Source: Corynebacterium lactis
Lineage (GTDB): Bacteria; Actinomycetota; Actinomycetes; Mycobacteriales; Mycobacteriaceae
Direction of reading: 5' to 3'
NCBI RefSeq assembly: GCF_900519355.1
Contig: NZ_ULHE01000004.1
Span: 1 to 64,000, forward strand
Length of the DNA stretch: 64,000 bases
Below, piece after piece: positions 1 through 64,000 of the stretch. The notes under the pieces are model-generated. The model saw only the letters and a program-made list of their open reading frames with translations. It was not told the DNA's origin and ran no database searches. The first letter of the stretch is position 1. Each line of letters starts with the position of its first letter. The position numbers and the translations under genes were made by a program.

Positions 1-20
1 AAAATAAAAAGTAAGTACAT

Positions 21-50
21 CGGCACACTATTGAGTTCTCAAACAACACA
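21..50 (-). promoter_or_regulatory. rRNA operon leader (boxA-like antitermination/processing element)
   Basis: Read on the minus strand this stretch contains TGTTGTTTGAGAACTCAATA followed by GTGTGCCG. This is the motif typically found in the leader just upstream of 16S rRNA in actinobacteria, where it acts in antitermination and RNase III processing. The operon would run leftwards off the window, so the 16S gene itself is not visible. The position downstream of tyrS fits the corynebacterial order tyrS-rrn. The motif is seen directly; its function comes from family knowledge. Confidence 0.75.
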
Positions 51-264
51 CACCCACACGACCAACCCCAGAAAACTGAAGCCAACTCCCGTGAGCAGCA
101 AGAAGAAACCTTACAACCCGGCAAACCAAAAGTCAAAACCCGGTAAACAACAGGAAAACAAGGAATCCCCCGACCAACAACACAACCAACCACCCAACCC
201 CTTTTAATGAAGAACAAACTCTTCAAGGAAAAGAACCCGGCGGGCTGTCTCGCTGACTCCGAAT

Positions 265-294
265 AATTTACACACCACCCACACCAAACACCAA
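265..294 (-). promoter_or_regulatory. possible rRNA operon promoter
   Basis: On the minus strand a TTGGTG hexamer (289-294) and a TAAATT hexamer (265-270) are 18 nt apart. They lie between the tyrS terminator and the rRNA leader, where an rrn promoter is expected. The match is modest and only the position makes it worth listing. The rest of 51-310 is AC-rich on the plus strand and shows no ORF I would accept. Confidence 0.3.
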
Positions 295-309
295 TCCCCA
301 GGTCAGGGC

Positions 310-353
310 CTTAAAAACCAAAAGAGCCGAGCTAGTTTCACCTAACTCGGCTC
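310..353 (-). terminator. Rho-independent terminator of tyrS
   Basis: On the minus strand the arms GAGCCGAG (346-353) and CTCGGCTC (324-331) are extended by a short TAG/CTA pairing around a small loop. TTTTGGTTTTT follows immediately. The hairpin sits about 75 nt after the tyrS stop and separates tyrS from the rRNA leader. Confidence 0.8.
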
Positions 354-428
354 CCTTAGAGGCGCTTTATGCCTATCCCTTCGCGAAGCGGCGGCTCAAT
401 GAACGCGCATAGCCACAGCGAGGACAAC

Positions 429-1706
429 CTACACGAACTTCACACCCGCGAAGTTCTTCTTGCCACGGCGCAGCACAATCCACTTGCCGTGCAGCAGGTC
501 GGACTCGGCCGGGGTCCATTCCTCGTCCGAGATGCGCTCGTTATTAGCGTAGGCGCCGCCCTCCTTGATGGTGCGGCGCGCCTCGCCCTTGGACTTCGCC
601 AGGCCGGAGGCGACCAGCAGGTCCACCGCGGTGCGCGGCTCGTCTGCCGCAATCTCGGCGACCTCGGTCTCGGAGACGGCTCCCGCCAGGGTCTGCTCGT
701 CGAGGTCGGTCAGCTCAGCGCGTCCGAACAGGGCCTGGGCGGCCAGCTCGACGGCCTTGGTCGCGGCCTCACCGTGGACCAGGTTCGTCATCTCCTGCGC
801 TAGGCGACGCTGCGCCTCGCGCTTGAACGGGCGCTCCGCGACGGCCACCTCGTACTCGGCAATCTCCTCCTGGTTCAGGAAGGTGAACCAGCGCAGGTAG
901 TCGATCACCACGGAGTCGCCGGCGTTCAGGAAGTACTGGTACCAGGAGTACGGCGAGGTCTTCTCAGCATCCAGCCACAGCTTGCCGCCGCCAGTGGACT
1001 TACCGAACTTCTGGCCCTGTGCATCCGTCACCAGAGGCACGGTGAGGCCGTGCACCTTGGCACCGTCGACACGCCTGTTCAGGTCAACACCCGAGACGAT
1101 GTTGCCCCACTGATCGCCACCGCCGATCTGCAGGACGCAGTCGTGGTTGCGGCGCAGCTGCACGAAGTCGTTGGACTGCAGCAGCATGTAGGAAAACTCG
1201 GTGTAGGAAATGCCGTCGGACTCCAGGCGACGCTTGACGGTGTCGCGGTCCAGCATGGTGTTCAGCGAGAAGTTCTTGCCCACGTCGCGCAGGAAGTCAA
1301 TGACGGACATGTTCATAGTCCAGTCTGCATTATTGACCATCGTCGCCGGGGACTCGCCCTCGAAGTCGATAAAGCGGCGCAGCTGGCCCTTGATCGATTC
1401 CAGGTTGTGCTCGATGGTCTCCTGGCTGAGCATGGAGCGCTCGCCGACATCACGCGGATCGCCGATGAAACCGGTGGCCCCACCAGCCAGGGCAATCGGG
1501 TGGTGACCCGCGAGCTGGAAGCGGCGCAGCATAATCATCGGAACCAGGTGGCCCGCGTGCAGAGAATCGCCGGTCGGGTCGAAGCCGCAATACAGCGCGA
1601 TCGGATTCTCGCACGCCTCGCGCAGCGCGTCAATATCAGTGGACTGATTAATCAGCCCACGCCACTGTAGTTCATCAATAATGTTCTGCTCAGTCACAAC
1701 AGACAT
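429..1706 (-). CDS. tyrS: tyrosyl-tRNA synthetase
   Basis: This class I aminoacyl-tRNA synthetase charges tRNA-Tyr in the cytoplasm. The HIGH-type motif is HAGH at residues 50-53 within the [13 protein letters not shown] segment. A KMSKS-equivalent KFGKS lies near residue 235. The C-terminal 65 residues look like an S4 RNA-binding domain ([18 protein letters not shown]). ATG at 1706 gives 425 residues, close to the family norm, whereas an upstream in-frame start would only add a charged extension. The gene has its own downstream terminator and ends before the rRNA leader. Family assignment is certain. Confidence 0.97.
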
Positions 1707-1866
1707 CGTATCGTCTCGCCGTCGCCACACCACCGTCAGGGGTGTACTCCTGCCCGCGCTTTACGACACTCTCCCCCGGCGGAGACGAGAAAAGACCCCG
1801 CTGCAAAAGATGCATGGGGCCCTCCCGAAAAACTACGACGTCATCCAGGACGTCACGCCTAGGTGT

Positions 1867-2040
1867 TTAACGCTCCCAGGCAATGGCCTCGTCGGCAAGC
1901 ATGACGGGGATGCCCTCGTCGATGCGGTAGGCGACCTTCAGGCGCGGGTTGACCAGCACCTGCTCGTCCTCGAGGTACTCGAGTGGCCCCTTGTCCTGCG
2001 GGCAGACGAGGATGTCCAGAAGTTTTGCGTCCAAGCTCAT
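1867..2040 (-). CDS. Trm112-like small zinc-ribbon-type protein
   Basis: A 57-residue protein of the Trm112/UPF0434 type. It has the LLDILVCPQDKGPL start and the AYRIDEGIPVML end that define the family. Only one cysteine remains of the zinc ribbon seen in some members, as is common in bacteria. Trm112 in eukaryotes activates methyltransferases; the bacterial role is not established. ATG at 2040 follows TAGGTT by 7 nt without a Shine-Dalgarno, suggesting a leaderless message. It lies between argH and tyrS on the same strand. Confidence 0.85.
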   Translation of the reverse strand: MSLDAKLLDILVCPQDKGPLEYLEDEQVLVNPRLKVAYRIDEGIPVMLADEAIAWER

Positions 2041-2068
2041 GGTTTCCAACCTACTCTCGTGGCCGGGG

Positions 2069-3529
<1,461 letters not shown>

Positions 3530-3538
3530 CTAATTGCA

Positions 3539-3585
3539 GGTAGTAGTAGGTAGTAGTAGGCCGCTAGCGATCTCCACTAGCGGCC
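3539..3585 (-). repeat. argG-argH intergenic hairpin with GTA tandem repeat
   Basis: A perfect 9-bp inverted repeat (GGCCGCTAG at 3559-3567, CTAGCGGCC at 3577-3585) surrounds a 9-nt loop. It directly abuts a tandem GTAGTAGTAG repeat (3539-3560). On the transcribed minus strand no T-tract follows, so it is not a classical terminator. An mRNA processing or stability element between argG and argH is possible. This is seen in sequence; the function is inferred. Confidence 0.55.
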
Positions 3586-3618
3586 TCAATGAATTTCTCT
3601 TACGGCAACGAGTGCGGC

Positions 3619-4818
3619 TTACAGGTTGAAGTCGCGCTTCGCGGCCATCTTCGAGGACAGGCCGTGCAGCTCGACGAAGCCGCGGGCCAGGGTCTGGTCG
3701 AAGGTGTCGCCCTCGTCGTAGGTGGCGAGGTTGAAGTCGTACAGCGAGGTGTTCGAGCGACGCCCGTTGACGTTGCAGTTGCCCGCGTGCATGACCATGC
3801 GGATGTCGCCGGAAACGCCCTTCTGGGACTCCTCGATGAAGGTGTCCAGAGCGCGCTTGAGCGGGGAGAACCACAGGCCGTCGTAGACCAGCTCGGCCCA
3901 CTCGGCCTCGACGCGGCGCTTGTAGCGAGCCAGCTCGCGCTCGACGGTGACGTCCTCCAGCGCTGCGTGCGCGGTCATGATGGCAATTGCGCCCGGAGCC
4001 TCGTAGATCTCGCGGGACTTGATGCCCACCAGGCGGTCCTCGACCATGTCCAGGCGGCCGATGCCCTGGGCGCCGGCGCGGCGGTTCATCTCCTCGATGG
4101 CCTCGAGAACGGTGACCGGGCGGCCGTCGATGGCGGTCGGCTTGCCGTCCTCGAAGGAGATGATGACCTCATCCGGGGAGTTGAAGTTCAGGGTCGGGTC
4201 CTCGGTGTAGGAGTAGACGTCCTTGGTCGGGGCGTTCCACAGGTCCTCGAGGTAGCCGGTCTCGATAGCGCGGCCGAAGAGGTTCTGGTCGATGGAGAAC
4301 GGGGAGGACTTGGACTGCTCGATCGGCAGGCCCTTCTCCTCAGCGAAGGCGATGGCCTTGTCGCGGGTCCACGCGAAGTCGCGGGCCGGGGCGATGATCT
4401 TCAGGTCCGGGGCGGTGTTGGCGAAGCCGACCTCGAAGCGGACCTGGTCGTTGCCCTTACCGGTGCAGCCGTGGGCGACGTGGGTGCCGCCGAACTCCTT
4501 GGCCGCCTCGGTCATGTGCTTGACGATCAGCGGGCGGGACAGAGCCGAAACCAGCGGGTACTGCTTCATGTAGAGGCCGTTGGCCTTGATGGTCGGCAGG
4601 CAGTACTCGTTGGCGAACTCGTCCTTGGCGTCGACGACGACGGCCTCGGCGGCACCTGCGCCCAGAGCGCGCTGGCGAACCGACTCCATGTCCTCGCCGC
4701 CCTGTCCGACATCGATGGAAACAGCGATGACCTCGCCGTCAGTCATTTCCTTCAGGTACGGGATAGCGACGGTGGTATCGAGGCCGCCGGAGTAGGCAAG
4801 AATAACCCGGTTGGTCAT
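3619..4818 (-). CDS. argG: argininosuccinate synthase
   Basis: This enzyme condenses citrulline and aspartate with ATP to give argininosuccinate. The PP-loop SGGLDTTVA at residues 10-18 binds ATP. The family motifs [15 protein letters not shown] (near 115) and the NFNSPDEV region are present. Length is 399 residues, typical for the long bacterial form. An AAAGGAG Shine-Dalgarno lies about 10 nt before the ATG. The gene is between argR and argH and should respond to ArgR with the rest of the cluster. Confidence 0.97.
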
Positions 4819-4867
4819 GGGGTGTAGCGCTCCTTTAATCGGTGCTAAATGAATGTCTTGAAGTAGT

Positions 4868-5350
4868 TTACTGGTTTGTTCCGTCAGCTAGACGCTGGGC
4901 TAGCTCTGCGCCGGAAAGTGGTTCCCTGGCTAGGCACATTACAGTGTCATCGCCGGCGATGGTGCCAACGATTTCCTTGAGCCCCGCGCGGTCAATCACG
5001 CTGGCCAAGTACTGCGCGGCACCCGGCGGCGTGCGCACTACCGCAATCGAGCCGGAATAGTCGATGGAGACGAGCAGCTCGTCGAGCACGCGACGCATCC
5101 GGGACAGCGCCCCGCCGGTCGCGGCCGAGACTTCGTCGGCAATGACGTACCTCGAGCCGTTGACCTCGTCGCGGACCTTCCGAGCGCCCAGCTCGTCGAG
5201 ATCGCGCGAGAGCGTCGCCTGCGCAATCTCGATCCCCTCTCCCGCCAGCAGCTCCGCGAGCTGAACCTGGCTCGACACGTTGTGCCGGGAGAGCAAGTCC
5301 GCGATGCGAGCCTGCCGCGCGGTGCGCGAGCCCGGCTGTGCTCCTGTCAT
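4868..5350 (-). CDS. argR: arginine repressor ArgR
   Basis: This is the arginine-responsive transcriptional repressor of the cluster. The 160-residue protein has an N-terminal winged helix (residues about 15-75, with [17 protein letters not shown] as recognition region). The C-terminal hexamerisation/arginine-binding domain ends in the conserved [14 protein letters not shown]. It is embedded between argF (23-nt gap) and argG (50-nt gap). Its presumed operators are the TGAATA half-sites before argC at 10780-10817. Confidence 0.95.
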
Positions 5351-5372
5351 CGTCTCCTCGCTTTCCGACGCC

Positions 5373-6338
<966 letters not shown>

Positions 6339-7532
6339 CTATTCTGCGGTCTTCGCTGCCGCGTCGTGGAGGCACTGGTCGATCAGCTTGACGGCTCGGT
6401 TGATCTCCTCGTCGCTGAGGATCAGCGGCGGGACGACGCGGAGCACGTTCGGCTGCGGCGCGTTGAGGATAACGCCGCGCTCGTAGCCAGCGTCGACCGC
6501 GGCCTTCGCGAGGTTGTCGGTGAGCACGAGGCCCAGCATGAAGCCGCGGCCGCGGACGTGGTCGACGTGCTCCAGCGAGGCCAGCTTGCGGGCGAGGACC
6601 TTACCCTTCTCCGCGACGCGGTCGACGAGCTTCTCCTCCTCCAGCGTGTTGATCACGGCCAGGCCCGCCGAGGCGCAAATCGGGTTGCCGCCGAAGGTGG
6701 TGCCATGCGCCCCCGGGGTGAACAGCTTCGCCGCGCGACCATTGGCGACGACTGCACCCAGCGGCAGGCCGCCGCCGAGCCCCTTGGCCAGCGTCATGAT
6801 GTCCGGGACGATGCCCTCGTGCTGGTGCGCGAACCACCGGCCGGTACGGCCGATGCCGGTCTGAACCTCGTCGACGATCAACAGCACGTCGAAACGCGAG
6901 GTCAGCTCGCGCACGGCGGCGAAGTAGCCCTCCGGCGGGGCGACCACGCCGGTCTCGCCCTGGATGGGCTCCAGGATGACGGCGGCAACGCCCAGCGGGT
7001 CGGACTCGATGGTCTTGGTCAGGAAGTCGATGTCGCCGTAGGGGACGAACTCGACGCCGGCCGGCATCGGCTCGAAGGGGGCACGCTTATCCGGCTGGCC
7101 GGTCATGGCGAGCGCACCCATGGTGCGGCCGTGGAAGCCGTGGTGGGTGGAGATGATCCGGCGACGCCCGGTCAAGCGTGCAAGCTTGAAAGCAGCCTCA
7201 TTTGCCTCGGTGCCGGAGTTGCAGAACATCACGCGGGTGTCCTCGGCCTCCCACTCGGTCAGCTCCACCAGCTTCGCGGCCAGGTCCAGCGGAGGCTGGG
7301 ACGCGAAGATATTGGAGACGTGGCCGAGGGTGCGGACCTGGCTCGACACGGCGTCGATAATCGCCGGGTGCGCGTGTCCTAGCGCATTGACCGCGATGCC
7401 GCTGAGCAGGTCGAGGTATTCCTTACCCTCGGAATCGACGAAGGTCGCCCCGTTGCCCTTAACCACCTCGATGCGAGGCGTGCCGTAGTTGTCCATCATG
7501 GTGGACTGCCACTGCTGCTGGAAGTCACTCAT
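6339..7532 (-). CDS. argD: acetylornithine aminotransferase
   Basis: This class III PLP-dependent aminotransferase converts N-acetylglutamate semialdehyde to N-acetylornithine. The Schiff-base lysine is in MTLAKGLGGGLPLGA (near residue 250). The DEVQTGIGRTG motif and the HGTTFGGNP segment are present. It has 397 residues and starts at ATG 7532. A 90-nt gap separates it from argB upstream, without a convincing terminator. Confidence 0.96.
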   Translation of the reverse strand: MSDFQQQWQSTMMDNYGTPRIEVVKGNGATFVDSEGKEYLDLLSGIAVNALGHAHPAIIDAVSSQVRTLGHVSNIFASQPPLDLAAKLVELTEWEAEDTRVMFCNSGTEANEAAFKLARLTGRRRIISTHHGFHGRTMGALAMTGQPDKRAPFEPMPAGVEFVPYGDIDFLTKTIESDPLGVAAVILEPIQGETGVVAPPEGYFAAVRELTSRFDVLLIVDEVQTGIGRTGRWFAHQHEGIVPDIMTLAKGLGGGLPLGAVVANGRAAKLFTPGAHGTTFGGNPICASAGLAVINTLEEEKLVDRVAEKGKVLARKLASLEHVDHVRGRGFMLGLVLTDNLAKAAVDAGYERGVILNAPQPNVLRVVPPLILSDEEINRAVKLIDQCLHDAAAKTAE

Positions 7533-7621
7533 TGAGTTTTGACCTGCCTTAAAAGTGTCGTTGAAGATTTCTTCGCTTCCGGCGCGTCCGTCGCCGGGTT
7601 TGTCAGGCGCCGGGCTCGCGC

Positions 7622-8515
7622 CTAGCCCTGCTCCACCATTGTGCCGATACCGCCGGATGTCATCAGCTCCAGCAGCACCGAGTGCGGCTGGCGGCCGTCG
7701 ATGACGTGGGCTGCGGGAACGCCGTTGTCCACCGCATTAAGGCACGATTCCATCTTCGGGATCATGCCCGAATCCAGCGTGGGCAGGATCTCGCGCAGCT
7801 CAGAGACGGAAATCTTCGACACCAGCGAGTCCTTGTCCGGCCAGTTGGTGTAGAGCCCCTCGACGTTGGTCAGGATCACCAGGCGGTCGGCGTTAATTGC
7901 CGACGCCAGCGCGCCCGCAGCCGTGTCGGCGTTGATGTTGTAGACCTCGCTGCCGTCCTCGGAGGGCGCGATCGTCGACACCACCGGGATGCGGCCCGCG
8001 TCGATAAGGTCCATCAGCGAGTCAGACTGCACCGAGGTGATGTTGCCGACCAGCCCGATATCGGTTTCCTGGCCGCCAACGGTGACGGTGCGGCGGGCGC
8101 CGGTGAACAGGCCGCCGTCCTCGCCGGAGGTTCCGACCGCGTAAGGGCCGAAGGCGTTGATCAGGTTCACCAGCTCGCGGCCGACCTGGCCGAAGAGCAC
8201 CATGCGCACGACCTCCATGACCTCCGGGGTGGTCACGCGGAATCCGCCACGGAATTCTCCCTCGAGGCCGAGTCGCTTCAGCATCGCCGAAATCTGCGGG
8301 CCACCGCCGTGCACGACGACGGGCTTGACGCCGACGGTGCGGAGAAACACCATGTCCTGAGCGAATGCCTTCTTCAGCTTCTGGTCAGTCATGGCGTTGC
8401 CGCCGTACTTGACCACCACGATCTTGTCGCGGTAGTGCTGCAGCCACGGCAGCGCCTCCGCGAGGACGTGGGCGCGCTGCTCGAAGGACAGGCCCTCGGT
8501 TAGCTGGTGAACCAT
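7622..8515 (-). CDS. argB: acetylglutamate kinase
   Basis: This enzyme phosphorylates N-acetylglutamate and is the usual feedback-inhibited step when ArgJ recycles acetyl groups. The amino-acid-kinase nucleotide loop KYGGNAM is at residues 36-42, HGGGPQI is near 75, and the [12 protein letters not shown] segment is in the C-terminal half. The N-terminal helix (residues 1-30) is of the sort found in arginine-sensitive hexameric kinases. A GGAGT Shine-Dalgarno precedes the ATG. The gap to argJ is only 9 nt. Confidence 0.96.
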
Positions 8516-8524
8516 CTGTGACTC

Positions 8525-9733
8525 CTAGGACGAGTAAGCCGAGTTGATGTGGACGTAGTCGTGGGACAGGTCGGTGGTGCGCACGGTCGCCTCTTCGGTG
8601 TTACCCGTGCCGAGGTCGACCTCGACGGCGATGTCGGCGCCGGAGAGGTCCACTTCGCGGGCGTCCGGGGTTCCGCCGGTGTCACGGCAGACGACGTGAC
8701 CGTTGAAGGAAACCGTGATGTGCTCCGGGTCCATCTCCACCGGCGCGGTGCCGACGGCGGCCAGCACGCGGCCCCAGTTCGGGTCGGAGCCGAACATCGC
8801 GCACTTGAACAGGTTGTCGCGGCCGATAATGCGGGCCGCCACCAGCGCGTCCTCTTCCCCGCCGGTGCCGCGCACGGTGATGGAGACGCGCTTGGTTACA
8901 CCCTCGGCGTCGGACTGCATCTGGCGAGCGACTGAGTCGCAGACCGCAAACACCGCGCGGTCGAGCTCCTCCTGGGACGGGGTCACGCCCGAGGCGCCGT
9001 TGGCCATCATGATGACGGTGTCGTTCGTCGAGGTCGAGCCGTCGATGTCCAGGCGGTTGAAGGTCACGTCGCTGGCCTTCGCGATGGCTTCGTGCAGCAT
9101 CTCGGTGCTGACCGAGGCGTCGGTGGTGATGACGCCGAGCATCGTCGCCATGGACGGGCTGATCATGCCGACGCCCTTGCCCATCGCTCCGACCGTGAAG
9201 CCCTCAGCTTCGACGACGGCCTCCTTGAGCACCAGGTCGGTGGTGAGGATGGCCTCGGCCGCCGCGTTGGCAGCAGCCGCGTCGGTGCCGAGGGACTCGA
9301 CGAGCTTCGGCACGCCGCCGAGCACGATGTCCATCGGCAGGCGGTCGCCGATCAGGCCCGTCGAACAGGCTCCGACCTCCGTGACGTCGACGCCGAGCGC
9401 GTCTGCCACCTTCTGGCAGACCTCGAGAGCGTCGTCGATGCCTGGCTGGCCGTTACACGCGTTCGCGTTGCCCGAGTTCAGGACGACCGCGGCGAGCTGA
9501 CCGTCAGCAATGTGCTTCTTGGTCACGGTCACCGGCGCGGCCTGCACGCGGTTGCGCGTGAAAACAGCAGCAGCGGTCTTCTCCGGCCCCTGGTTCACGA
9601 CCAGCGCCATGTCGGGCTTGCCGCTGACCTTGATGCCCGCGGTGATACCTGCCGCCGCGAAGCCCTGCGGCGCGCATACGCCACCCGCCTGCTCGCCCAC
9701 GTTTACCGGTCCTTCTTTTTCAGCCTTCATCAT
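8525..9733 (-). CDS. argJ: bifunctional ornithine acetyltransferase / N-acetylglutamate synthase
   Basis: ArgJ transfers acetyl from acetylornithine to glutamate, closing the acetyl cycle. It is made as a precursor that self-cleaves before the Thr of the [15 protein letters not shown] segment (around residue 190). The [12 protein letters not shown] motif follows. I chose ATG 9733: an AGGAG lies 7 nt upstream and the codon overlaps the argC stop (ATGA), a coupled arrangement giving 402 residues. A GTG at 9700 with GAAGGA upstream is a possible shorter start (391 residues). Confidence 0.94.
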
Positions 9734-10773
9734 GGTGCCACTCCTACCTGTGGAAGTCCTGCAGTTTCGTCGAGCCCTGTCACGAGGTTCATGCACTGAA
9801 CCGCCGCCCCACCGGTACCCTTAGTGAGGTTGTCAATCGCCGAGGTCAGCAGCAGCCGCTGCGAGCGCTGATCCACCTCGACCTGAATCTGGACCAGGTT
9901 GGACCCGATCACCGACTGCGTCTGCGGCTGCAGCCCCTCCGCCAGTACCTGGACGAAGGGCTCGTCTGCGTAGAACTCGCGGTAGACCTCGCGCGCCGCT
10001 TCCTCGCTTAACGACGCATCCTTCAGCGGTGCGGTGATCGTGGTGAGAATGCCGCGGGAGGTCGGGGCCAACACCGGGGTGAAGCTGACCTTCAAGCCCT
10101 CCGCGTACGGCCCCAGGTTCTGGAGGAACTCCGCGGTGTGGCGATGCTTGCCCGCGGTGTTGTATGCACGCAGGTTGCCCATGACCTCGGAGCCCAGCAT
10201 CGGCACGGAGGCCTTCTTGCCTGCGCCGGAGGTGCCGGTGATGGACACGATGGCGAGGTCTGGCTCCACCAGCCCCTTTGCCACGGCGGGCAGGGCCGTA
10301 AGCGTTCCGCCCGTCGGGAAGCAGCCCGGGACCGCGATGCGGCGGGAGGCCTTGATGACCTCGCGGTTACCCGGCAGCTCCGGGATGCCGTAGGTCCAGG
10401 TTCCGGCGTGGGGCGAGCCGTAGTAGTGCTCCCACTCCCCCGCGTCCTTCAGGCGGAAGTCGGCGCCGCAGTCGATGATTGCGACGTCCTCGCCGAGCTC
10501 CTTGGCGATTGCTGCGGAGTGGCCGTGCGGGAGCCCAAGGAACACGACGTCGTGGCCACCGAGGGTCTCTGCGTTGGTTGCCTCAATTCGTCGGTCTGCC
10601 AGCGGCGCGACGTGGGGCATAATATCGCCCACTCGAGCGCCCGCGTTCGAGGCGCCGGTCAGAGCCCCGATGGTCAGTTCGCCGGAAAGGTAGGCCGGGT
10701 GCGACAGCAGAAGCCGGAGGATTTCCCCTCCGGCGTAGCCGGTCGCACCGGCGATGGCAACAGAAATACTCAT
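9730..10773 (-). CDS. argC: N-acetyl-gamma-glutamyl-phosphate reductase
   Basis: This NADPH-dependent enzyme reduces acetylglutamyl phosphate to the semialdehyde. The Rossmann motif GATGYAGGE is at residues 9-17. The active-site cysteine is in [10 protein letters not shown] (near 150), with the conserved [10 protein letters not shown] segment after it. It is the first gene of the cluster. No Shine-Dalgarno precedes the ATG, and the ArgR half-sites reach within 7 nt of it, so the transcript may be leaderless or nearly so. Confidence 0.96.
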
Positions 10774-10779
10774 GCTAAA

Positions 10780-10817
10780 TATTCAACACTTTTATTCATG
10801 ACATCGCAAGATATTCA
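10780..10817 (-). promoter_or_regulatory. ArgR operator (three ARG half-sites) upstream of argC
   Basis: Three TGAATA repeats (minus strand) at 10812-10817, 10793-10798 and 10780-10785 lie in AT-rich sequence just before the argC start codon. TGAATA/TATTCA is the core of ARG boxes bound by ArgR family repressors, and argR is in this cluster. The spacings are 13 and 19 nt. The sites overlap the only place a promoter for argC can be, which fits repression by occlusion. Repeats are seen; binding is inferred. Confidence 0.7.
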
Positions 10818-10946
10818 TGCACTTTGTGAAAATTGCGACAGAAAACAACAGGAGTTATGCATGTTGCACTCCTGTGGGCCTTTCGAGACTGCACCGACGC
10901 TATCACCCACCGTTACCAACGGTTCTCAGACCGGTGCAGGCGAACG

Positions 10947-11828
10947 CTACAGGCTCGGAGACAAGCCAGGGGTTCCGAAGCTCGGGAAACCGGTGCTCGG
11001 GAAGCCGCCACCCTGCCCCGGTTCCGGAGCGACCGGCATCGGCACCGGGTCAATCGGGAGCCTGCCGACGTCAGGTACCGAGGCGTCCGGCGCCGAAACT
11101 GAACCACCGTTGAGGGTCTGGTCAATCCACGCATCCAGCGAGTCAGTCGAGGTGTAAAGGTACTCGCCGGTGGCCTCGGGTGACACGTCCGGGTTGACCG
11201 AAATTGCCGCCGAGAGCATTCCGGCGAGACGCCCGTCAACGAACAGAGGTCCACCGGAATCTCCCTGCTGCAGCGCAGTCGGTAGATCGGTGCGCGCCAC
11301 GATTCGGTCGCCTGCAGTGCACAGGTCGTAGTTGACCGGGCAGGAGGTTGCCCGAACTGATGCCCTCGGGAGATTCCCCGTTGCGCCCTGGCCGAGGCTC
11401 GACCAGCCGTACACGGTACCGGCAACCTCGCCACCCCGGACAACGCCCTCGCGATCGATCTCCGGGTAGGAATTCAGCCCCAGGTCGCCGTTCACGTGAA
11501 TAAGCGCTACATCTCCACTTGGAGCGACCTTCCAGTCATTGATTCCTACAGTGCGGGAGCTGTCTCCCTGACCGACGGTGACTTGTCCGGCCTTGAATGG
11601 AATGTCATGCACACAGTGCGCTGCGGTGATGACCCACTGAGAGTTCAACGCCGTACCAGTGCACTGAGCAGCCCGGAAGAAATTGAGCGGAACCACAACC
11701 CGGACCACCGAATCGGCTTCCGCACTCGGAGGGGCGATCTCTCCATTGACAAGGGCGTTTGCCGGCGTGGTTGCGGCGGTCACTAGTCCCAGAGCTGCGA
11801 TGCAGGAAGCGGTAAGTCGGCGTTGCAT
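10947..11828 (-). CDS. secreted trypsin-like serine protease
   Basis: A chymotrypsin-fold (S1) protease. The signal peptide is residues 1-26: MQRRLTAS, then a hydrophobic stretch ending TPANA. The catalytic triad is visible: His in ITAAHC, Asp in SGDVALI, Ser in QQGDSGGPL. The last 50 residues are a low-complexity Pro/Gly/Ser tail (PVPMPVAPEPGQGGGFPSTG) of the kind seen on corynebacterial exported proteins; there is no LPxTG motif or C-terminal membrane helix. ATG 11828 was chosen because GGAAAG lies 7 nt upstream and the signal peptide starts there. The gene is between pheT and argC and its substrate is unknown. Confidence 0.9.
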   Translation of the reverse strand: MQRRLTASCIAALGLVTAATTPANALVNGEIAPPSAEADSVVRVVVPLNFFRAAQCTGTALNSQWVITAAHCVHDIPFKAGQVTVGQGDSSRTVGINDWKVAPSGDVALIHVNGDLGLNSYPEIDREGVVRGGEVAGTVYGWSSLGQGATGNLPRASVRATSCPVNYDLCTAGDRIVARTDLPTALQQGDSGGPLFVDGRLAGMLSAAISVNPDVSPEATGEYLYTSTDSLDAWIDQTLNGGSVSAPDASVPDVGRLPIDPVPMPVAPEPGQGGGFPSTGFPSFGTPGLSPSL

Positions 11829-12021
11829 GAACATTCTTTCCAGCTTTTGACCAAAAGCTTGAGTCGATTTCAGGTCTCTTACGCAATTCGAAGGCAGCCC
11901 AAAGGGATGCTTCGTTACACAAACTACCGCTAGGTCACAGAACCGAAAAGGCACACACTCTCGACGAAGGACGTGCGCCGGCCCTCGGCAGTCTGATAGC
12001 GCCAGCGCACGCGTCATTAAT

Positions 12022-12061
12022 AAATTTCACGCCCAGGGGTAACCCCTAGGCGGTGAAATTT
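12022..12061 (-). terminator. long palindrome after pheT, probable terminator
   Basis: The arms AAATTTCACGCC and GGCGGTGAAATTT flank an inner AGGGGTAACCCCT, together a 40-nt nearly perfect inverted repeat. It begins about 16 nt after the pheT stop. The AT end of each arm supplies a short U-run in either direction. It separates pheST from the protease gene. The interval 11829-12021 otherwise holds only the protease promoter region. Confidence 0.7.
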
Positions 12062-12077
12062 GTTCATCAGCGAGACA

Positions 12078-14570
12078 TTATCCGCGCAGCTCCGCGCCGT
12101 GGCGGCTAGCGGCGAGGGCGATTGCGGCCTCGCGGGCGGCCGAGGCCTCCTCCTCCTTCAGCGTGCGATCATTCGCGCGGAAACGCAGCGAGAATGCCAG
12201 CGAACGCACGCCGACGCCCATCTGCTCAGAGCGGTAGACGTCGAAGATGCGGATCGACTCCAGCAGCTCGCCTGCGCCCTCGACCAGGGTGGCCTGGACG
12301 TCCGCGGCGGAAATCTCGTCGGAGACGACCAGCGCGACGTCCTGGTGGACGGCCGGGAACGGGCTGAGCACCGGCGCCGGCAGGTACTCGGACACCGGCA
12401 GGGCGTCCAGGTTGATCTCCATGGCGCAGGTGCGCTCCGGCAGTCCCGCGTCCTTGCAGACCTTCGGGTGCAGCTCGCCTGCGTGGCCGACGACCTTGCC
12501 GTCGACGAGCAGCTCGGCGCAGCGCCCCGGGTGCCACGGCAGGTACTCGGCGTTGCGGACCTCCAGCTCCACGTTCGCGGCACGCGCGACGGTGCGGGCG
12601 GCCTCGATGGCATCCGCGACGCCGTAGGCGCGCTCGTCGCCCCACGGGGTGTCCAGAGCGATGCGGCCGCACGCGACGGTCGCCACGTGCAGCGGCTGCT
12701 CCGGCAGGGAGTCCAGGAGCTCTTCACGTTCCTGCTCGCTCGGCAGACCTGCGGTGGACAGCATCGGAGACGTGCCGTTGCCACGCTCGATAGAGACCTG
12801 CTCGATGCCGTAGAGGGCCAGGTCAACCTGGCCGCGCGCGACGTTGCGCTTCAGGGACTCCAGCATTGCCGGCAGCAAGGTGGAACCGAGCTGCGCGTGG
12901 TCGGACTCCAGCGGGTTGATCACCTTGACCGTGTTGCGGCGCGGGTCGTCGGCGCCCAGTCCCCACACGTCGAAGACGTCGTTCGCGGTGAACGGGGTCG
13001 GCAGGATCTCCAGGTAGCCAGTGTGGGCCAGGGCGTGGCCGACGAAGCGGCGGCGCTGCTGGCGCGGGGTCAGGCCACGGCCGGCCGGTGCGACCGGCAG
13101 CACGACCGGAATGTCCTCCAGGCCTTCGAGCCGCAGGATCTCCTCGACCAGGTCAGCGGACATGGTCAGGTCCGGACGCCAGGTCGGCGGGGTGACCTGC
13201 AGGATCTCGCCGCCATCGACGACCGCGCAGCCGACCTCTTCGAGGCGACCGATGACGGTCTCGCGGGAGTAGTCCACGCCCGCGACCTCGGAGGCGCGGC
13301 CCGTCGCGAAGTCGATGACCGGCATGGCCGGAACATCGCCGATCAGAGTGCGGCCGGCATCGACGGTGCCGCCCGCAATGTCCGCCAGCAGGCGGCACGC
13401 CAGGTCCAGAGCCGGCTCCACCAGGGCCGGGTCGACGCCGCGCTCGAAACGTCGGGAAGCCTCGGAGGAAAGCTTGTGGCGGCGGCCACCGCGGAAGACG
13501 CGCAGAGGGGACCAGATGGCGGCCTCGAAGACGACGTCGGTGGTGTCGTCGGCGATCTCGGAGGTCACGCCGCCCATGATGCCAGCCAGGGACTGAATGC
13601 CATTGTCGTCGCAGATGACGACGTCCTCGACGTCCAGCTTGCGCTCGACGTGATCGAGGGTCTCCATGGTCTCCCCCGCCTTGGCGTTACGAATGTGCAG
13701 GCCGCCGGCGATCTTGGAGCCGTCGAAGGCGTGCATCGGCTGGCCGAGCAGGAGCATCACGTAGTTGGTGATGTCGGTCGGCAGGTTGACGCTGCGCTGG
13801 CCCGCGAGCATCAGGCGGCGGCGCATCCACCACGGGGTGGCGGCCTTCGGGTCGACGCCGGTGACGCGGCGCAGGCCGAAGCGGCGGGCGTCGGTGTCGG
13901 CGTCGAGGGTGACCGGCAGGGACTCGCCCTCGACCGGAAGGGCCTCGACTGCGGCCGGGTCGGAGAAGGGCAGGTCGAACGCGGAGCAGATCTCGCGGCC
14001 GAGGCCGCGGGCCGACAGCGCGTAGCCGCGGTCCGGGGTGATGTTGACCTCGAACTTCTCGTCGTCGAGGCCCACGAACTCCTTCGCGGAAGCGCCCAAC
14101 GGCGCCGGGGCCTCGGGCAGGGTCAGGATTCCGGAGGAGGAATCAGTCAGGCCCAGCTCTGACTCGGAGCAGAGCATGCCGTTGGAAATCTTGCCGTAGG
14201 TCTTGCGCGCGGCAATCTCGAACCCGCCCGGCAGGACGGAGCCCGGCAGCGCCACGACGACGACGTCACCCTCGGCGAAGTTGCGGGCACCACAGATGAT
14301 GCCCTGCAGCTCGCCGGTGCCGTTGGCATCGCCGACGTTGACCTGGCAGTAACGAATCGGCTTCTTGAAGCCCTCGAGCTCCTCGATCTGCTCCACGCGG
14401 CCGAAGACGAGCGGGCCGGTGACCTGTTCCAGGGGCGCGTGCCCCTCGGTCTCGAAACCGACGCGGACGAAGCCCGCGTCCAGCTCCTCCGGGCTGACGG
14501 ACCAATCCGGATTGGTGGCGTTCGAGGGGCCGCGGACGATATCGGTGACCCACGACTGTGGAATGAACAT
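12078..14570 (-). CDS. pheT: phenylalanyl-tRNA synthetase beta subunit
   Basis: The beta chain of the alpha2-beta2 enzyme, 830 residues. Domain order: N-terminal OB-fold tRNA-binding/EMAP-like region (about 40-150), B3/B4 editing domain (about 210-370), B5 DNA-binding-like fold (about 405-475), catalytic-like core, and the C-terminal ferredoxin anticodon-binding domain (about 735-830, with SLAFSLRFRANDRTLKEEE). ATG 14570 is 34 nt after the pheS stop, so the two are co-transcribed. Confidence 0.97.
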   Translation of the reverse strand: MFIPQSWVTDIVRGPSNATNPDWSVSPEELDAGFVRVGFETEGHAPLEQVTGPLVFGRVEQIEELEGFKKPIRYCQVNVGDANGTGELQGIICGARNFAEGDVVVVALPGSVLPGGFEIAARKTYGKISNGMLCSESELGLTDSSSGILTLPEAPAPLGASAKEFVGLDDEKFEVNITPDRGYALSARGLGREICSAFDLPFSDPAAVEALPVEGESLPVTLDADTDARRFGLRRVTGVDPKAATPWWMRRRLMLAGQRSVNLPTDITNYVMLLLGQPMHAFDGSKIAGGLHIRNAKAGETMETLDHVERKLDVEDVVICDDNGIQSLAGIMGGVTSEIADDTTDVVFEAAIWSPLRVFRGGRRHKLSSEASRRFERGVDPALVEPALDLACRLLADIAGGTVDAGRTLIGDVPAMPVIDFATGRASEVAGVDYSRETVIGRLEEVGCAVVDGGEILQVTPPTWRPDLTMSADLVEEILRLEGLEDIPVVLPVAPAGRGLTPRQQRRRFVGHALAHTGYLEILPTPFTANDVFDVWGLGADDPRRNTVKVINPLESDHAQLGSTLLPAMLESLKRNVARGQVDLALYGIEQVSIERGNGTSPMLSTAGLPSEQEREELLDSLPEQPLHVATVACGRIALDTPWGDERAYGVADAIEAARTVARAANVELEVRNAEYLPWHPGRCAELLVDGKVVGHAGELHPKVCKDAGLPERTCAMEINLDALPVSEYLPAPVLSPFPAVHQDVALVVSDEISAADVQATLVEGAGELLESIRIFDVYRSEQMGVGVRSLAFSLRFRANDRTLKEEEASAAREAAIALAASRHGAELRG

Positions 14571-14604
14571 TTAAGTAAGACTCCTCTTTGTGTAGGTCAG
14601 TGAA

Positions 14605-15699
<1,095 letters not shown>

Positions 15700-15707
15700 T
15701 CAAATTT

Positions 15708-15738
15708 TTCAGGTCGGTATCTGGGATCAATACCTGAA
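15708..15738 (-). promoter_or_regulatory. pheS upstream hairpin / promoter region
   Basis: A 7-bp inverted repeat (TTCAGGT at 15708-15714, ACCTGAA at 15732-15738) lies about 30-60 nt before pheS, followed on the minus strand by AAAAATTT and TTGACT. A TATATAAC box lies between it and the start. The hairpin could be an operator or a weak attenuator. No leader peptide rich in Phe codons or T-box specifier was seen. Confidence 0.35.
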
Positions 15739-15785
15739 GTCAATATTTGAACACGACAATCATAGCTGTCCCGCCGGATTGGCTG

Positions 15786-16622
15786 TCACTTGCCTCGCGC
15801 CGATTCCCACAGGCACATCGCCGCGGCGGTCGCCAGGTTCAGCGACTCCGCCTCTCCCCTGATCGGAATCGACACGGTGCGCCCTGCCCCGGCGATGACG
15901 CTCTCCTCCAGTCCGTGCGCCTCGTTGCCGAAGAGCCAGGCCACCGGGCCCTCCGGAAGCGCGTCGCGCCCGAGCACTGCGTGGCCGTCCATGGTCGTGG
16001 CGAGCGTCGTAAAGCCCTGCCCGGATAGGGAGGCCAGGACCTCGCCCGCGTCGCGCTCGCGGACGAAGGGGACGTGGAAGACGGACCCGGCCGAGGACCG
16101 CGACGCCTTACCCGAGAGCGGATCGACGCTATCACCTGCGAGGATGACCCCGCCGAGTCCTAGAGCATCCACCATGCGGATCACCGTGCCGAGGTTGCCC
16201 GGGTCCTGGCAGTCGAAGAGCACCGCCAGCACTCCCGTGCGCTTGCCCGCGGCCAGCACGGTGTCCAGCTCGTGGTGGACGCGCGAGGTTTCGCAGACCG
16301 CGAAAAGGCCGGTGGTCGTCACGGTCTCGGCCAGGGACGCCGCGGCGGAGTCGTCGATCAGCGAGATGCTAAAACCCGACTCGGCCGCGGGCGCCAGCAG
16401 AGGCTCGAACTCGTCGGCCGCGCGCGCCGTCACAAAGATCTCCACCGCCGCGTCCGCGCGAATGGCCGCGTCGACGCTGTTGAAGCCCTCCACCAGGAAC
16501 CGCCCCGCCTTACGACGGGCAGCGGCGCGGTGCAACTTGGCCGCGGCGACGATGCGCGGCGTGCGCTTGGTAAACGCCTGGCCCTCGGCCTGCGCGCGGG
16601 CAATGGATTCGGAGAAGCTCAT
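15786..16622 (-). CDS. SpoU/TrmH-family RNA 2'-O-methyltransferase
   Basis: A SPOUT-class methyltransferase, 278 residues, acting on rRNA or tRNA with S-adenosylmethionine. An N-terminal L30e-like substrate-binding domain (about 35-110, GRFLVEGFNSVDAAI) precedes the knotted catalytic domain. The SPOUT motifs are FDCQDPGNLGTVIRMVDALG, WLFGNEAHGLEES and the C-terminal IPIRGEAESLNLATAAAMCLWE. ATG 16622 follows a TATATT box by 7 nt with no Shine-Dalgarno, so it is probably leaderless. It lies just upstream of pheS, as in relatives, and the exact target nucleotide cannot be told. Confidence 0.92.
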   Translation of the reverse strand: MSFSESIARAQAEGQAFTKRTPRIVAAAKLHRAAARRKAGRFLVEGFNSVDAAIRADAAVEIFVTARAADEFEPLLAPAAESGFSISLIDDSAAASLAETVTTTGLFAVCETSRVHHELDTVLAAGKRTGVLAVLFDCQDPGNLGTVIRMVDALGLGGVILAGDSVDPLSGKASRSSAGSVFHVPFVRERDAGEVLASLSGQGFTTLATTMDGHAVLGRDALPEGPVAWLFGNEAHGLEESVIAGAGRTVSIPIRGEAESLNLATAAAMCLWESARGK

Positions 16623-16707
16623 GCGTTCGAATATACATCGTGGACATTTGGTCACAGTGTCCGGATAGCGCTACCAAAGAGGCGGCGAGAGGACTAAGTT
16701 TTTCCGG

Positions 16708-18699
16708 GTGAGTAATAGTTCTTCCGGCGCTCCTAGCACCGCCGGCGCAGAGGTCTCCTCCGCAAGCTCTGGCCATGGAGCCCACGCAAGCGTTAACGCC
16801 GGAGCCCATCCGCACGCCCCCATGGCGGCGCTGATTCTGGCCAGCCTGGGCATCGTGTTCGGAGACATCGGCACCAGCCCCCTGTATTCGCTCCAGACGG
16901 TCTTCTCCGTCGAGCACCACGCCATCACCCCGACGCCGGCGCACGTCCTTGGCATCATCTCGCTGGTGTTGTGGACCGTCCTGTTGATCGTGACCATGAA
17001 GTACGTGACCTTCGTGCTCCGCGCCGACCACCACGGCGAAGGTGGCATCCTCGCGCTGGCCACGCTGGGCAGGAACGCCCTGCGTCGGCACGGCAGGTTC
17101 GCGGCGATTGCGCTGCCGATCGGCCTGGCCGGGGCGTGCCTCTTCATGGGCGACTCCGTCATCACCCCGGCCATCTCGGTGCTGTCGGCGGTAGAGGGCC
17201 TCGGTGTCCTCAATCCCGCCTTCGACAGCGCGATTGTCCCGCTGTCCATCGCGGTCCTGGTGGCGCTCTTCCTTGTACAGAGGTTCGGCACCGGCCGCAT
17301 CGGCATTAGCTTCGGCCCCATCATGGCGCTGTGGTTCGTCGTGCTGGCGCTGCTGGGCATCCCGCACATCTTCCGGGCCCCGGAGATCCTCCTGGCCATC
17401 TCCCCCACCTATGCCGCATCCTTCCTCGCCGAGAACCCCTACCAGTCCTTCCTCACGCTCGGTGCCGTCGTCCTCGTCGTCACCGGCGCCGAGGCCCTCT
17501 ACGCCGACCTCGGCCACTTCGGCAGAGCGCCGATCACCAAGGCCTGGCTCTACGCTGTGTTCCCGGCGCTGGCGCTGAACTACCTCGGGCAGGGAGCCAT
17601 GCTGCTGCGTACCCCGGAAAACGCCGCCAACCCCTTCTACCTGATGGCCCCGACGTGGGCCGTTGCCCCGCTGACCGTGCTCGCCACGGTCGCGACCATC
17701 ATCGCCTCGCAGGCGGTCATCTCCGGCACCTTCTCCGTGACCAAGCAGGCGGTGCGCCTGGGCTACCTGCCGAGCTTTACCGTCCGCAATACCTCGGCGC
17801 AGTCCGCCGGCCAGATCTACATTCCGGTCATCAACTGGTTCCTGCTGATCGCGGTGGTCGTCGTGGTCGCGGCGTTCCGTTCGTCGGCCTCGCTCGCCAA
17901 CGCCTACGGCATGGCTGTGTCCACAACCTTCCTTGCCACCACGGCGCTGCTGCTGATCTACCTGCGTTACAGCCGCGACTGGTCGCTGGCGCGCACCGCC
18001 GCACTGGGCATCGTCCTGGCGGCCATCGAGGTGCCCATCTTCGTCGCCGCATCCGCGAAGTTCCTCCACGGCGGCTGGCTCCCCGTTCTCATCGGTGCGA
18101 TCCTCGGTTCCGTCATGGCCGTGTGGAACTGGGGCCGCGGCGTCGTCACGCGAAAGAGGAACAAGGCAGAAGGTACCCTGCGCGAGTTCTACGACGAGGT
18201 GCACAAGAGCGCGCCCGCGCGCATTCCCGGGACCGCGATTTTCCCGCACGCCGCGCAGAACACCGCTCCGCTTGCGCTGCGCTCTAACCTGCGCCTGAAC
18301 AAGGTGCTGCACGAGCACACAATCATCGTCCGGGTGCACGTCCTGCAGACGCCGCACGTCCCCATCGAGCGACGCGCCGAGATCCAGAAGGCCGCGGCCC
18401 CCGTGCCCGGCCTGCTCCAGGTGGATCTGCGCTACGGCTTCTTCGACCGCATCAACATCCCCGTCTCCCTCACCGGCGCTTTCCGACGGTGCGACCTCCC
18501 CGGCATCGACGACATCAACGTCTCGGCAGCGACGTATGTCCTGTCGTCCATGAAGTACGGCAAGGCCCCGGGGCGCCTGTGGAAGCGGGTGCGCGCGGAG
18601 CTCTTCGTCCTGCTGACCAGGCTCAGCGGCTCCCCCGTCGACCGGTTCCACCTGCCGGAGCGGCAGACCGTGCAGATTGGACAGCGAATCGATATCTAG
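16708..18699 (+). CDS. kup: KUP-family potassium uptake transporter
   Basis: A 663-residue inner-membrane K+/H+ symporter of the KUP/HAK/KT family. The signature FGDIGTSPLYSLQT is in the first membrane helix (about residues 50-65). About 12 hydrophobic segments follow up to residue ~480, then a hydrophilic cytoplasmic C-terminal domain of ~180 residues. The N-terminal 35 residues are Ser/Ala/Gly-rich and polar. GTG 16708 follows a GAGAGGAC Shine-Dalgarno. It is a lone plus-strand gene divergent from the methyltransferase. Confidence 0.95.
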   Translation: MSNSSSGAPSTAGAEVSSASSGHGAHASVNAGAHPHAPMAALILASLGIVFGDIGTSPLYSLQTVFSVEHHAITPTPAHVLGIISLVLWTVLLIVTMKYVTFVLRADHHGEGGILALATLGRNALRRHGRFAAIALPIGLAGACLFMGDSVITPAISVLSAVEGLGVLNPAFDSAIVPLSIAVLVALFLVQRFGTGRIGISFGPIMALWFVVLALLGIPHIFRAPEILLAISPTYAASFLAENPYQSFLTLGAVVLVVTGAEALYADLGHFGRAPITKAWLYAVFPALALNYLGQGAMLLRTPENAANPFYLMAPTWAVAPLTVLATVATIIASQAVISGTFSVTKQAVRLGYLPSFTVRNTSAQSAGQIYIPVINWFLLIAVVVVVAAFRSSASLANAYGMAVSTTFLATTALLLIYLRYSRDWSLARTAALGIVLAAIEVPIFVAASAKFLHGGWLPVLIGAILGSVMAVWNWGRGVVTRKRNKAEGTLREFYDEVHKSAPARIPGTAIFPHAAQNTAPLALRSNLRLNKVLHEHTIIVRVHVLQTPHVPIERRAEIQKAAAPVPGLLQVDLRYGFFDRINIPVSLTGAFRRCDLPGIDDINVSAATYVLSSMKYGKAPGRLWKRVRAELFVLLTRLSGSPVDRFHLPERQTVQIGQRIDI

Positions 18700-18736
18700 A
18701 TGGCGGGGCAAGTAGCAACGCCCCTTTTACACGACA

Positions 18737-18784
18737 AACCCCGCCCTCTCCCGGACTATTTCAGTCACGGGTGAGGGCGGGGTT
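18737..18784. terminator. bidirectional terminator after kup
   Basis: A 12-bp perfect stem (AACCCCGCCCTC / GAGGGCGGGGTT) with a 24-nt loop is followed on the plus strand by CTTTATG. It starts 38 nt after the kup stop and can also face the rplT operon on the minus strand. Confidence 0.8.
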
Positions 18785-18801
18785 CTTTATGCGCGAAGAG
18801 C

Positions 18802-18839
18802 GCTTCAAGGCTCTGCGCGGGGCGCAGGGGCCTTGAAGC
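18802..18839 (-). terminator. hairpin after rplT
   Basis: A 9-bp inverted repeat (GCTTCAAGG / CCTTGAAGC) with a GC-rich 20-nt loop begins 12 nt after the rplT stop on the minus strand. It lacks a T-tract of its own; with the neighbouring 18737-18784 hairpin it probably ends the infC-rpmI-rplT transcript. Confidence 0.5.
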
Positions 18840-18850
18840 ATAGAAAGGCA

Positions 18851-19228
18851 TTAGGCCTTTGCGTTGACGTCCTCCGGCAGGGCCTCCTTAGCGGCCTTGA
18901 CCAGTGCGGCGAATGCCGGTGCGTCGTTGACAGCCAGCTCGGCCAGGTTCTTGCGGTCGACCTCGATGCCAGCCAGAGCCAGGCCCTGGATGAAGCGGTT
19001 GTAGGTCATGTCGTTGGCGCGGGCAGCGGCGTTGATGCGCTGGATCCACAGACGACGGAACTGGCCCTTACGGTGGCGACGATCGCGGAACTCGTAGGTC
19101 TTGGAGTGGAGCATCTGCTCCTTGGCCTTGCGGTACAGGCGGGAGCGCTGACCACGGTAGCCCTTTGCGGAATCGAGAACTTCGCGACGCTTCTTCTTAG
19201 CGTTAACAGACCGCTTCACACGTGCCAC
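18851..19228 (-). CDS. rplT: 50S ribosomal protein L20
   Basis: A 125-residue basic protein binding 23S rRNA early in assembly. The N-terminal [17 protein letters not shown] and the [17 protein letters not shown] segment are diagnostic. It is the last gene of the infC-rpmI-rplT operon and ends at the hairpins above. It is slightly longer than the E. coli form at the C-terminus, as usual in actinobacteria. Confidence 0.97.
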
Positions 19229-19361
19229 GGTGATACTTCCTTTTCGTTGTCTTTAAGAACTAGTGAAATTAAGAGGGCTATCGCGCTTGACTATGGCGTT
19301 ACAGGCTCCGTTGAGCGTGGGACGCCCGCGATAAAACCCTGTTGGGTGTGGGGCTTAAAAA

Positions 19362-19556
19362 TTAAGCCTTGCCCAGCAGGCGCTTGACGCGCTTGACGTC
19401 GGACGGAGCGACGTCCTCGGTGCCCTTCAGGCGACGAGTGCGCTTGGACGGCTTGCCCTCCAGGAGGTGGCGGCGGTTAGCCTGCTCGCGGCGCAGCTTG
19501 CCGGAGCCGGTGACCTTGATGCGCTTTGCGGTGCCCTTGTGGGTCTTCTGCTTCAT
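19362..19556 (-). CDS. rpmI: 50S ribosomal protein L35
   Basis: A 64-residue, very basic protein with the family opening [20 protein letters not shown] and the [16 protein letters not shown] middle. It is in its normal place between infC (78-nt gap) and rplT (133-nt gap). The larger gap before rplT has no accepted ORF. Confidence 0.97.
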
Positions 19557-19634
19557 TTTAAAACTCTCCCCTTAGCGACCTTGCCGCCTTTTGCGGCGGA
19601 AGGCCTCGTTTACAACCATTTCTGGTCAGGTCGG

Positions 19635-20159
<525 letters not shown>

Positions 20160-20420
20160 GTGGCCTCCTAGGTCGAACCTGAACAATCTTCGTTTCAAAC
20201 CGCGATAGCAAGCGGGAAAGGAAGAAAAGCCACGCGTCGGAAGCGGCGAATACGCGCTTCACTGGGACGCCTTCCAACCGGGCCAACAGATGGACCCGAT
20301 TAGGGTGGACCCCGGCACAACCGTAATTCTTTGGCGCACCAAGGGTGGGACTTAAATCCTCTTCGCTGCCGGGCAGCCCAACAAAAGGCCACCCTGGCGG
20401 TCGTGTTCTGAATGTTAGCA
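20160..20420 (-). promoter_or_regulatory. infC operon leader and promoter region
   Basis: About 260 nt before infC hold no credible ORF. The region is rich in short GC-rich inverted segments, for example GGGTCCACCC near a second GGGTCC. It probably carries the promoter and a long structured leader of the infC-rpmI-rplT operon; such leaders are common regulatory sites for IF-3/L20. The remaining 20421-20521 holds the divergent promoter of the membrane protein gene. Confidence 0.45.
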
Positions 20421-20521
20421 CTACAGCAGACCATTCACAAAACGCGACACTCTATCAAAGGCTGTGGATAACTCACTTTTTGACCTAGAAAGTTCACTTG
20501 CCCCGAACTACAGTCAATCTC

Positions 20522-22663
20522 ATGAACGCCGGTAACAACAAGCGCGACCCCTCCGCCGAACTCAGTGCCGCACTCGCCGACCTCGAACGAAGTTCCAACC
20601 GGGTCGCCGAGATTGCCCGTCTCTGGCGCTCCTCGCTTGCCGACGGCGCGGACGTACGCCCTGTTCACAGCGCCGATCGCGCACAGTGGGCGGCTTCGAA
20701 TCCCCGCGAAGGCGCTTCGCCCGACCGCGTCGACGGAATCCATGATTGGAAACGTCACCCCGCTCCGGAGCAAATCGCGCCAGCAGCGGACACCACTGCA
20801 CCCGCTGCGCCGTCTGCACCTTTTGCACCCACCGTTCCCACAACCCCGCCGAAACCGTGGTGGACGAACGAAAAGCAGATTGTGCGCATCATCGCTACCT
20901 TCGGCGGAATCATCACCGCCGCGGGCATTGCGTTTTTCGTAGCGGTTGCCATCCAGGCCGGCCTCCTCGGCCCCGCTGGCCGCGTCGTCTTGGCTTATGC
21001 GCTCGCCGCAGGACTTGCGGGAACGTCCGTCTGGGCACACCGTCGTCAAGCATCTCCGGCCGGGGTGACCGCGCTCATGGCAACCGCGCTGGCAACGGCG
21101 ACTCTCACCTCCATGTCCCTCTGGGGATTGTTGCACTGGGTCTCGGCCCCCGTGGCCATGGTTGTCATGCTCGCATTTACGTGCATTGGCTTCTACGGCG
21201 CCCGCTGGGCGCAATCGAGCGCTACGGCCGCGTGGTCCGTGATTATCGGTGGCGGCCTGCTGGCTGTGGTCGGGATGAATATTGACGGCGAGTGGATTAG
21301 CTTCGGCGATGTCCTGGCTCACGCCACCCTATTGCTACTGGCCCCAGCTGGCACCGCAATACTGTGGGGGCGCGGGCTGCGCCCGTATGTCTCTGGCTTC
21401 CTCCTGGGCGCCAACATCATCGCTGGTTACCAGGCAATCCACGCAGGCTCCGCGTACCTGTGGCTGGGCATCTGCTACGTCGCCATCTTCGCGGCTGCTC
21501 AATTTGGCCCGATTCTTCTGGCCGATCAGGCCCACGCTGCCCGACTTTTCGACCGCAGCTTGCCCGCACCAATTCCCGCCGCAGTGCCCGCGCCGATCCA
21601 CGTCGCAACTCCCGCCGCCACAGGCAATGTCCCAGTCGCAGCCGCCACCAACAGCGCCCCGGCCGGTCAGGTCCCTACGTGGTCTGGCCGACAATTCCTG
21701 ATGCCGATCATCGCCGCCGTAGCGACCCCCGTGGTCATTGCGGCGTCGTCCGGCCTCGCGTGGCCCTTCTTCATCGCCAGCGTCATTGCGATTCTCTTCG
21801 CCGTTGGCGGGATTTTCGTCGTGAAGCCGACGTTGCGCTACTTCGGCCCCGTGGTGCTGGCGGCATCCCCCATCCCGATGGTCGCCTTCGCTTACATGAA
21901 TCATTGGTATGGCCAATTCATCTGGGAGACCAATCTGTGGCCCATCATTCCGGTCTCCCTCATCGCCACAGTTGCGACCTGGCTACTGTTTGCGTGGCCG
22001 TTGCAGCGTGCTCCCCACTACACGCGGCTGTGCGCACTATCCGCAGGCATCGCATGGTTTATTGCAGCGAATATCACACACCTCTACCTCCTCCCCGCGA
22101 TTACGACGGGACCGGCCACCAAGATCTCTGAGTTGCATTGGGAGGAGGCGCTCAGCCTCGCGCTGCTGCTCGCGGCCGACATCGGGCTGATCGCAGCGGT
22201 CGCCCGCCGCAAGGCGAAGCCCGCCTTTGCGCTGGTGGCGCTGGCGGTCGCGGCGCTGCCGTTTATTCACCTGCTCATGCTTGTGGGGCTCGGCTTTAGC
22301 CTGTCCCACATGCTGCTGAGCATCACCTGGGCAACGCTCGCAGGAGCCTTGGTTCTGTCCCCGCGCTTCCGCCACATTCAGGCGCGCCTTGCAGCGGGCC
22401 TGACCATCGCGGCGCTGGCAATTATCAAGCTGATTTTCTTCGACATGGCGACGCTCGATGGCGTGACTCGAGCCGCAGCATTTATCGTCTGCGGCCTGAT
22501 CCTGCTGGCGATGGCGATCTCCGGCGCAAAGCAACGCTCTGCTTCGCCGGGCCAACCGAGCCCACTGCACGGTCACGGGCGCCCCGGCGACCAGGATCTA
22601 CCGGGGCCACCGGAGCAACCGGAACAACCCCAGCGATCGGAGCTACCGGAGCAGCGGCTGTAG
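20522..22663 (+). CDS. large polytopic membrane protein, DUF2339-like
   Basis: A 713-residue membrane protein of unknown function. It has a soluble N-terminus (residues 1-115) with a short predicted coiled coil ([21 protein letters not shown]) and a Pro/Ala linker. About 18-20 hydrophobic segments follow from [18 protein letters not shown] onward, broken by an Ala/Pro-rich loop (about 345-380). The layout matches DUF2339 proteins. ATG 20522 follows TACAGT by 7 nt (leaderless pattern); a TTG at 20498 is less likely. The gene is divergent from infC, and its 3' end overlaps uvrA by 21 bp on the opposite strand. Confidence 0.75.
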
Positions 22664-25492
22664 GTACTCGCCGGTGTGAGAGCCCTCGAAGGCCGCAACA
22701 TCCTCGGGGGTCCCCTCCACCACGACGGTGCCGCCGCCCGAGCCGCCTTCCGGCCCCATGTCGATGACCCAGTCCGCGGACTTGATCACATCGAGGTTGT
22801 GCTCGATGACGATGACGGTGTTGCCCTTATCCACAAGGCCCTGGAGCACCAGCATCAGCTTGCGGATATCCTCGAAGTGTAGGCCCGTGGTCGGCTCATC
22901 CAAGATGTAGACGGTCCGACCATTGGAGCGCTTCTGCAGCTCGGACGCGAGCTTCACGCGCTGGGCCTCGCCGCCGGACAGCGTGGTCGCCGACTGGCCA
23001 AGACGGACGTAGCCGAGGCGACGTCGACAAGCGTGTTGAGGTAGCGGGCGATCGACTGAATGGGCTCGAAAAACTCGGCCGCCTCGGAGATGGGCATGTC
23101 GAGCACCTCGGAGATGGTCTTGCCCTTGTACTTGACCTCCAGCGTTTCGCGGTTGTAGCGCGCTCCGTGGCAGACCTCGCAGGGGACGTAGACGTCCGGC
23201 AGGAAGTTCATCTCGATCTTGATGGTGCCATCGCCCTTACACGCCTCGCAGCGGCCGCCCTTGACGTTGAAGCTAAAGCGCCCGGCCTTGTAGCCGCGGA
23301 CCTTCGCCTCCTGCGTCTCTGCGAAAAGGTTGCGGATCTTGTCGAAGACGCCGGTGTACGTCGCCGGATTCGAGCGCGGGGTGCGACCGATCGGCGACTG
23401 GTCGACCTGCACCAGCTTGTCCAGCTGATCCAGCCCCTCGACGCGGCTGTGTCGCCCCGGGACCTGCCGGGCGCCGTTCAACTCATTACCCATCACCTTC
23501 GCCAGGATCTCGTTGACCAGGGTGGACTTGCCCGACCCGGACACGCCCGTGACGCAGGTGAGCACGCCCAGCGGGAACTTCACATCAATCTTCTTGAGGT
23601 TATTCTCGCGGGCACCGCGGACCGTGACCATGCGGGACTTGTCCACCGGGCGGCGCGACTCCGGCACCGCCAGCTGCCGGCGCCCCGACAGGTAGGCACC
23701 GGTTAGGGACTCCTCGACGTCGACAATTCCGCCGGGCTCGCCCTGGTAGACGATGCGCCCGCCGTACTCGCCGCCTTCGGCCCGATGTCGACCAGCCAGT
23801 CGGCCTCGCGGATGGTGTCCTCATCGTGTTCGACGACGATCAGGGTGTTGCCGAGGTCGCGGAGGTTCTTCAACGTCTTAATCAGGCGATTGTTGTCGCG
23901 CTGGTGCAGGCCGATGGAGGGCTCGTCCAACACGTAGAGCACGCCCGCCAGGCCGGAGCCGATCTGCGTGGCCAGGCGGATGCGCTGCGCCTCGCCGCCG
24001 GAGAGGGTCCCGGCCGAACGGGACAGAGACAGGTAATCCAGCCCGACGTCCAGCAGGAACTGCAGGCGCGCCTGCACCTCGCGAAGGACGCGGCCCGCGA
24101 TCATCTCCTCGCGGCGCCCAGCTTCAGGGAATTGAGGAAACGCGAGCCGTCGCGCACCGAGAGCTCGGTGAGTTCCGCGATGTTCTTCTCCCCCTGGTCC
24201 GCCGTGTCGAGCGTGACTGACAGGATCTCAGGGCGCAGTCGCGCGCCGTTGCAGGCGGGGCACGGTACCTCGCGCATGTAGCCCTGGAAGCGATCCTTCT
24301 GGGACTCGCTCTCGGCCTGCGAGAGCTTGCGCTGCAGGTAGGGCATGACGCCCTCAAACGCGGCGGTGTACTGGCGGGTGCGCCCGTAGCGGTTGCGGTA
24401 GCGCACCGTCACCTTGTGGCTCGAGCCGTGCAGCAGCGCCTTGCGCTGCGGAGCAGTCAGCTCCTCGAAGGGAACGGTCGGATCGAAGCCCATCTCTGTG
24501 CCGAGCCCCTCGACCAGCTTCTCGAAGTACTTCTTGTTCAGCGTCTGGCGCCACGGCGCAATCGCCTCGATCGCGGGCATGGACGGGTCCGGCACGACCA
24601 GGTCGGGATCGACCTCGAGCTTCGTGCCGATGCCGTCGCACTCCGGGCAGGCGCCGTACGGAGAGTTGAAGGAAAACGAGCGGGGTTCTAGCTCGTCGAT
24701 GGCAATGCGGTGTCCGTTCGGGCACGCCATCTTCTCCGAGAAGCGCTGACTGCGCCGCGGGTCCGCCTCGTCGAGGCCCACCGCATCGATGACAACGACG
24801 CCGTCGGCAAGCCCGAGTGCGGTCTCCACGGAGTCGGTCAGGCGGCGCTTCTGCGAGTCCTTGACCTGCAGGCGGTCGACGACCACGTCGATGTCGTGCT
24901 TGACCTGCTTCTTCAGCTTCGGCGGGTCAGTCAGGCGGTGCATCTCCCCGTCGACGATGATGCGGGCGTAGCCCTCGGAGGCCAAGCGCTCGAAAAGGTC
25001 CACGAACTCGCCCTTGCGGGTCCGCACGACGGGCGCGAGGACCTGGAACTTCGTGCCCTCCGGCAGCTCCATGACCTGGTCGACGATCTGCTGCGGCGTC
25101 TGTGAGGAAATCACCGCCCCGCACTCCGGGCAGTGCGGCGTGCCGGTGCGCGCGTAGAGAAGACGCAGGTAGTCGTACACCTCGGTGATCGTGCCGACGG
25201 TCGAGCGCGGGTTGCGGTTCGTCGACTTCTGATCGATGGATACCGCGGGTGAGAGCCCCTCGATCATCTCGACATCGGGCTTTTCCATCTGGCCCAGGAA
25301 CATACGCGCGTAGGAGCTGAGCGACTCCACGTAGCGCCGCTGCCCCTCCGCAAAAATGGTGTCAAAGGCAAGGGACGACTTGCCCGATCCGGACAGGCCG
25401 GTGAACACCACCATCTTGTCCCTGGGCAAATCAATGTCGACGCCCTGCAGATTGTGCTCGCGGGCGCCCCTGACCACTAGCCGTTCAGCCAC
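22643..25492 (-). pseudogene. uvrA: excinuclease ABC subunit A, interrupted by three 1-nt deletions
   Basis: UvrA is the damage-sensing ATPase of nucleotide excision repair. All parts are present in order: Walker [10 protein letters not shown], the CPECG and CPACNGAR zinc-binding pieces, ABC signature [11 protein letters not shown], the second Walker [10 protein letters not shown], zinc finger CEACKGDG...CEVC, and the C-terminal [13 protein letters not shown]. The frame is lost at about 24111-24116, 23770-23775 and 23018-23021. Restoring one base at each gives a continuous 950-residue protein, the normal length, with [24 protein letters not shown] and VDVGLGYVRLG across the joins. GTG 25492 matches the usual UvrA start. 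Sequencing error or real decay cannot be separated here. Confidence 0.95.
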
Positions 25493-25627
25493 AGTGGAAT
25501 ACCTCAATTTCGTCGGAAATCAACTCCCGGCAAGTCTACCGCCAACACCGACCTGTTCGCACAAGTGTTCATAAATTTTCGCTGAAAGACTCGAATCCTC
25601 CGACGCGCGTCGCTACCCTTGGGCGCT

Positions 25628-26350
25628 ATGACGGCAGAAATCGCAATGAGCGACTACAGCAACAATCCCACTCGAGGCGGTGTCGAGGAGATTCGCTTCG
25701 GCAACGTGGGCATCTTCAAAACCTCGGTCGGCGAGATGGACAACAACGTCTACCTCCTCGTCGACCGCCGAGCCCCGGAGAAGTCCCTGCTTATCGACGC
25801 CGCCAATGACGCCGAACATCTCAAGGCGCTCATCGCCGCGACTGGGGCAACGGTGACCACGATTGTCACCACGCACTCCCACGGCGATCACATCGTCGCG
25901 CTGCCCGCCCTGCTGGAATCCACCGGCGCCCGCCACCTCACCTCCGAGCTCGACGCCGTGGATATCCCCGTCCCGGCCGACGCTCTCTACGGTGACGGCG
26001 GCACCATCGAGTTCGGCGCCGGCATCGCCCTGCGCACCTTCCTTCTGCGCGGACACACCAAGGGCGGCCTCTGCCTGGACCTCTCCGCCGCTGAGGCCGG
26101 GGCCGACTCCGCAACCTCGCTTGCCGACGACTCCCCCTCGCATCACCTCTTCGTCGGCGACAGCCTTTTCCCGGGAGGAGTCGGAGGGACCAACAATGAT
26201 GCGGATTTCCAACGCCTCTTGGGAGACGTCGTCAAGCGCGTCTTCGAGGTCTACCCGGGCGATGCGGTGGTCCACCCCGGACATGGCAAGGACACGACAG
26301 TCGGGGCGGAAAGGCCGCACGTTGATCAGTGGCGGGAACGGGGCTGGTAG
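25628..26350 (+). CDS. metallo-beta-lactamase-fold hydrolase
   Basis: A 240-residue MBL-fold protein. The metal motif THSHGDH (about residues 82-88), LRGHTKGGLCLD (third His), HLFVGDSLFPGG (bridging Asp) and VVHPGHGKDT (final His) are all present, so it should bind two metals. The glyoxalase II-like layout suggests a thioester or similar hydrolase, but the substrate is unknown. ATG 25628 follows TACCCT by 8 nt and has no Shine-Dalgarno. It is divergent from uvrA, a conserved neighbourhood in corynebacteria. Confidence 0.88.
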   Translation: MTAEIAMSDYSNNPTRGGVEEIRFGNVGIFKTSVGEMDNNVYLLVDRRAPEKSLLIDAANDAEHLKALIAATGATVTTIVTTHSHGDHIVALPALLESTGARHLTSELDAVDIPVPADALYGDGGTIEFGAGIALRTFLLRGHTKGGLCLDLSAAEAGADSATSLADDSPSHHLFVGDSLFPGGVGGTNNDADFQRLLGDVVKRVFEVYPGDAVVHPGHGKDTTVGAERPHVDQWRERGW

Positions 26351-26465
26351 AGCGCCAATTTTCGGAGCATCGGCGTTCGCGCTCGGCGAAAAGCGGGCGC
26401 GCGGGTCCGCTCGGGTGCGTAGGATTGGCAGAGATAGCTACAGGACGACTGAGGAGTTGTAATAG

Positions 26466-27380
26466 ATGATTCGCAAGTTTGCACGTCCCATGCTGGCCTC
26501 CGTGTTCGTCGCCGATGGCGTCGATACCCTGATTAACCAGCAGGACCACCAGGAAGGTGCGCGCGAGCTCATTGCACGTGTTCGCTCCGTCACTCCGAAC
26601 CAGTACAACCAGTTCGTCCCCCAGAACGAAAAGGTGCTGGTCCAGGTCGTAGCCGGCACCAAGGTCGCGGCGGGTTCCCTCTACGCGCTGGGCAAGTCCC
26701 CGCGCCTGGCAGCGGCCGCGCTGGTCGCCGCACAGATCCCGACGATGCTGGCCCGCCACGCATTCTGGGAGACCCAGGAGCCGAAGGAAAAGCAGGCTCG
26801 TCGCACCGGTTTCCTGACCGACATCGGGCTGCTCGGCGGCCTCTTCCTCGCCACCGCTGATACCGCGGGCAAGCCGGGCCTGGCCTGGCGCGCGGAGAAG
26901 GCCGGCGAGAAGCTGAACAAGCAGGTCCAGGCCGCACTCCCGACCCGCTCGGAGGCCGAGAAGCGCACCGAGCAGGTCACCGCAGCACTGCGCGACAAGG
27001 GCGAGAGCCTCAAGGAGTCCGGTGCGGCACTGGGCGCGAGCCTGGCTGACGGTGCGACCGTGGCCCGCGAGCGCGCCACCGAGGCCGCGACCGACGCGAA
27101 GGCCTATGTCGAGGACAACAAGGACTCCTGGTTCGACCAGGTCTCGGACGCCTTCGACACCGCAAAGTCCTATGTGGAAGACAACTTCGAGGCAGCCAAG
27201 TCCTACGTCGACGACAACAAGGACGACTGGTGGGACAAGGCCAACGACCTGGTCGAAGACGCTACCGAGTACGCCTCCGGCCTCGCCTCCGACCTCACCA
27301 AGGACGCGAAGAAGCAGCGCAAGATCTTCGGCAAGCGCGCCGACAAGGCCGCGAAGAAGGCGCTGAAGAAGGTCAAGTAA
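26466..27380 (+). CDS. DoxX-like membrane protein with repetitive charged C-terminal tail
   Basis: Residues 1-145 look like a DoxX domain: MIRKFARPMLASVFVADGVD, then hydrophobic segments around VQVVAGTKVAAGSLYALG, LAAAALVAAQIP and LTDIGLLGGLFLA. After about residue 150 the protein is a long charged, helix-prone tail with the repeated unit AK(A/S)YV(E/D)DN at about 216, 236 and 247, and a lysine-rich end (KKALKKVK). DoxX proteins are quinone-linked membrane proteins. The tail resembles amphipathic LEA/apolipoprotein-like helices and may bind membrane or cell envelope. ATG 26466 follows a GAGGAG Shine-Dalgarno-like stretch. Confidence 0.8.
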   Translation: MIRKFARPMLASVFVADGVDTLINQQDHQEGARELIARVRSVTPNQYNQFVPQNEKVLVQVVAGTKVAAGSLYALGKSPRLAAAALVAAQIPTMLARHAFWETQEPKEKQARRTGFLTDIGLLGGLFLATADTAGKPGLAWRAEKAGEKLNKQVQAALPTRSEAEKRTEQVTAALRDKGESLKESGAALGASLADGATVARERATEAATDAKAYVEDNKDSWFDQVSDAFDTAKSYVEDNFEAAKSYVDDNKDDWWDKANDLVEDATEYASGLASDLTKDAKKQRKIFGKRADKAAKKALKKVK

Positions 27381-27442
27381 CGCCCCGGCTGCCTGCACCG
27401 GGCCCGCCTCACAGGAGAGCCCCGCAATAGGCGCTAAGCTAG

Positions 27443-27490
27443 AACGCCCCCACGCTCACCGGCGTGCGGGGCGTTTGCCTTTTGATTTTT
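27443..27490 (+). terminator. terminator/attenuator between the DoxX-like gene and helD
   Basis: The stem AACGCCCC / GGGGCGTT, extended inward by ACG/CGT, is followed by TGCCTTTTGATTTTT. It sits 63 nt after the DoxX-like stop and ends just before the helD Shine-Dalgarno. It could therefore end the upstream transcript or, if the promoter is at about 27400-27440, attenuate helD. Confidence 0.75.
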
Positions 27491-27502
27491 CAGGAGAATA
27501 GT

Positions 27503-29929
27503 TTGCCGACGCGTGATACCGCGCACAGCACCAGCGAGCCCGCAGCCGACGAGGCTTTGACTAACGAGGTCATGAACAACGAGGTGTTGGCCAGCGAGCA
27601 GGAATACCTAGACCTGGCCTTTTCTTTCCTCGACGCCACCCGCGTCCGGGACCAGGAGAGCCTGCGCCGCGTCATGCTCCTGGACGATCCGGACCCGCAG
27701 GCCCGCGTGGAGCGCGAGGTCGAATACCACCGACTCCAGGCGAACCTCGACCGCTACCGCACCGCCGAGATCGGCCTGGTATTCGGCCGTATCGACATCG
27801 AGGACGACAATCCCGATAACCCCGTTGCGGAGGCCGGCCCCGGTGCGGGCGTCGATAAGCGATACATCGGTCGCATGGGACTGTCGGACGCGGAGGACAA
27901 CTACCGCACGGTGATCATGGACTGGCGTGCCGACGGCGCCCGCCCCTTCTACCTGGCCACCACGGCGCAGCCCGAGGGGGTCAGCCTGCGGCGACACCTG
28001 CGCACCCGCGGCCGCACCGTTCGCGCGGTCGACGACGAGTGGCTGGACACGAGCCTGCGCTCCGACGTGGGCGACGCGCCCAGTACCCCTGCCGCGCGCG
28101 GCACCGACGACATCAGCACGGGCGTCGGCGGCGAGTCCGTGCTGAGGGAGGTGCTGGGGTCCGCGCGCACCGGGCACATGCGCGGCATCGTGGAGACGAT
28201 CCAGCGCGAGCAGGACCTCATCATCCGCGACGCCACCCGCGGCACCCTCGTGGTCCAGGGCGGACCCGGCACGGGAAAGACGGCCGTGGCGCTGCACCGT
28301 GTCGCGTGGCTGCTCTACACCTACCGCGACCAGCTGGCGAAGACGGGCGTGCTCATCATCGGGCCGAACACCACGTTCCTGGACTACATCTCCCGCGTCC
28401 TGCCCAGCCTCGGCGAGACCGGCGTGGTCCTGACCACCATCGGCGACCTCTACCCCGGCGTGCGCGCCAGCGAGCGTATCGAGCCTCTGGTCACGCAGGA
28501 GGTCAAGGGCTCGGCCGAGATGGTCGGCATCCTGAAGGAGGCCGTACGCGCCTACCAGCTCGTCCCCGACGAGGACATCGAGGTCCGCGTCGACAACATC
28601 TCCCTTCAGGTGCGGGCCCGCGACGTGAAGGCCTCCCGCACCAAGGCCCGCCGCACCCGCAAGCCGCACAACGCCGGCCGCGCCATCTTCCGCGAGCACA
28701 TGCTCGACCTGCTGTCCGCCCAGTTGGCGCACCGCATTGGCGCGGACCCGCTGGGCGGTGAGAACCTCCTGTCCACCACCGACATCGCCGACCTGCGCGA
28801 AGAGCTTGCCGACGATCCCACGGTCGCGGGCGTCTTCGACCGGCTCTGGCCGGTGCTGGAGCCCGAGGCAGTCCTGGAGGACTTCCTCCGAGACGCCGAC
28901 GCCATCGCGGTCGCGGCGTCCGACTACGACGACCTGACCCGCTCCGCCCTGCTCCGCGGGCAGGACTGGCCACTCGGCGAATTCTCGGAGGCCGACGCTC
29001 CCCTGCTCGACGAGCTGGCGGAGCTGCTCGGACCGGCCCACGCGGCGGACGTCGACAGCGAGGAGTGGGAGGCCCGCGTCGCCGAGGCGCAGGACGCCCT
29101 GGACACGCTGTCCAGCTCCGCCTCGCAGGATCTCGACGACGGCTTCGAGGCCGAGATCCTCTCCGCTTACGACGTCATCGATGCCGAGGCCCTGGCGGAG
29201 CGCCACCGCGAGCGCGACCTGCGTTCCACCGCTGACCGCGCCGCCGAGGACCGAACCTGGGCCTACGGCCACGTCATCGTCGACGAGGCCCAGGAGCTCT
29301 CCGCGATGGCGTGGAGAATGATCCGCAGGCGCAGCCCGAACGGCTGGATGACGCTGGTGGGCGACGTCGCCCAGACTGGATCTCCCGCCGGTGCCGAGGC
29401 GTGGGGCGACGTTTTGGAGCCGATCGTCGGCAAGCGGTGGAGGCTGCACGAGCTGAGTGTGAACTACCGGACACCGCAGGAGATTATGGACGTGGCGGCG
29501 ACGCTGCTGCCGCACATCGCGCCAGACCTGCAGCCGCCGCGGTCGATTCGGTCGGTCGGACGCGGCCCGGTGGTCGTCGGCTCGCTGAGGGAGGCGAAGG
29601 CGCTCGTAGAGGGCGCCTCGGAGGCCGGGCGCCTGTGGGCGATCATCGCGCCGACCGCGCAGCTCGATGAGGTACGTGGCGAGGCCGGCAGGCTGTGGGG
29701 TGCGGCGGACACCGCTTCCGCACCGCTGGCCACCCCGCGGGTCTACGACATCTCGCAGGCCAAGGGCCTGGAGTTCGACGAGGTCATCGTCGTCAATCCG
29801 GACGAGATTGCCGGCTCCTCACCGCAGGGGCTCCAGGACCTCTACGTGGCATTGACACGCGCGACGCAGGGGCTCACCATCGTGCAGCGGGAGCCGCTGT
29901 ACTGGCTTGAGGTTGAGCGGCCGGAGTAG
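27503..29929 (+). CDS. HelD/HelR-type superfamily 1 helicase (RNA polymerase recycling factor)
   Basis: An 808-residue SF1 ATPase. The N-terminal ~200 residues include a coiled-coil arm (EYLDLAFSFLDATRVRDQESL, VEREVEYHRLQANLDRY). The Walker A motif GGPGTGKTAVALHR is near residue 250, motif II VIVDEAQELS near 592, motif III GDVAQTGS near 627, and the C-terminal VYDISQAKGLEFDEV and YVALTRATQ motifs are present. This is the layout of HelD, which pries stalled RNA polymerase from DNA. Actinobacterial members (HelR) can also displace rifampicin. TTG 27503 lies 7 nt after AGGAG. Confidence 0.88.
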   Translation: MPTRDTAHSTSEPAADEALTNEVMNNEVLASEQEYLDLAFSFLDATRVRDQESLRRVMLLDDPDPQARVEREVEYHRLQANLDRYRTAEIGLVFGRIDIEDDNPDNPVAEAGPGAGVDKRYIGRMGLSDAEDNYRTVIMDWRADGARPFYLATTAQPEGVSLRRHLRTRGRTVRAVDDEWLDTSLRSDVGDAPSTPAARGTDDISTGVGGESVLREVLGSARTGHMRGIVETIQREQDLIIRDATRGTLVVQGGPGTGKTAVALHRVAWLLYTYRDQLAKTGVLIIGPNTTFLDYISRVLPSLGETGVVLTTIGDLYPGVRASERIEPLVTQEVKGSAEMVGILKEAVRAYQLVPDEDIEVRVDNISLQVRARDVKASRTKARRTRKPHNAGRAIFREHMLDLLSAQLAHRIGADPLGGENLLSTTDIADLREELADDPTVAGVFDRLWPVLEPEAVLEDFLRDADAIAVAASDYDDLTRSALLRGQDWPLGEFSEADAPLLDELAELLGPAHAADVDSEEWEARVAEAQDALDTLSSSASQDLDDGFEAEILSAYDVIDAEALAERHRERDLRSTADRAAEDRTWAYGHVIVDEAQELSAMAWRMIRRRSPNGWMTLVGDVAQTGSPAGAEAWGDVLEPIVGKRWRLHELSVNYRTPQEIMDVAATLLPHIAPDLQPPRSIRSVGRGPVVVGSLREAKALVEGASEAGRLWAIIAPTAQLDEVRGEAGRLWGAADTASAPLATPRVYDISQAKGLEFDEVIVVNPDEIAGSSPQGLQDLYVALTRATQGLTIVQREPLYWLEVERPE

Positions 29930-29963
29930 CAGGTAGCCAAGGGTTTTGTGGCCACGCGAAAAA

Positions 29964-30024
29964 ACCGGCCCCTGGACGGTCGCGGTGACGGGGAAACGCC
30001 CCGCCGCGACCCCCAGGGGCCGGT
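29964..30024. terminator. bidirectional terminator between helD and universal stress gene
   Basis: A perfect 12-bp stem (ACCGGCCCCTGG / CCAGGGGCCGGT) has a loop containing a smaller GC hairpin. On the minus strand TTTTTT follows, and on the plus strand GTTGTT. It lies between two convergent genes and can serve both. Confidence 0.85.
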
Positions 30025-30050
30025 GTTGTTCACGCCTTGCGGCTCGCGCC

Positions 30051-30491
30051 TTAGTTCACGGTGTGAACGATCATGACGTCACAGTCGGACTGGCGAGCGA
30101 CGTCCGCCGGGACCGAGCCGAGCAGGCGGCCGGTCAGCGAGTTAATGCCGCGGTTACCCACAATGAGCAGGTCAGCGCGGTGATCAGTAACGAGAGACAT
30201 CAGAGCCTCCACCGGCGAGCCAGAGCGGACCTCGGTCTCGACCTTGGTGGCGCCCACAGCCTCGGCCGCTGCCTTGGCAGCTGCGAGGTTCTTCTCAGCC
30301 GGATCGTCACCGAGGACCTGGACCGAATCCTGGCGCAGGGTCTTCGAAGCGTCCTCAGCAGTCTCGTAGTAAGCGCAGCCGATAACCAGAGTGGCATCGA
30401 AGGCAGCCGCGATCGACGCCGCGCGCTCTACAGCAAGCAGGGAAGACTTGGAACCGTCGGTGCCTACAACAATGGTCTTGTAATCGCTCAT
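30051..30491 (-). CDS. universal stress protein (UspA family)
   Basis: A 146-residue single-domain Usp protein. It has the N-terminal VVGTDGSKSS and the ATP-binding GNRGINSLTGRLLGSVPADV motif (G-2X-G-9X-G-S/T type). It is probably an ATP-binding stress protein of the cytoplasm; its partner is unknown. It lies 57 nt downstream of uvrB on the same strand and before a bidirectional terminator. Confidence 0.92.
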   Translation of the reverse strand: MSDYKTIVVGTDGSKSSLLAVERAASIAAAFDATLVIGCAYYETAEDASKTLRQDSVQVLGDDPAEKNLAAAKAAAEAVGATKVETEVRSGSPVEALMSLVTDHRADLLIVGNRGINSLTGRLLGSVPADVARQSDCDVMIVHTVN

Positions 30492-30548
30492 ACTTCGTCC
30501 CTTACAGTTGATTTTTTACCGTTGCGATGTCCACAAGAGTAGCAAAAA

Positions 30549-32714
<2,166 letters not shown>

Positions 32715-32800
32715 AGCCCCTAGCGTAGTGGCTTGGGGACTGATGGGTTAGCGCTAGACGCGTCGGTCTGAGGGCTGTTGCGGGCTGTTGCGGGCGAATC

Positions 32801-32866
32801 CGGGCTTGCACTGAACCAACTCGGAAAAAATGCAGATTTTTCGGATCCTGGTTCAGTGCAGGCCCG
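32801..32866. repeat. 66-bp inverted repeat in the uvrB upstream region
   Basis: 18-bp arms (32801-32818 and 32849-32866, TGCACTGAACCA at the core) with one mismatch surround a 30-nt AT-rich centre with its own AAAAA/TTTTT pairing. A direct repeat GGGCTGTTGC occurs twice just before it (32772-32791). It lies between the divergent uvrB and the AbiEi-like gene, so it is not an ordinary terminator. Confidence 0.65.
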
Positions 32867-32977
32867 GATGGCCTCGCGAATCGTCGATATCCACAGCCTG
32901 GAAAGCATCCACAGATGCTGCCCCTTGGCCCATCTCCCAAAAGCGTTGACGCGAACGTGTCCGATACCGTCCGCCCC

Positions 32978-33844
32978 ATGACCTACTTCACAACCGCTGA
33001 TCTAGAGCAACGGGGCATCGGGGAACATCGCAGGCAGAGGCTGGTACGCGAGGGAAAAATATTTCGCCTAATCCGAGGTCTCTATGTGGACAAGCCCACT
33101 CCGGGTGCCGTCGCCGACGCCGTGGTTCACCACTACGCGGGCAGCGTAATCAGCGGTCTGACTGCCGCGCAGCTGCACCTCGACGTGCCCCTCACGCTGC
33201 CGATTGAGGCAGAAGGCCGAACGAGCGCGAGCACCGAGACTTTCTCTATCTCGCACAGCCGACTCCCCTCCCGCACGACGATCCGCGGGCTCCCAGTGGT
33301 CGAGGCGCTCTGGGCCGCGCGCGGGGCGCCCGCTTTCGCCATGCAAGTTCTAGAGAACCACTATTCCGGGAGGAACGCACGCGAACGACTCGAAGCAGAC
33401 ATGAAGCGGATGGGAAAGGTCCCTTCCTGGCTGCGGGACACGATCAAGAAAACACCTATCGGGTCGGCCAGCAACCTAGAACGCCGCGTTGCGCGGCCTC
33501 TGCTCGAGCGCGGCTATCACGTGGAGCTAAACCGCAATATCGGCCCCTACTGCTTCGACATCGTCCTGCCACAGTGGAGAATCGCCATCGAAATCGACTC
33601 GGAGAGGTACCACCTCAACCCCGATTCATTCATCTCCGACCGCTGGAAGGGCAACTCCGGCGCGATTCACGGCTGGATCATCCTGCGTTTCACCGATACC
33701 TGCGTGACCTTGAACCTCAAGGAAGTGCTCACCGAAATCGAGCAGGCCATCGCGTGGGTGAAACGCCGCCGGCCACGCCACGACTATAAGCCCGGGTTCC
33801 CCGCCGCCCAGCAAGTATGGACGTGGAACCGGACCGTCGGGTAG
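32978..33844 (+). CDS. AbiEi-like N-terminal domain fused to DUF559/Vsr-like nuclease fold
   Basis: Residues 1-60 resemble the AbiEi/type IV antitoxin winged helix: FTTADLEQRGIGEHRRQRLVREGKIFRLIRGLYV. The C-terminal third (about 160-255) resembles DUF559/very-short-patch-repair endonucleases: LLERGYHVELNRNIGPYCFD followed by WRIAIEIDSERYH, giving the D...ExD pattern of a PD-(D/E)XK site. No AbiEii toxin partner is adjacent. Such orphan fusions are common in actinobacteria and their role is not established. ATG 32978 is preceded by TACCGT at 7 nt; longer in-frame starts look like intergenic sequence. Confidence 0.75.
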   Translation: MTYFTTADLEQRGIGEHRRQRLVREGKIFRLIRGLYVDKPTPGAVADAVVHHYAGSVISGLTAAQLHLDVPLTLPIEAEGRTSASTETFSISHSRLPSRTTIRGLPVVEALWAARGAPAFAMQVLENHYSGRNARERLEADMKRMGKVPSWLRDTIKKTPIGSASNLERRVARPLLERGYHVELNRNIGPYCFDIVLPQWRIAIEIDSERYHLNPDSFISDRWKGNSGAIHGWIILRFTDTCVTLNLKEVLTEIEQAIAWVKRRRPRHDYKPGFPAAQQVWTWNRTVG

Positions 33845-33917
33845 GAGGGCCAGCAAAGGAGCACTTTCTACTCACCGGCAGCACGCTACTTCACACTTGT
33901 CGAGCCCTGGTGAGCAG

Positions 33918-34481
33918 CTAGCGCTCCTCCACCCTCTTCAATCGCGACACGAGGTGGTTTTCCATTTGCTTGCCGACGGCCGCCATCCCAAAGGAGTTGG
34001 TGAGAACGCCGTCCGCCAATTCCAGCACCAGTGAACGCTGGGTCTCGTCGACGGTCTTGGCCGTATCCGTATTAGTCACCGAGCGGCTGATGGCGTCGAT
34101 GCGCAGTTCCGTCTCGGTGCGGGTGATGGTGCCGTAGAGGACCTCGGCCTGCCCGGTGGCCTGGGCCATAATCACCTCGACCTTGCCCTCGCCCACCGAG
34201 CGGATGAAGCCGAGCTCCATGTGCTGCGGCTGCCCCTCCGGCGTCGCGGAGCGGTTTTCCATGCGGACGAAGGGCTTGCCGGGCAGCGGGGTCAGGGAGA
34301 CGGTCTCCAGGTAGTCGAAGTCTTTAATCGTCGAATACTTGCCGTGGCCGGAGCCCTTCCAGGTGCCGAGGAGGTCGGCCAGCGGCTCCAGAGCCGGGTG
34401 CAGCGAGGGCGCGCCGTTCGCGGCCGGAGCAGCCGAAGCAGCAGAATGTTCGAAATTGGGCTGGTTCGTCGATGCGTTCAT
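33918..34481 (-). CDS. nitrobindin-like heme-binding beta-barrel protein (DUF1794/FABP-like)
   Basis: A 187-residue protein with a disordered N-terminal ~30 residues and a ten-strand barrel. The nitrobindin motif GTWKGSGHGKYSTI is at about residues 39-52, and the C-terminal KQMENHLVSRLKRV carries the His expected to ligate heme. Family members bind ferric heme and isomerise peroxynitrite to nitrate, so a role against reactive nitrogen is likely. It is a single gene facing away from the lipoprotein gene. Confidence 0.85.
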   Translation of the reverse strand: MNASTNQPNFEHSAASAAPAANGAPSLHPALEPLADLLGTWKGSGHGKYSTIKDFDYLETVSLTPLPGKPFVRMENRSATPEGQPQHMELGFIRSVGEGKVEVIMAQATGQAEVLYGTITRTETELRIDAISRSVTNTDTAKTVDETQRSLVLELADGVLTNSFGMAAVGKQMENHLVSRLKRVEER

Positions 34482-34631
34482 ACATCAGATAATACGCCCT
34501 GGGGTATTTTTGGCGCGCGCAAGGCACACTCGGAACACTCATGACACACCCGGAACGCGCGAAAACCACAGTCGCCTCAAAACCTTTTCCATTTTGCCAA
34601 CAAAACCACCCATGCTCGTTAGCATGAAAAC

Positions 34632-35252
34632 ATGAGGAACCCCAACGCAACACCCATCAGCTCCCAACACAGCGGGAACCGGCGCGGAGTCCTCGTCGCC
34701 GCCCTGGCCTGCGCATCGGCGGCAATGACGCTCGCAGGCTGCTCGCAGGCCACCGACGACGCGACAACGAACGGCACAGGAAGCACAGAGACGGCGGTGA
34801 CCGTCACCAAGACGGTCTCACCAACTGGTGAGCAATCTCCCAAGCACAGCAATCAGGGATCGGGAGATAGTGCCTCCGGCGCAAACAGCACGAGGGCCCA
34901 AAACGAGGGTAACGCGACGTCGGCAAGCGGAAAGGGCACGCTGAGTGGGGTCGCGCTGCGAGAGGGCCTCAAGGGGGCGGTCATGGACGGCCTGCAGCCC
35001 GAGCAGACCTTCACAGTTGGCGGCCAGACGCTGCGCGCGTGCGTCATCGGCGACGGCTACGGGGCACACATCGTCGCCGCGGGAGGAAGCGGGAGTTGCG
35101 CGTTCGCGGAGGACGTCTTCCGCGTCCAGACGAAGGGACTGAGCGCCACCGAGGACAACGTCCGCGACCACCTCTCGCCAAAGATTAGGGCCTACAGCGA
35201 GACGACGCACAAGACCTACGACGCGCCTGCCGCGAAGACTCGGAAGTCGTGA
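34632..35252 (+). CDS. putative lipoprotein
   Basis: A 206-residue predicted lipoprotein. It has a basic N-terminus (residues 1-18) and a hydrophobic stretch ending in the lipobox LAGC (Cys about residue 37), then a Thr/Ser/Gly/Asn-rich linker to about residue 100. The folded C-terminal part contains two cysteines that could pair (LRACVIGDG and GSCAFAEDVF). Lgt, encoded at the right end of this window, would modify the cysteine. No family recognised. Confidence 0.75.
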   Translation: MRNPNATPISSQHSGNRRGVLVAALACASAAMTLAGCSQATDDATTNGTGSTETAVTVTKTVSPTGEQSPKHSNQGSGDSASGANSTRAQNEGNATSASGKGTLSGVALREGLKGAVMDGLQPEQTFTVGGQTLRACVIGDGYGAHIVAAGGSGSCAFAEDVFRVQTKGLSATEDNVRDHLSPKIRAYSETTHKTYDAPAAKTRKS

Positions 35253-35376
35253 TCTGCACCGGCGGGAAAAACGCCCAGATCTACATCTACTGACCCCGAC
35301 CGAGGGGCCACCCGAATTGCAGCCGACTTGTTCACTCTCGGTGTCCGCCCGCACGTCAACCCGCTACAGTGGAGAA

Positions 35377-36615
35377 ATGACCGTCTCCCGCCTGCGTCCC
35401 TTCGGCGAAACCATCTTCGCCACCATGTCCCGACTCGCCTCCGAACGAGGCGCCATCAACCTGGGCCAGGGCTTTCCCGACTGGGACGGCCCCAGCGAGA
35501 TGCTCACCGAGGCCCAGAACCAGATCGCGGTCGGCACCAACCAGTACGCGCCCGGACGCGGGTTCAAGGTCCTCCGCGACGCCATCGTCGCCGACCGCGC
35601 CCGCCGCACCGGCCAGGCCTACGACGCCGATACCGAGTGCCTTGTCACCGTCGGCGCCACCGAGGCGATCGCCGCGAGCGTTCTCGGCCACGTCGAGCCG
35701 GGCTCGCACGTCGTCGTCATCGAGCCCTACTACGACGCCTACACTGCCGCGATCGCGCTCGCCGGGGCCACGTACACGCCGGTCCCGCTGGTGCCGCGGA
35801 GGGCTGGCACGGGGGCGGCGTCGGCAGGCGGAAACCACTGGGAGCTCGACCGCGAGGCGCTGGAGCACGCGGTCCGTCCGGACACCGCGATGATCATCAT
35901 CAACTCGCCGCACAACCCCACCGGCACCGTGCTTTCCGACGCCGACCTCTCCGCGGTCGCCGAGGCCGCCATCGTGAACGACGCCATCGTGCTTGCCGAC
36001 GAAGTCTACGAACGGCTCTACTTCGACGGCGGCGCGCACCGGTCGATTGCCTCCCTGGAGGGCATGCGGGAGCGGACGATTGTGGTCTCCTCGGCGGCGA
36101 AGACCTTCAACGTAACGGGCTGGAAAACCGGGTGGGCGCTGGCCCCGCGGGACCTGCTGGACGGCGTTGCGAAGGCGAAGCAGTTCCTGACCTACGTGGG
36201 TGCTTCTCCCCTACAGCCCGCGGTCGCGGTGGGGCTGAACGAGTGCTCGGAGTGGGTCGACGAGCTGGCGGCCAAGTTGCAGCGCAACCGCGACGTCTTG
36301 ACCGCCGGGCTCAAGGCGCTGGGCGCCCGCGTCTTCGAGTCCAAGGCCGGCTACTTCGTGGTCGCCGACGTGCGGGACTGGGGCCTCGGCGACGCGAACG
36401 AGACCTGCACGACGCTGGTCACCGACTTCGGCGTGGCGGCGATTCCGGTGACGGCGTTTGTCGACGAGCCCGACTCCGAGGACTACCGCTACCTGGTCCG
36501 ATTCGCATTCTGCAAGACGCGGGGCGTCATTGAGCAGGCGCTGGCCCAGATGAAGAGGGGCCTCGACGAGCACCAGGCAGAGATGGCGGAGAAGTACGGC
36601 ACGTACCAGATTTAG
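35377..36615 (+). CDS. class I PLP-dependent aminotransferase
   Basis: A 412-residue fold-type I aminotransferase. It has INLGQGFPDWDGP at the N-terminus, NSPHNPTGTVLS, the LADEVYERL aspartate that contacts the pyridine nitrogen, the Schiff-base lysine in SSAAKTFNVTGWKTGWA, and RFAFCK near the end as the carboxylate-binding Arg. The pattern is closest to the kynurenine/methionine/glutamine transaminase (YbdL-like) group; the substrate is not certain. ATG 35377 lies after TACAGTGGAGAA. Its stop overlaps the convergent coaE by 4 bp. Confidence 0.87.
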   Translation: MTVSRLRPFGETIFATMSRLASERGAINLGQGFPDWDGPSEMLTEAQNQIAVGTNQYAPGRGFKVLRDAIVADRARRTGQAYDADTECLVTVGATEAIAASVLGHVEPGSHVVVIEPYYDAYTAAIALAGATYTPVPLVPRRAGTGAASAGGNHWELDREALEHAVRPDTAMIIINSPHNPTGTVLSDADLSAVAEAAIVNDAIVLADEVYERLYFDGGAHRSIASLEGMRERTIVVSSAAKTFNVTGWKTGWALAPRDLLDGVAKAKQFLTYVGASPLQPAVAVGLNECSEWVDELAAKLQRNRDVLTAGLKALGARVFESKAGYFVVADVRDWGLGDANETCTTLVTDFGVAAIPVTAFVDEPDSEDYRYLVRFAFCKTRGVIEQALAQMKRGLDEHQAEMAEKYGTYQI

Positions 36616-37208
36616 GAGGCCGCCGGGAGAATCCGCTCCTTCCAGGCCTTATCGACCTGGGCGATCAGCTCCTCCTTGGTACCGGAGTTGTCCAGCACCA
36701 CGTCAGCTTTCGCGATGCGCGTCGCATCATCGACCTGCGCCGCTATACGACGGGCTGCGTCCTCGCGATCCACGCCACGGCTGTTCACTAGGCGATCCAG
36801 GCGCAGCTCCACCGGAGCGTGGACGACGAGCACGAGATCCTGGTCCGCGTCCAGACCATTTTCGATGAGCAGGGGCATGTCGTAGACCACGATGCCGTCG
36901 CCGGCGGCGTCGTAAAGCTCCTGGGTGCGCGCGGCGATGCGCGGGTGCGTGATGGCGTTGAGGGTGGCGGTGGCGGACTCGCTGGCGAAGACGCGGCGGG
37001 CGAGGAGTGCGCGGTCGAGCTCGCCGGAGTCCGTGATGATGTCCCCGCCGAACTCCTCTGCTAGTTCGGCGAGGGCGGGCTGGCCGGGCTCGACGATCTC
37101 GCGGGCAATGCGATCGGCGTCGATAACGGTGGCGCCCAGCTCGCACAGGCGGGCGGCGACGGTCGATTTTCCGCTGCCCATGCCGCCGGTTAGTCCAATC
37201 TTCAGCAT
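36612..37208 (-). CDS. coaE: dephospho-CoA kinase
   Basis: This enzyme catalyses the last step of coenzyme A synthesis. The P-loop GGMGSGKST is at residues 8-16. DADRIAREIVEPGQPALAEL and YDMPLLIENGLD are family motifs. It has 198 residues, normal for the short form without the UPF0157 extension found in mycobacteria. It follows rpsA and the GST gene on the same strand, the conserved actinobacterial order. Confidence 0.95.
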   Translation of the reverse strand: MLKIGLTGGMGSGKSTVAARLCELGATVIDADRIAREIVEPGQPALAELAEEFGGDIITDSGELDRALLARRVFASESATATLNAITHPRIAARTQELYDAAGDGIVVYDMPLLIENGLDADQDLVLVVHAPVELRLDRLVNSRGVDREDAARRIAAQVDDATRIAKADVVLDNSGTKEELIAQVDKAWKERILPAAS

Positions 37209-37248
37209 GCCCCTACAGTAGCGGACGCGAGCGGAGCGCCTGTGCCGC

Positions 37249-38367
37249 CTAGTTGGCCAGCAGGTCCTCGATGCGGTGGCCCTCCTCCACCGGGTCCGGG
37301 TTCACGGCAGCCGGAGCGGTGCCGTTGCCGAACGGGGTGCCGCCCAGCTTCTCGCGGCCGTGCGGCTCGAGCAGGCCTGCGAAGTCCGGACCCTTCGGTA
37401 CGATGCCGAGCGGGTTAATGTCGCGGTGCACCTCGTAGTAGTGACGCTTGATGTCGACGAAGTCGGTGGTGTCGCCGAAGCCCGGGGTCTGGAAGAGATC
37501 GCGCAGGTAGTTGTAGAGAACCGGCATCTCGGAGATCTTGTTGCGGTTGCACTTGAAGTGGTTGTGGTAAACCGCATCGAAGCGAATCAGCGTCGTGTAG
37601 AGGCGGATGTCGGCCTCGGTGATGTGATCGCCGACCAGATAGCGACGGGTCTCCAGGCGCTCGGAAATCTTGTCGAGGGCGTTGAAGAGGCGGTCGTAGG
37701 CGGCCTCGTAAATCTCCTGCGAGCCCGCGAATCCGCAGCGGTAGACGCCGTTGTTGATCTCCGTGTAGATGTAGTGCATCAGCGGGTCCATCTCTTCGCG
37801 GAGTTCCTCCGGGTACAGGTCCGGGGCGCCCTCGCGGTGGAATTCCTTCCACTCGGTCTCGAAGTCGAGGGTAATCCACGGGAAGTCGTTGGTGACGACC
37901 TCCCCGGAGGCGATCTCGACAACGGCCGGGACCGTGATGCCGCGGGTGTAGTCCGGGAAGCGCTTCAGGTAGGCCTCCTGGAGGCGCTCGTAGCCGAGTA
38001 CCTCGTCGCGGCCGCCCGGCCCCTTGTCGAAGGTCCAGGAACGCGCGTCGTGCACCGGGCCCGGGATGCCGACGGAGATAACGTCCTCGAGCCCCAGCAG
38101 TCGACGAACGATAAGCGTGCGGTGCGCCCACGGACAGGCGCGCGCCGCTACCAGCCGGTATCGGCCCGGCTCGACCGGCCAGGTCTTAATCCCCTCTCCC
38201 ACCTCGCGGGCGTCCTTGGTGATGCGGTCGTTGATGTAGCGGGTATCGCGCTTGTACTCCTTGCCGGCCGTCGAGTAGACGCCGCCCTTGGAGTGAGCGG
38301 GGTCCTCGGCGGCCGCGGCGTCGGAGTTCGGGTTGACGGAGTCGTTGTGAGCCTTATTAGTTGTCAT
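37249..38367 (-). CDS. glutathionyl-hydroquinone-reductase-like GST (ECM4/YqjG family)
   Basis: A 372-residue Xi-class glutathione S-transferase-like protein. The catalytic cysteine is in AARACPWAHRTLIVRRLLGL (about residue 80), typical of Cys-type quinone reductases. The N-terminal YSTAGKEYKRDTRYINDRI and C-terminal helical domain (ITEADIRLYTTLIRFDAVYH) complete the fold. Because corynebacteria make mycothiol rather than glutathione, the physiological thiol is probably mycothiol (inference). ATG 38367 follows TAATGT by 7 nt with no Shine-Dalgarno. Confidence 0.88.
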   Translation of the reverse strand: MTTNKAHNDSVNPNSDAAAAEDPAHSKGGVYSTAGKEYKRDTRYINDRITKDAREVGEGIKTWPVEPGRYRLVAARACPWAHRTLIVRRLLGLEDVISVGIPGPVHDARSWTFDKGPGGRDEVLGYERLQEAYLKRFPDYTRGITVPAVVEIASGEVVTNDFPWITLDFETEWKEFHREGAPDLYPEELREEMDPLMHYIYTEINNGVYRCGFAGSQEIYEAAYDRLFNALDKISERLETRRYLVGDHITEADIRLYTTLIRFDAVYHNHFKCNRNKISEMPVLYNYLRDLFQTPGFGDTTDFVDIKRHYYEVHRDINPLGIVPKGPDFAGLLEPHGREKLGGTPFGNGTAPAAVNPDPVEEGHRIEDLLAN

Positions 38368-38487
38368 GTCAACCACATTAGGGTGCGGGCGAGCTCGAGT
38401 CAAACGGCCCACACATTACCCCCGGAGATCTTGATCAACATGAATGCCACTTCAGGGCCGATCTTCGGCGCAAAGCAGCAGAACGAC

Positions 38488-38557
38488 ACAAAAAATCCCC
38501 GGCGAGGGCGCGGATCCCGGAACTGTGATGTTCCAGGCCCACTCCCTCGCCGGGGAT
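38488..38557 (-). terminator. rpsA terminator
   Basis: A perfect 14-bp stem (ATCCCCGGCGAGGG at 38495-38508 and its complement at 38544-38557) has an inner GGAAC/GTTCC pairing. On the minus strand TTTTTTG follows. It starts 55 nt after the rpsA stop. Confidence 0.9.
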
Positions 38558-38612
38558 CTCTCAAAGGGCGCTATTTAGCTTTTAGCCATGTCGCTCTTAG
38601 CCTTACAGCGGC

Positions 38613-40079
38613 TTAGTTGCCGGCCAGCTTCTCGCGCAGAGCAGCGAGCTGCTCGTCGGAAGCCAGGGTGCCGCCAGCGTTTGCCTCTGCAGCCGGTGCG
38701 GACGGAGCGGCCGGGGTGGCCTCGCCGGACTCGGAGGAGTAGTTCGAAGCGGTCTCGGCAGCCTCTGCAGCAGCGGCGCGGTGACGCTCGATCTGAGCGG
38801 TGTGCAGCTGGTGGTGACGCTCCGCCTCTGCGTAGCGAGCCTCCCACTCTGCGCGCTGGGTCTCGAAGCCCTCCATCCACTCGTTGGTCTCCGGGTCGAA
38901 GCCCTCCGGGAAGATGTAGTTGCCCTGCTCGTCGTAGGAGTCACCCATGCCGTACTTGGTCGGGTCGAACTCTTCAGTGTAGTCCTCGTCAGCCTGCTTG
39001 AGGGACAGGGAGATACGACGACGCTCGAGGTCGATGTCGATGACCTTGACCATGACCTGCTCGTCGACGGAGACGATCTGGTCCGGAACATCGATGTGGC
39101 GGGAAGCCAGCTCGGAGATGTGAACCAGACCCTCGATGCCCTCCTCGACGCGGACGAACGCGCCGAACGGAACCAGCTTGGTGACCTTGCCCGGGACAAT
39201 CTGGCCGATTGCGTGGGTGCGGGCGAAGACGCGCCACGGATCCTCCTGGGTCGCCTTCAGCGACAGGGAAACGCGCTCGCGGTTCAGGTCGACCTCGAGA
39301 ACCTCGACGGTGACCTCGTCGCCAACCTGGACAACCTCGGACGGGTGGTCGATGTGCTTCCAGGACAGCTCGGAAACGTGAACCAGGCCGTCAACACCGC
39401 CGAGATCGACGAATGCGCCGAAGTTGACGATGGAGGAAACGACGCCCTTGCGGACCTGGCCCTTCTGCAGCTGGTGCAGGAACTCGGAGCGGACCTCAGA
39501 CTGGGTCTGCTCGAGCCATGCACGGCGGGACAGAACGACGTTGTTGCGGTTCTTGTCGAGCTCGATGATCTTGGCCTCGATCTCCTGGCCGATGTACGGC
39601 TGCAGATCGCGGACGCGACGCATCTCGACGAGGGAAGCCGGCAGGAAGCCACGCAGGCCGATGTCGAGGATCAGGCCGCCCTTGACGACCTCGATGACGG
39701 TACCGGTAACCGGCTCGTCGTTCTCCTTGAGCTGCTCGATGGTGCCCCAGGCACGCTCGTACTGAGCGCGCTTCTTGGACAGAATGAGGCGGCCTTCCTT
39801 GTCTTCCTTGGTCAGGACCAGCGCGTCGATCTCATCGCCAACTTCGACCACTTCATCAGGGTCGACATCGTGCTTGATGGACAGTTCGCGGGAAGGGATG
39901 ACACCTTCAGTCTTGTAGCCGATGTCGAGAAGAACCTCGTCGCGGTCAACCTTGACGACGGTGCCCTCAACGATGTCACCATCGTTGAAGTACTTCATCG
40001 TGGAGTCGACGGCGGCCAGGAAATCCTCAGCGGTGCCGATGTCGTTGATGGCAACCTGAGGGACGTTAGAGGTGGACAT
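38613..40079 (-). CDS. rpsA: 30S ribosomal protein S1
   Basis: A 488-residue protein with four S1 OB-fold repeats (about residues 35-105, 120-190, 205-275, 290-360). The third and fourth carry VNFGAFVDLGGVDGLVHVSELSWKH- and VPFGAFVRVEEGIEGLVHISELA-type cores. The C-terminal ~110 residues are acidic then Ala/Pro/Ser-rich, as in other actinobacterial S1 proteins. ATG 40079 is preceded by GGAG at 10 nt; an upstream in-frame start would run into the leader. It is encoded downstream of polA. Confidence 0.96.
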   Translation of the reverse strand: MSTSNVPQVAINDIGTAEDFLAAVDSTMKYFNDGDIVEGTVVKVDRDEVLLDIGYKTEGVIPSRELSIKHDVDPDEVVEVGDEIDALVLTKEDKEGRLILSKKRAQYERAWGTIEQLKENDEPVTGTVIEVVKGGLILDIGLRGFLPASLVEMRRVRDLQPYIGQEIEAKIIELDKNRNNVVLSRRAWLEQTQSEVRSEFLHQLQKGQVRKGVVSSIVNFGAFVDLGGVDGLVHVSELSWKHIDHPSEVVQVGDEVTVEVLEVDLNRERVSLSLKATQEDPWRVFARTHAIGQIVPGKVTKLVPFGAFVRVEEGIEGLVHISELASRHIDVPDQIVSVDEQVMVKVIDIDLERRRISLSLKQADEDYTEEFDPTKYGMGDSYDEQGNYIFPEGFDPETNEWMEGFETQRAEWEARYAEAERHHQLHTAQIERHRAAAAEAAETASNYSSESGEATPAAPSAPAAEANAGGTLASDEQLAALREKLAGN

Positions 40080-40412
40080 ATAAGATGTGCTCCGAAGCGG
40101 ATAGTAAATCGAAAAACGGACAATTTCGGCCTTGCCCCCAATGCAAAGCTCCACGTCATTCGGGCTACATCCGCTCCCGGCGGGAACGCCATTGGATCTT
40201 AGTTAACCCGAACTTTACGCAAAGCCGTAGGCAGCAAAGTCGGCATGCTAGTGCATACCGCGAGAACAATACCCGCTTGAGCTGCAAGATTCAAGTTCCG
40301 CCCGGCCCCCGCGCGTCGTCTCGCCGCCGGAACATCAGACAACCTGACCTGCCACGACGGCCCCGCCTCGCACGAATTGCGAATGACCGCCACGCCCGCG
40401 CCTAGTACAAGC
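40080..40412 (-). other. polA-rpsA intergenic region (rpsA leader)
   Basis: A 333-nt stretch without a credible gene. On the minus strand a TACTAT box (about 40106-40111) may be the rpsA promoter -10. GC-rich segments further upstream could fold, but I see no classical terminator after polA and no recognisable regulatory RNA. Confidence 0.4.
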
Positions 40413-43087
40413 CTAATGCGCCGCCGCATCCCAATTCACTCCGGCACCAACAGACACATCCAGCGGCACCAAAAGTTCGGTTGCAGCGTCCATTTCCCTC
40501 TGCAGCACGTCCTGCATCGTCTCCTCCTCCCCCGGAGCAACCTCGACAACAAGTTCGTCATGAACCTGCAGAAGCACCCGGGAGCTCAGGCCCTCGCGGC
40601 GAATCGCGTCGTCCACGCGCAGCATCGCAATCTTAATAATGTCGGCCGCCGTACCCTGGATCGGCGAATTCAGTGCAGCACGCTCCGCATTGTCCCTCGC
40701 CATACGGTTATCCGCGTTGAGGTCCGGCAGGTACCGGCGGCGATCGAACAGCGTTGCCGTGAAACCGTCCTTGCGGGCCTGCTCCACCACCTCGCGCAGG
40801 TAGTCGCGCACGCCACCGAAGCGCTCGAAGTAGTCCTCCATCAGAGCCTTCGCCTCGCGCTGCGGAATATCCAGCTGCTGCGCCAGACCAAATGCGCTCA
40901 GGCCGTACGCCAGGCCGTAGCTCATCGCCTTCACACGGCGGCGCAGCTCTGGCGTCACCTCATCAATACCAACGCCGAAGACTTTGGACCCCACGTAATT
41001 GTGCAGATCCTCGCCATTGCGGTACGCCTCAATCAGCCCCGGGTCCTGCGACAGGTGCGCCATCACTCGCATCTCAATCTGCGAGTAGTCCGCCGTCAGC
41101 AGCTGCGAGTACCCCTCGCCCACCACGAACGCCTCGCGAATCCGGTGCCCGAACTCGTGCGCACCGGAATGTTCTGCAGGTTCGGCTCGGTCGACGACAA
41201 ACGCCCCGTCGCCGCTACCGTCTGGTTAAAGGTCGTGTGAATCCGGCCGTCGTCAGCCACTGCTTTAATAAGGCCCTCGACCGTCGACTTCATCTTCTGC
41301 GACTCGCGGAAGGCAAGCAGCTTCTCCAGGAAGGGGTGCGGGTTGACCTTAGCGAGCCCCTCAATCTCCTTCGCAGCCGTGGAGTAGCCGGTCTTAGTCT
41401 TCTTCGTCTTCGGCATGCCCAACTGGTCGAAGAGGACCTCCTGAAGCTGCTTCGGCGACCCCAGATTCAGCTCCGGCTTGCCGACGATATCCCTCGCAAC
41501 GGCCTCGGCCTCATCCGTGGCGGCCTGCGCCTGCTTGCGAAGGTCCTCGAGACGATCGACGTCCACGGCTATTCCGGCGCGCTCCATGCGAGCCAGCACT
41601 GGCGCCAGCGGAACCTCCAGGTCGGCGTAGACGCTGTAGAGCCCCGCCTGGTCGAGTTCCGCCGCCATCGAAGCAGCGAGATCGATGATTGCCGCGACGC
41701 GGGAGGCATCCGCCGTAGGCTCGTCCAGCAGGGTTAGCTGGCCGTCGACCTGCGACAGAGTCCGGTTCAGGTGGCGCTGGGTGACGTTGTCCAGCGAGTA
41801 GCTGCGCTGGCTCGGGCGTAGCAGATAGGCGGCAAGGAAGGTGTCGTGAATGACGCCGCCAAGATCCAGGTCATACGTCCACAGCGCATGCATCGCCGAC
41901 TTACAGTCGTGCAGCAGCTTCGGGTGCTCGCCCGCGAGCCACTCGCGCAGCGCCTCCTCGTCCGCCGGCGACAGCGAATCGAGGTCGACAACCACGGCCT
42001 GGCCCGGGGCCCCGGAAGCTCCCGAGGCACCCTTACCAGAAGCAGCGGCATCATCCGCAGAGCCGATAGAGACGGTATGCTCCCCGACCTCCACGGCTGC
42101 CGGTGCCTGAAGCTTGTGAAGCCAAGAGCCGAGGGAACCGTCGGCAAGCGTGACAACCTCCAGCTCGGTGGCGGACTCGCCGGAGGAGGCGGTGACTCCG
42201 GCACCCTCGATGGAGAGGGTGCGGAAGACGCGCTCGCGGAGACTGTCGCCGAATTCGAGGCGGTCGAAGAAGTCCATGATGCCCTGCGCGTCGGCGGGGC
42301 GGAGCTCCAGCTCATCTGGACCATAGGGCAAGGGCAGGTCCTTGACCATCTCGGTGATGTCGCGGTTTAGCTGAACTGCGGCGACGCGCTCGCGGAAGTT
42401 ATCGCCGGCCTTGCCACGGATCTCGTCGGCGTGCTCGATGAGGGACTTCAGGCTGCCGTACTGGACAATCCACTTGGTGGCGGTCTTCTCGCCGACGCCC
42501 GGAATGCCGGGCAAGTTATCGGAGGGGTCACCGCGAAGCGCCGCGAAGTCCGGGTACTGAGCCGGGGTGAGGCCGTACTTCTTCTCGACGGCCTCCGGCG
42601 TGAAGCGATGCAGCGTGGTGACACCGCGCATGGGATAGAGCACGGTCGTGGTGTCGTTGACCAGCTGGAAGGAGTCGCGGTCGCCGGTGACGATGAGAGT
42701 CTCGAACCCCTCGGGCTTGGCCTGCGTGGCCAGGGTCGCGATAATGTCGTCGGCCTCGTAGTTATCTTTCTCCAGTGTGACGATGCCCATTTCTTTGAGC
42801 ACCTGCTGGATGAGCGGGACCTGGCCTCGGAATTCCTCGGGTGTCTTTTCGCGCTGGGCCTTATATTCCGGGAACATTTCGTTGCGGAAGGTCTCGCGCG
42901 CAACATCGAAGGCGACCGCGACATGCGTAGGCTTCTCCTCGCTGAGGATGTTGGAAAGCATCGACAGGAAGCCATAGACGGCATTGGTGGACTGCCCCGA
43001 GGTGGTCGAGAAGTTGTCCGTCGGCAGCGCAAAGAATGCACGGAACGCCATGGAGTGGCCGTCGATAAGCATGAGGGTCTTCTTCAT
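40413..43087 (-). pseudogene. polA: DNA polymerase I, interrupted by one 1-nt deletion
   Basis: Residues 1-310 form the 5'-3' exonuclease domain (LLIDGHSMAFRAFFAL, VVTGDRDSFQLV, GVGEKTATKWI). A degenerate 3'-5' exonuclease-like domain follows (about 330-500) without clear catalytic acidic motifs, as usual in actinobacteria. The polymerase domain has LSSTEPNLQNIPVRTSSG (motif before A), LLTADYSQIEMRVMAHLS (motif A), the O-helix RRRVKAMSYGLAYGL and the VHDELVVEV of motif C. The frame breaks at about 41148-41151; adding one base restores RTSSGHRIREAFVVGEGY and an 891-residue protein of normal size. ATG 43087 follows TAGACT by 8 nt. Confidence 0.95.
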
Positions 43088-43300
43088 GACTCCCCAGTCT
43101 AGGAAAAGTCCGGGAGTTCCGGATGAAAAGGGCGCCGGGGGCGAGGCCACAGGGCGAGAGAAGGGGCACGCGGAGGGAAGTTGACGCGAGCATGTTTTAC
43201 AGCGCCGACCAGGGAAAAGTTTCCTGAAACTATTTCGACAAGCGAGGCGCCATATAGTAGACCTTCTACTACCCGCCCAGACGCTGGGGAAACGGACACC

Positions 43301-43329
43301 GATTTACGGTCTATAATTTTCCGTAAATC
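43301..43329. promoter_or_regulatory. perfect palindrome, candidate TetR-type operator
   Basis: GATTTACGG and CCGTAAATC (perfect 9-bp arms) enclose 11 nt containing TATAAT. It lies in the 386-nt gap between the divergent polA and the TetR gene. TetR-family repressors usually bind such palindromes over their own promoter region. The rest of the gap is AT-rich with GTAGAC/TCTAC-like repeats (about 43254-43270) and no accepted ORF. Confidence 0.5.
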
Positions 43330-43473
43330 ATCCTTTAGTAGGCCCTCCAGATAGCACTCAGGCCCTATGTATACCCCCATAATTAGTGAGATTTTCTGGC
43401 CTTTCGTGGAATTTTCGCAGATCGACAGGGTCGGCTGGCAAAACACGCAGAGATAGGAATTAGACTCTTCGGC

Positions 43474-44064
43474 ATGAGCGAGTTCGATAACAGCACCTTC
43501 AGGCGCAATGCCCAATCCACACGGGAGCGCATTATCAGGGCTGCCGCTGCCCACTTCGCACGCAAGCCCCTCAGCAGTGTGCCGCTGAAGGAAATCGCAA
43601 CCGACGCTGGGGTCAGCGCCCCGCTGATCATCAAGTACTTCGGATCGAAGGAGGGTTTGCTCACCGAGCTGATCGACTTCTCTCACTTCGAGGGCAAAAT
43701 CGGCCAGGCCCCGTTCGAGGAGCTTGGAACCATCATGGCGAGCACGATTCTGCTCGGCCAGGGTCTCCAGGGCCAGTCCCTCGTGCCGCTGATTGTCGCA
43801 TCGCTGGACTCGAAGTCCATCAGCGCAGTTGTCGCCCAGCGTTTCGACGAGGCCGTTGCGGCAGACCTTATCGAGCGCATCCATAAGGACGCCCCCGGCG
43901 AGGTCAGCCGCACCGTCGCACGCCACCGCGCCCAGATGGCCGTCTCGCTGTGTGTCGGTTACATCGTCTTGAGCGCATCTAACCTCATCAACAATGACGA
44001 AGGCGAGACACTCTCGGTGGAGATGCTCGCCAACTCCCTGCAGCACATCATCGAACACTCATAG
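43474..44064 (+). CDS. TetR-family transcriptional regulator
   Basis: A 196-residue regulator. The N-terminal helix-turn-helix (residues about 12-58) reads NAQSTRERIIRAAAAHFARKPLSSVPLKEIATDAG then VSAPLIIKYFGSKEGLLTEL, the typical TetR tail. The C-terminal ligand domain is unrelated to any I can name. ATG 43474 follows TAGACT by 7 nt (leaderless). Likely targets are its own promoter (palindrome 43301-43329) and perhaps the downstream DUF368 gene. Confidence 0.9.
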   Translation: MSEFDNSTFRRNAQSTRERIIRAAAAHFARKPLSSVPLKEIATDAGVSAPLIIKYFGSKEGLLTELIDFSHFEGKIGQAPFEELGTIMASTILLGQGLQGQSLVPLIVASLDSKSISAVVAQRFDEAVAADLIERIHKDAPGEVSRTVARHRAQMAVSLCVGYIVLSASNLINNDEGETLSVEMLANSLQHIIEHS

Positions 44065-44160
44065 GCCGAACGCGAAACGCAGATCTACGCTTGGGCCATT
44101 AGCGCCAGCGGCCATTGGGATCGGAGGGACCCGAGGGGCCGCCATGGCCGTTTGCGGAAA

Positions 44161-44209
44161 AGACCCTCGCAAGTCCGCCGGAGATTCTCAGCGGACTCGC
44201 CGAGGGTCT
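44161..44209 (+). terminator. terminator after the TetR gene
   Basis: The stem AGACCCTCG / CGAGGGTCT has an inner TCCGC/GCGGA pairing and is followed by CCTCATTT. It lies 97 nt after the TetR stop and before the DUF368 gene, so the two are probably separate transcripts. Confidence 0.7.
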
Positions 44210-44255
44210 CCTCATTTAAGCTTCTGCTCATTTACGCGGTTTACAATAGCCCGCG

Positions 44256-45221
44256 ATGTCTACTGAAAATACGGGCGTGACCGGCCACGAGCCGCACACG
44301 AACCCATACTCCGAAATCCCTAAGCCAACCCCAGTTGGGGTCGTCGCCAACGCTATTCGCGGTGGCCTCATCGGGCTGGCCGAGACGATCCCGGGCGTAT
44401 CAGGTGGCACCGTCGCCCTCATCACCGGCGTCTACGGGCGCCTGATTGAGTCCGCGAAAAATATCACCGACCTGCCCCGCGCCGCCTCTAAGGGCACCTT
44501 CTCCGCCGGACTCCGCCGCATCGACTGGTGGCTCCTGATCCCTGCGGCCGTCGGCATGCTGGCGGTGGTGTTCACGATGGCCGGTATCATGGAGAGCTTC
44601 GTCTCCGGCCAGCCAGTCGCCTCGCGCGCGCTGTTCATGGGCATGATCGCCGTGTCCGTGATTATTCCGTTCCAGGAGCTGCAGCCGGGCGCATTGGATA
44701 AGCCGGGCATGAAGGGCAAGGCCGCGATTGTGCTGGTGCTCTTCGCGATCGGCCTTTTCGTGCTCACTTCCCTGCCCCAGGCCGAACCGACGCAGCCGCC
44801 GCTGTGGCTGGTGCTGATTGCCGCGTCGATTGCCATCTGTGCCCTAGTGCTGCCCGGCGTTTCGGGGTCCTTCTTCCTGCTAGTCATTGGCCTCTACGCG
44901 CCGACGATGTCCGCGGTCCACAACCGCGACTTCGCCTACATGGGCACCTTTGCTCTCGGCGCTCTAATCGGCATCGTGCTGTTCGTGCGCGTGCTCGAGT
45001 GGCTTCTCGACCACCACCACACCCTCACCCTGGTCGCCATGTCCGGCCTGATGCTGGGTTCGCTGCGCGCCCTGTGGCCGTGGCAGTCCGAGACCAACGA
45101 GCTCCAGAGCGTCGGCTCCGACTGGCCGCTGGCGCTGGGGCTGTTCGTGTTGGGTGGCGCCATCGTTGCGATTGTCGCCTACGCGCAGCACCATTTTTCT
45201 AAAAAGGAGTCCATCGACTAG
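44256..45221 (+). CDS. DUF368 membrane protein (PopT-like polyprenyl-phosphate transporter)
   Basis: A 321-residue membrane protein with about 9 hydrophobic segments. It carries two copies of the family hallmark PGVSG: AETIPGVSGGTVALITGVYG (about residues 46-65) and CALVLPGVSGSFFLLVIGLY (about 196-215). DUF368 proteins (PopT) have recently been shown to recycle undecaprenyl phosphate across the membrane for envelope synthesis; in corynebacteria the carrier would be decaprenyl phosphate (inference). It lies just upstream of the tRNA gene. Confidence 0.87.
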   Translation: MSTENTGVTGHEPHTNPYSEIPKPTPVGVVANAIRGGLIGLAETIPGVSGGTVALITGVYGRLIESAKNITDLPRAASKGTFSAGLRRIDWWLLIPAAVGMLAVVFTMAGIMESFVSGQPVASRALFMGMIAVSVIIPFQELQPGALDKPGMKGKAAIVLVLFAIGLFVLTSLPQAEPTQPPLWLVLIAASIAICALVLPGVSGSFFLLVIGLYAPTMSAVHNRDFAYMGTFALGALIGIVLFVRVLEWLLDHHHTLTLVAMSGLMLGSLRALWPWQSETNELQSVGSDWPLALGLFVLGGAIVAIVAYAQHHFSKKESID

Positions 45222-45301
45222 ACTCTTGTAGGTCGCTTCGGAGCGGTATTTCGCGCAAGGCTCGACCTCGCGCGGTGTTTCGCTTTACGACGGTGACTTG
45301 C

Positions 45302-45375
45302 GCCCCTGTAGCCCAATTGGCAGAGGCAACGGATTCAAAACCCGTCCAGTGTGAGTTCGAGTCTCACCGGGGGCA
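45302..45375 (+). tRNA. tRNA with CAA (Leu) anticodon and short variable arm
   Basis: A 74-nt cloverleaf. Acceptor stem 45302-45308/45368-45374 (7 pairs, one T-G) with discriminator A. D arm with GG at 45319-45320. Anticodon stem ACGGA/CCCGT with one A-C mismatch next to the loop. Loop TTCAAAA puts CAA at 45336-45338. The variable region is CCAGT (5 nt), and the T arm is GTGAG/CTCAC with TTCGAGT. CCA is not encoded. CAA reads the leucine codon TTG, but leucine tRNAs are normally class II with a long variable arm. A terminator follows directly. Confidence 0.9.
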
Positions 45376-45387
45376 CAAATTGTAAGG

Positions 45388-45429
45388 CCGCCCTCACCTT
45401 GGTTTTTACCGAGGTGGGGGCGGTTTTTG
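45388..45429 (+). terminator. tRNA terminator
   Basis: The 15-nt arms CCGCCCTCACCTTGG and CCGAGGTGGGGGCGG are followed by TTTTTG. It starts 12 nt after the tRNA 3' end. The following 45430-45687 shows no gene or repeat I can support. Confidence 0.9.
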
Positions 45430-45687
45430 AAGTTTTAACGCAGCCCTCAACAACACATTAGCGTCCCGGAATTCTTAGTTTTATCGCCGCAGCCTGGCAT
45501 TTTCTGCATTGACATCTTTTTCAGCGGGGGTAACGACTCCGTCATGGCGCGATTGTTGAACCCAACTGGCGAGCGGTGCGCCAAGTTTTTCCCGTCTCCC
45601 CAGACAGAACGAAACCTGAGTTACTTCAGTAACGCCATGGCGGGGACTCACACTCCGCCAGGTGGCTTCTACATGGCTAGAAGGGCT

Positions 45688-46002
45688 CTACGCTTCCAAA
45701 TCATCCTGATTCCATTGCTCCACCAGTACTGGCCCGATGGCTAAATAGTCGGTATCGTCGGTAGCCTCTAGCTCCGCTTGGCGTTTCTTCTCCGCCTCCC
45801 ACGCAGCGTGAACCTCTTCGCGGCTCTGAATCACATTCCCGTCGCGATCAATGACCTCGTAGTCGCCACCTGCCAGGCCAGGAAATGCACTACTGGCTAC
45901 GTTCTCCCCGGTTTGTTCGTCGATGAGCACGACGCCTACGTATCCTGCGAGATCACTACCTACCCCACCTCTGAACACCATCCATAAGGTCGCAATCGTC
46001 AA
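45688..46002 (-). CDS. hypothetical small membrane-anchored protein
   Basis: A 104-residue ORF. The N-terminal LTIATLWMVF (hydrophobic, with QLFL just before the chosen TTG start) could be a membrane anchor. An acidic soluble part follows (VVLIDEQTGENVASSAFPGL, YEVIDRDGNVIQSREEV) with a charged Glu/Lys helix. No family recognised. Its start overlaps the end of the upstream ORF in another frame, so the true 5' end is uncertain and a frameshift between the two is possible. Confidence 0.5.
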   Translation of the reverse strand: MTIATLWMVFRGGVGSDLAGYVGVVLIDEQTGENVASSAFPGLAGGDYEVIDRDGNVIQSREEVHAAWEAEKKRQAELEATDDTDYLAIGPVLVEQWNQDDLEA

Positions 46003-46195
46003 TAGGAACAGCTGCTAAGGACCTTGGCTTGATTCCTGACAAAACACCACCAATGCTCAACACCGCTAGAGCGCTCGACTCACCTCTATCAGAAATAAAG
46101 GCGCCGGGCCTAGCTATGTCATCGAACCCTCTATGACAAAGCACCGAAATGCTTACGGAATCTGCACGATTTGGTTTACGCAGCTCCTTGCCCAT
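45956..46195 (-). CDS. hypothetical protein, doubtful
   Basis: A 79-residue ORF in the accessory patch (ATG or similar start at 46195). The middle has ALAVLSIGGVLSGIKPRSLAAV, a possible hydrophobic segment. It overlaps the next ORF by 47 bp in a different frame. It may be the remnant of a larger gene with the following ORF. No family recognised. Confidence 0.3.
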   Translation of the reverse strand: MGKELRKPNRADSVSISVLCHRGFDDIARPGAFISDRGESSALAVLSIGGVLSGIKPRSLAAVPIDDCDLMDGVQRWGR

Positions 46196-46331
46196 ACCGT
46201 CAGTAATACGGTCAGGGATAAAACCATCGTCTGGGTTCGAATTCGCGTATGCCTCTAGACCAAAGGTGATTCAGAGCGGTTTAGGTACGACCGGCTGTAC
46301 TAGGGCAGGTGCTGGCGTGATCGCTCAATGG

Positions 46332-47794
46332 TTACCTGTCCGATAACACAGGTGAGTTTGTATCCTCTCCCTCCACTCCATCACTTCCTTGCTGTTCCCC
46401 AAAAGAAATCGGCGTCCATCCCGAAAACTCCACGTCGTTTAGCGTTCGTGCAACTGCCTCAATCTCCTCCCTATGTTTCGACCTATCCAGCTCCGGCGGG
46501 GTCGGGATTGCGAGGTTCGGCACCGGGTCTTCCCGCTCTATCACTGCCTGACACCAGGCCAGGTAGTCGGGGTCCACTTGACCTACTCCCTCCAACTCCG
46601 AGACGAACCCCACCAACCGCTGATAGCGAGCAAACTCCTCTGCATGACGGCTAAGCTCGCCCAGCTCAAAACGCTCGGTCACACGTTTACCCACGATTAA
46701 AGCCGCTCGATCAACCCGACGTTGATACGACTGGCGGTACAGTTCATCCAGGTCAGAGCGGGCCCGAGAGAAAAAGGTACCAATTCGCTGCTGAGTGAAG
46801 TACCCCTCCAGTACGTCATCCAAGCGCGTGGGCGAGCGTTTTGTGTCATTGAGTTTGCTGTAACCGATTTCCAAGCTCAGCCGCCCGTTGGGGACGCGAT
46901 TGTAGAGCTTCTTCATTGGTTCGTCTTTGGTCCACGAGTAGCGGTTGTGATCGGCAATCTCCTTCTTGGTGGGCTCACGCTCGAATTTGTCGTACTGCTC
47001 AATGATCTTGACTTCATGGCAATTTAGGCGTACTTCTCCCCTGGGGTTGGGTTGCCAGCTCCTCGGCGACTCCGCCTTGTGCTCGACTGTCCAGCCCTCA
47101 CGCTCGGCTTCGACGAACAGAACGTGGAGCAACCGTTTCGCTCGCGATGCCACGTCTTTGGACACGCGGAAGTTTTTGCCCTTTTCAAAGTACGACAGCA
47201 TTGGGTGGTATTTGCCGATTTTGCGGGTACCTGCCAGGATGGCCTGCGACGTTTCGGTGAAATGTACTTCCTCTATAATGCCCGCCATCAGATGTGGCGG
47301 CCATTTCGACAAATACGATGAATCAGTCCAGGTGTAGACCAACCGCTTGGTCGGATCTTTCTGCGCGAGGGCGCGTTCAGCAGCTTTCAGGCGGAGCTCC
47401 CACTCCGATTCGTACGTGTCTTTACTGCACTTGATACGAAAGTACCCGCTCGGTGCGTTGGTAATCGCATCGAGCAGCGTGACAGTTTCTGCGTCGGTGG
47501 GCGCCACTCGCGGACGGTAAGGGATAACTGGCCCTGCGGGCCGAACAATAGTTGCCGGAGCCTCCTTCTTCCGGGATTTACGAAGGGGCTCGGTACCGGC
47601 CATCACGCGCTTGCCTCTGGCTGTGATGGTTGCTTTCCAGGTGTCTCCGTGGCCCTTGATTCTGACCAGCTCGTGCGATTCGAGGGCACGGGCCGAGATC
47701 TTATAGTTCCCTGGAGGAGTAGTCGCTCGGGACAGCCCGAGGCGACCCAGGCGAGGACAGTCTGTTGTAGGTCATTGAGAACTCGTGCGACCAT
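46332..47794 (-). pseudogene. uncharacterised actinobacterial protein with N-terminal winged helix, interrupted by one 1-nt deletion
   Basis: The first 33 residues (MVARVLNDLQQTVLAWVASGCPE) are in one frame and the remaining ~454 in another. Adding one base near 47725-47727 joins them as SGCPEATTPPGNYKISARAL, giving an intact winged-helix domain (residues about 5-75, ending DTWKATITARGKRVMAG) and a 487-residue protein. After a basic linker (RKSRKKEAP) the rest (about 95-440) has no motif I recognise: a charged, mostly helical protein with a GRLSLEIGYSKLND segment. Similar proteins are, from memory, scattered in actinobacterial accessory DNA. ATG 47794 follows GATAAT by 6 nt. Function unknown. 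Confidence 0.65.
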
Positions 47795-48022
47795 GAACCC
47801 ATTATCTGCCGAAACTTGCTGCTTTTCCACGAGTCAGTACACGGGGTTGACTACATTTCGCTGCCACAGTAGGTATGGTTCTTCGCGCAACTGAATCTTT
47901 GTGCATCGGAAGACGAAAGTGAGTGCAGAGCACGATTTAGAACCGGAGCGAGACTCCATTTCAAGAAAGGTCGAAGTCACGTTCCGCCAGATTAGAGCTA
48001 AACATATTCATCACGCCTGTGG

Positions 48023-48280
48023 CTACCCGTGCATTTCTAACAATGCTGCATACGCGTCATAGAGTTCCTTGTCTCCATGCGCGTATTCACGCACCCCTTC
48101 AAGCAGAGCACCTTTATGCACCGCTGAAATCACAATCCCTAGATCATGAATATCTTCTATTAGATAAGTGGCGGCGTCAGCAATCTCCCCGCATTTAAGC
48201 CTCGATACAGCTCCTGAATCGGCCAAAGCAGGCACTGTAAGTAATTCTAAAATTGCTTCCTCAGTCGTCACAACGACCAC
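48023..48280 (-). CDS. small acidic protein, paralogue of the upstream gene (immunity-like)
   Basis: An 85-residue protein. Its C-terminal half (YLIEDIHDLGIVISAVHKGA, LLEGVREY, YDAYAALLE) aligns clearly with the product of 48433-48675. Size, acidity and the pattern ...L.E.I....ISA.....LLE...Y recall small immunity proteins of polymorphic toxin systems (MafI-type), but this is a weak resemblance and no toxin is visible. Start is GTG 48280, with further GTG codons just downstream. Confidence 0.55.
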   Translation of the reverse strand: MVVVTTEEAILELLTVPALADSGAVSRLKCGEIADAATYLIEDIHDLGIVISAVHKGALLEGVREYAHGDKELYDAYAALLEMHG

Positions 48281-48432
48281 GCCCTAAACCGAGTTCCAGC
48301 ATCTCACTATCCGAGGATACATAGGTGGCAGCACAAGCGACGCTACGTAATTTAAAATGAGAAACCTTTTGGGAGGAAGTGAGCCCCACGGGCGAAGAAT
48401 CCACCAAGCTATCTCAGTAAAAATCCACCAAT

Positions 48433-48675
48433 CTACCTCAGTAAATCAGCGTAAGCATCGTAGACGTCCTGATCCCTCATCCCATACTCCTGTAGGTACT
48501 CAAGAAGCGCTTCCTTTTCGGAGGCTGAGATCGAGGCTTTTTGATTGTGGATTTCCTCGATCAACTCACTGGCAGCAATCCCATACTCTGCACAATCAAA
48601 GAGACTTCGAGCATTGGTGCCGGAATAACGTGGATCATTTGCCAACTTCTCCAACTCGATCAAATGGTCGGCCAT
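48433..48675 (-). CDS. small acidic protein, tandem paralogue (immunity-like)
   Basis: An 80-residue protein with MADHLIELEKLANDPRYSGT at the N-terminus and the shared core ELIEEIHNQKASISASEKEA, LLEYLQEYG, YDAYADLL. It is homologous to the product of 48023-48280, 152 nt downstream. A GAGGAG lies about 12 nt before the ATG. No upstream toxin gene is present: the next gene upstream is the divergent malic enzyme. Function unknown; immunity or antitoxin role is a guess from size and tandem duplication. Confidence 0.6.
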   Translation of the reverse strand: MADHLIELEKLANDPRYSGTNARSLFDCAEYGIAASELIEEIHNQKASISASEKEALLEYLQEYGMRDQDVYDAYADLLR

Positions 48676-48812
48676 GGTCCTGCCTCACTCCTCTCCAGCA
48701 TTCATGCCTCAGGCCTTTCCCGCAGTGCATGTCTACAGCGTTCAGTCCCCCACCCGCCAACGACAGCCGTTCGCCACGCACCCCACACCAAGGAAATACA
48801 GAAGCAAACGCC

Positions 48813-48882
48813 ACCTGATGGCACGGGATCATGGTTATGGCTAGCCATAGCGCACCATAACCATGATCCCTTGCCGTTAAGT
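48813..48882. repeat. 70-bp palindromic element, copy A
   Basis: A palindrome with a perfect 16-bp inner inverted repeat (GGGATCATGGTTATGG at 48825-48840, its complement at 48855-48870) and imperfect 11-bp ends (ACCTGATGGCA / TGCCGTTAAGT). It is the same length and layout as copy B at 53345-53414. It lies in the 488-nt gap between the small paralogue gene and malic enzyme; the rest of that gap shows only a possible promoter for the latter. Confidence 0.8.
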
Positions 48883-49163
48883 GAGTCCCCCGTCTTTCCA
48901 CAAAGCCCGACGCGCCCCGCGGATCGCTCCGCAACAACCACACGCCCCACCCTTTTCACTGTTACCTCCATCTCTTTTTCGCCATAGAATTTCAATCCAG
49001 CACACCCCACACCATAAAATGAGACAGGTATCCCATATTTCAGGAATTGCCTAGTCACCCGCCTAGTGCATACCCCCTTCCCGACTATGCGCACTGCACA
49101 CCCGCAGCGAACATTACAGTCGCGTTTCCCGACTATCTCTAGCTCTCCCCTGGACTGGTAACA

Positions 49164-50468
49164 ATGACTCCCGCTGCACCGCACCCGAACGCCGACCGCC
49201 AGAACGCCGAAACCTCGAACACCGAGCACTCGGCCACCGAGACATCCGCCTCGGTTACCTCGATCGTCGCTACTTCCACCGCCGAGGCCCCGAACCCCAA
49301 CACCCCCATCACGGACGCCGAGATCTTCGCCGCCCACGAGGGCGGCAAGCTCCGCGCCCACTCGACCATGGCGCTCGACAGCAAGCGGGCGCTGTCCATC
49401 GGCTACACCCCGGGCGTCGCCCGCGTGTGCGAGGCCATCCACGACGACCCGGCCCTTGCCCGCACATACACCTGGACCGGCCGCAACGTCGCCGTCATCT
49501 CCGACGGCACCGCCGTCCTGGGCCTCGGCGACATCGGCCCGAAGGCCGCACTGCCCGTCATGGAGGGCAAGGCCCAGCTCTTCGAGCAGTTCGCCGGCAT
49601 CTCCGCGGTCCCAATCGTCCTGGACACCCTCGACACCGAGGAAATCATCGCGACGGTGAAGGCCCTCGCACCGTCGTTTGGCGGAATCAACTTGGAGGAC
49701 ATCTCGGCGCCGCGCTGCTTCGAAATCGAGCAGCGCCTGGACGAGGCGCTGGACATCCCCGTCTTCCACGACGACCAACACGGCACCGCCATCGTCATCG
49801 CCGCGGGCCTCATCAACGCCTGCAAGTTGACCGGACGGCACTTCAAGGACCTCCGCGTCGTCATCTCGGGCGCGGGCGCCGCGGGCGTGGCTGCCACGAA
49901 GATGCTGTTGGCCTCGGGAGTCAAGGACATCGTCGTTGTCGACTCGCGCGGCATCATCCACCCCGACCGCGAGCCGCTCAGCGACATCAAGCAGTGGGTC
50001 GCCCAGATGACCAACCCGCGCCGCCTGACCGGCCCCATCGACGCCGCGCTTGACGACGCCAACGTCTTCATCGGCGTCTCCGCCGGTCGCCTCGGCGACG
50101 AACAAATCAGCCGGATGGAGAAGGACGCCATTATCTTTGCGCTGGCGAACCCCACCCCGGAGGTTCCGCTCGACATTGCGCACAAGTACGGCGCCATCGT
50201 GGCAACAGGGCGTTCCGACGAGCCGAACCAGATCAACAACGTCCTGGCTTTCCCCGGCCTGTTCAAGGGTGCTCTGGAGGCCGGTGCCACCCGCATCACT
50301 AAGACCATGAAGCTGGCCGCCACCCATGCCATCGCCCAGGTGGGCATCGAGGACCTCGCCCCCGATCGCATCATCCCCTCGCCGCTGGACCCGCGGGTCA
50401 TGCCGGCCGTCAGCGAGGCCGTCCGCCAGGCAGCCCTGAACGATTCCAGCTCCGGGGCGACTATGTGA
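49164..50468 (+). CDS. malic enzyme
   Basis: This enzyme oxidatively decarboxylates malate to pyruvate, making NAD(P)H. The 434-residue protein is of the short bacterial type. It has SIGYTPGVARVCEAI, the NLEDISAPRCFEIE metal-binding acidic motif, VFHDDQHGTAIV, the nucleotide motif SGAGAAGVAATKML and FALANPTPEV. The first ~45 residues are a Thr/Ala/Glu-rich extension of low complexity. Cofactor preference cannot be read from sequence with certainty. It is a single gene, divergent from the accessory patch. Confidence 0.94.
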   Translation: MTPAAPHPNADRQNAETSNTEHSATETSASVTSIVATSTAEAPNPNTPITDAEIFAAHEGGKLRAHSTMALDSKRALSIGYTPGVARVCEAIHDDPALARTYTWTGRNVAVISDGTAVLGLGDIGPKAALPVMEGKAQLFEQFAGISAVPIVLDTLDTEEIIATVKALAPSFGGINLEDISAPRCFEIEQRLDEALDIPVFHDDQHGTAIVIAAGLINACKLTGRHFKDLRVVISGAGAAGVAATKMLLASGVKDIVVVDSRGIIHPDREPLSDIKQWVAQMTNPRRLTGPIDAALDDANVFIGVSAGRLGDEQISRMEKDAIIFALANPTPEVPLDIAHKYGAIVATGRSDEPNQINNVLAFPGLFKGALEAGATRITKTMKLAATHAIAQVGIEDLAPDRIIPSPLDPRVMPAVSEAVRQAALNDSSSGATM

Positions 50469-50595
50469 GCGTCGGCAAGCGAGGGCTAGCGGGGCGGCGC
50501 GATTTTAGAGCGGCTCTATGAGGGCGAGCGCCGACCCTAAACCTAACCTGAGTCGATGCTTAAATTCGTTAACTGACTAGGTATCATCGTCAGTT

Positions 50596-51489
50596 ATGAA
50601 AAGACCCATCGCATTGGCGGCCGCCGCGCTGACTGCGACTTTGACTCTGGGGTTGGCAGGCTGCGTCACCAATGACGAAAGTGGCAACCCCCAGGGCTGG
50701 TCGGAGATCAAGCCGGCGATCGTCCCGGAGCTGGCCGCGCAGGTGCCAGCGGAAATCCGAGATCGCGCAACCCTGCGAATTGGTACGAACCCAACGTTCG
50801 CGCCGGCGGAGTTCAAGGACTCTCAGGGCAACATCATCGGCATCGACATTGACCTGGCCCGCGCCATGGCGAGCGTCCTTGGACTGGACCTCAACATCCA
50901 GGAGCAGGACTTCTCCCTGATCCTGCCGTCCCTGTCCGCGGGTGCTGTCGACGTCGGCGTTTCCGGCTTCACCTCCAACGAGGAGCGCCGCAAGACCTAC
51001 GACTTCGTCGACTACCTGGACACCGGCCTGCAGTGGGCACGCCGCCCCGGCAGCGACGCCAGCTCCGATAACTACTGTGGCAAGACCGTCGCCGTGCAGC
51101 GCAACACAGTCGCCGACACCGACGACCTTCCGGTGAAGAACCAGGACTGCCTCGACCGGGGGCTGCCCCCGATCAACAAGCTGGCCTACCAGGACGCGGG
51201 CACCGCGGCGACCACCGTCGTGCTCGGCCGCGCGGACGCGCTGGCAGCGGACTCCCCCGTCAGTGCCTACGCGGTCAGCCGCTCCGAGGGAAAGCTGGAG
51301 CTCGCGGGCACCATCTATGACAGCGCCCCCTTCGGCATGACCGTTCCGAAGGACTCGGAACTCGGCCCGGTGCTGGTCAAGGCCCTGCAGTACCTGATTG
51401 ATAACGGCCAATACCAGGAGATTCTGAAAACCTGGGGCCTCGAGGACGGTGCCCTGAAAAGCGCCACACTGAATGGAGAGGAACTTTAA
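50596..51489 (+). CDS. polar amino acid ABC transporter substrate-binding lipoprotein
   Basis: A 297-residue family 3 solute-binding protein. The lipobox LGLAGC puts the lipidated Cys at about residue 23. The binding fold follows: RIGTNPTFAPAEFKDSQGNI, GIDIDLARAMASVLGLDLNI and the DVGVSGFTSNEERRKTYDFV motif. It delivers a polar amino acid (Gln, Glu, Arg or similar) to the permease encoded directly downstream with no gap. TATCAT lies 8 nt before the ATG. Substrate not determinable here. Confidence 0.93.
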   Translation: MKRPIALAAAALTATLTLGLAGCVTNDESGNPQGWSEIKPAIVPELAAQVPAEIRDRATLRIGTNPTFAPAEFKDSQGNIIGIDIDLARAMASVLGLDLNIQEQDFSLILPSLSAGAVDVGVSGFTSNEERRKTYDFVDYLDTGLQWARRPGSDASSDNYCGKTVAVQRNTVADTDDLPVKNQDCLDRGLPPINKLAYQDAGTAATTVVLGRADALAADSPVSAYAVSRSEGKLELAGTIYDSAPFGMTVPKDSELGPVLVKALQYLIDNGQYQEILKTWGLEDGALKSATLNGEEL

Positions 51490-52470
51490 GTGAGCGACTC
51501 ATCTGTGTCGGGCGGCCGCTACGAGGCAAGCCAGGCAGAACTCAACGAAGAAATTAAGGCCAAGCCGCTGCCGCGCCCGGGCCGCTGGATCACCGCCGCA
51601 ATCCTGCTGGCGCTGTTCGTGTGGTTCGTCATCGGCGCCGCGCGCAACGAGGCCTACCACTGGGACGTCTACGCCCAGTACCTCCTGGATACCCGCATCG
51701 CCGCTGCGGCCGGGTGGACCATGGCGTTGACGGTGCTCGCGATGCTCATCGGCATCGTGGGTGGCGCCATCATCGCTGTGCTGCGTATGTCGGACAACCC
51801 GGTACTGTCCACCGTTTCGTGGTTCTACCTGTGGGTATTCCGCGGTACCCCGGTCTACGTCCAGCTCGTCTTCTGGGGCCTGCTGGGCACCATCTACTCC
51901 TCCATCAACGTCGGTTTCACCGAGATTGACCTCAGCGAAACCCTGTCCAACACCTTCGTCCTGGCGTTCGTCGGCCTCGGCCTGAACGAGGCCGCCTACA
52001 TGGCCGAGATCGTCCGCGCCGGCATCCAGGCCGTCCCAGAGGGCCAGACCGAGGCCTCGAAGGCTCTCGGCATGAGCTGGTGGCAGACCGTCCGCCGCAC
52101 CATCATGCCGCAGGCCATGCGCATCATCATCCCGCCGACCGGCAACGAGTTCATCTCGCTGCTGAAGACCACCTCGCTGGTCATCGCCGTGCCGTTCTCC
52201 CTGGAGCTCTACGGACGCTCCACCGACATCGCAAACGCGCTCTTCCTGCCGGTGCCGATGCTTCTCGTCGCCGCCACCTGGTACCTGGTCATCACCTCCA
52301 TCCTGATGGTCGGCCAGTTCTACCTCGAGCGCTACTTCGCCCGCGGTGCCACCCGCCAACTCACCGCCCGCCAGCTGGCCGCGCTTGCCGACGCCGAGGG
52401 CATCCCCCTGGCCAACGCCCGCGTCGTCGACAAAGAAGAAGAGCGCTTCTACCGAGAGGATCCGCAGTAA
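51490..52470 (+). CDS. amino acid ABC transporter permease
   Basis: A 326-residue inner-membrane permease. A hydrophilic N-terminus and one extra helix (WITAAILLALFVWFVIGAA) precede the five-helix HisMQ-type core. It has the VFRGTPVYVQL motif and the ATPase-coupling EAA loop (EGQTEASKALGMSWWQTVRR). GTG start directly after the preceding stop. The one permease probably forms a homodimer with the ATPase encoded next. Confidence 0.94.
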   Translation: MSDSSVSGGRYEASQAELNEEIKAKPLPRPGRWITAAILLALFVWFVIGAARNEAYHWDVYAQYLLDTRIAAAAGWTMALTVLAMLIGIVGGAIIAVLRMSDNPVLSTVSWFYLWVFRGTPVYVQLVFWGLLGTIYSSINVGFTEIDLSETLSNTFVLAFVGLGLNEAAYMAEIVRAGIQAVPEGQTEASKALGMSWWQTVRRTIMPQAMRIIIPPTGNEFISLLKTTSLVIAVPFSLELYGRSTDIANALFLPVPMLLVAATWYLVITSILMVGQFYLERYFARGATRQLTARQLAALADAEGIPLANARVVDKEEERFYREDPQ

Positions 52471-53244
52471 ATGACTACCAACGATTTGATGGTTGAGGCC
52501 CAGAAGGTTCGCAAGAGCTTCGGCCGCCTCGAGGTCCTCAAGGGCATCGACCTAGAGGTTCCGCGCGGAACCGTGACCTGCCTGATCGGCCCGTCGGGCT
52601 CCGGCAAGTCCACCCTGCTGCGCTGCATCAACCACCTGGAAAAGGTCAACGCCGGCCGCCTCTACGTCGACGGCGAGCTGATCGGCTACCGCGAGAAGAA
52701 CGGCACCCTCTACGAGATCTCCGAGGCCGAGGCAGCCCGCCAGCGCCGCGACATCGGCATGGTCTTCCAGAGCTTCAACCTCTTCCCGCACCGCACCGTG
52801 CTGGGCAACATCACCGAGGCCCCGGTTCACGTCAAGGGCGTGCCGCTGAAGGAAGCCCAGGACCGCGCAATGCAGCTCCTGGAGACCGTGGGACTCGCCC
52901 ACAAGGCCGACGCCTACCCGGTCCAGCTCTCCGGTGGTCAGCAGCAGCGCGTCGCCATCGCCCGCGCGCTCGCCATGGATCCGAAGCTGATGCTTTTCGA
53001 CGAGCCCACCTCCGCCCTCGACCCGGAGCTGGTCGGCGAGGTCCTCGGCGTCATGCGGGGTCTGGCCGATAACGGCATGACGATGATTGTCGTCACCCAC
53101 GAGATGGGCTTTGCCCGCGAGGTCGCCGACCAGGTCGTGTTCATGGCCGACGGTGTCGTCGTCGAGCAGGGCACGCCGGACGAGGTTCTCGGCAACCCGC
53201 AGCACCAGCGCACCAAGGACTTCCTGTCCTCGCTGCTGAAGTAG
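52471..53244 (+). CDS. amino acid ABC transporter ATP-binding protein
   Basis: A 257-residue ABC ATPase of the GlnQ/HisP type. It has Walker [17 protein letters not shown]-loop [11 protein letters not shown], signature [15 protein letters not shown], Walker [15 protein letters not shown] and H-loop VTHEMGFA. It starts immediately after the permease stop. A strong terminator follows, closing the three-gene operon. Confidence 0.96.
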
Positions 53245-53273
53245 CTGCATCGGGCTTGCGGAGCCCCGAAAAG

Positions 53274-53310
53274 AAAAGGCGGCGTCGGCTTTCTCCGGCG
53301 CCGCCTTTTT
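53274..53310 (+). terminator. ABC operon terminator
   Basis: The stem GGCGGCG (53278-53284) / CGCCGCC (53299-53305) is preceded by AAAA and followed by TTTTT, so it works in both directions. It starts 30 nt after the ATPase stop. Confidence 0.9.
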
Positions 53311-53344
53311 GCTATGCCTCCGCCACCGTTTCCCGCCACTGGTC

Positions 53345-53414
53345 ACCTGATGGCACGCGATCATGGTTATGGTGCGCTATAGCGTGCCACAACCATGACA
53401 CCCTGCCATCAGGT
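53345..53414. repeat. 70-bp palindromic element, copy B
   Basis: Perfect 11-bp terminal inverted repeats (ACCTGATGGCA at 53345-53355, TGCCATCAGGT at 53404-53414) surround an inner TCATGGTTATGG / CCACAACCATGA pairing. Length and layout equal copy A at 48813-48882, with most arm sequence shared. It lies between the convergent ABC operon and the MFS gene. Confidence 0.82.
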
Positions 53415-53445
53415 CGCAGGAACCGGGCCAGGCCGCCGAAGTACC

Positions 53446-54987
53446 TTACTCCGCCACAGCCACCGTTTCCCGCCGGGAAATCGTCGCCACAATCACCACA
53501 GCGGCCAGCACGACGAAGAGCAGGTTGATACCGAGGGCAATCATGGCCGACAACCTCAAGCCAATATTGACCTGGGTCCCGTACATCGGCACATACGAGC
53601 CGAGGCCGTCGCGGGAGAGCGTCGAAAAGCCGGTGAAGACTGCAAGCGAGATGGCCGCGCCGATGGCGCCTCCCAGCGAGGAGGCCATCTTGTAGATACC
53701 GGCTCCCGCACCGGACTTCGCGACCGGCAGGTTCGCCAGGGCGGTGTCCGTCGAGGGCGTGGCGTAGAACGCGAGTCCCAGACCGAACAGCGCGTAGGCT
53801 ACCACCGCCACCGCGACGTACGTGCCGACGAGCAGGTGCGTCATCATCAGCAAAACGCAGGCGGCCGCCGTGATGTAGCAGCCCCACAGCATCGGCCGGC
53901 GAGGCCCGAAGCGCTGCAGCAGCTTCTCGCCCGCGCGGATGAAGACAATAATGGCAACACCGTAGCCGAGGGTCAGAAGGCCCGCATCCCACGCGGAGTA
54001 CATGTCCTCCGGGGCGCACACGCCCGAGGGGCCGCGCTGGCCTCGGCAGCCGGCGAGCTGGATTAGCTGCTGGCTGACCATCAGCATGCCGATGGTGGCG
54101 TTCATCAGGAAGTTAGACACCGTCGCGCCGGTGAAGGTGCGGTTGCGGAACAGGGCGAAGTCCACGAAGGGGGTCGCGCTGCGCCGCTCCGCACGCACGA
54201 ACGCGACCGCGAAGACGACCGCGACGCCAACCAGTCCGAGCGTCGTGCCGCTGGCCCAGCCCAGCGAGGAGCCGAAGAGCAGCACCGTCATCGCCGCCAG
54301 CGTCGCGACCATAAACAGGACCATCCCGCCCAGGTCAAAGCGCTGCCGCTCGAACTCGAGGGCGCGGCTCTCCGGGGTTCGCATAATCAGCAGGAATGCC
54401 ACCACACAAATCGCGATGTACGCGACGAAAATCGCCCGCCAGCCCATCGGTGTGAACCGAATCATCGCGCCGCCGAAGATCGCGGAGAAGCCGGTACCTC
54501 CCCAGGACCCAATCGACCACATCGACACCGCCCGCTGCCTGGCAGCACCGGACCAGTACGTGCGCACCAGGGCCATCGTCGCCGGCATGACGCACGCCGC
54601 CGACGCGCCCTGCAACACGCGGCCGATCAGCACGAACGGCAGCGCAAGCGGCCCCGACGCGAGCACCAGGAACAGCGAACCGATCGCGCCGAGCACGATG
54701 CCGAACAAGCTGACGCGAACGCGCCCCACCCGGTCGGCCAGGCTCCCGCCGAGCACGATCAGCAGGCCCGAGACCAGCGCCGTCACCGACACCGCAAAGT
54801 TCATCGCCGCGGCACTGAGGTAGACGTGTCCGCCCACGTTGATGTCGCGCGCAATCTCCGGCGCGACCGTGCCCGCGGTACCCGCGAACAGCCAGAAGGT
54901 CAGCACCGCCAGGACGATGCCGAACAGCAGCCTGTCGTTGCCCTCGAATTCCCCGGCCCGTGCCCCGGGCGTGGATAGAGTTTTCAT
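53446..54987 (-). CDS. MFS drug transporter, DHA2 (14-helix) type
   Basis: A 513-residue major facilitator with about 14 hydrophobic helices. Motif A is GGSLADRVGRVRV (about residues 82-94), motif C-like GSWGGTGFSAIFGG lies near 175, and the 14-helix DHA2 layout suggests proton-driven export of drugs or toxic compounds. A hydrophilic extracellular loop near residue 320 contains two Cys (LAGCRGQRGPSGVCAPED) that could form a disulfide. Specificity unknown. Downstream of the TauE-like gene on the same strand (42-nt gap), so probably co-transcribed. Confidence 0.9.
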   Translation of the reverse strand: MKTLSTPGARAGEFEGNDRLLFGIVLAVLTFWLFAGTAGTVAPEIARDINVGGHVYLSAAAMNFAVSVTALVSGLLIVLGGSLADRVGRVRVSLFGIVLGAIGSLFLVLASGPLALPFVLIGRVLQGASAACVMPATMALVRTYWSGAARQRAVSMWSIGSWGGTGFSAIFGGAMIRFTPMGWRAIFVAYIAICVVAFLLIMRTPESRALEFERQRFDLGGMVLFMVATLAAMTVLLFGSSLGWASGTTLGLVGVAVVFAVAFVRAERRSATPFVDFALFRNRTFTGATVSNFLMNATIGMLMVSQQLIQLAGCRGQRGPSGVCAPEDMYSAWDAGLLTLGYGVAIIVFIRAGEKLLQRFGPRRPMLWGCYITAAACVLLMMTHLLVGTYVAVAVVAYALFGLGLAFYATPSTDTALANLPVAKSGAGAGIYKMASSLGGAIGAAISLAVFTGFSTLSRDGLGSYVPMYGTQVNIGLRLSAMIALGINLLFVVLAAVVIVATISRRETVAVAE

Positions 54988-55029
54988 TATTCGTCTTTCG
55001 CTTTCCGACGAGCCGAACCGCCGCAGCGG

Positions 55030-55788
55030 CTACACGAAGATCTCGGCCAGGCCACGCACCAGGATGATGGCGGCACCGGACGCCGCGATTGCCAGCGCCA
55101 GGCGACGGGCCTTCGGGGCCGGAACCCTACGGGAAATCCGGGTCCCCAGAGCGATTCCGCCGAGCAGGGCGACAATTCCCAGCGGCCAGATCAGCGGCGG
55201 GGCCGTCGCAAAAATGGACTCCTGCGCCGTGAGTTCCTTGAACGCCAGCGACATCGCGCCTGAGACGAAGAACAGCGGCTGCAGCGTCGCGGCGAAGGTC
55301 CGCTGCGGCCAGCGAGAGGCCTGCGCGTACACGGTAATCGAGGGGCCCGCGATGCCAGCGAGGGTGTTCATGAAGCCGCCCGCGACGCCGGCGGCCATGG
55401 CGTACTGCGGGCCGTCGATACGCATCTGGTTGGGCATGTAGGTGGTGACCAGCAGGCCCAGTAGAACTAGTCCTCCGACCAGCGCCTGCAACGGCCCCGA
55501 CGGCGTGTTGTGGACGACCCACGCGCCCGGCAGCGCGCCGATGGCCATGACGGGGCCAATCAGCCAGAATTTTTTCCAGTCGATGTTCTCCCGCACGGAG
55601 ATGGCCTGGAAGATCGCGTTGACCGTCGCAAGCACGTTGATGATAAGGACACCGGCGACCGGCCCCACGATGAGTGCCAGGACGGGCACGCCGATAAGCC
55701 CCAGCCCCATGCCGGAAACGCGCTGCATTAGCGCGCCCACCAGCACGGTAAGGATAATCAACACAAAAGCCCACACTGACACAACCAC
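55030..55788 (-). CDS. TauE/SafE family permease
   Basis: A 252-residue membrane protein with about 8 hydrophobic segments. It has the family N-terminal GMGLGLIGVPVLALIVGP and the repeat GVAGGFMNTLAGIAGPSITV. TauE/SafE proteins move sulfite, sulfonates or other organic anions; the substrate here is unknown. GTG or ATG start at 55788. It is upstream of the MFS gene and likely in one unit with it. Confidence 0.85.
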   Translation of the reverse strand: MVVSVWAFVLIILTVLVGALMQRVSGMGLGLIGVPVLALIVGPVAGVLIINVLATVNAIFQAISVRENIDWKKFWLIGPVMAIGALPGAWVVHNTPSGPLQALVGGLVLLGLLVTTYMPNQMRIDGPQYAMAAGVAGGFMNTLAGIAGPSITVYAQASRWPQRTFAATLQPLFFVSGAMSLAFKELTAQESIFATAPPLIWPLGIVALLGGIALGTRISRRVPAPKARRLALAIAASGAAIILVRGLAEIFV

Positions 55789-55850
55789 GAATGGGAAGTG
55801 TAACAGTGTGAGCTTGAGGTGAAGCGATTCAGGGGACCTTTTAAGGCCTC

Positions 55851-55870
55851 GGTCGCCCCTAGGGGCGACC
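55851..55870. terminator. perfect 20-bp palindrome after gdhA
   Basis: GGTCGCCCC and GGGGCGACC meet at a central TA, preceded by a smaller GGCC-type hairpin. It starts 45 nt after the gdhA stop (minus strand) and is followed by TTAAAAGG. It may end gdhA; the tiny loop would need partial opening. Confidence 0.5.
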
Positions 55871-55914
55871 TAAGTCAACGTAGCCGACCTCGGTGGCCGA
55901 TTCTACAGGCAGAC

Positions 55915-57477
<1,563 letters not shown>

Positions 57478-57510
57478 TCACAAGGGTTTTACGAAAAAAT
57501 CTGTATGAAA

Positions 57511-57894
57511 TTACCTAAATACGGCGACATTCCACGGGTAAGTCGCCACCGTTTCGAGCATCTCGTCGAACTCCCGCAGCACCGGGTCCGGGGGCAAATC
57601 TACCCGCGGAGTCAGCAGCTCCGACAGGTCCATCGCGAGCTCGTTGAGCGAACCTCCGGACATCTCAAAACGCAGCACGTATTTGAAAACCTTGCGCTCC
57701 CCCAGCGACTCCTCCGGGTTTTCCTGCTCCCACTGGGAAACCAGCTGCTCGTCGGCAAGCCCCTCTTCGAGACCAACCTCAACGGACTCAACGCGCCCGG
57801 CGCGGGAGAACTCGGAGAGCTTCGCGGCGAAGGCCTCGGCGAGCTTGTCCGCCTCCTCGGGCTTGACCAAACAGTTAAAAACAATTGTCGACAT
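57511..57894 (-). CDS. hypothetical protein, probably iron-regulated
   Basis: A 127-residue acidic soluble protein starting MSTIVFNCLVKPEEADKLAEAF, with no signal peptide or membrane helix. No family recognised. The beta-alpha pattern of the first 30 residues is compatible with a small ferredoxin-like fold, but that is only a guess. Its ATG directly abuts a DtxR-like box and lies 7 nt after TAGCCT, so the transcript should be leaderless and repressed by DtxR with iron. Confidence 0.75.
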   Translation of the reverse strand: MSTIVFNCLVKPEEADKLAEAFAAKLSEFSRAGRVESVEVGLEEGLADEQLVSQWEQENPEESLGERKVFKYVLRFEMSGGSLNELAMDLSELLTPRVDLPPDPVLREFDEMLETVATYPWNVAVFR

Positions 57895-57913
57895 ACGAGT
57901 TAGGCTAACCTAA
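57895..57913 (-). promoter_or_regulatory. DtxR/IdeR-like iron box and promoter
   Basis: The 19 nt ending in TTAGGCTAACCTAA match the DtxR consensus at 14 of 19 positions, with one half-site perfect. On the minus strand a TTGGCA -35 and TAGCCT -10 (18-nt spacing) flank and overlap the box, and the start codon follows 7 nt later. DtxR with Fe2+ would block this promoter. The match is seen; regulation is inferred. Confidence 0.7.
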
Positions 57914-58020
57914 TCCTTCCCGCGCTGCCAACGGCTTCCTCCGGCGCTGCCGACGGCGCCATCAATTTCACAGTCCCCAGCACCGGCGGCACTAGCGCCC
58001 TTGGACGTAATGTAGGACTT

Positions 58021-59373
58021 ATGCAGGCTAATTCGAATCCCCTTGTCACGCTTGCCGACGGCACAGTCAAGCAAGTCAACCCGTTTTCCGGCACGCAGGT
58101 GTGGACCGTCCCGGGCCGCGGCAACCGGCCCCTGGGCGTGAAAAATACCGATCCTCAGCCGCTGACGCCGAAGGACTTCACCGCGAGGGATTCGTTTGGC
58201 TCCGACAACGCCCTGCAGACGCCCCCGGAGAAGGCCCGCGTGATCCGCGACGCCTCCGCCCCGCGCGGGTTCCGCACCGTCACGGGCCTGCTGCCCTCTC
58301 AGCTCCACGAGACCGCCGCCGAGTTCCGCCGCGTGCCCAACCTCTTCGAGATCGTCACCTACGACTACTGGAAGGACAACTACGGCTTCTCCCCGGACAG
58401 CCAGACGCAGGAGCGCATGGATCGCTACCTCGCCGACCCGGAAGGCCGCGAGCACGTCCTTGCCATCGTCCGCACCCGCCTGAAGGCCGCAGGCCGCCCC
58501 GCCTCCGAGGTCGAGGCGCTTTCCGACGAGGAGTTGCTCACCCGCGCGCCCGGCTACTTTGCCGGCGGGCACGACGTGATTATCGCCCGGCGTCACTTCG
58601 TAGACGGGGCGACGATGGACAACCAGCTGGCGTCGTCGGGCACGCTCACGGTGGAAGAGCACCGCGCCCTGACCAGCTTCACGGTCGAGTCGATCGCGGA
58701 CCTCTACCGGCGCAACCGCTACGTGCGCTACGTCGTGGCGTTCCAGAACTGGCTGAAGCCCGCGGGCGCGTCCTTCGACCACCTGCACAAGCAGCTGGTG
58801 GCCATCGACGAGCACGGCGAGCAGTTGGACGGCGAGGTCGAACTGGTCCGGGAGAATCCGAACGCCTACAACGAGTACGCGGTCGACTACGCCGCCCGGC
58901 GCAACCTCATCATTGCCGAGAACGACTACGCCGTGGCCTTCGCCGGATTCGGGCACCGCTACCCCACGCTGGAGATTTTCTCCAAGTCCGCCGTGTGCGA
59001 GCCCTGGAAGCAGACTCCCGAGGAAATTGACGGCATGTCGGACATCATTCACGCCTGCCACGCCGCCGCTGGTCCGACGATTCCCTGCAACGAGGAGTGG
59101 CACCACCGCCCCATCGACCTGGACGTCCGCATGCCCTGGCGCGTCATGATTAAATGGCGCACCTCTAACCTCGCAGGCTTCGAGGGCGGCACGAAAATCT
59201 ATCTGAACACCATCTCGCCGTGGGACCTGCGCGACCGCGTCGTCCCCGCGATGTACAAGCTGCGCGACGAGGGCAAGATCAGCGCCGACATTCACATCGC
59301 CACCGAGTGCGAATGCCTGCCGAACTCCCTGAAGTACAACCCGCTCGTCGAGGACGACGACCGGCTCGCCTAG
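58021..59373 (+). CDS. DUF4921 protein, galactose-1-phosphate uridylyltransferase-like (HIT superfamily)
   Basis: A 450-residue protein of the DUF4921 type. It resembles GalT-like nucleotidyltransferases: the FQNWLKPAGASFDHLHKQLV segment (about residues 240-260) carries an H-x-H motif equivalent to the HIT/GalT active site. An EEWHHRPIDLDVRMPWRVMI segment follows near 360. Biochemical role unknown; a nucleotidyl transfer or hydrolysis is plausible. ATG 58021 follows TAATGT by about 7 nt, suggesting a leaderless message. Confidence 0.75.
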   Translation: MQANSNPLVTLADGTVKQVNPFSGTQVWTVPGRGNRPLGVKNTDPQPLTPKDFTARDSFGSDNALQTPPEKARVIRDASAPRGFRTVTGLLPSQLHETAAEFRRVPNLFEIVTYDYWKDNYGFSPDSQTQERMDRYLADPEGREHVLAIVRTRLKAAGRPASEVEALSDEELLTRAPGYFAGGHDVIIARRHFVDGATMDNQLASSGTLTVEEHRALTSFTVESIADLYRRNRYVRYVVAFQNWLKPAGASFDHLHKQLVAIDEHGEQLDGEVELVRENPNAYNEYAVDYAARRNLIIAENDYAVAFAGFGHRYPTLEIFSKSAVCEPWKQTPEEIDGMSDIIHACHAAAGPTIPCNEEWHHRPIDLDVRMPWRVMIKWRTSNLAGFEGGTKIYLNTISPWDLRDRVVPAMYKLRDEGKISADIHIATECECLPNSLKYNPLVEDDDRLA

Positions 59374-59555
59374 GCGCCCGACGCAGCCTCGTCCCTCCCC
59401 AGCTGCAAAGGCCACAGCGACTACCCTGGAAACCCTGCGCACCCCGCGCGGGGTTTTCCGCACAGTTGACTACTTTTTCACCGGCCAATTCCCACCGACC
59501 AATTTTCCACCGAGCATCTTCCCAAAGTATTTACCCGAAAGGAGCCCAGCTACCT

Positions 59556-60818
59556 GTGAGCTCGCACCGCGCCATCGACCTGATCCGCAACCACACCGTG
59601 GACCTCTCCTGGCAGAAGGACACCTACCGTCACCTGCACCAGAACCCGGAGCTCTCCCAGGCCGAGGACAACACCGCCGCGTACATCGCAGCCTCACTGC
59701 GCGACCTGGGCACCTACGAGGTCCACGAGGGCATCGGCGGACACGGCGTCGTCGGCGTGATGGACAACGGGCCCGGCCCGGTGGTGCTCTTCCGCGCCGA
59801 CATCGATGCGCTCCCCGTCGCCGAGGCCACCGGAGTGGACTTCGCCTCCACCGCCACCGGCATTGCCCGCGACGGCTCAACAACCTCCGTCATGCACGCC
59901 TGCGGCCACGACATGCACATGACCGCCGGCCTGGGCCTCGCCACCCTGATGAGCCGGCTTTCCGACGACTGGTCCGGGACGTACATCGCCCTCTTCCAGC
60001 CCTCCGAGGAGCTGGCCTCCGGGGCGCAGGCCATGATTGACGACGGTCTGGCCGACATCATCCCCCACCCGGACGTCTGCTTCGGTCAACACATCGTCCC
60101 CGGCCCCGCAGGTCAGGTCATGAGCATGCCGGGGCCCGCGCTGGCCGGCTGCGACACCATCAGCATCACCCTGACTGGCCGCTCCGCGCACGGCTCCATG
60201 CCACACAACGCCATCGACCCGACCTACCTGGCAGCGGCCATCGTGATGCGGCTGCAGGGGGTCGTCGGCCGTGAGATCGCCCCGTCGGAGTTCGGCGTCA
60301 TCTCCGTCGGCACGCTCCAGTCGGGCAACACGAACAACACCATCCCCGGCCAGGCCAAGATCCTCCTGAATATCCGGTACTACTCCAACGAAGTCCGCGC
60401 GAAGCTGATCGGCGGTATCGAACGCGTCGTGCGCGGCGAATGCATGGCGTCCGGCACCGAGGTCGAGCCTCTCATCGAATACTCGGACCACGGCGAGGTC
60501 ACCGACAACGACGCGGACGTCTTCGCCAAAATCCGCCCGGTCTTCGACGGCGTACTCGGAGACGACTCCGTCGACGCGACCGCCTGGACTGCCTCGGAGG
60601 ACTTCTCCAACATCCCGCGGGCTCTCGGCAGCCCCTACGTCTACTGGACCGTCGGTGCGACCCCGCGCGACCAGTGGGCCGCGGCAGTGGCGGCGGACCG
60701 CGTGGTCGAGGACATTCCTTCCAACCACATGCCGAACTTCCTTCCGGACTTCGAGCCCACCGTCCACGCGTCCACCGCGGCCGCGGCATCCGCGGTTCTC
60801 GCGTACCTGGCGAAGTAG
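59556..60818 (+). CDS. M20-family amidohydrolase
   Basis: A 420-residue metallopeptidase-type amidohydrolase (M20D). It has HLHQNPELSQAED near the N-terminus, LFRADIDALPVAE, the metal site MHACGHDMH, FQPSEELASGAQAM (catalytic Glu), HIVPGPAGQV and GRSAHGSMPH in the lid domain. Such enzymes remove N-acyl groups from amino acids or cleave hippurate/indole-acetyl-amino acids. GTG 59556 follows AAAGGAG; upstream in-frame sequence overlaps the previous gene and is not accepted. Exact substrate unknown. Confidence 0.9.
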   Translation: MSSHRAIDLIRNHTVDLSWQKDTYRHLHQNPELSQAEDNTAAYIAASLRDLGTYEVHEGIGGHGVVGVMDNGPGPVVLFRADIDALPVAEATGVDFASTATGIARDGSTTSVMHACGHDMHMTAGLGLATLMSRLSDDWSGTYIALFQPSEELASGAQAMIDDGLADIIPHPDVCFGQHIVPGPAGQVMSMPGPALAGCDTISITLTGRSAHGSMPHNAIDPTYLAAAIVMRLQGVVGREIAPSEFGVISVGTLQSGNTNNTIPGQAKILLNIRYYSNEVRAKLIGGIERVVRGECMASGTEVEPLIEYSDHGEVTDNDADVFAKIRPVFDGVLGDDSVDATAWTASEDFSNIPRALGSPYVYWTVGATPRDQWAAAVAADRVVEDIPSNHMPNFLPDFEPTVHASTAAAASAVLAYLAK

Positions 60819-60840
60819 TCGAAGGCTACGCAGACTACGC

Positions 60841-60889
60841 AAAGGACCCCACGGAGCAGCCAATTGTGGTCGCTTACGTGGGGCCCTTT
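60841..60889. terminator. bidirectional terminator between amidohydrolase and pyk
   Basis: AAAGG-CCCCACG pairs with CGTGGGG-CCCTTT around a 23-nt loop, with one bulged A/C. It lies between the convergent amidohydrolase gene and pyk and can serve both. Confidence 0.75.
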
Positions 60890-60911
60890 ACGACGGCCGG
60901 AAACGCTGCCG

Positions 60912-62327
60912 TTAGCGCACGTCCTCGCCGATCATGTGGACGTGGATCATGTTGGTGTTGCCCTCATTTCCCGGAGGGGTGCCGGCGACGACCACGAGGG
61001 TATCGCCGATGTTGTACTCCGGCATGTTGACCAGCTGCTCATCGATGACCTGCATGATCTCGTCGGTGTTCTCCACGCGGCGGGTCAGGAAGGTCTCCGC
61101 GCCCCAGGTCAGCGCAAGCTGCGAACGCACCTTCGGGTCCGGGGTGAACGCCAGCAGCGGCAGGCGTGAGTGCAGGCGAGCCACGCGGCGGGCAGTGTCA
61201 CCCGAGGTGGTGAACGCCACCAGGGCGCGGGCGTTGAGGCGCTCGCCGATGTCGCGGGCGGCGTAGGAGATCACGCCACGCTTCGTGCGCGGCATGTGGG
61301 TCAGAGCCGGAACCTCGCCGTCGCGCTCCGCAGCGGTGACGATGCGGGCCATGGTCTGCACAGTAACCTGCGGGAACTTTCCCACGGAGGTCTCGCCGGA
61401 GAGCATGACGGCGTCCGCGCCGTCGAGGACGGCGTTCGCCACGTCGGAGGCCTCCGCGCGGGTCGGGCGGGAGTTGACGATCATCGAGTCCAGCATCTGG
61501 GTCGCGACGATCACCGGCTTGGCGTTCTCGCGCGCAATCTGGATGGCGCGCTTCTGCACCAGCGGCACGTCCTCCAGCGGAACCTCCACACCGAGGTCAC
61601 CGCGGGCGACCATGATGGCGTCGAAGGCCAGGATGATGGCCTCCAGGGACTCGATGGCCTCCGGCTTCTCCAGCTTCGCGATGATCGGGACGCGGCGGCC
61701 CTCCTCGTCCATCACGGCGTGGACCAGCTCCACGTCGGACGGCGAGCGGACGAAGGACAGCGCAATGAAGTCGACGCCCAGCTTCAGGGCGAAGCGCAGG
61801 TCGCGGATGTCCTTCTCCGACAGCGCAGGAACAGAGATGTTCATGCCCGGCAGGGACACGCCCTTGTTGTTCGACACCGGGCCGCCCTCGATGACGCGGC
61901 AGACGACGTCGTTACCGTCGACCTCAATGCACTCGAGGCCGACCTTGCCATCGTCGACAAGCAGGCGATCGCCCGGACGAGCGTCCTGGGCCAGGTTCTT
62001 GTAGGTGGTGGAAACGCGGTCGTGCGTGCCCTCGACATCGTCGACGGTGATGCGCACGATCTCGCCGTCCGCCCAGTAGGTCGCGTCTTCCTTGAAGCGA
62101 CCCAGGCGGATCTTCGGCCCCTGGAGGTCCGCCAGCACGCCGACGGCGTGGCCGGTGGCGTCGGATGCCTCGCGCACCCAGCGGTAGTTCTGAGCGTGGT
62201 CCTCGTGCTCGCCGTGGGAGAAGTTCAGACGCGCAACGTCCATACCGGCGTTGACAAGTCCGGTGATTCCCTCGAGCGAGGCAACTGCGGGACCTAGGGT
62301 ACATACGATCTTGGTTCGTCTAAGCAC
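60912..62327 (-). CDS. pyk: pyruvate kinase
   Basis: This enzyme makes pyruvate and ATP from phosphoenolpyruvate. The 471-residue protein has RRTKIVCTLGPA, ARLNFSHGEHEDH, the catalytic IIAKLEKPEAIE lysine, MVARGDLGVEVPLEDVP and the C-terminal allosteric domain (about 345-471). No extra C-terminal phosphotransfer-like domain. It lies 32 nt downstream of lgt on the same strand. Confidence 0.97.
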   Translation of the reverse strand: MLRRTKIVCTLGPAVASLEGITGLVNAGMDVARLNFSHGEHEDHAQNYRWVREASDATGHAVGVLADLQGPKIRLGRFKEDATYWADGEIVRITVDDVEGTHDRVSTTYKNLAQDARPGDRLLVDDGKVGLECIEVDGNDVVCRVIEGGPVSNNKGVSLPGMNISVPALSEKDIRDLRFALKLGVDFIALSFVRSPSDVELVHAVMDEEGRRVPIIAKLEKPEAIESLEAIILAFDAIMVARGDLGVEVPLEDVPLVQKRAIQIARENAKPVIVATQMLDSMIVNSRPTRAEASDVANAVLDGADAVMLSGETSVGKFPQVTVQTMARIVTAAERDGEVPALTHMPRTKRGVISYAARDIGERLNARALVAFTTSGDTARRVARLHSRLPLLAFTPDPKVRSQLALTWGAETFLTRRVENTDEIMQVIDEQLVNMPEYNIGDTLVVVAGTPPGNEGNTNMIHVHMIGEDVR

Positions 62328-62359
62328 GGCTACCAGCCTAACCCTTTCTGCCGACGACG

Positions 62360-63301
62360 TCAGCGTGACGTGTCCGCATCGACGTCCTCGCTCGAGGTGT
62401 GACGATCCTTACCGCCACCGAGCACGTAGCTCTCCGGTTCGCGAGTCTTTTTCCGAAGCAGCCACAGGACCACCAAAGCGCCCACGAAGACCACCAGCGA
62501 CGTGATGTTGTTAATGCGCACGCCGAAGACCATGGTCGCCTCGTCGACACGCATCAGCTCGACGAAGAAGCGGCCGAGCGTATACAGCGCCACGTAGAGC
62601 GCGAAGACCCGCCCGCCGCCGAGGCGGAACTTGCGGTCTGCCCACACGATAACCAGGCAGGCCAGGATGTTCCAGACCATCTCGTAGAGGAACGTCGGGT
62701 GCACGACCTCCAGCACCATGCCTGTCGACGTGCCGGTGACCGGGGCGACCCGGCCGAACTCGTCGACGCGCTGGTAAATCTCCAGGCCCCAGGGCAGCGT
62801 CGTCGGGCCGCCGTAGAGCTCCTGGTTGAACCAGTTGCCCAAACGGCCGATGGCCTGGCCCAGGATGACCGCGGGGGCCGCTGCGTCAAGCACCGGCGCG
62901 AAGGGCGCTCCGCGCCACTTGGTCACGGCCCAGGCCGCGAGCACGCCGAGGATGACCGCGCCCCAGATGCCCAGGCCGCCGTTGGTGATCTTGAAGACGT
63001 CCCAGGGGTTCGCGCCCGGCCCGAAATACTTCGGCCAGTCGGTGGCGACGTGGTAGAGGCGGCCGCCAATGATCCCGGCGGGAATCACCGCGATGGCGAT
63101 ATCGAGAACCAGCTCGGGGTTGCCGCCGCGCGCGGCGTAACGACGCGACATCCAGTAGATGCCGATCAGGACGCCCACCAGGATGGAGATGGCGTACCCG
63201 CGGATCGGCAGCGGCCCTAGGTACCAGACGCCCTGCGGCGGCGAGGGGATGTTGGCTAGGTACGTCGTCGCGGCCTCCGCCGCTACCAGTGTCGCGCTCA
63301 T
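62360..63301 (-). CDS. lgt: prolipoprotein diacylglyceryl transferase
   Basis: This inner-membrane enzyme adds diacylglycerol to the lipobox cysteine of prolipoproteins, such as the two predicted in this window. It has about 7 hydrophobic helices. The signature [20 protein letters not shown] is near residue 150, [11 protein letters not shown] near 215. The C-terminal ~30 residues are charged and polar ([15 protein letters not shown]). The ATG overlaps the trpA stop (TGATG), so the two are translationally coupled. Confidence 0.96.
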
Positions 63302-64000
63302 CAGTCGGTTTCACCTCGCACGCCCGCGGCCAGCTCGCGTCCGAGTGCGGCCAGCTCCTCGGTGCCCTTCGCCGCGGCCTTGATCAGGGCCGAGCCGACG
63401 ATGACGCCGTCGGCAAACTCCGCGATCTCCGCGGCCTGCTCGCCGTTGGACACGCCAAGCCCGACGCACACCGGGGTATCGGTGACCTCTCGGGTGCGGG
63501 CGACCAGCTTGGCCGCGGCCGAGTCGACGCTGCTCTGGGCTCCGGTGACGCCCATGTGGCTGGTGGCGTAGACGAAGCCGGTGGAGGCGTTTGCAGTCAG
63601 CTGCAGGCGCTCGTTGGTCGAAGACGGGGCCACCAGCATGATGTTGGACAGCCCGTTGGCCTCCGCCGCGGCCTGCCACTGCGCGGCCTCCTCCGGAATC
63701 AGGTCCGGGATGATGGTTCCGCGACCGCCCGCCTCGGCGAGGTCCTTTGCGAACTTCTCCGGGCCGTACTGCAGGATCGGGTTCCAGTAGCTCATCACCA
63801 CGCAGGTGCCGCCGCGGGCCGTGACCTCGCGGACCACGCGCATGATCTCGCGGGTGCGGAAGCCCGCGTCCAGCGCGATGTTGGCGGCCTCCTGGATGGT
63901 CGGGCCGTCCATCATCGGGTCCGAGAAGGGCAGGCCCACCTCGATCAGGTCCGCACCGGCCTTGACCAGAGTGTCGATGTTCTCAATCGACTGATCCGTC
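63301..64000 (-). CDS. trpA: tryptophan synthase alpha subunit, 5' end outside the window
   Basis: The C-terminal ~230 residues of TrpA. It shows [21 protein letters not shown] (catalytic Asp of the indole-glycerol-phosphate site), [34 protein letters not shown] and [20 protein letters not shown]. The reading frame is open to the right edge, so the start lies beyond 64000. It cleaves indole-3-glycerol phosphate for the beta subunit; a trp operon probably continues to the right. Stop overlaps the lgt start. Confidence 0.95.

Follow-up and report, generated by a model that had tools for sequence, protein, structure and literature searches.

Can a tRNA that carries a leucine anticodon on a short-armed body serve as the leucine tRNA of a bacterium, and which amino acid does it then bring to UUG codons? 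The question is raised by a single gene in the 64-kb stretch of a Corynebacterium genome that was analysed here as a whole (the window; contig C9, positions 1-64000). A long variable arm is described, in the relevant section of a 2023 review, as present in all tRNA-Leu except those of animal mitochondria (PMC9976931), yet the gene in the window, with its anticodon CAA, lacks this arm. The annotation of the window that preceded this work (the first-pass annotation) left a choice between an unusual leucine tRNA and one that reads TTG but receives its amino acid from a different synthetase. As judged from its sequence and that of its relatives, the gene in all likelihood encodes a working tRNA-Leu(CAA), the only one of its genome, which would be leucylated by the ordinary bacterial leucyl-tRNA synthetase (LeuRS) and would read UUG as leucine. 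The gene itself is ordinary for its genus; what stands out is the pattern in which short and long forms of this tRNA are exchanged one for one.

Anatomy of the gene and its surroundings

ARAGORN reports a tRNA-Leu(caa) at 45302-45376, and the Rfam model RF00005 matches 45302-45375 with 53 bits (gathering score 29), which is the sole Rfam match above the gathering threshold in the window; by both methods the window holds a single tRNA gene (Table 1). The CAA anticodon and the 5-nt variable region, both noted in the first-pass annotation, are borne out by ARAGORN, Rfam and the parse of the arms, and the A-C mismatch described earlier in the anticodon arm is located by the parse at A31 (45333) and C39 (45341), where it weakens the anticodon stem. 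The acceptor stem comprises 7 bp (gcccctg/cgggggc) and the T arm has a 5-bp stem (gtgag-ttcgagt-ctcac); the gene lacks a 3' CCA, A73 being followed by CAAA. With 5 nt, compared to 13, 16 and 18 nt in the class II tRNA-Leu of the same genome, the variable region is that of a class I tRNA (4-5 nt) and not that of a class II tRNA (an arm of at least 10 nt). Class I tRNAs usually have a 4-bp D stem. The present tRNA departs from this form, since its D stem has three pairs with C13-A22 unpaired, as in tRNA-Leu, and the “complete cloverleaf” claimed for it has to be qualified accordingly: the arms can all be parsed, but the D stem is short. The D arm carries A14 (45315), A15 (45316), G18G19, A20a and G21, and its architecture is that of the three class II tRNA-Leu of the genome. 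The minimum-energy fold computed for the unmodified transcript differs from the cloverleaf. A pattern for class I UUR-leucine tRNAs matched once in the window and in none of 100 shuffles.

Table 1. Positions of the tRNA gene, its parts and neighbouring features in the window.
Feature	Position	Strand	Basis and remarks
tRNA-Leu(CAA) gene, class I shape	45302..45375	+	ARAGORN, Rfam, parse; 5-nt variable region
D arm gcccaattggcagaggc	45311..45327	+	parse; leucine-type, 3-bp stem, C13-A22 mismatch
Anticodon arm acgga-ttcaaaa-cccgt	45329..45345	+	ARAGORN, parse; anticodon CAA 45336-45338
Variable region ccagt, 5 nt	45346..45350	+	parse; U48 (45350) pairs with A15
Discriminator A73	45375..45375	+	parse
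Intrinsic terminator	45388..45428	+	16-bp G+C-rich hairpin 45388-45423, then TTTTT 45424-45428
polA	40413..43150	-	two overlapping frames; upstream neighbour marking the tRNA-Leu(CAA) slot
PF04018 family protein (Pfam: undecaprenyl phosphate translocase-like)	44256..45221	+	often found next to the tRNA within the genus
ABC transporter: binding protein, permease, ATPase	50596..53244	+	putative, named from reading translations

The strong terminator that had been seen 3' of the tRNA is real. In the computed fold, which has an energy of -37 kcal/mol (z -7.0), its hairpin is lengthened to 20 bp (45384-45427) by pairing of AAGG with four of the five T. A simple terminator scanner did not pick up the hairpin at 45388-45423 when run over 45000-45700, and no sigma-70-like promoter was found by a scanner within the same interval.

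Several features of the surrounding DNA are recorded here as side observations. The two polA frames (40413-41126 and 41096-43150, both on the minus strand) overlap as if frameshifted near 41096-41126; either an error of sequencing or a genuine break may lie behind this. On the 3' side of the tRNA, from about 45500 to 49000, the GC content is 0.51-0.56 per 1-kb window, compared to 0.57-0.67 around it, and the four frames in this part are without Pfam matches; the segment resembles a small island adjoining the tRNA on its 3' side. A second copy of the tRNA 3' end, as an attachment repeat, was not found within the window. A near-palindromic repeat of 71 nt occurs in two copies that are 80% identical (48812-48882 and 53344-53414).

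Leucine identity and the meaning of UUG

The genome has a size of 2.57 Mb in 13 contigs and a completeness of 99.94%. Throughout this sequence, RF00005 yields 51 matches, and ARAGORN yields 48 distinct strings, a few of which differ in the tail alone. Five leucine tRNAs are among them, namely CAG (85 nt), GAG (87 nt) and TAG (83 nt) of class II, and CAA and TAA (75 nt each) of class I (ARAGORN lengths, with tail bases counted), which places the CUN anticodons on long-arm and the UUR anticodons (CAA, UAA) on short-arm tRNAs. The gene for the TAA tRNA (contig C8, positions 105184-105257) is 86% identical to the window gene. A pattern for class II UUR tRNAs has no match in the genome. All 51 tRNA matches were typed and a second CAA tRNA is not among them; the window gene is therefore the sole CAA tRNA found. 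The possibility that it is a divergent, additional copy accompanying a class II tRNA-Leu(CAA) was not borne out, as the genome contains no class II CAA gene that could be found and the short tRNA stands in its place. A sequencing error in the loop was also considered and rejected, since the 74 nt recur at 91-100% identity in 34 of 37 genomes (its own and others of the genus).

Which parts of the molecule a LeuRS depends on has been worked out in E. coli: leucylation requires A73, the A15-U48 pair, G18G19 and A20a, while sequence and folding of the variable arm are uncorrelated with leucylation, and truncated, arm-less tRNAs are still active; A14 is named together with A73 for mitochondrial tRNA-Leu, “as for E. 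coli” (all in the parts of PMC9976931 that treat tRNA-Leu recognition). By the parse, the window tRNA has this full set, i.e., A73, A14, A15-U48, G18G19 and A20a. Within the genome, the set is complete in both class I tRNA-Leu and in all three class II tRNA-Leu, and in none of 38 class I non-leucine sequences. Among the matches listed in scans of GTDB and viral contigs, 83 of 92 and 88 of 110 distinct class I tRNA-Leu(CAA), respectively, possess the full set, compared to 0/125 and 2/962 of the non-leucine class I tRNAs found at these loci; in these counts A20a, G21 and A22 are circular for the retrieved leucine tRNAs because the retrieval pattern fixed GGYAGA, whereas A14, A15-U48, C13 and A73 are not. 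These independent positions are conserved in the 92 GTDB sequences among the matches listed (A14 in 90, A73 in 91, A15-U48 in 84, with G-C in place of A-U at 15-48 in another five).

The same 92 relatives bear on the integrity of the tRNA. Their acceptor, anticodon and T stems covary as pairs, and neither decayed stems nor another gene taking over the function, as would mark a pseudogene or an attachment remnant, were found for the window tRNA. The A31-C39 mismatch recurs in 28 of the 92 (among the matches listed), 26 of which share the loop TTCAAAA, and it is thus an inherited feature of a lineage. In this loop, U32 could pair with A38; the mismatch together with TTCAAAA may possibly represent a tuning of the anticodon loop.

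One full bacterial LeuRS is encoded in the genome (contig C6, positions 38085-40925), with 892.8 bits summed over pieces against a cut-off of 548.4, and the remaining matches of this search reach at most 72 bits. Among the leucine codons of 11 frames in the window, TTG accounts for 23 of 422 and TTA for none. In the 684-aa piece of polA, the UUG codons at residues 213, 274, 577 and 651 all correspond to leucine in the DNA polymerase I of PDB entry 6vde and in Taq polymerase (4/4; the second piece has one further UUG codon). A weak test is provided by the PF04018 gene, whose two TTG codons align with leucine in 3/8 and 7/8 sequences (the window's own included), and in whose relatives 23 of 37 TTG codons and 110 of 160 CTG codons face a leucine of the protein encoded in the window (its own locus counted in both). 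UUG thus means leucine in this genome on four of four tested codons of one polA piece, the PF04018 comparison being the weaker part.

Because the identity set is complete, a single LeuRS is available and the four polA UUG codons lie at conserved leucines, the ordinary LeuRS very probably attaches leucine to this tRNA. The proposed mechanism is that bacterial LeuRS would recognize A73 and a core made up of the D loop and tertiary contacts (A14, A15-U48, G18G19, A20a) but not the arm, so that the window tRNA could dispense with the latter; as long as the core is retained, a class I-shaped tRNA might substitute for a class II one, provided that the LeuRS of this species is as indifferent to the arm as that of E. 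coli and that the ribosome accepts the product. Of the two options in the first-pass annotation, the unusual leucine tRNA is hence the one supported, also by its being the sole CAA tRNA, and charging by another synthetase is not, given a complete leucine set that the 38 non-leucine class I sequences lack.

Short and long forms in Corynebacterium and in the Actinomycetota

Within Corynebacterium, the class I pattern occurs in 120 of 121 genomes, and 112 of these 121 have at least two class I UUR matches, for which reason the short CAA tRNA appears as the rule in the genus and the window gene as an ordinary member of it. Among the matches listed, the pairs consist of one CAA and one UAA tRNA, and a few genomes have a third match. 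In two genomes, two class I tRNA-Leu(CAA) copies lie about 2 kb apart (G021, contig C27, 135781 and 137774; G317, contig C1, 1238577 and 1240510), which might be what integration at the gene could leave. The class II pattern, in turn, is found in 12 of the 121 genomes, six of which have a tRNA-like class II CAA gene as judged by sequence; ARAGORN calls all six loci tRNA-Leu(CAA), with lengths of 84-87 nt. All six belong to the nine genomes with fewer than two class I matches, and in each of them the single class I match is the UAA tRNA. For the three remaining genomes of this group, completeness is 91, 77 and 53%. The possibility that the same short tRNA is the sole and well-known tRNA-Leu(CAA) of all relatives had been raised beforehand: it stands insofar as the short form is the genus rule; as regards being well known, the open-licence literature searched yielded no paper presenting it as an exception to the long-arm rule for tRNA-Leu.

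The two forms also share a location. A comparison of the six class II loci, the window and eight hand-picked class I loci (from the 112 genomes with at least two matches) places polA upstream and on the opposite strand in all 15, at a distance of 48-846 nt in 14 and of 2.2 kb in the window, and ABC transporter genes downstream of the tRNA in 13. Since these genes flank long and short forms alike, both occupy one chromosomal slot. Ten further loci were hand-picked outside the genus but within its order; in the stretches examined, eight of them show polA upstream in the opposite orientation, at about 2.7-9.4 kb, and two of these eight have the class II form.

Searching 246 genomes of Actinomycetota by pattern gives a corresponding picture. 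Class I UUR matches are present in 57, of which 47 have a UAA tRNA, 16 a CAA tRNA and 6 both according to a reading of the matched sequences. The class II patterns were found in 123 genomes for UAA and in 165 for CAA, as counted from tables in which matches were not each checked as tRNAs and a few of the printed ones are due to chance. For UAA, a class II match is present in 0 of the 47 class I genomes and in 123 of the 199 others (Fisher 6e-17, kinship ignored); for CAA, in 0 of 16 and in 165 of 230 (Fisher 8e-9, kinship ignored, computed with 164 of the 165 as one genome, G274, was left out). Between different anticodons this bias is absent: of the 47 genomes with class I UAA, 30 also match class II CAA (p 0.61), and of the 16 with class I CAA, 7 also match class II UAA (p 0.80). 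Both forms occur inside single families, four in the case of UAA (f23, f30, f32, f61) and four in the case of CAA (f1, f18, f30, f43). Neither pattern matched in 76 genomes for UAA and in 65 for CAA, and divergent tRNAs will have been missed because the class I pattern fixes GGYAGA and the class II pattern AGAC. The distributions suggest that, in the Actinomycetota, the short form of each UUR-leucine tRNA and its long counterpart substitute for one another, the direction of the switches being presumptive, and that in Corynebacterium such swaps take place within one chromosomal slot.

Mobile copies, origin and known systems

The family to which the window tRNA belongs extends beyond the genus. 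A pattern scan of GTDB retrieved at least 117 stretches, 80 of them named and mainly from Actinomycetota, with Mycobacterium, Corynebacterium, Rhodococcus, Streptomyces, Bifidobacterium, Micromonospora and other genera among the matches listed, and a scan of viral sequences retrieved at least 120 stretches; both scans indicate breadth, not frequency. Six named GTDB records among the matches listed bear titles of other phyla, and four of these six have a tRNA-Leu(caa) of class I length according to ARAGORN. In a phage collection, 326 records match the tRNA at 1e-5, some of them through the 3' part alone. Among those parsed, the leucine core is present in short tRNA-Leu from E. coli phages (UAG), Erwinia phages (CAA) and Vibrio phages (UAA, with a 6-nt variable region); other phage tRNA-Leu parsed less cleanly. 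Phage Koguma has three neighbouring short tRNA-Leu annotated as CAG, GAG and CAA, of which the CAA tRNA is without the leucine core, and as CAG and GAG are among them, the short form in phages is not restricted to UUR. Phages whose hosts use class II tRNA-Leu would presumably need the host LeuRS to charge such short tRNAs.

Two records connect the gene with integrases. In phage Thibault (L396, positions 1501-1550), a 50-nt copy of the 3' part of the tRNA, including the anticodon loop, is 92% identical and has a tyrosine integrase gene at a distance of about 90 nt; the copy is probably an attP site, with the window-type tRNA as attB. A Tsukamurella plasmid record (plasmid 5; L399, positions 1501-1574) carries a tRNA-Leu(CAA) with 98.6% identity that adjoins a site-specific integrase gene.

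How the short form came to occupy its slot can be explained in two ways. That a resident class II tRNA-Leu lost its arm in place is a tentative reading with slightly less than even prospects. It is favoured by the class I and class II genes found in the same slot, by one class II CAA gene in particular (L402) whose acceptor stem is identical, base for base, to that of the window gene, and by G47-U48 before the T stem, which are kept as in the class II tRNA-Leu of the genome. The D arms, however, differ, with C12-C13 in 92 of 92 class I relatives (among the matches listed) and A9 in the window tRNA compared to G12-G13 and G9 in class II, and arm loss would for this reason take more than one deletion. 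Moreover, class II tRNA-Leu (32.2) does not stand apart from tRNA-Arg (32.8) and tRNA-Thr (31.2) when similarity is averaged over all arms, in a sample of 138 class I Leu, 27 class II Leu and 38 of the genome's own class I non-leucine sequences.

The other way, overwriting of the resident gene by a class I copy from a phage or integrative element through recombination at the tRNA, is somewhat more doubtful, and all-arm similarity does not separate it from arm loss in place. Short tRNA-Leu in many phage records (UAA, CAA, UAG, CAG and GAG among those parsed), the attP-like copy of the 3' half in phage Thibault and the nearly identical, integrase-adjoining copy in Tsukamurella would fit such a route; phages may, however, have acquired the gene from their hosts, and a tree built on 74 nt would probably lack resolution. 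Taken further, the arm of tRNA-Leu might be a switchable part in bacteria generally, with many swaps between armed and armless UUR tRNAs that occur by anticodon, in the same slot and through phages and integrative elements, and with armless forms being kept by escaping enzymes that grip the arm, such as toxins, phage-defence nucleases or competing synthetases. We regard this extended scenario as unlikely.

Alternatives that concern the function of the gene fare far worse. If a synthetase other than LeuRS charged the tRNA, UUG would stand for another amino acid or be ambiguous, an idea prompted by the departure in shape from bacterial tRNA-Leu and by a D arm whose identity is higher to Lys (0.90) and Ala or Asn (0.85) than to the class II Leu(TAG) tRNA (0.75); it is made very improbable by the leucine identity set, by the polA codons and by the one-for-one exchange with a class II tRNA-Leu(CAA) in the same slot. 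Equally improbable is an inert remnant or integration-site copy whose codon is read by another tRNA: the phage copy of its 3' part beside a tyrosine integrase and the low-GC DNA downstream would suit it, but the nearly complete genome offers no other CAA tRNA, the gene has its own terminator and stems that covary in relatives, and, although the UAA tRNA could wobble to UUG, 112 of the 121 genomes of the genus retain at least two class I UUR matches.

With a working tRNA-Leu(CAA) as the preferred reading, an arm-less tRNA-Leu is the sole UUG reader of a genome and, by pattern, usual in its genus as sampled, and members of the same family are found in numerous Actinomycetota and in phages. That bacterial LeuRS can do without the arm, as reported for truncated E. 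coli tRNAs, thereby gains a natural counterpart with many replicate swaps, and natural pairs of armed and armless forms allow asking for the purpose of the arm. Annotation rules and models of toxin targets that use the long arm as the mark of tRNA-Leu may misjudge such genes.

Related observations are scattered in the literature. Sections of published work state that type I tRNAs took over functions of Leu, Ser and Tyr tRNAs, with Actinobacteria unnamed in that account (PMC2474678), and ascribe a long variable loop “especially” to tRNA-Leu-2, -3 and -5 (PMC11541572). A search of open-licence literature yielded no description of the actinomycetotal class I UUR tRNA-Leu in its own right, which is weak evidence of absence. 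In a list for M. tuberculosis, Leu_CAA and Leu_TAA are given with 74 bp and, within that list, without comment on the absent arm (PMC9336784); with the same length and anticodons they probably belong to the same family as the window tRNA, set beside it by description. The short variable loop of a tRNA-Leu(TAG) has been remarked on, in the portion concerned with a mycobacterial tRNA cluster (PMC6582537), and this tRNA is likewise short-armed and actinobacterial, but as described there it is an extra CUN isoacceptor next to a normal long-arm one, whereas the window CAA tRNA is the sole reader of its codon. A CAA tRNA derived from tRNA-Met shares the anticodon and the lack of a long arm; it differs as a recent derivative that scores far higher with a Met model than with a Leu model. 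Animal mitochondrial tRNA-Leu(UUR) also lacks the long arm and is leucylated via A73 and A14, but it is organellar and charged by a mitochondrial LeuRS, according to the same section of the review cited above (PMC9976931). Compared to the class II tRNA-Leu of its own genome, finally, the window tRNA is without the long arm and has C12-C13 for G12-G13 and A9 for G9, while A73, A14, A15-U48, G18G19, A20a, G21, the 3-bp D stem, the 13-22 mismatch and G47-U48 are the same.
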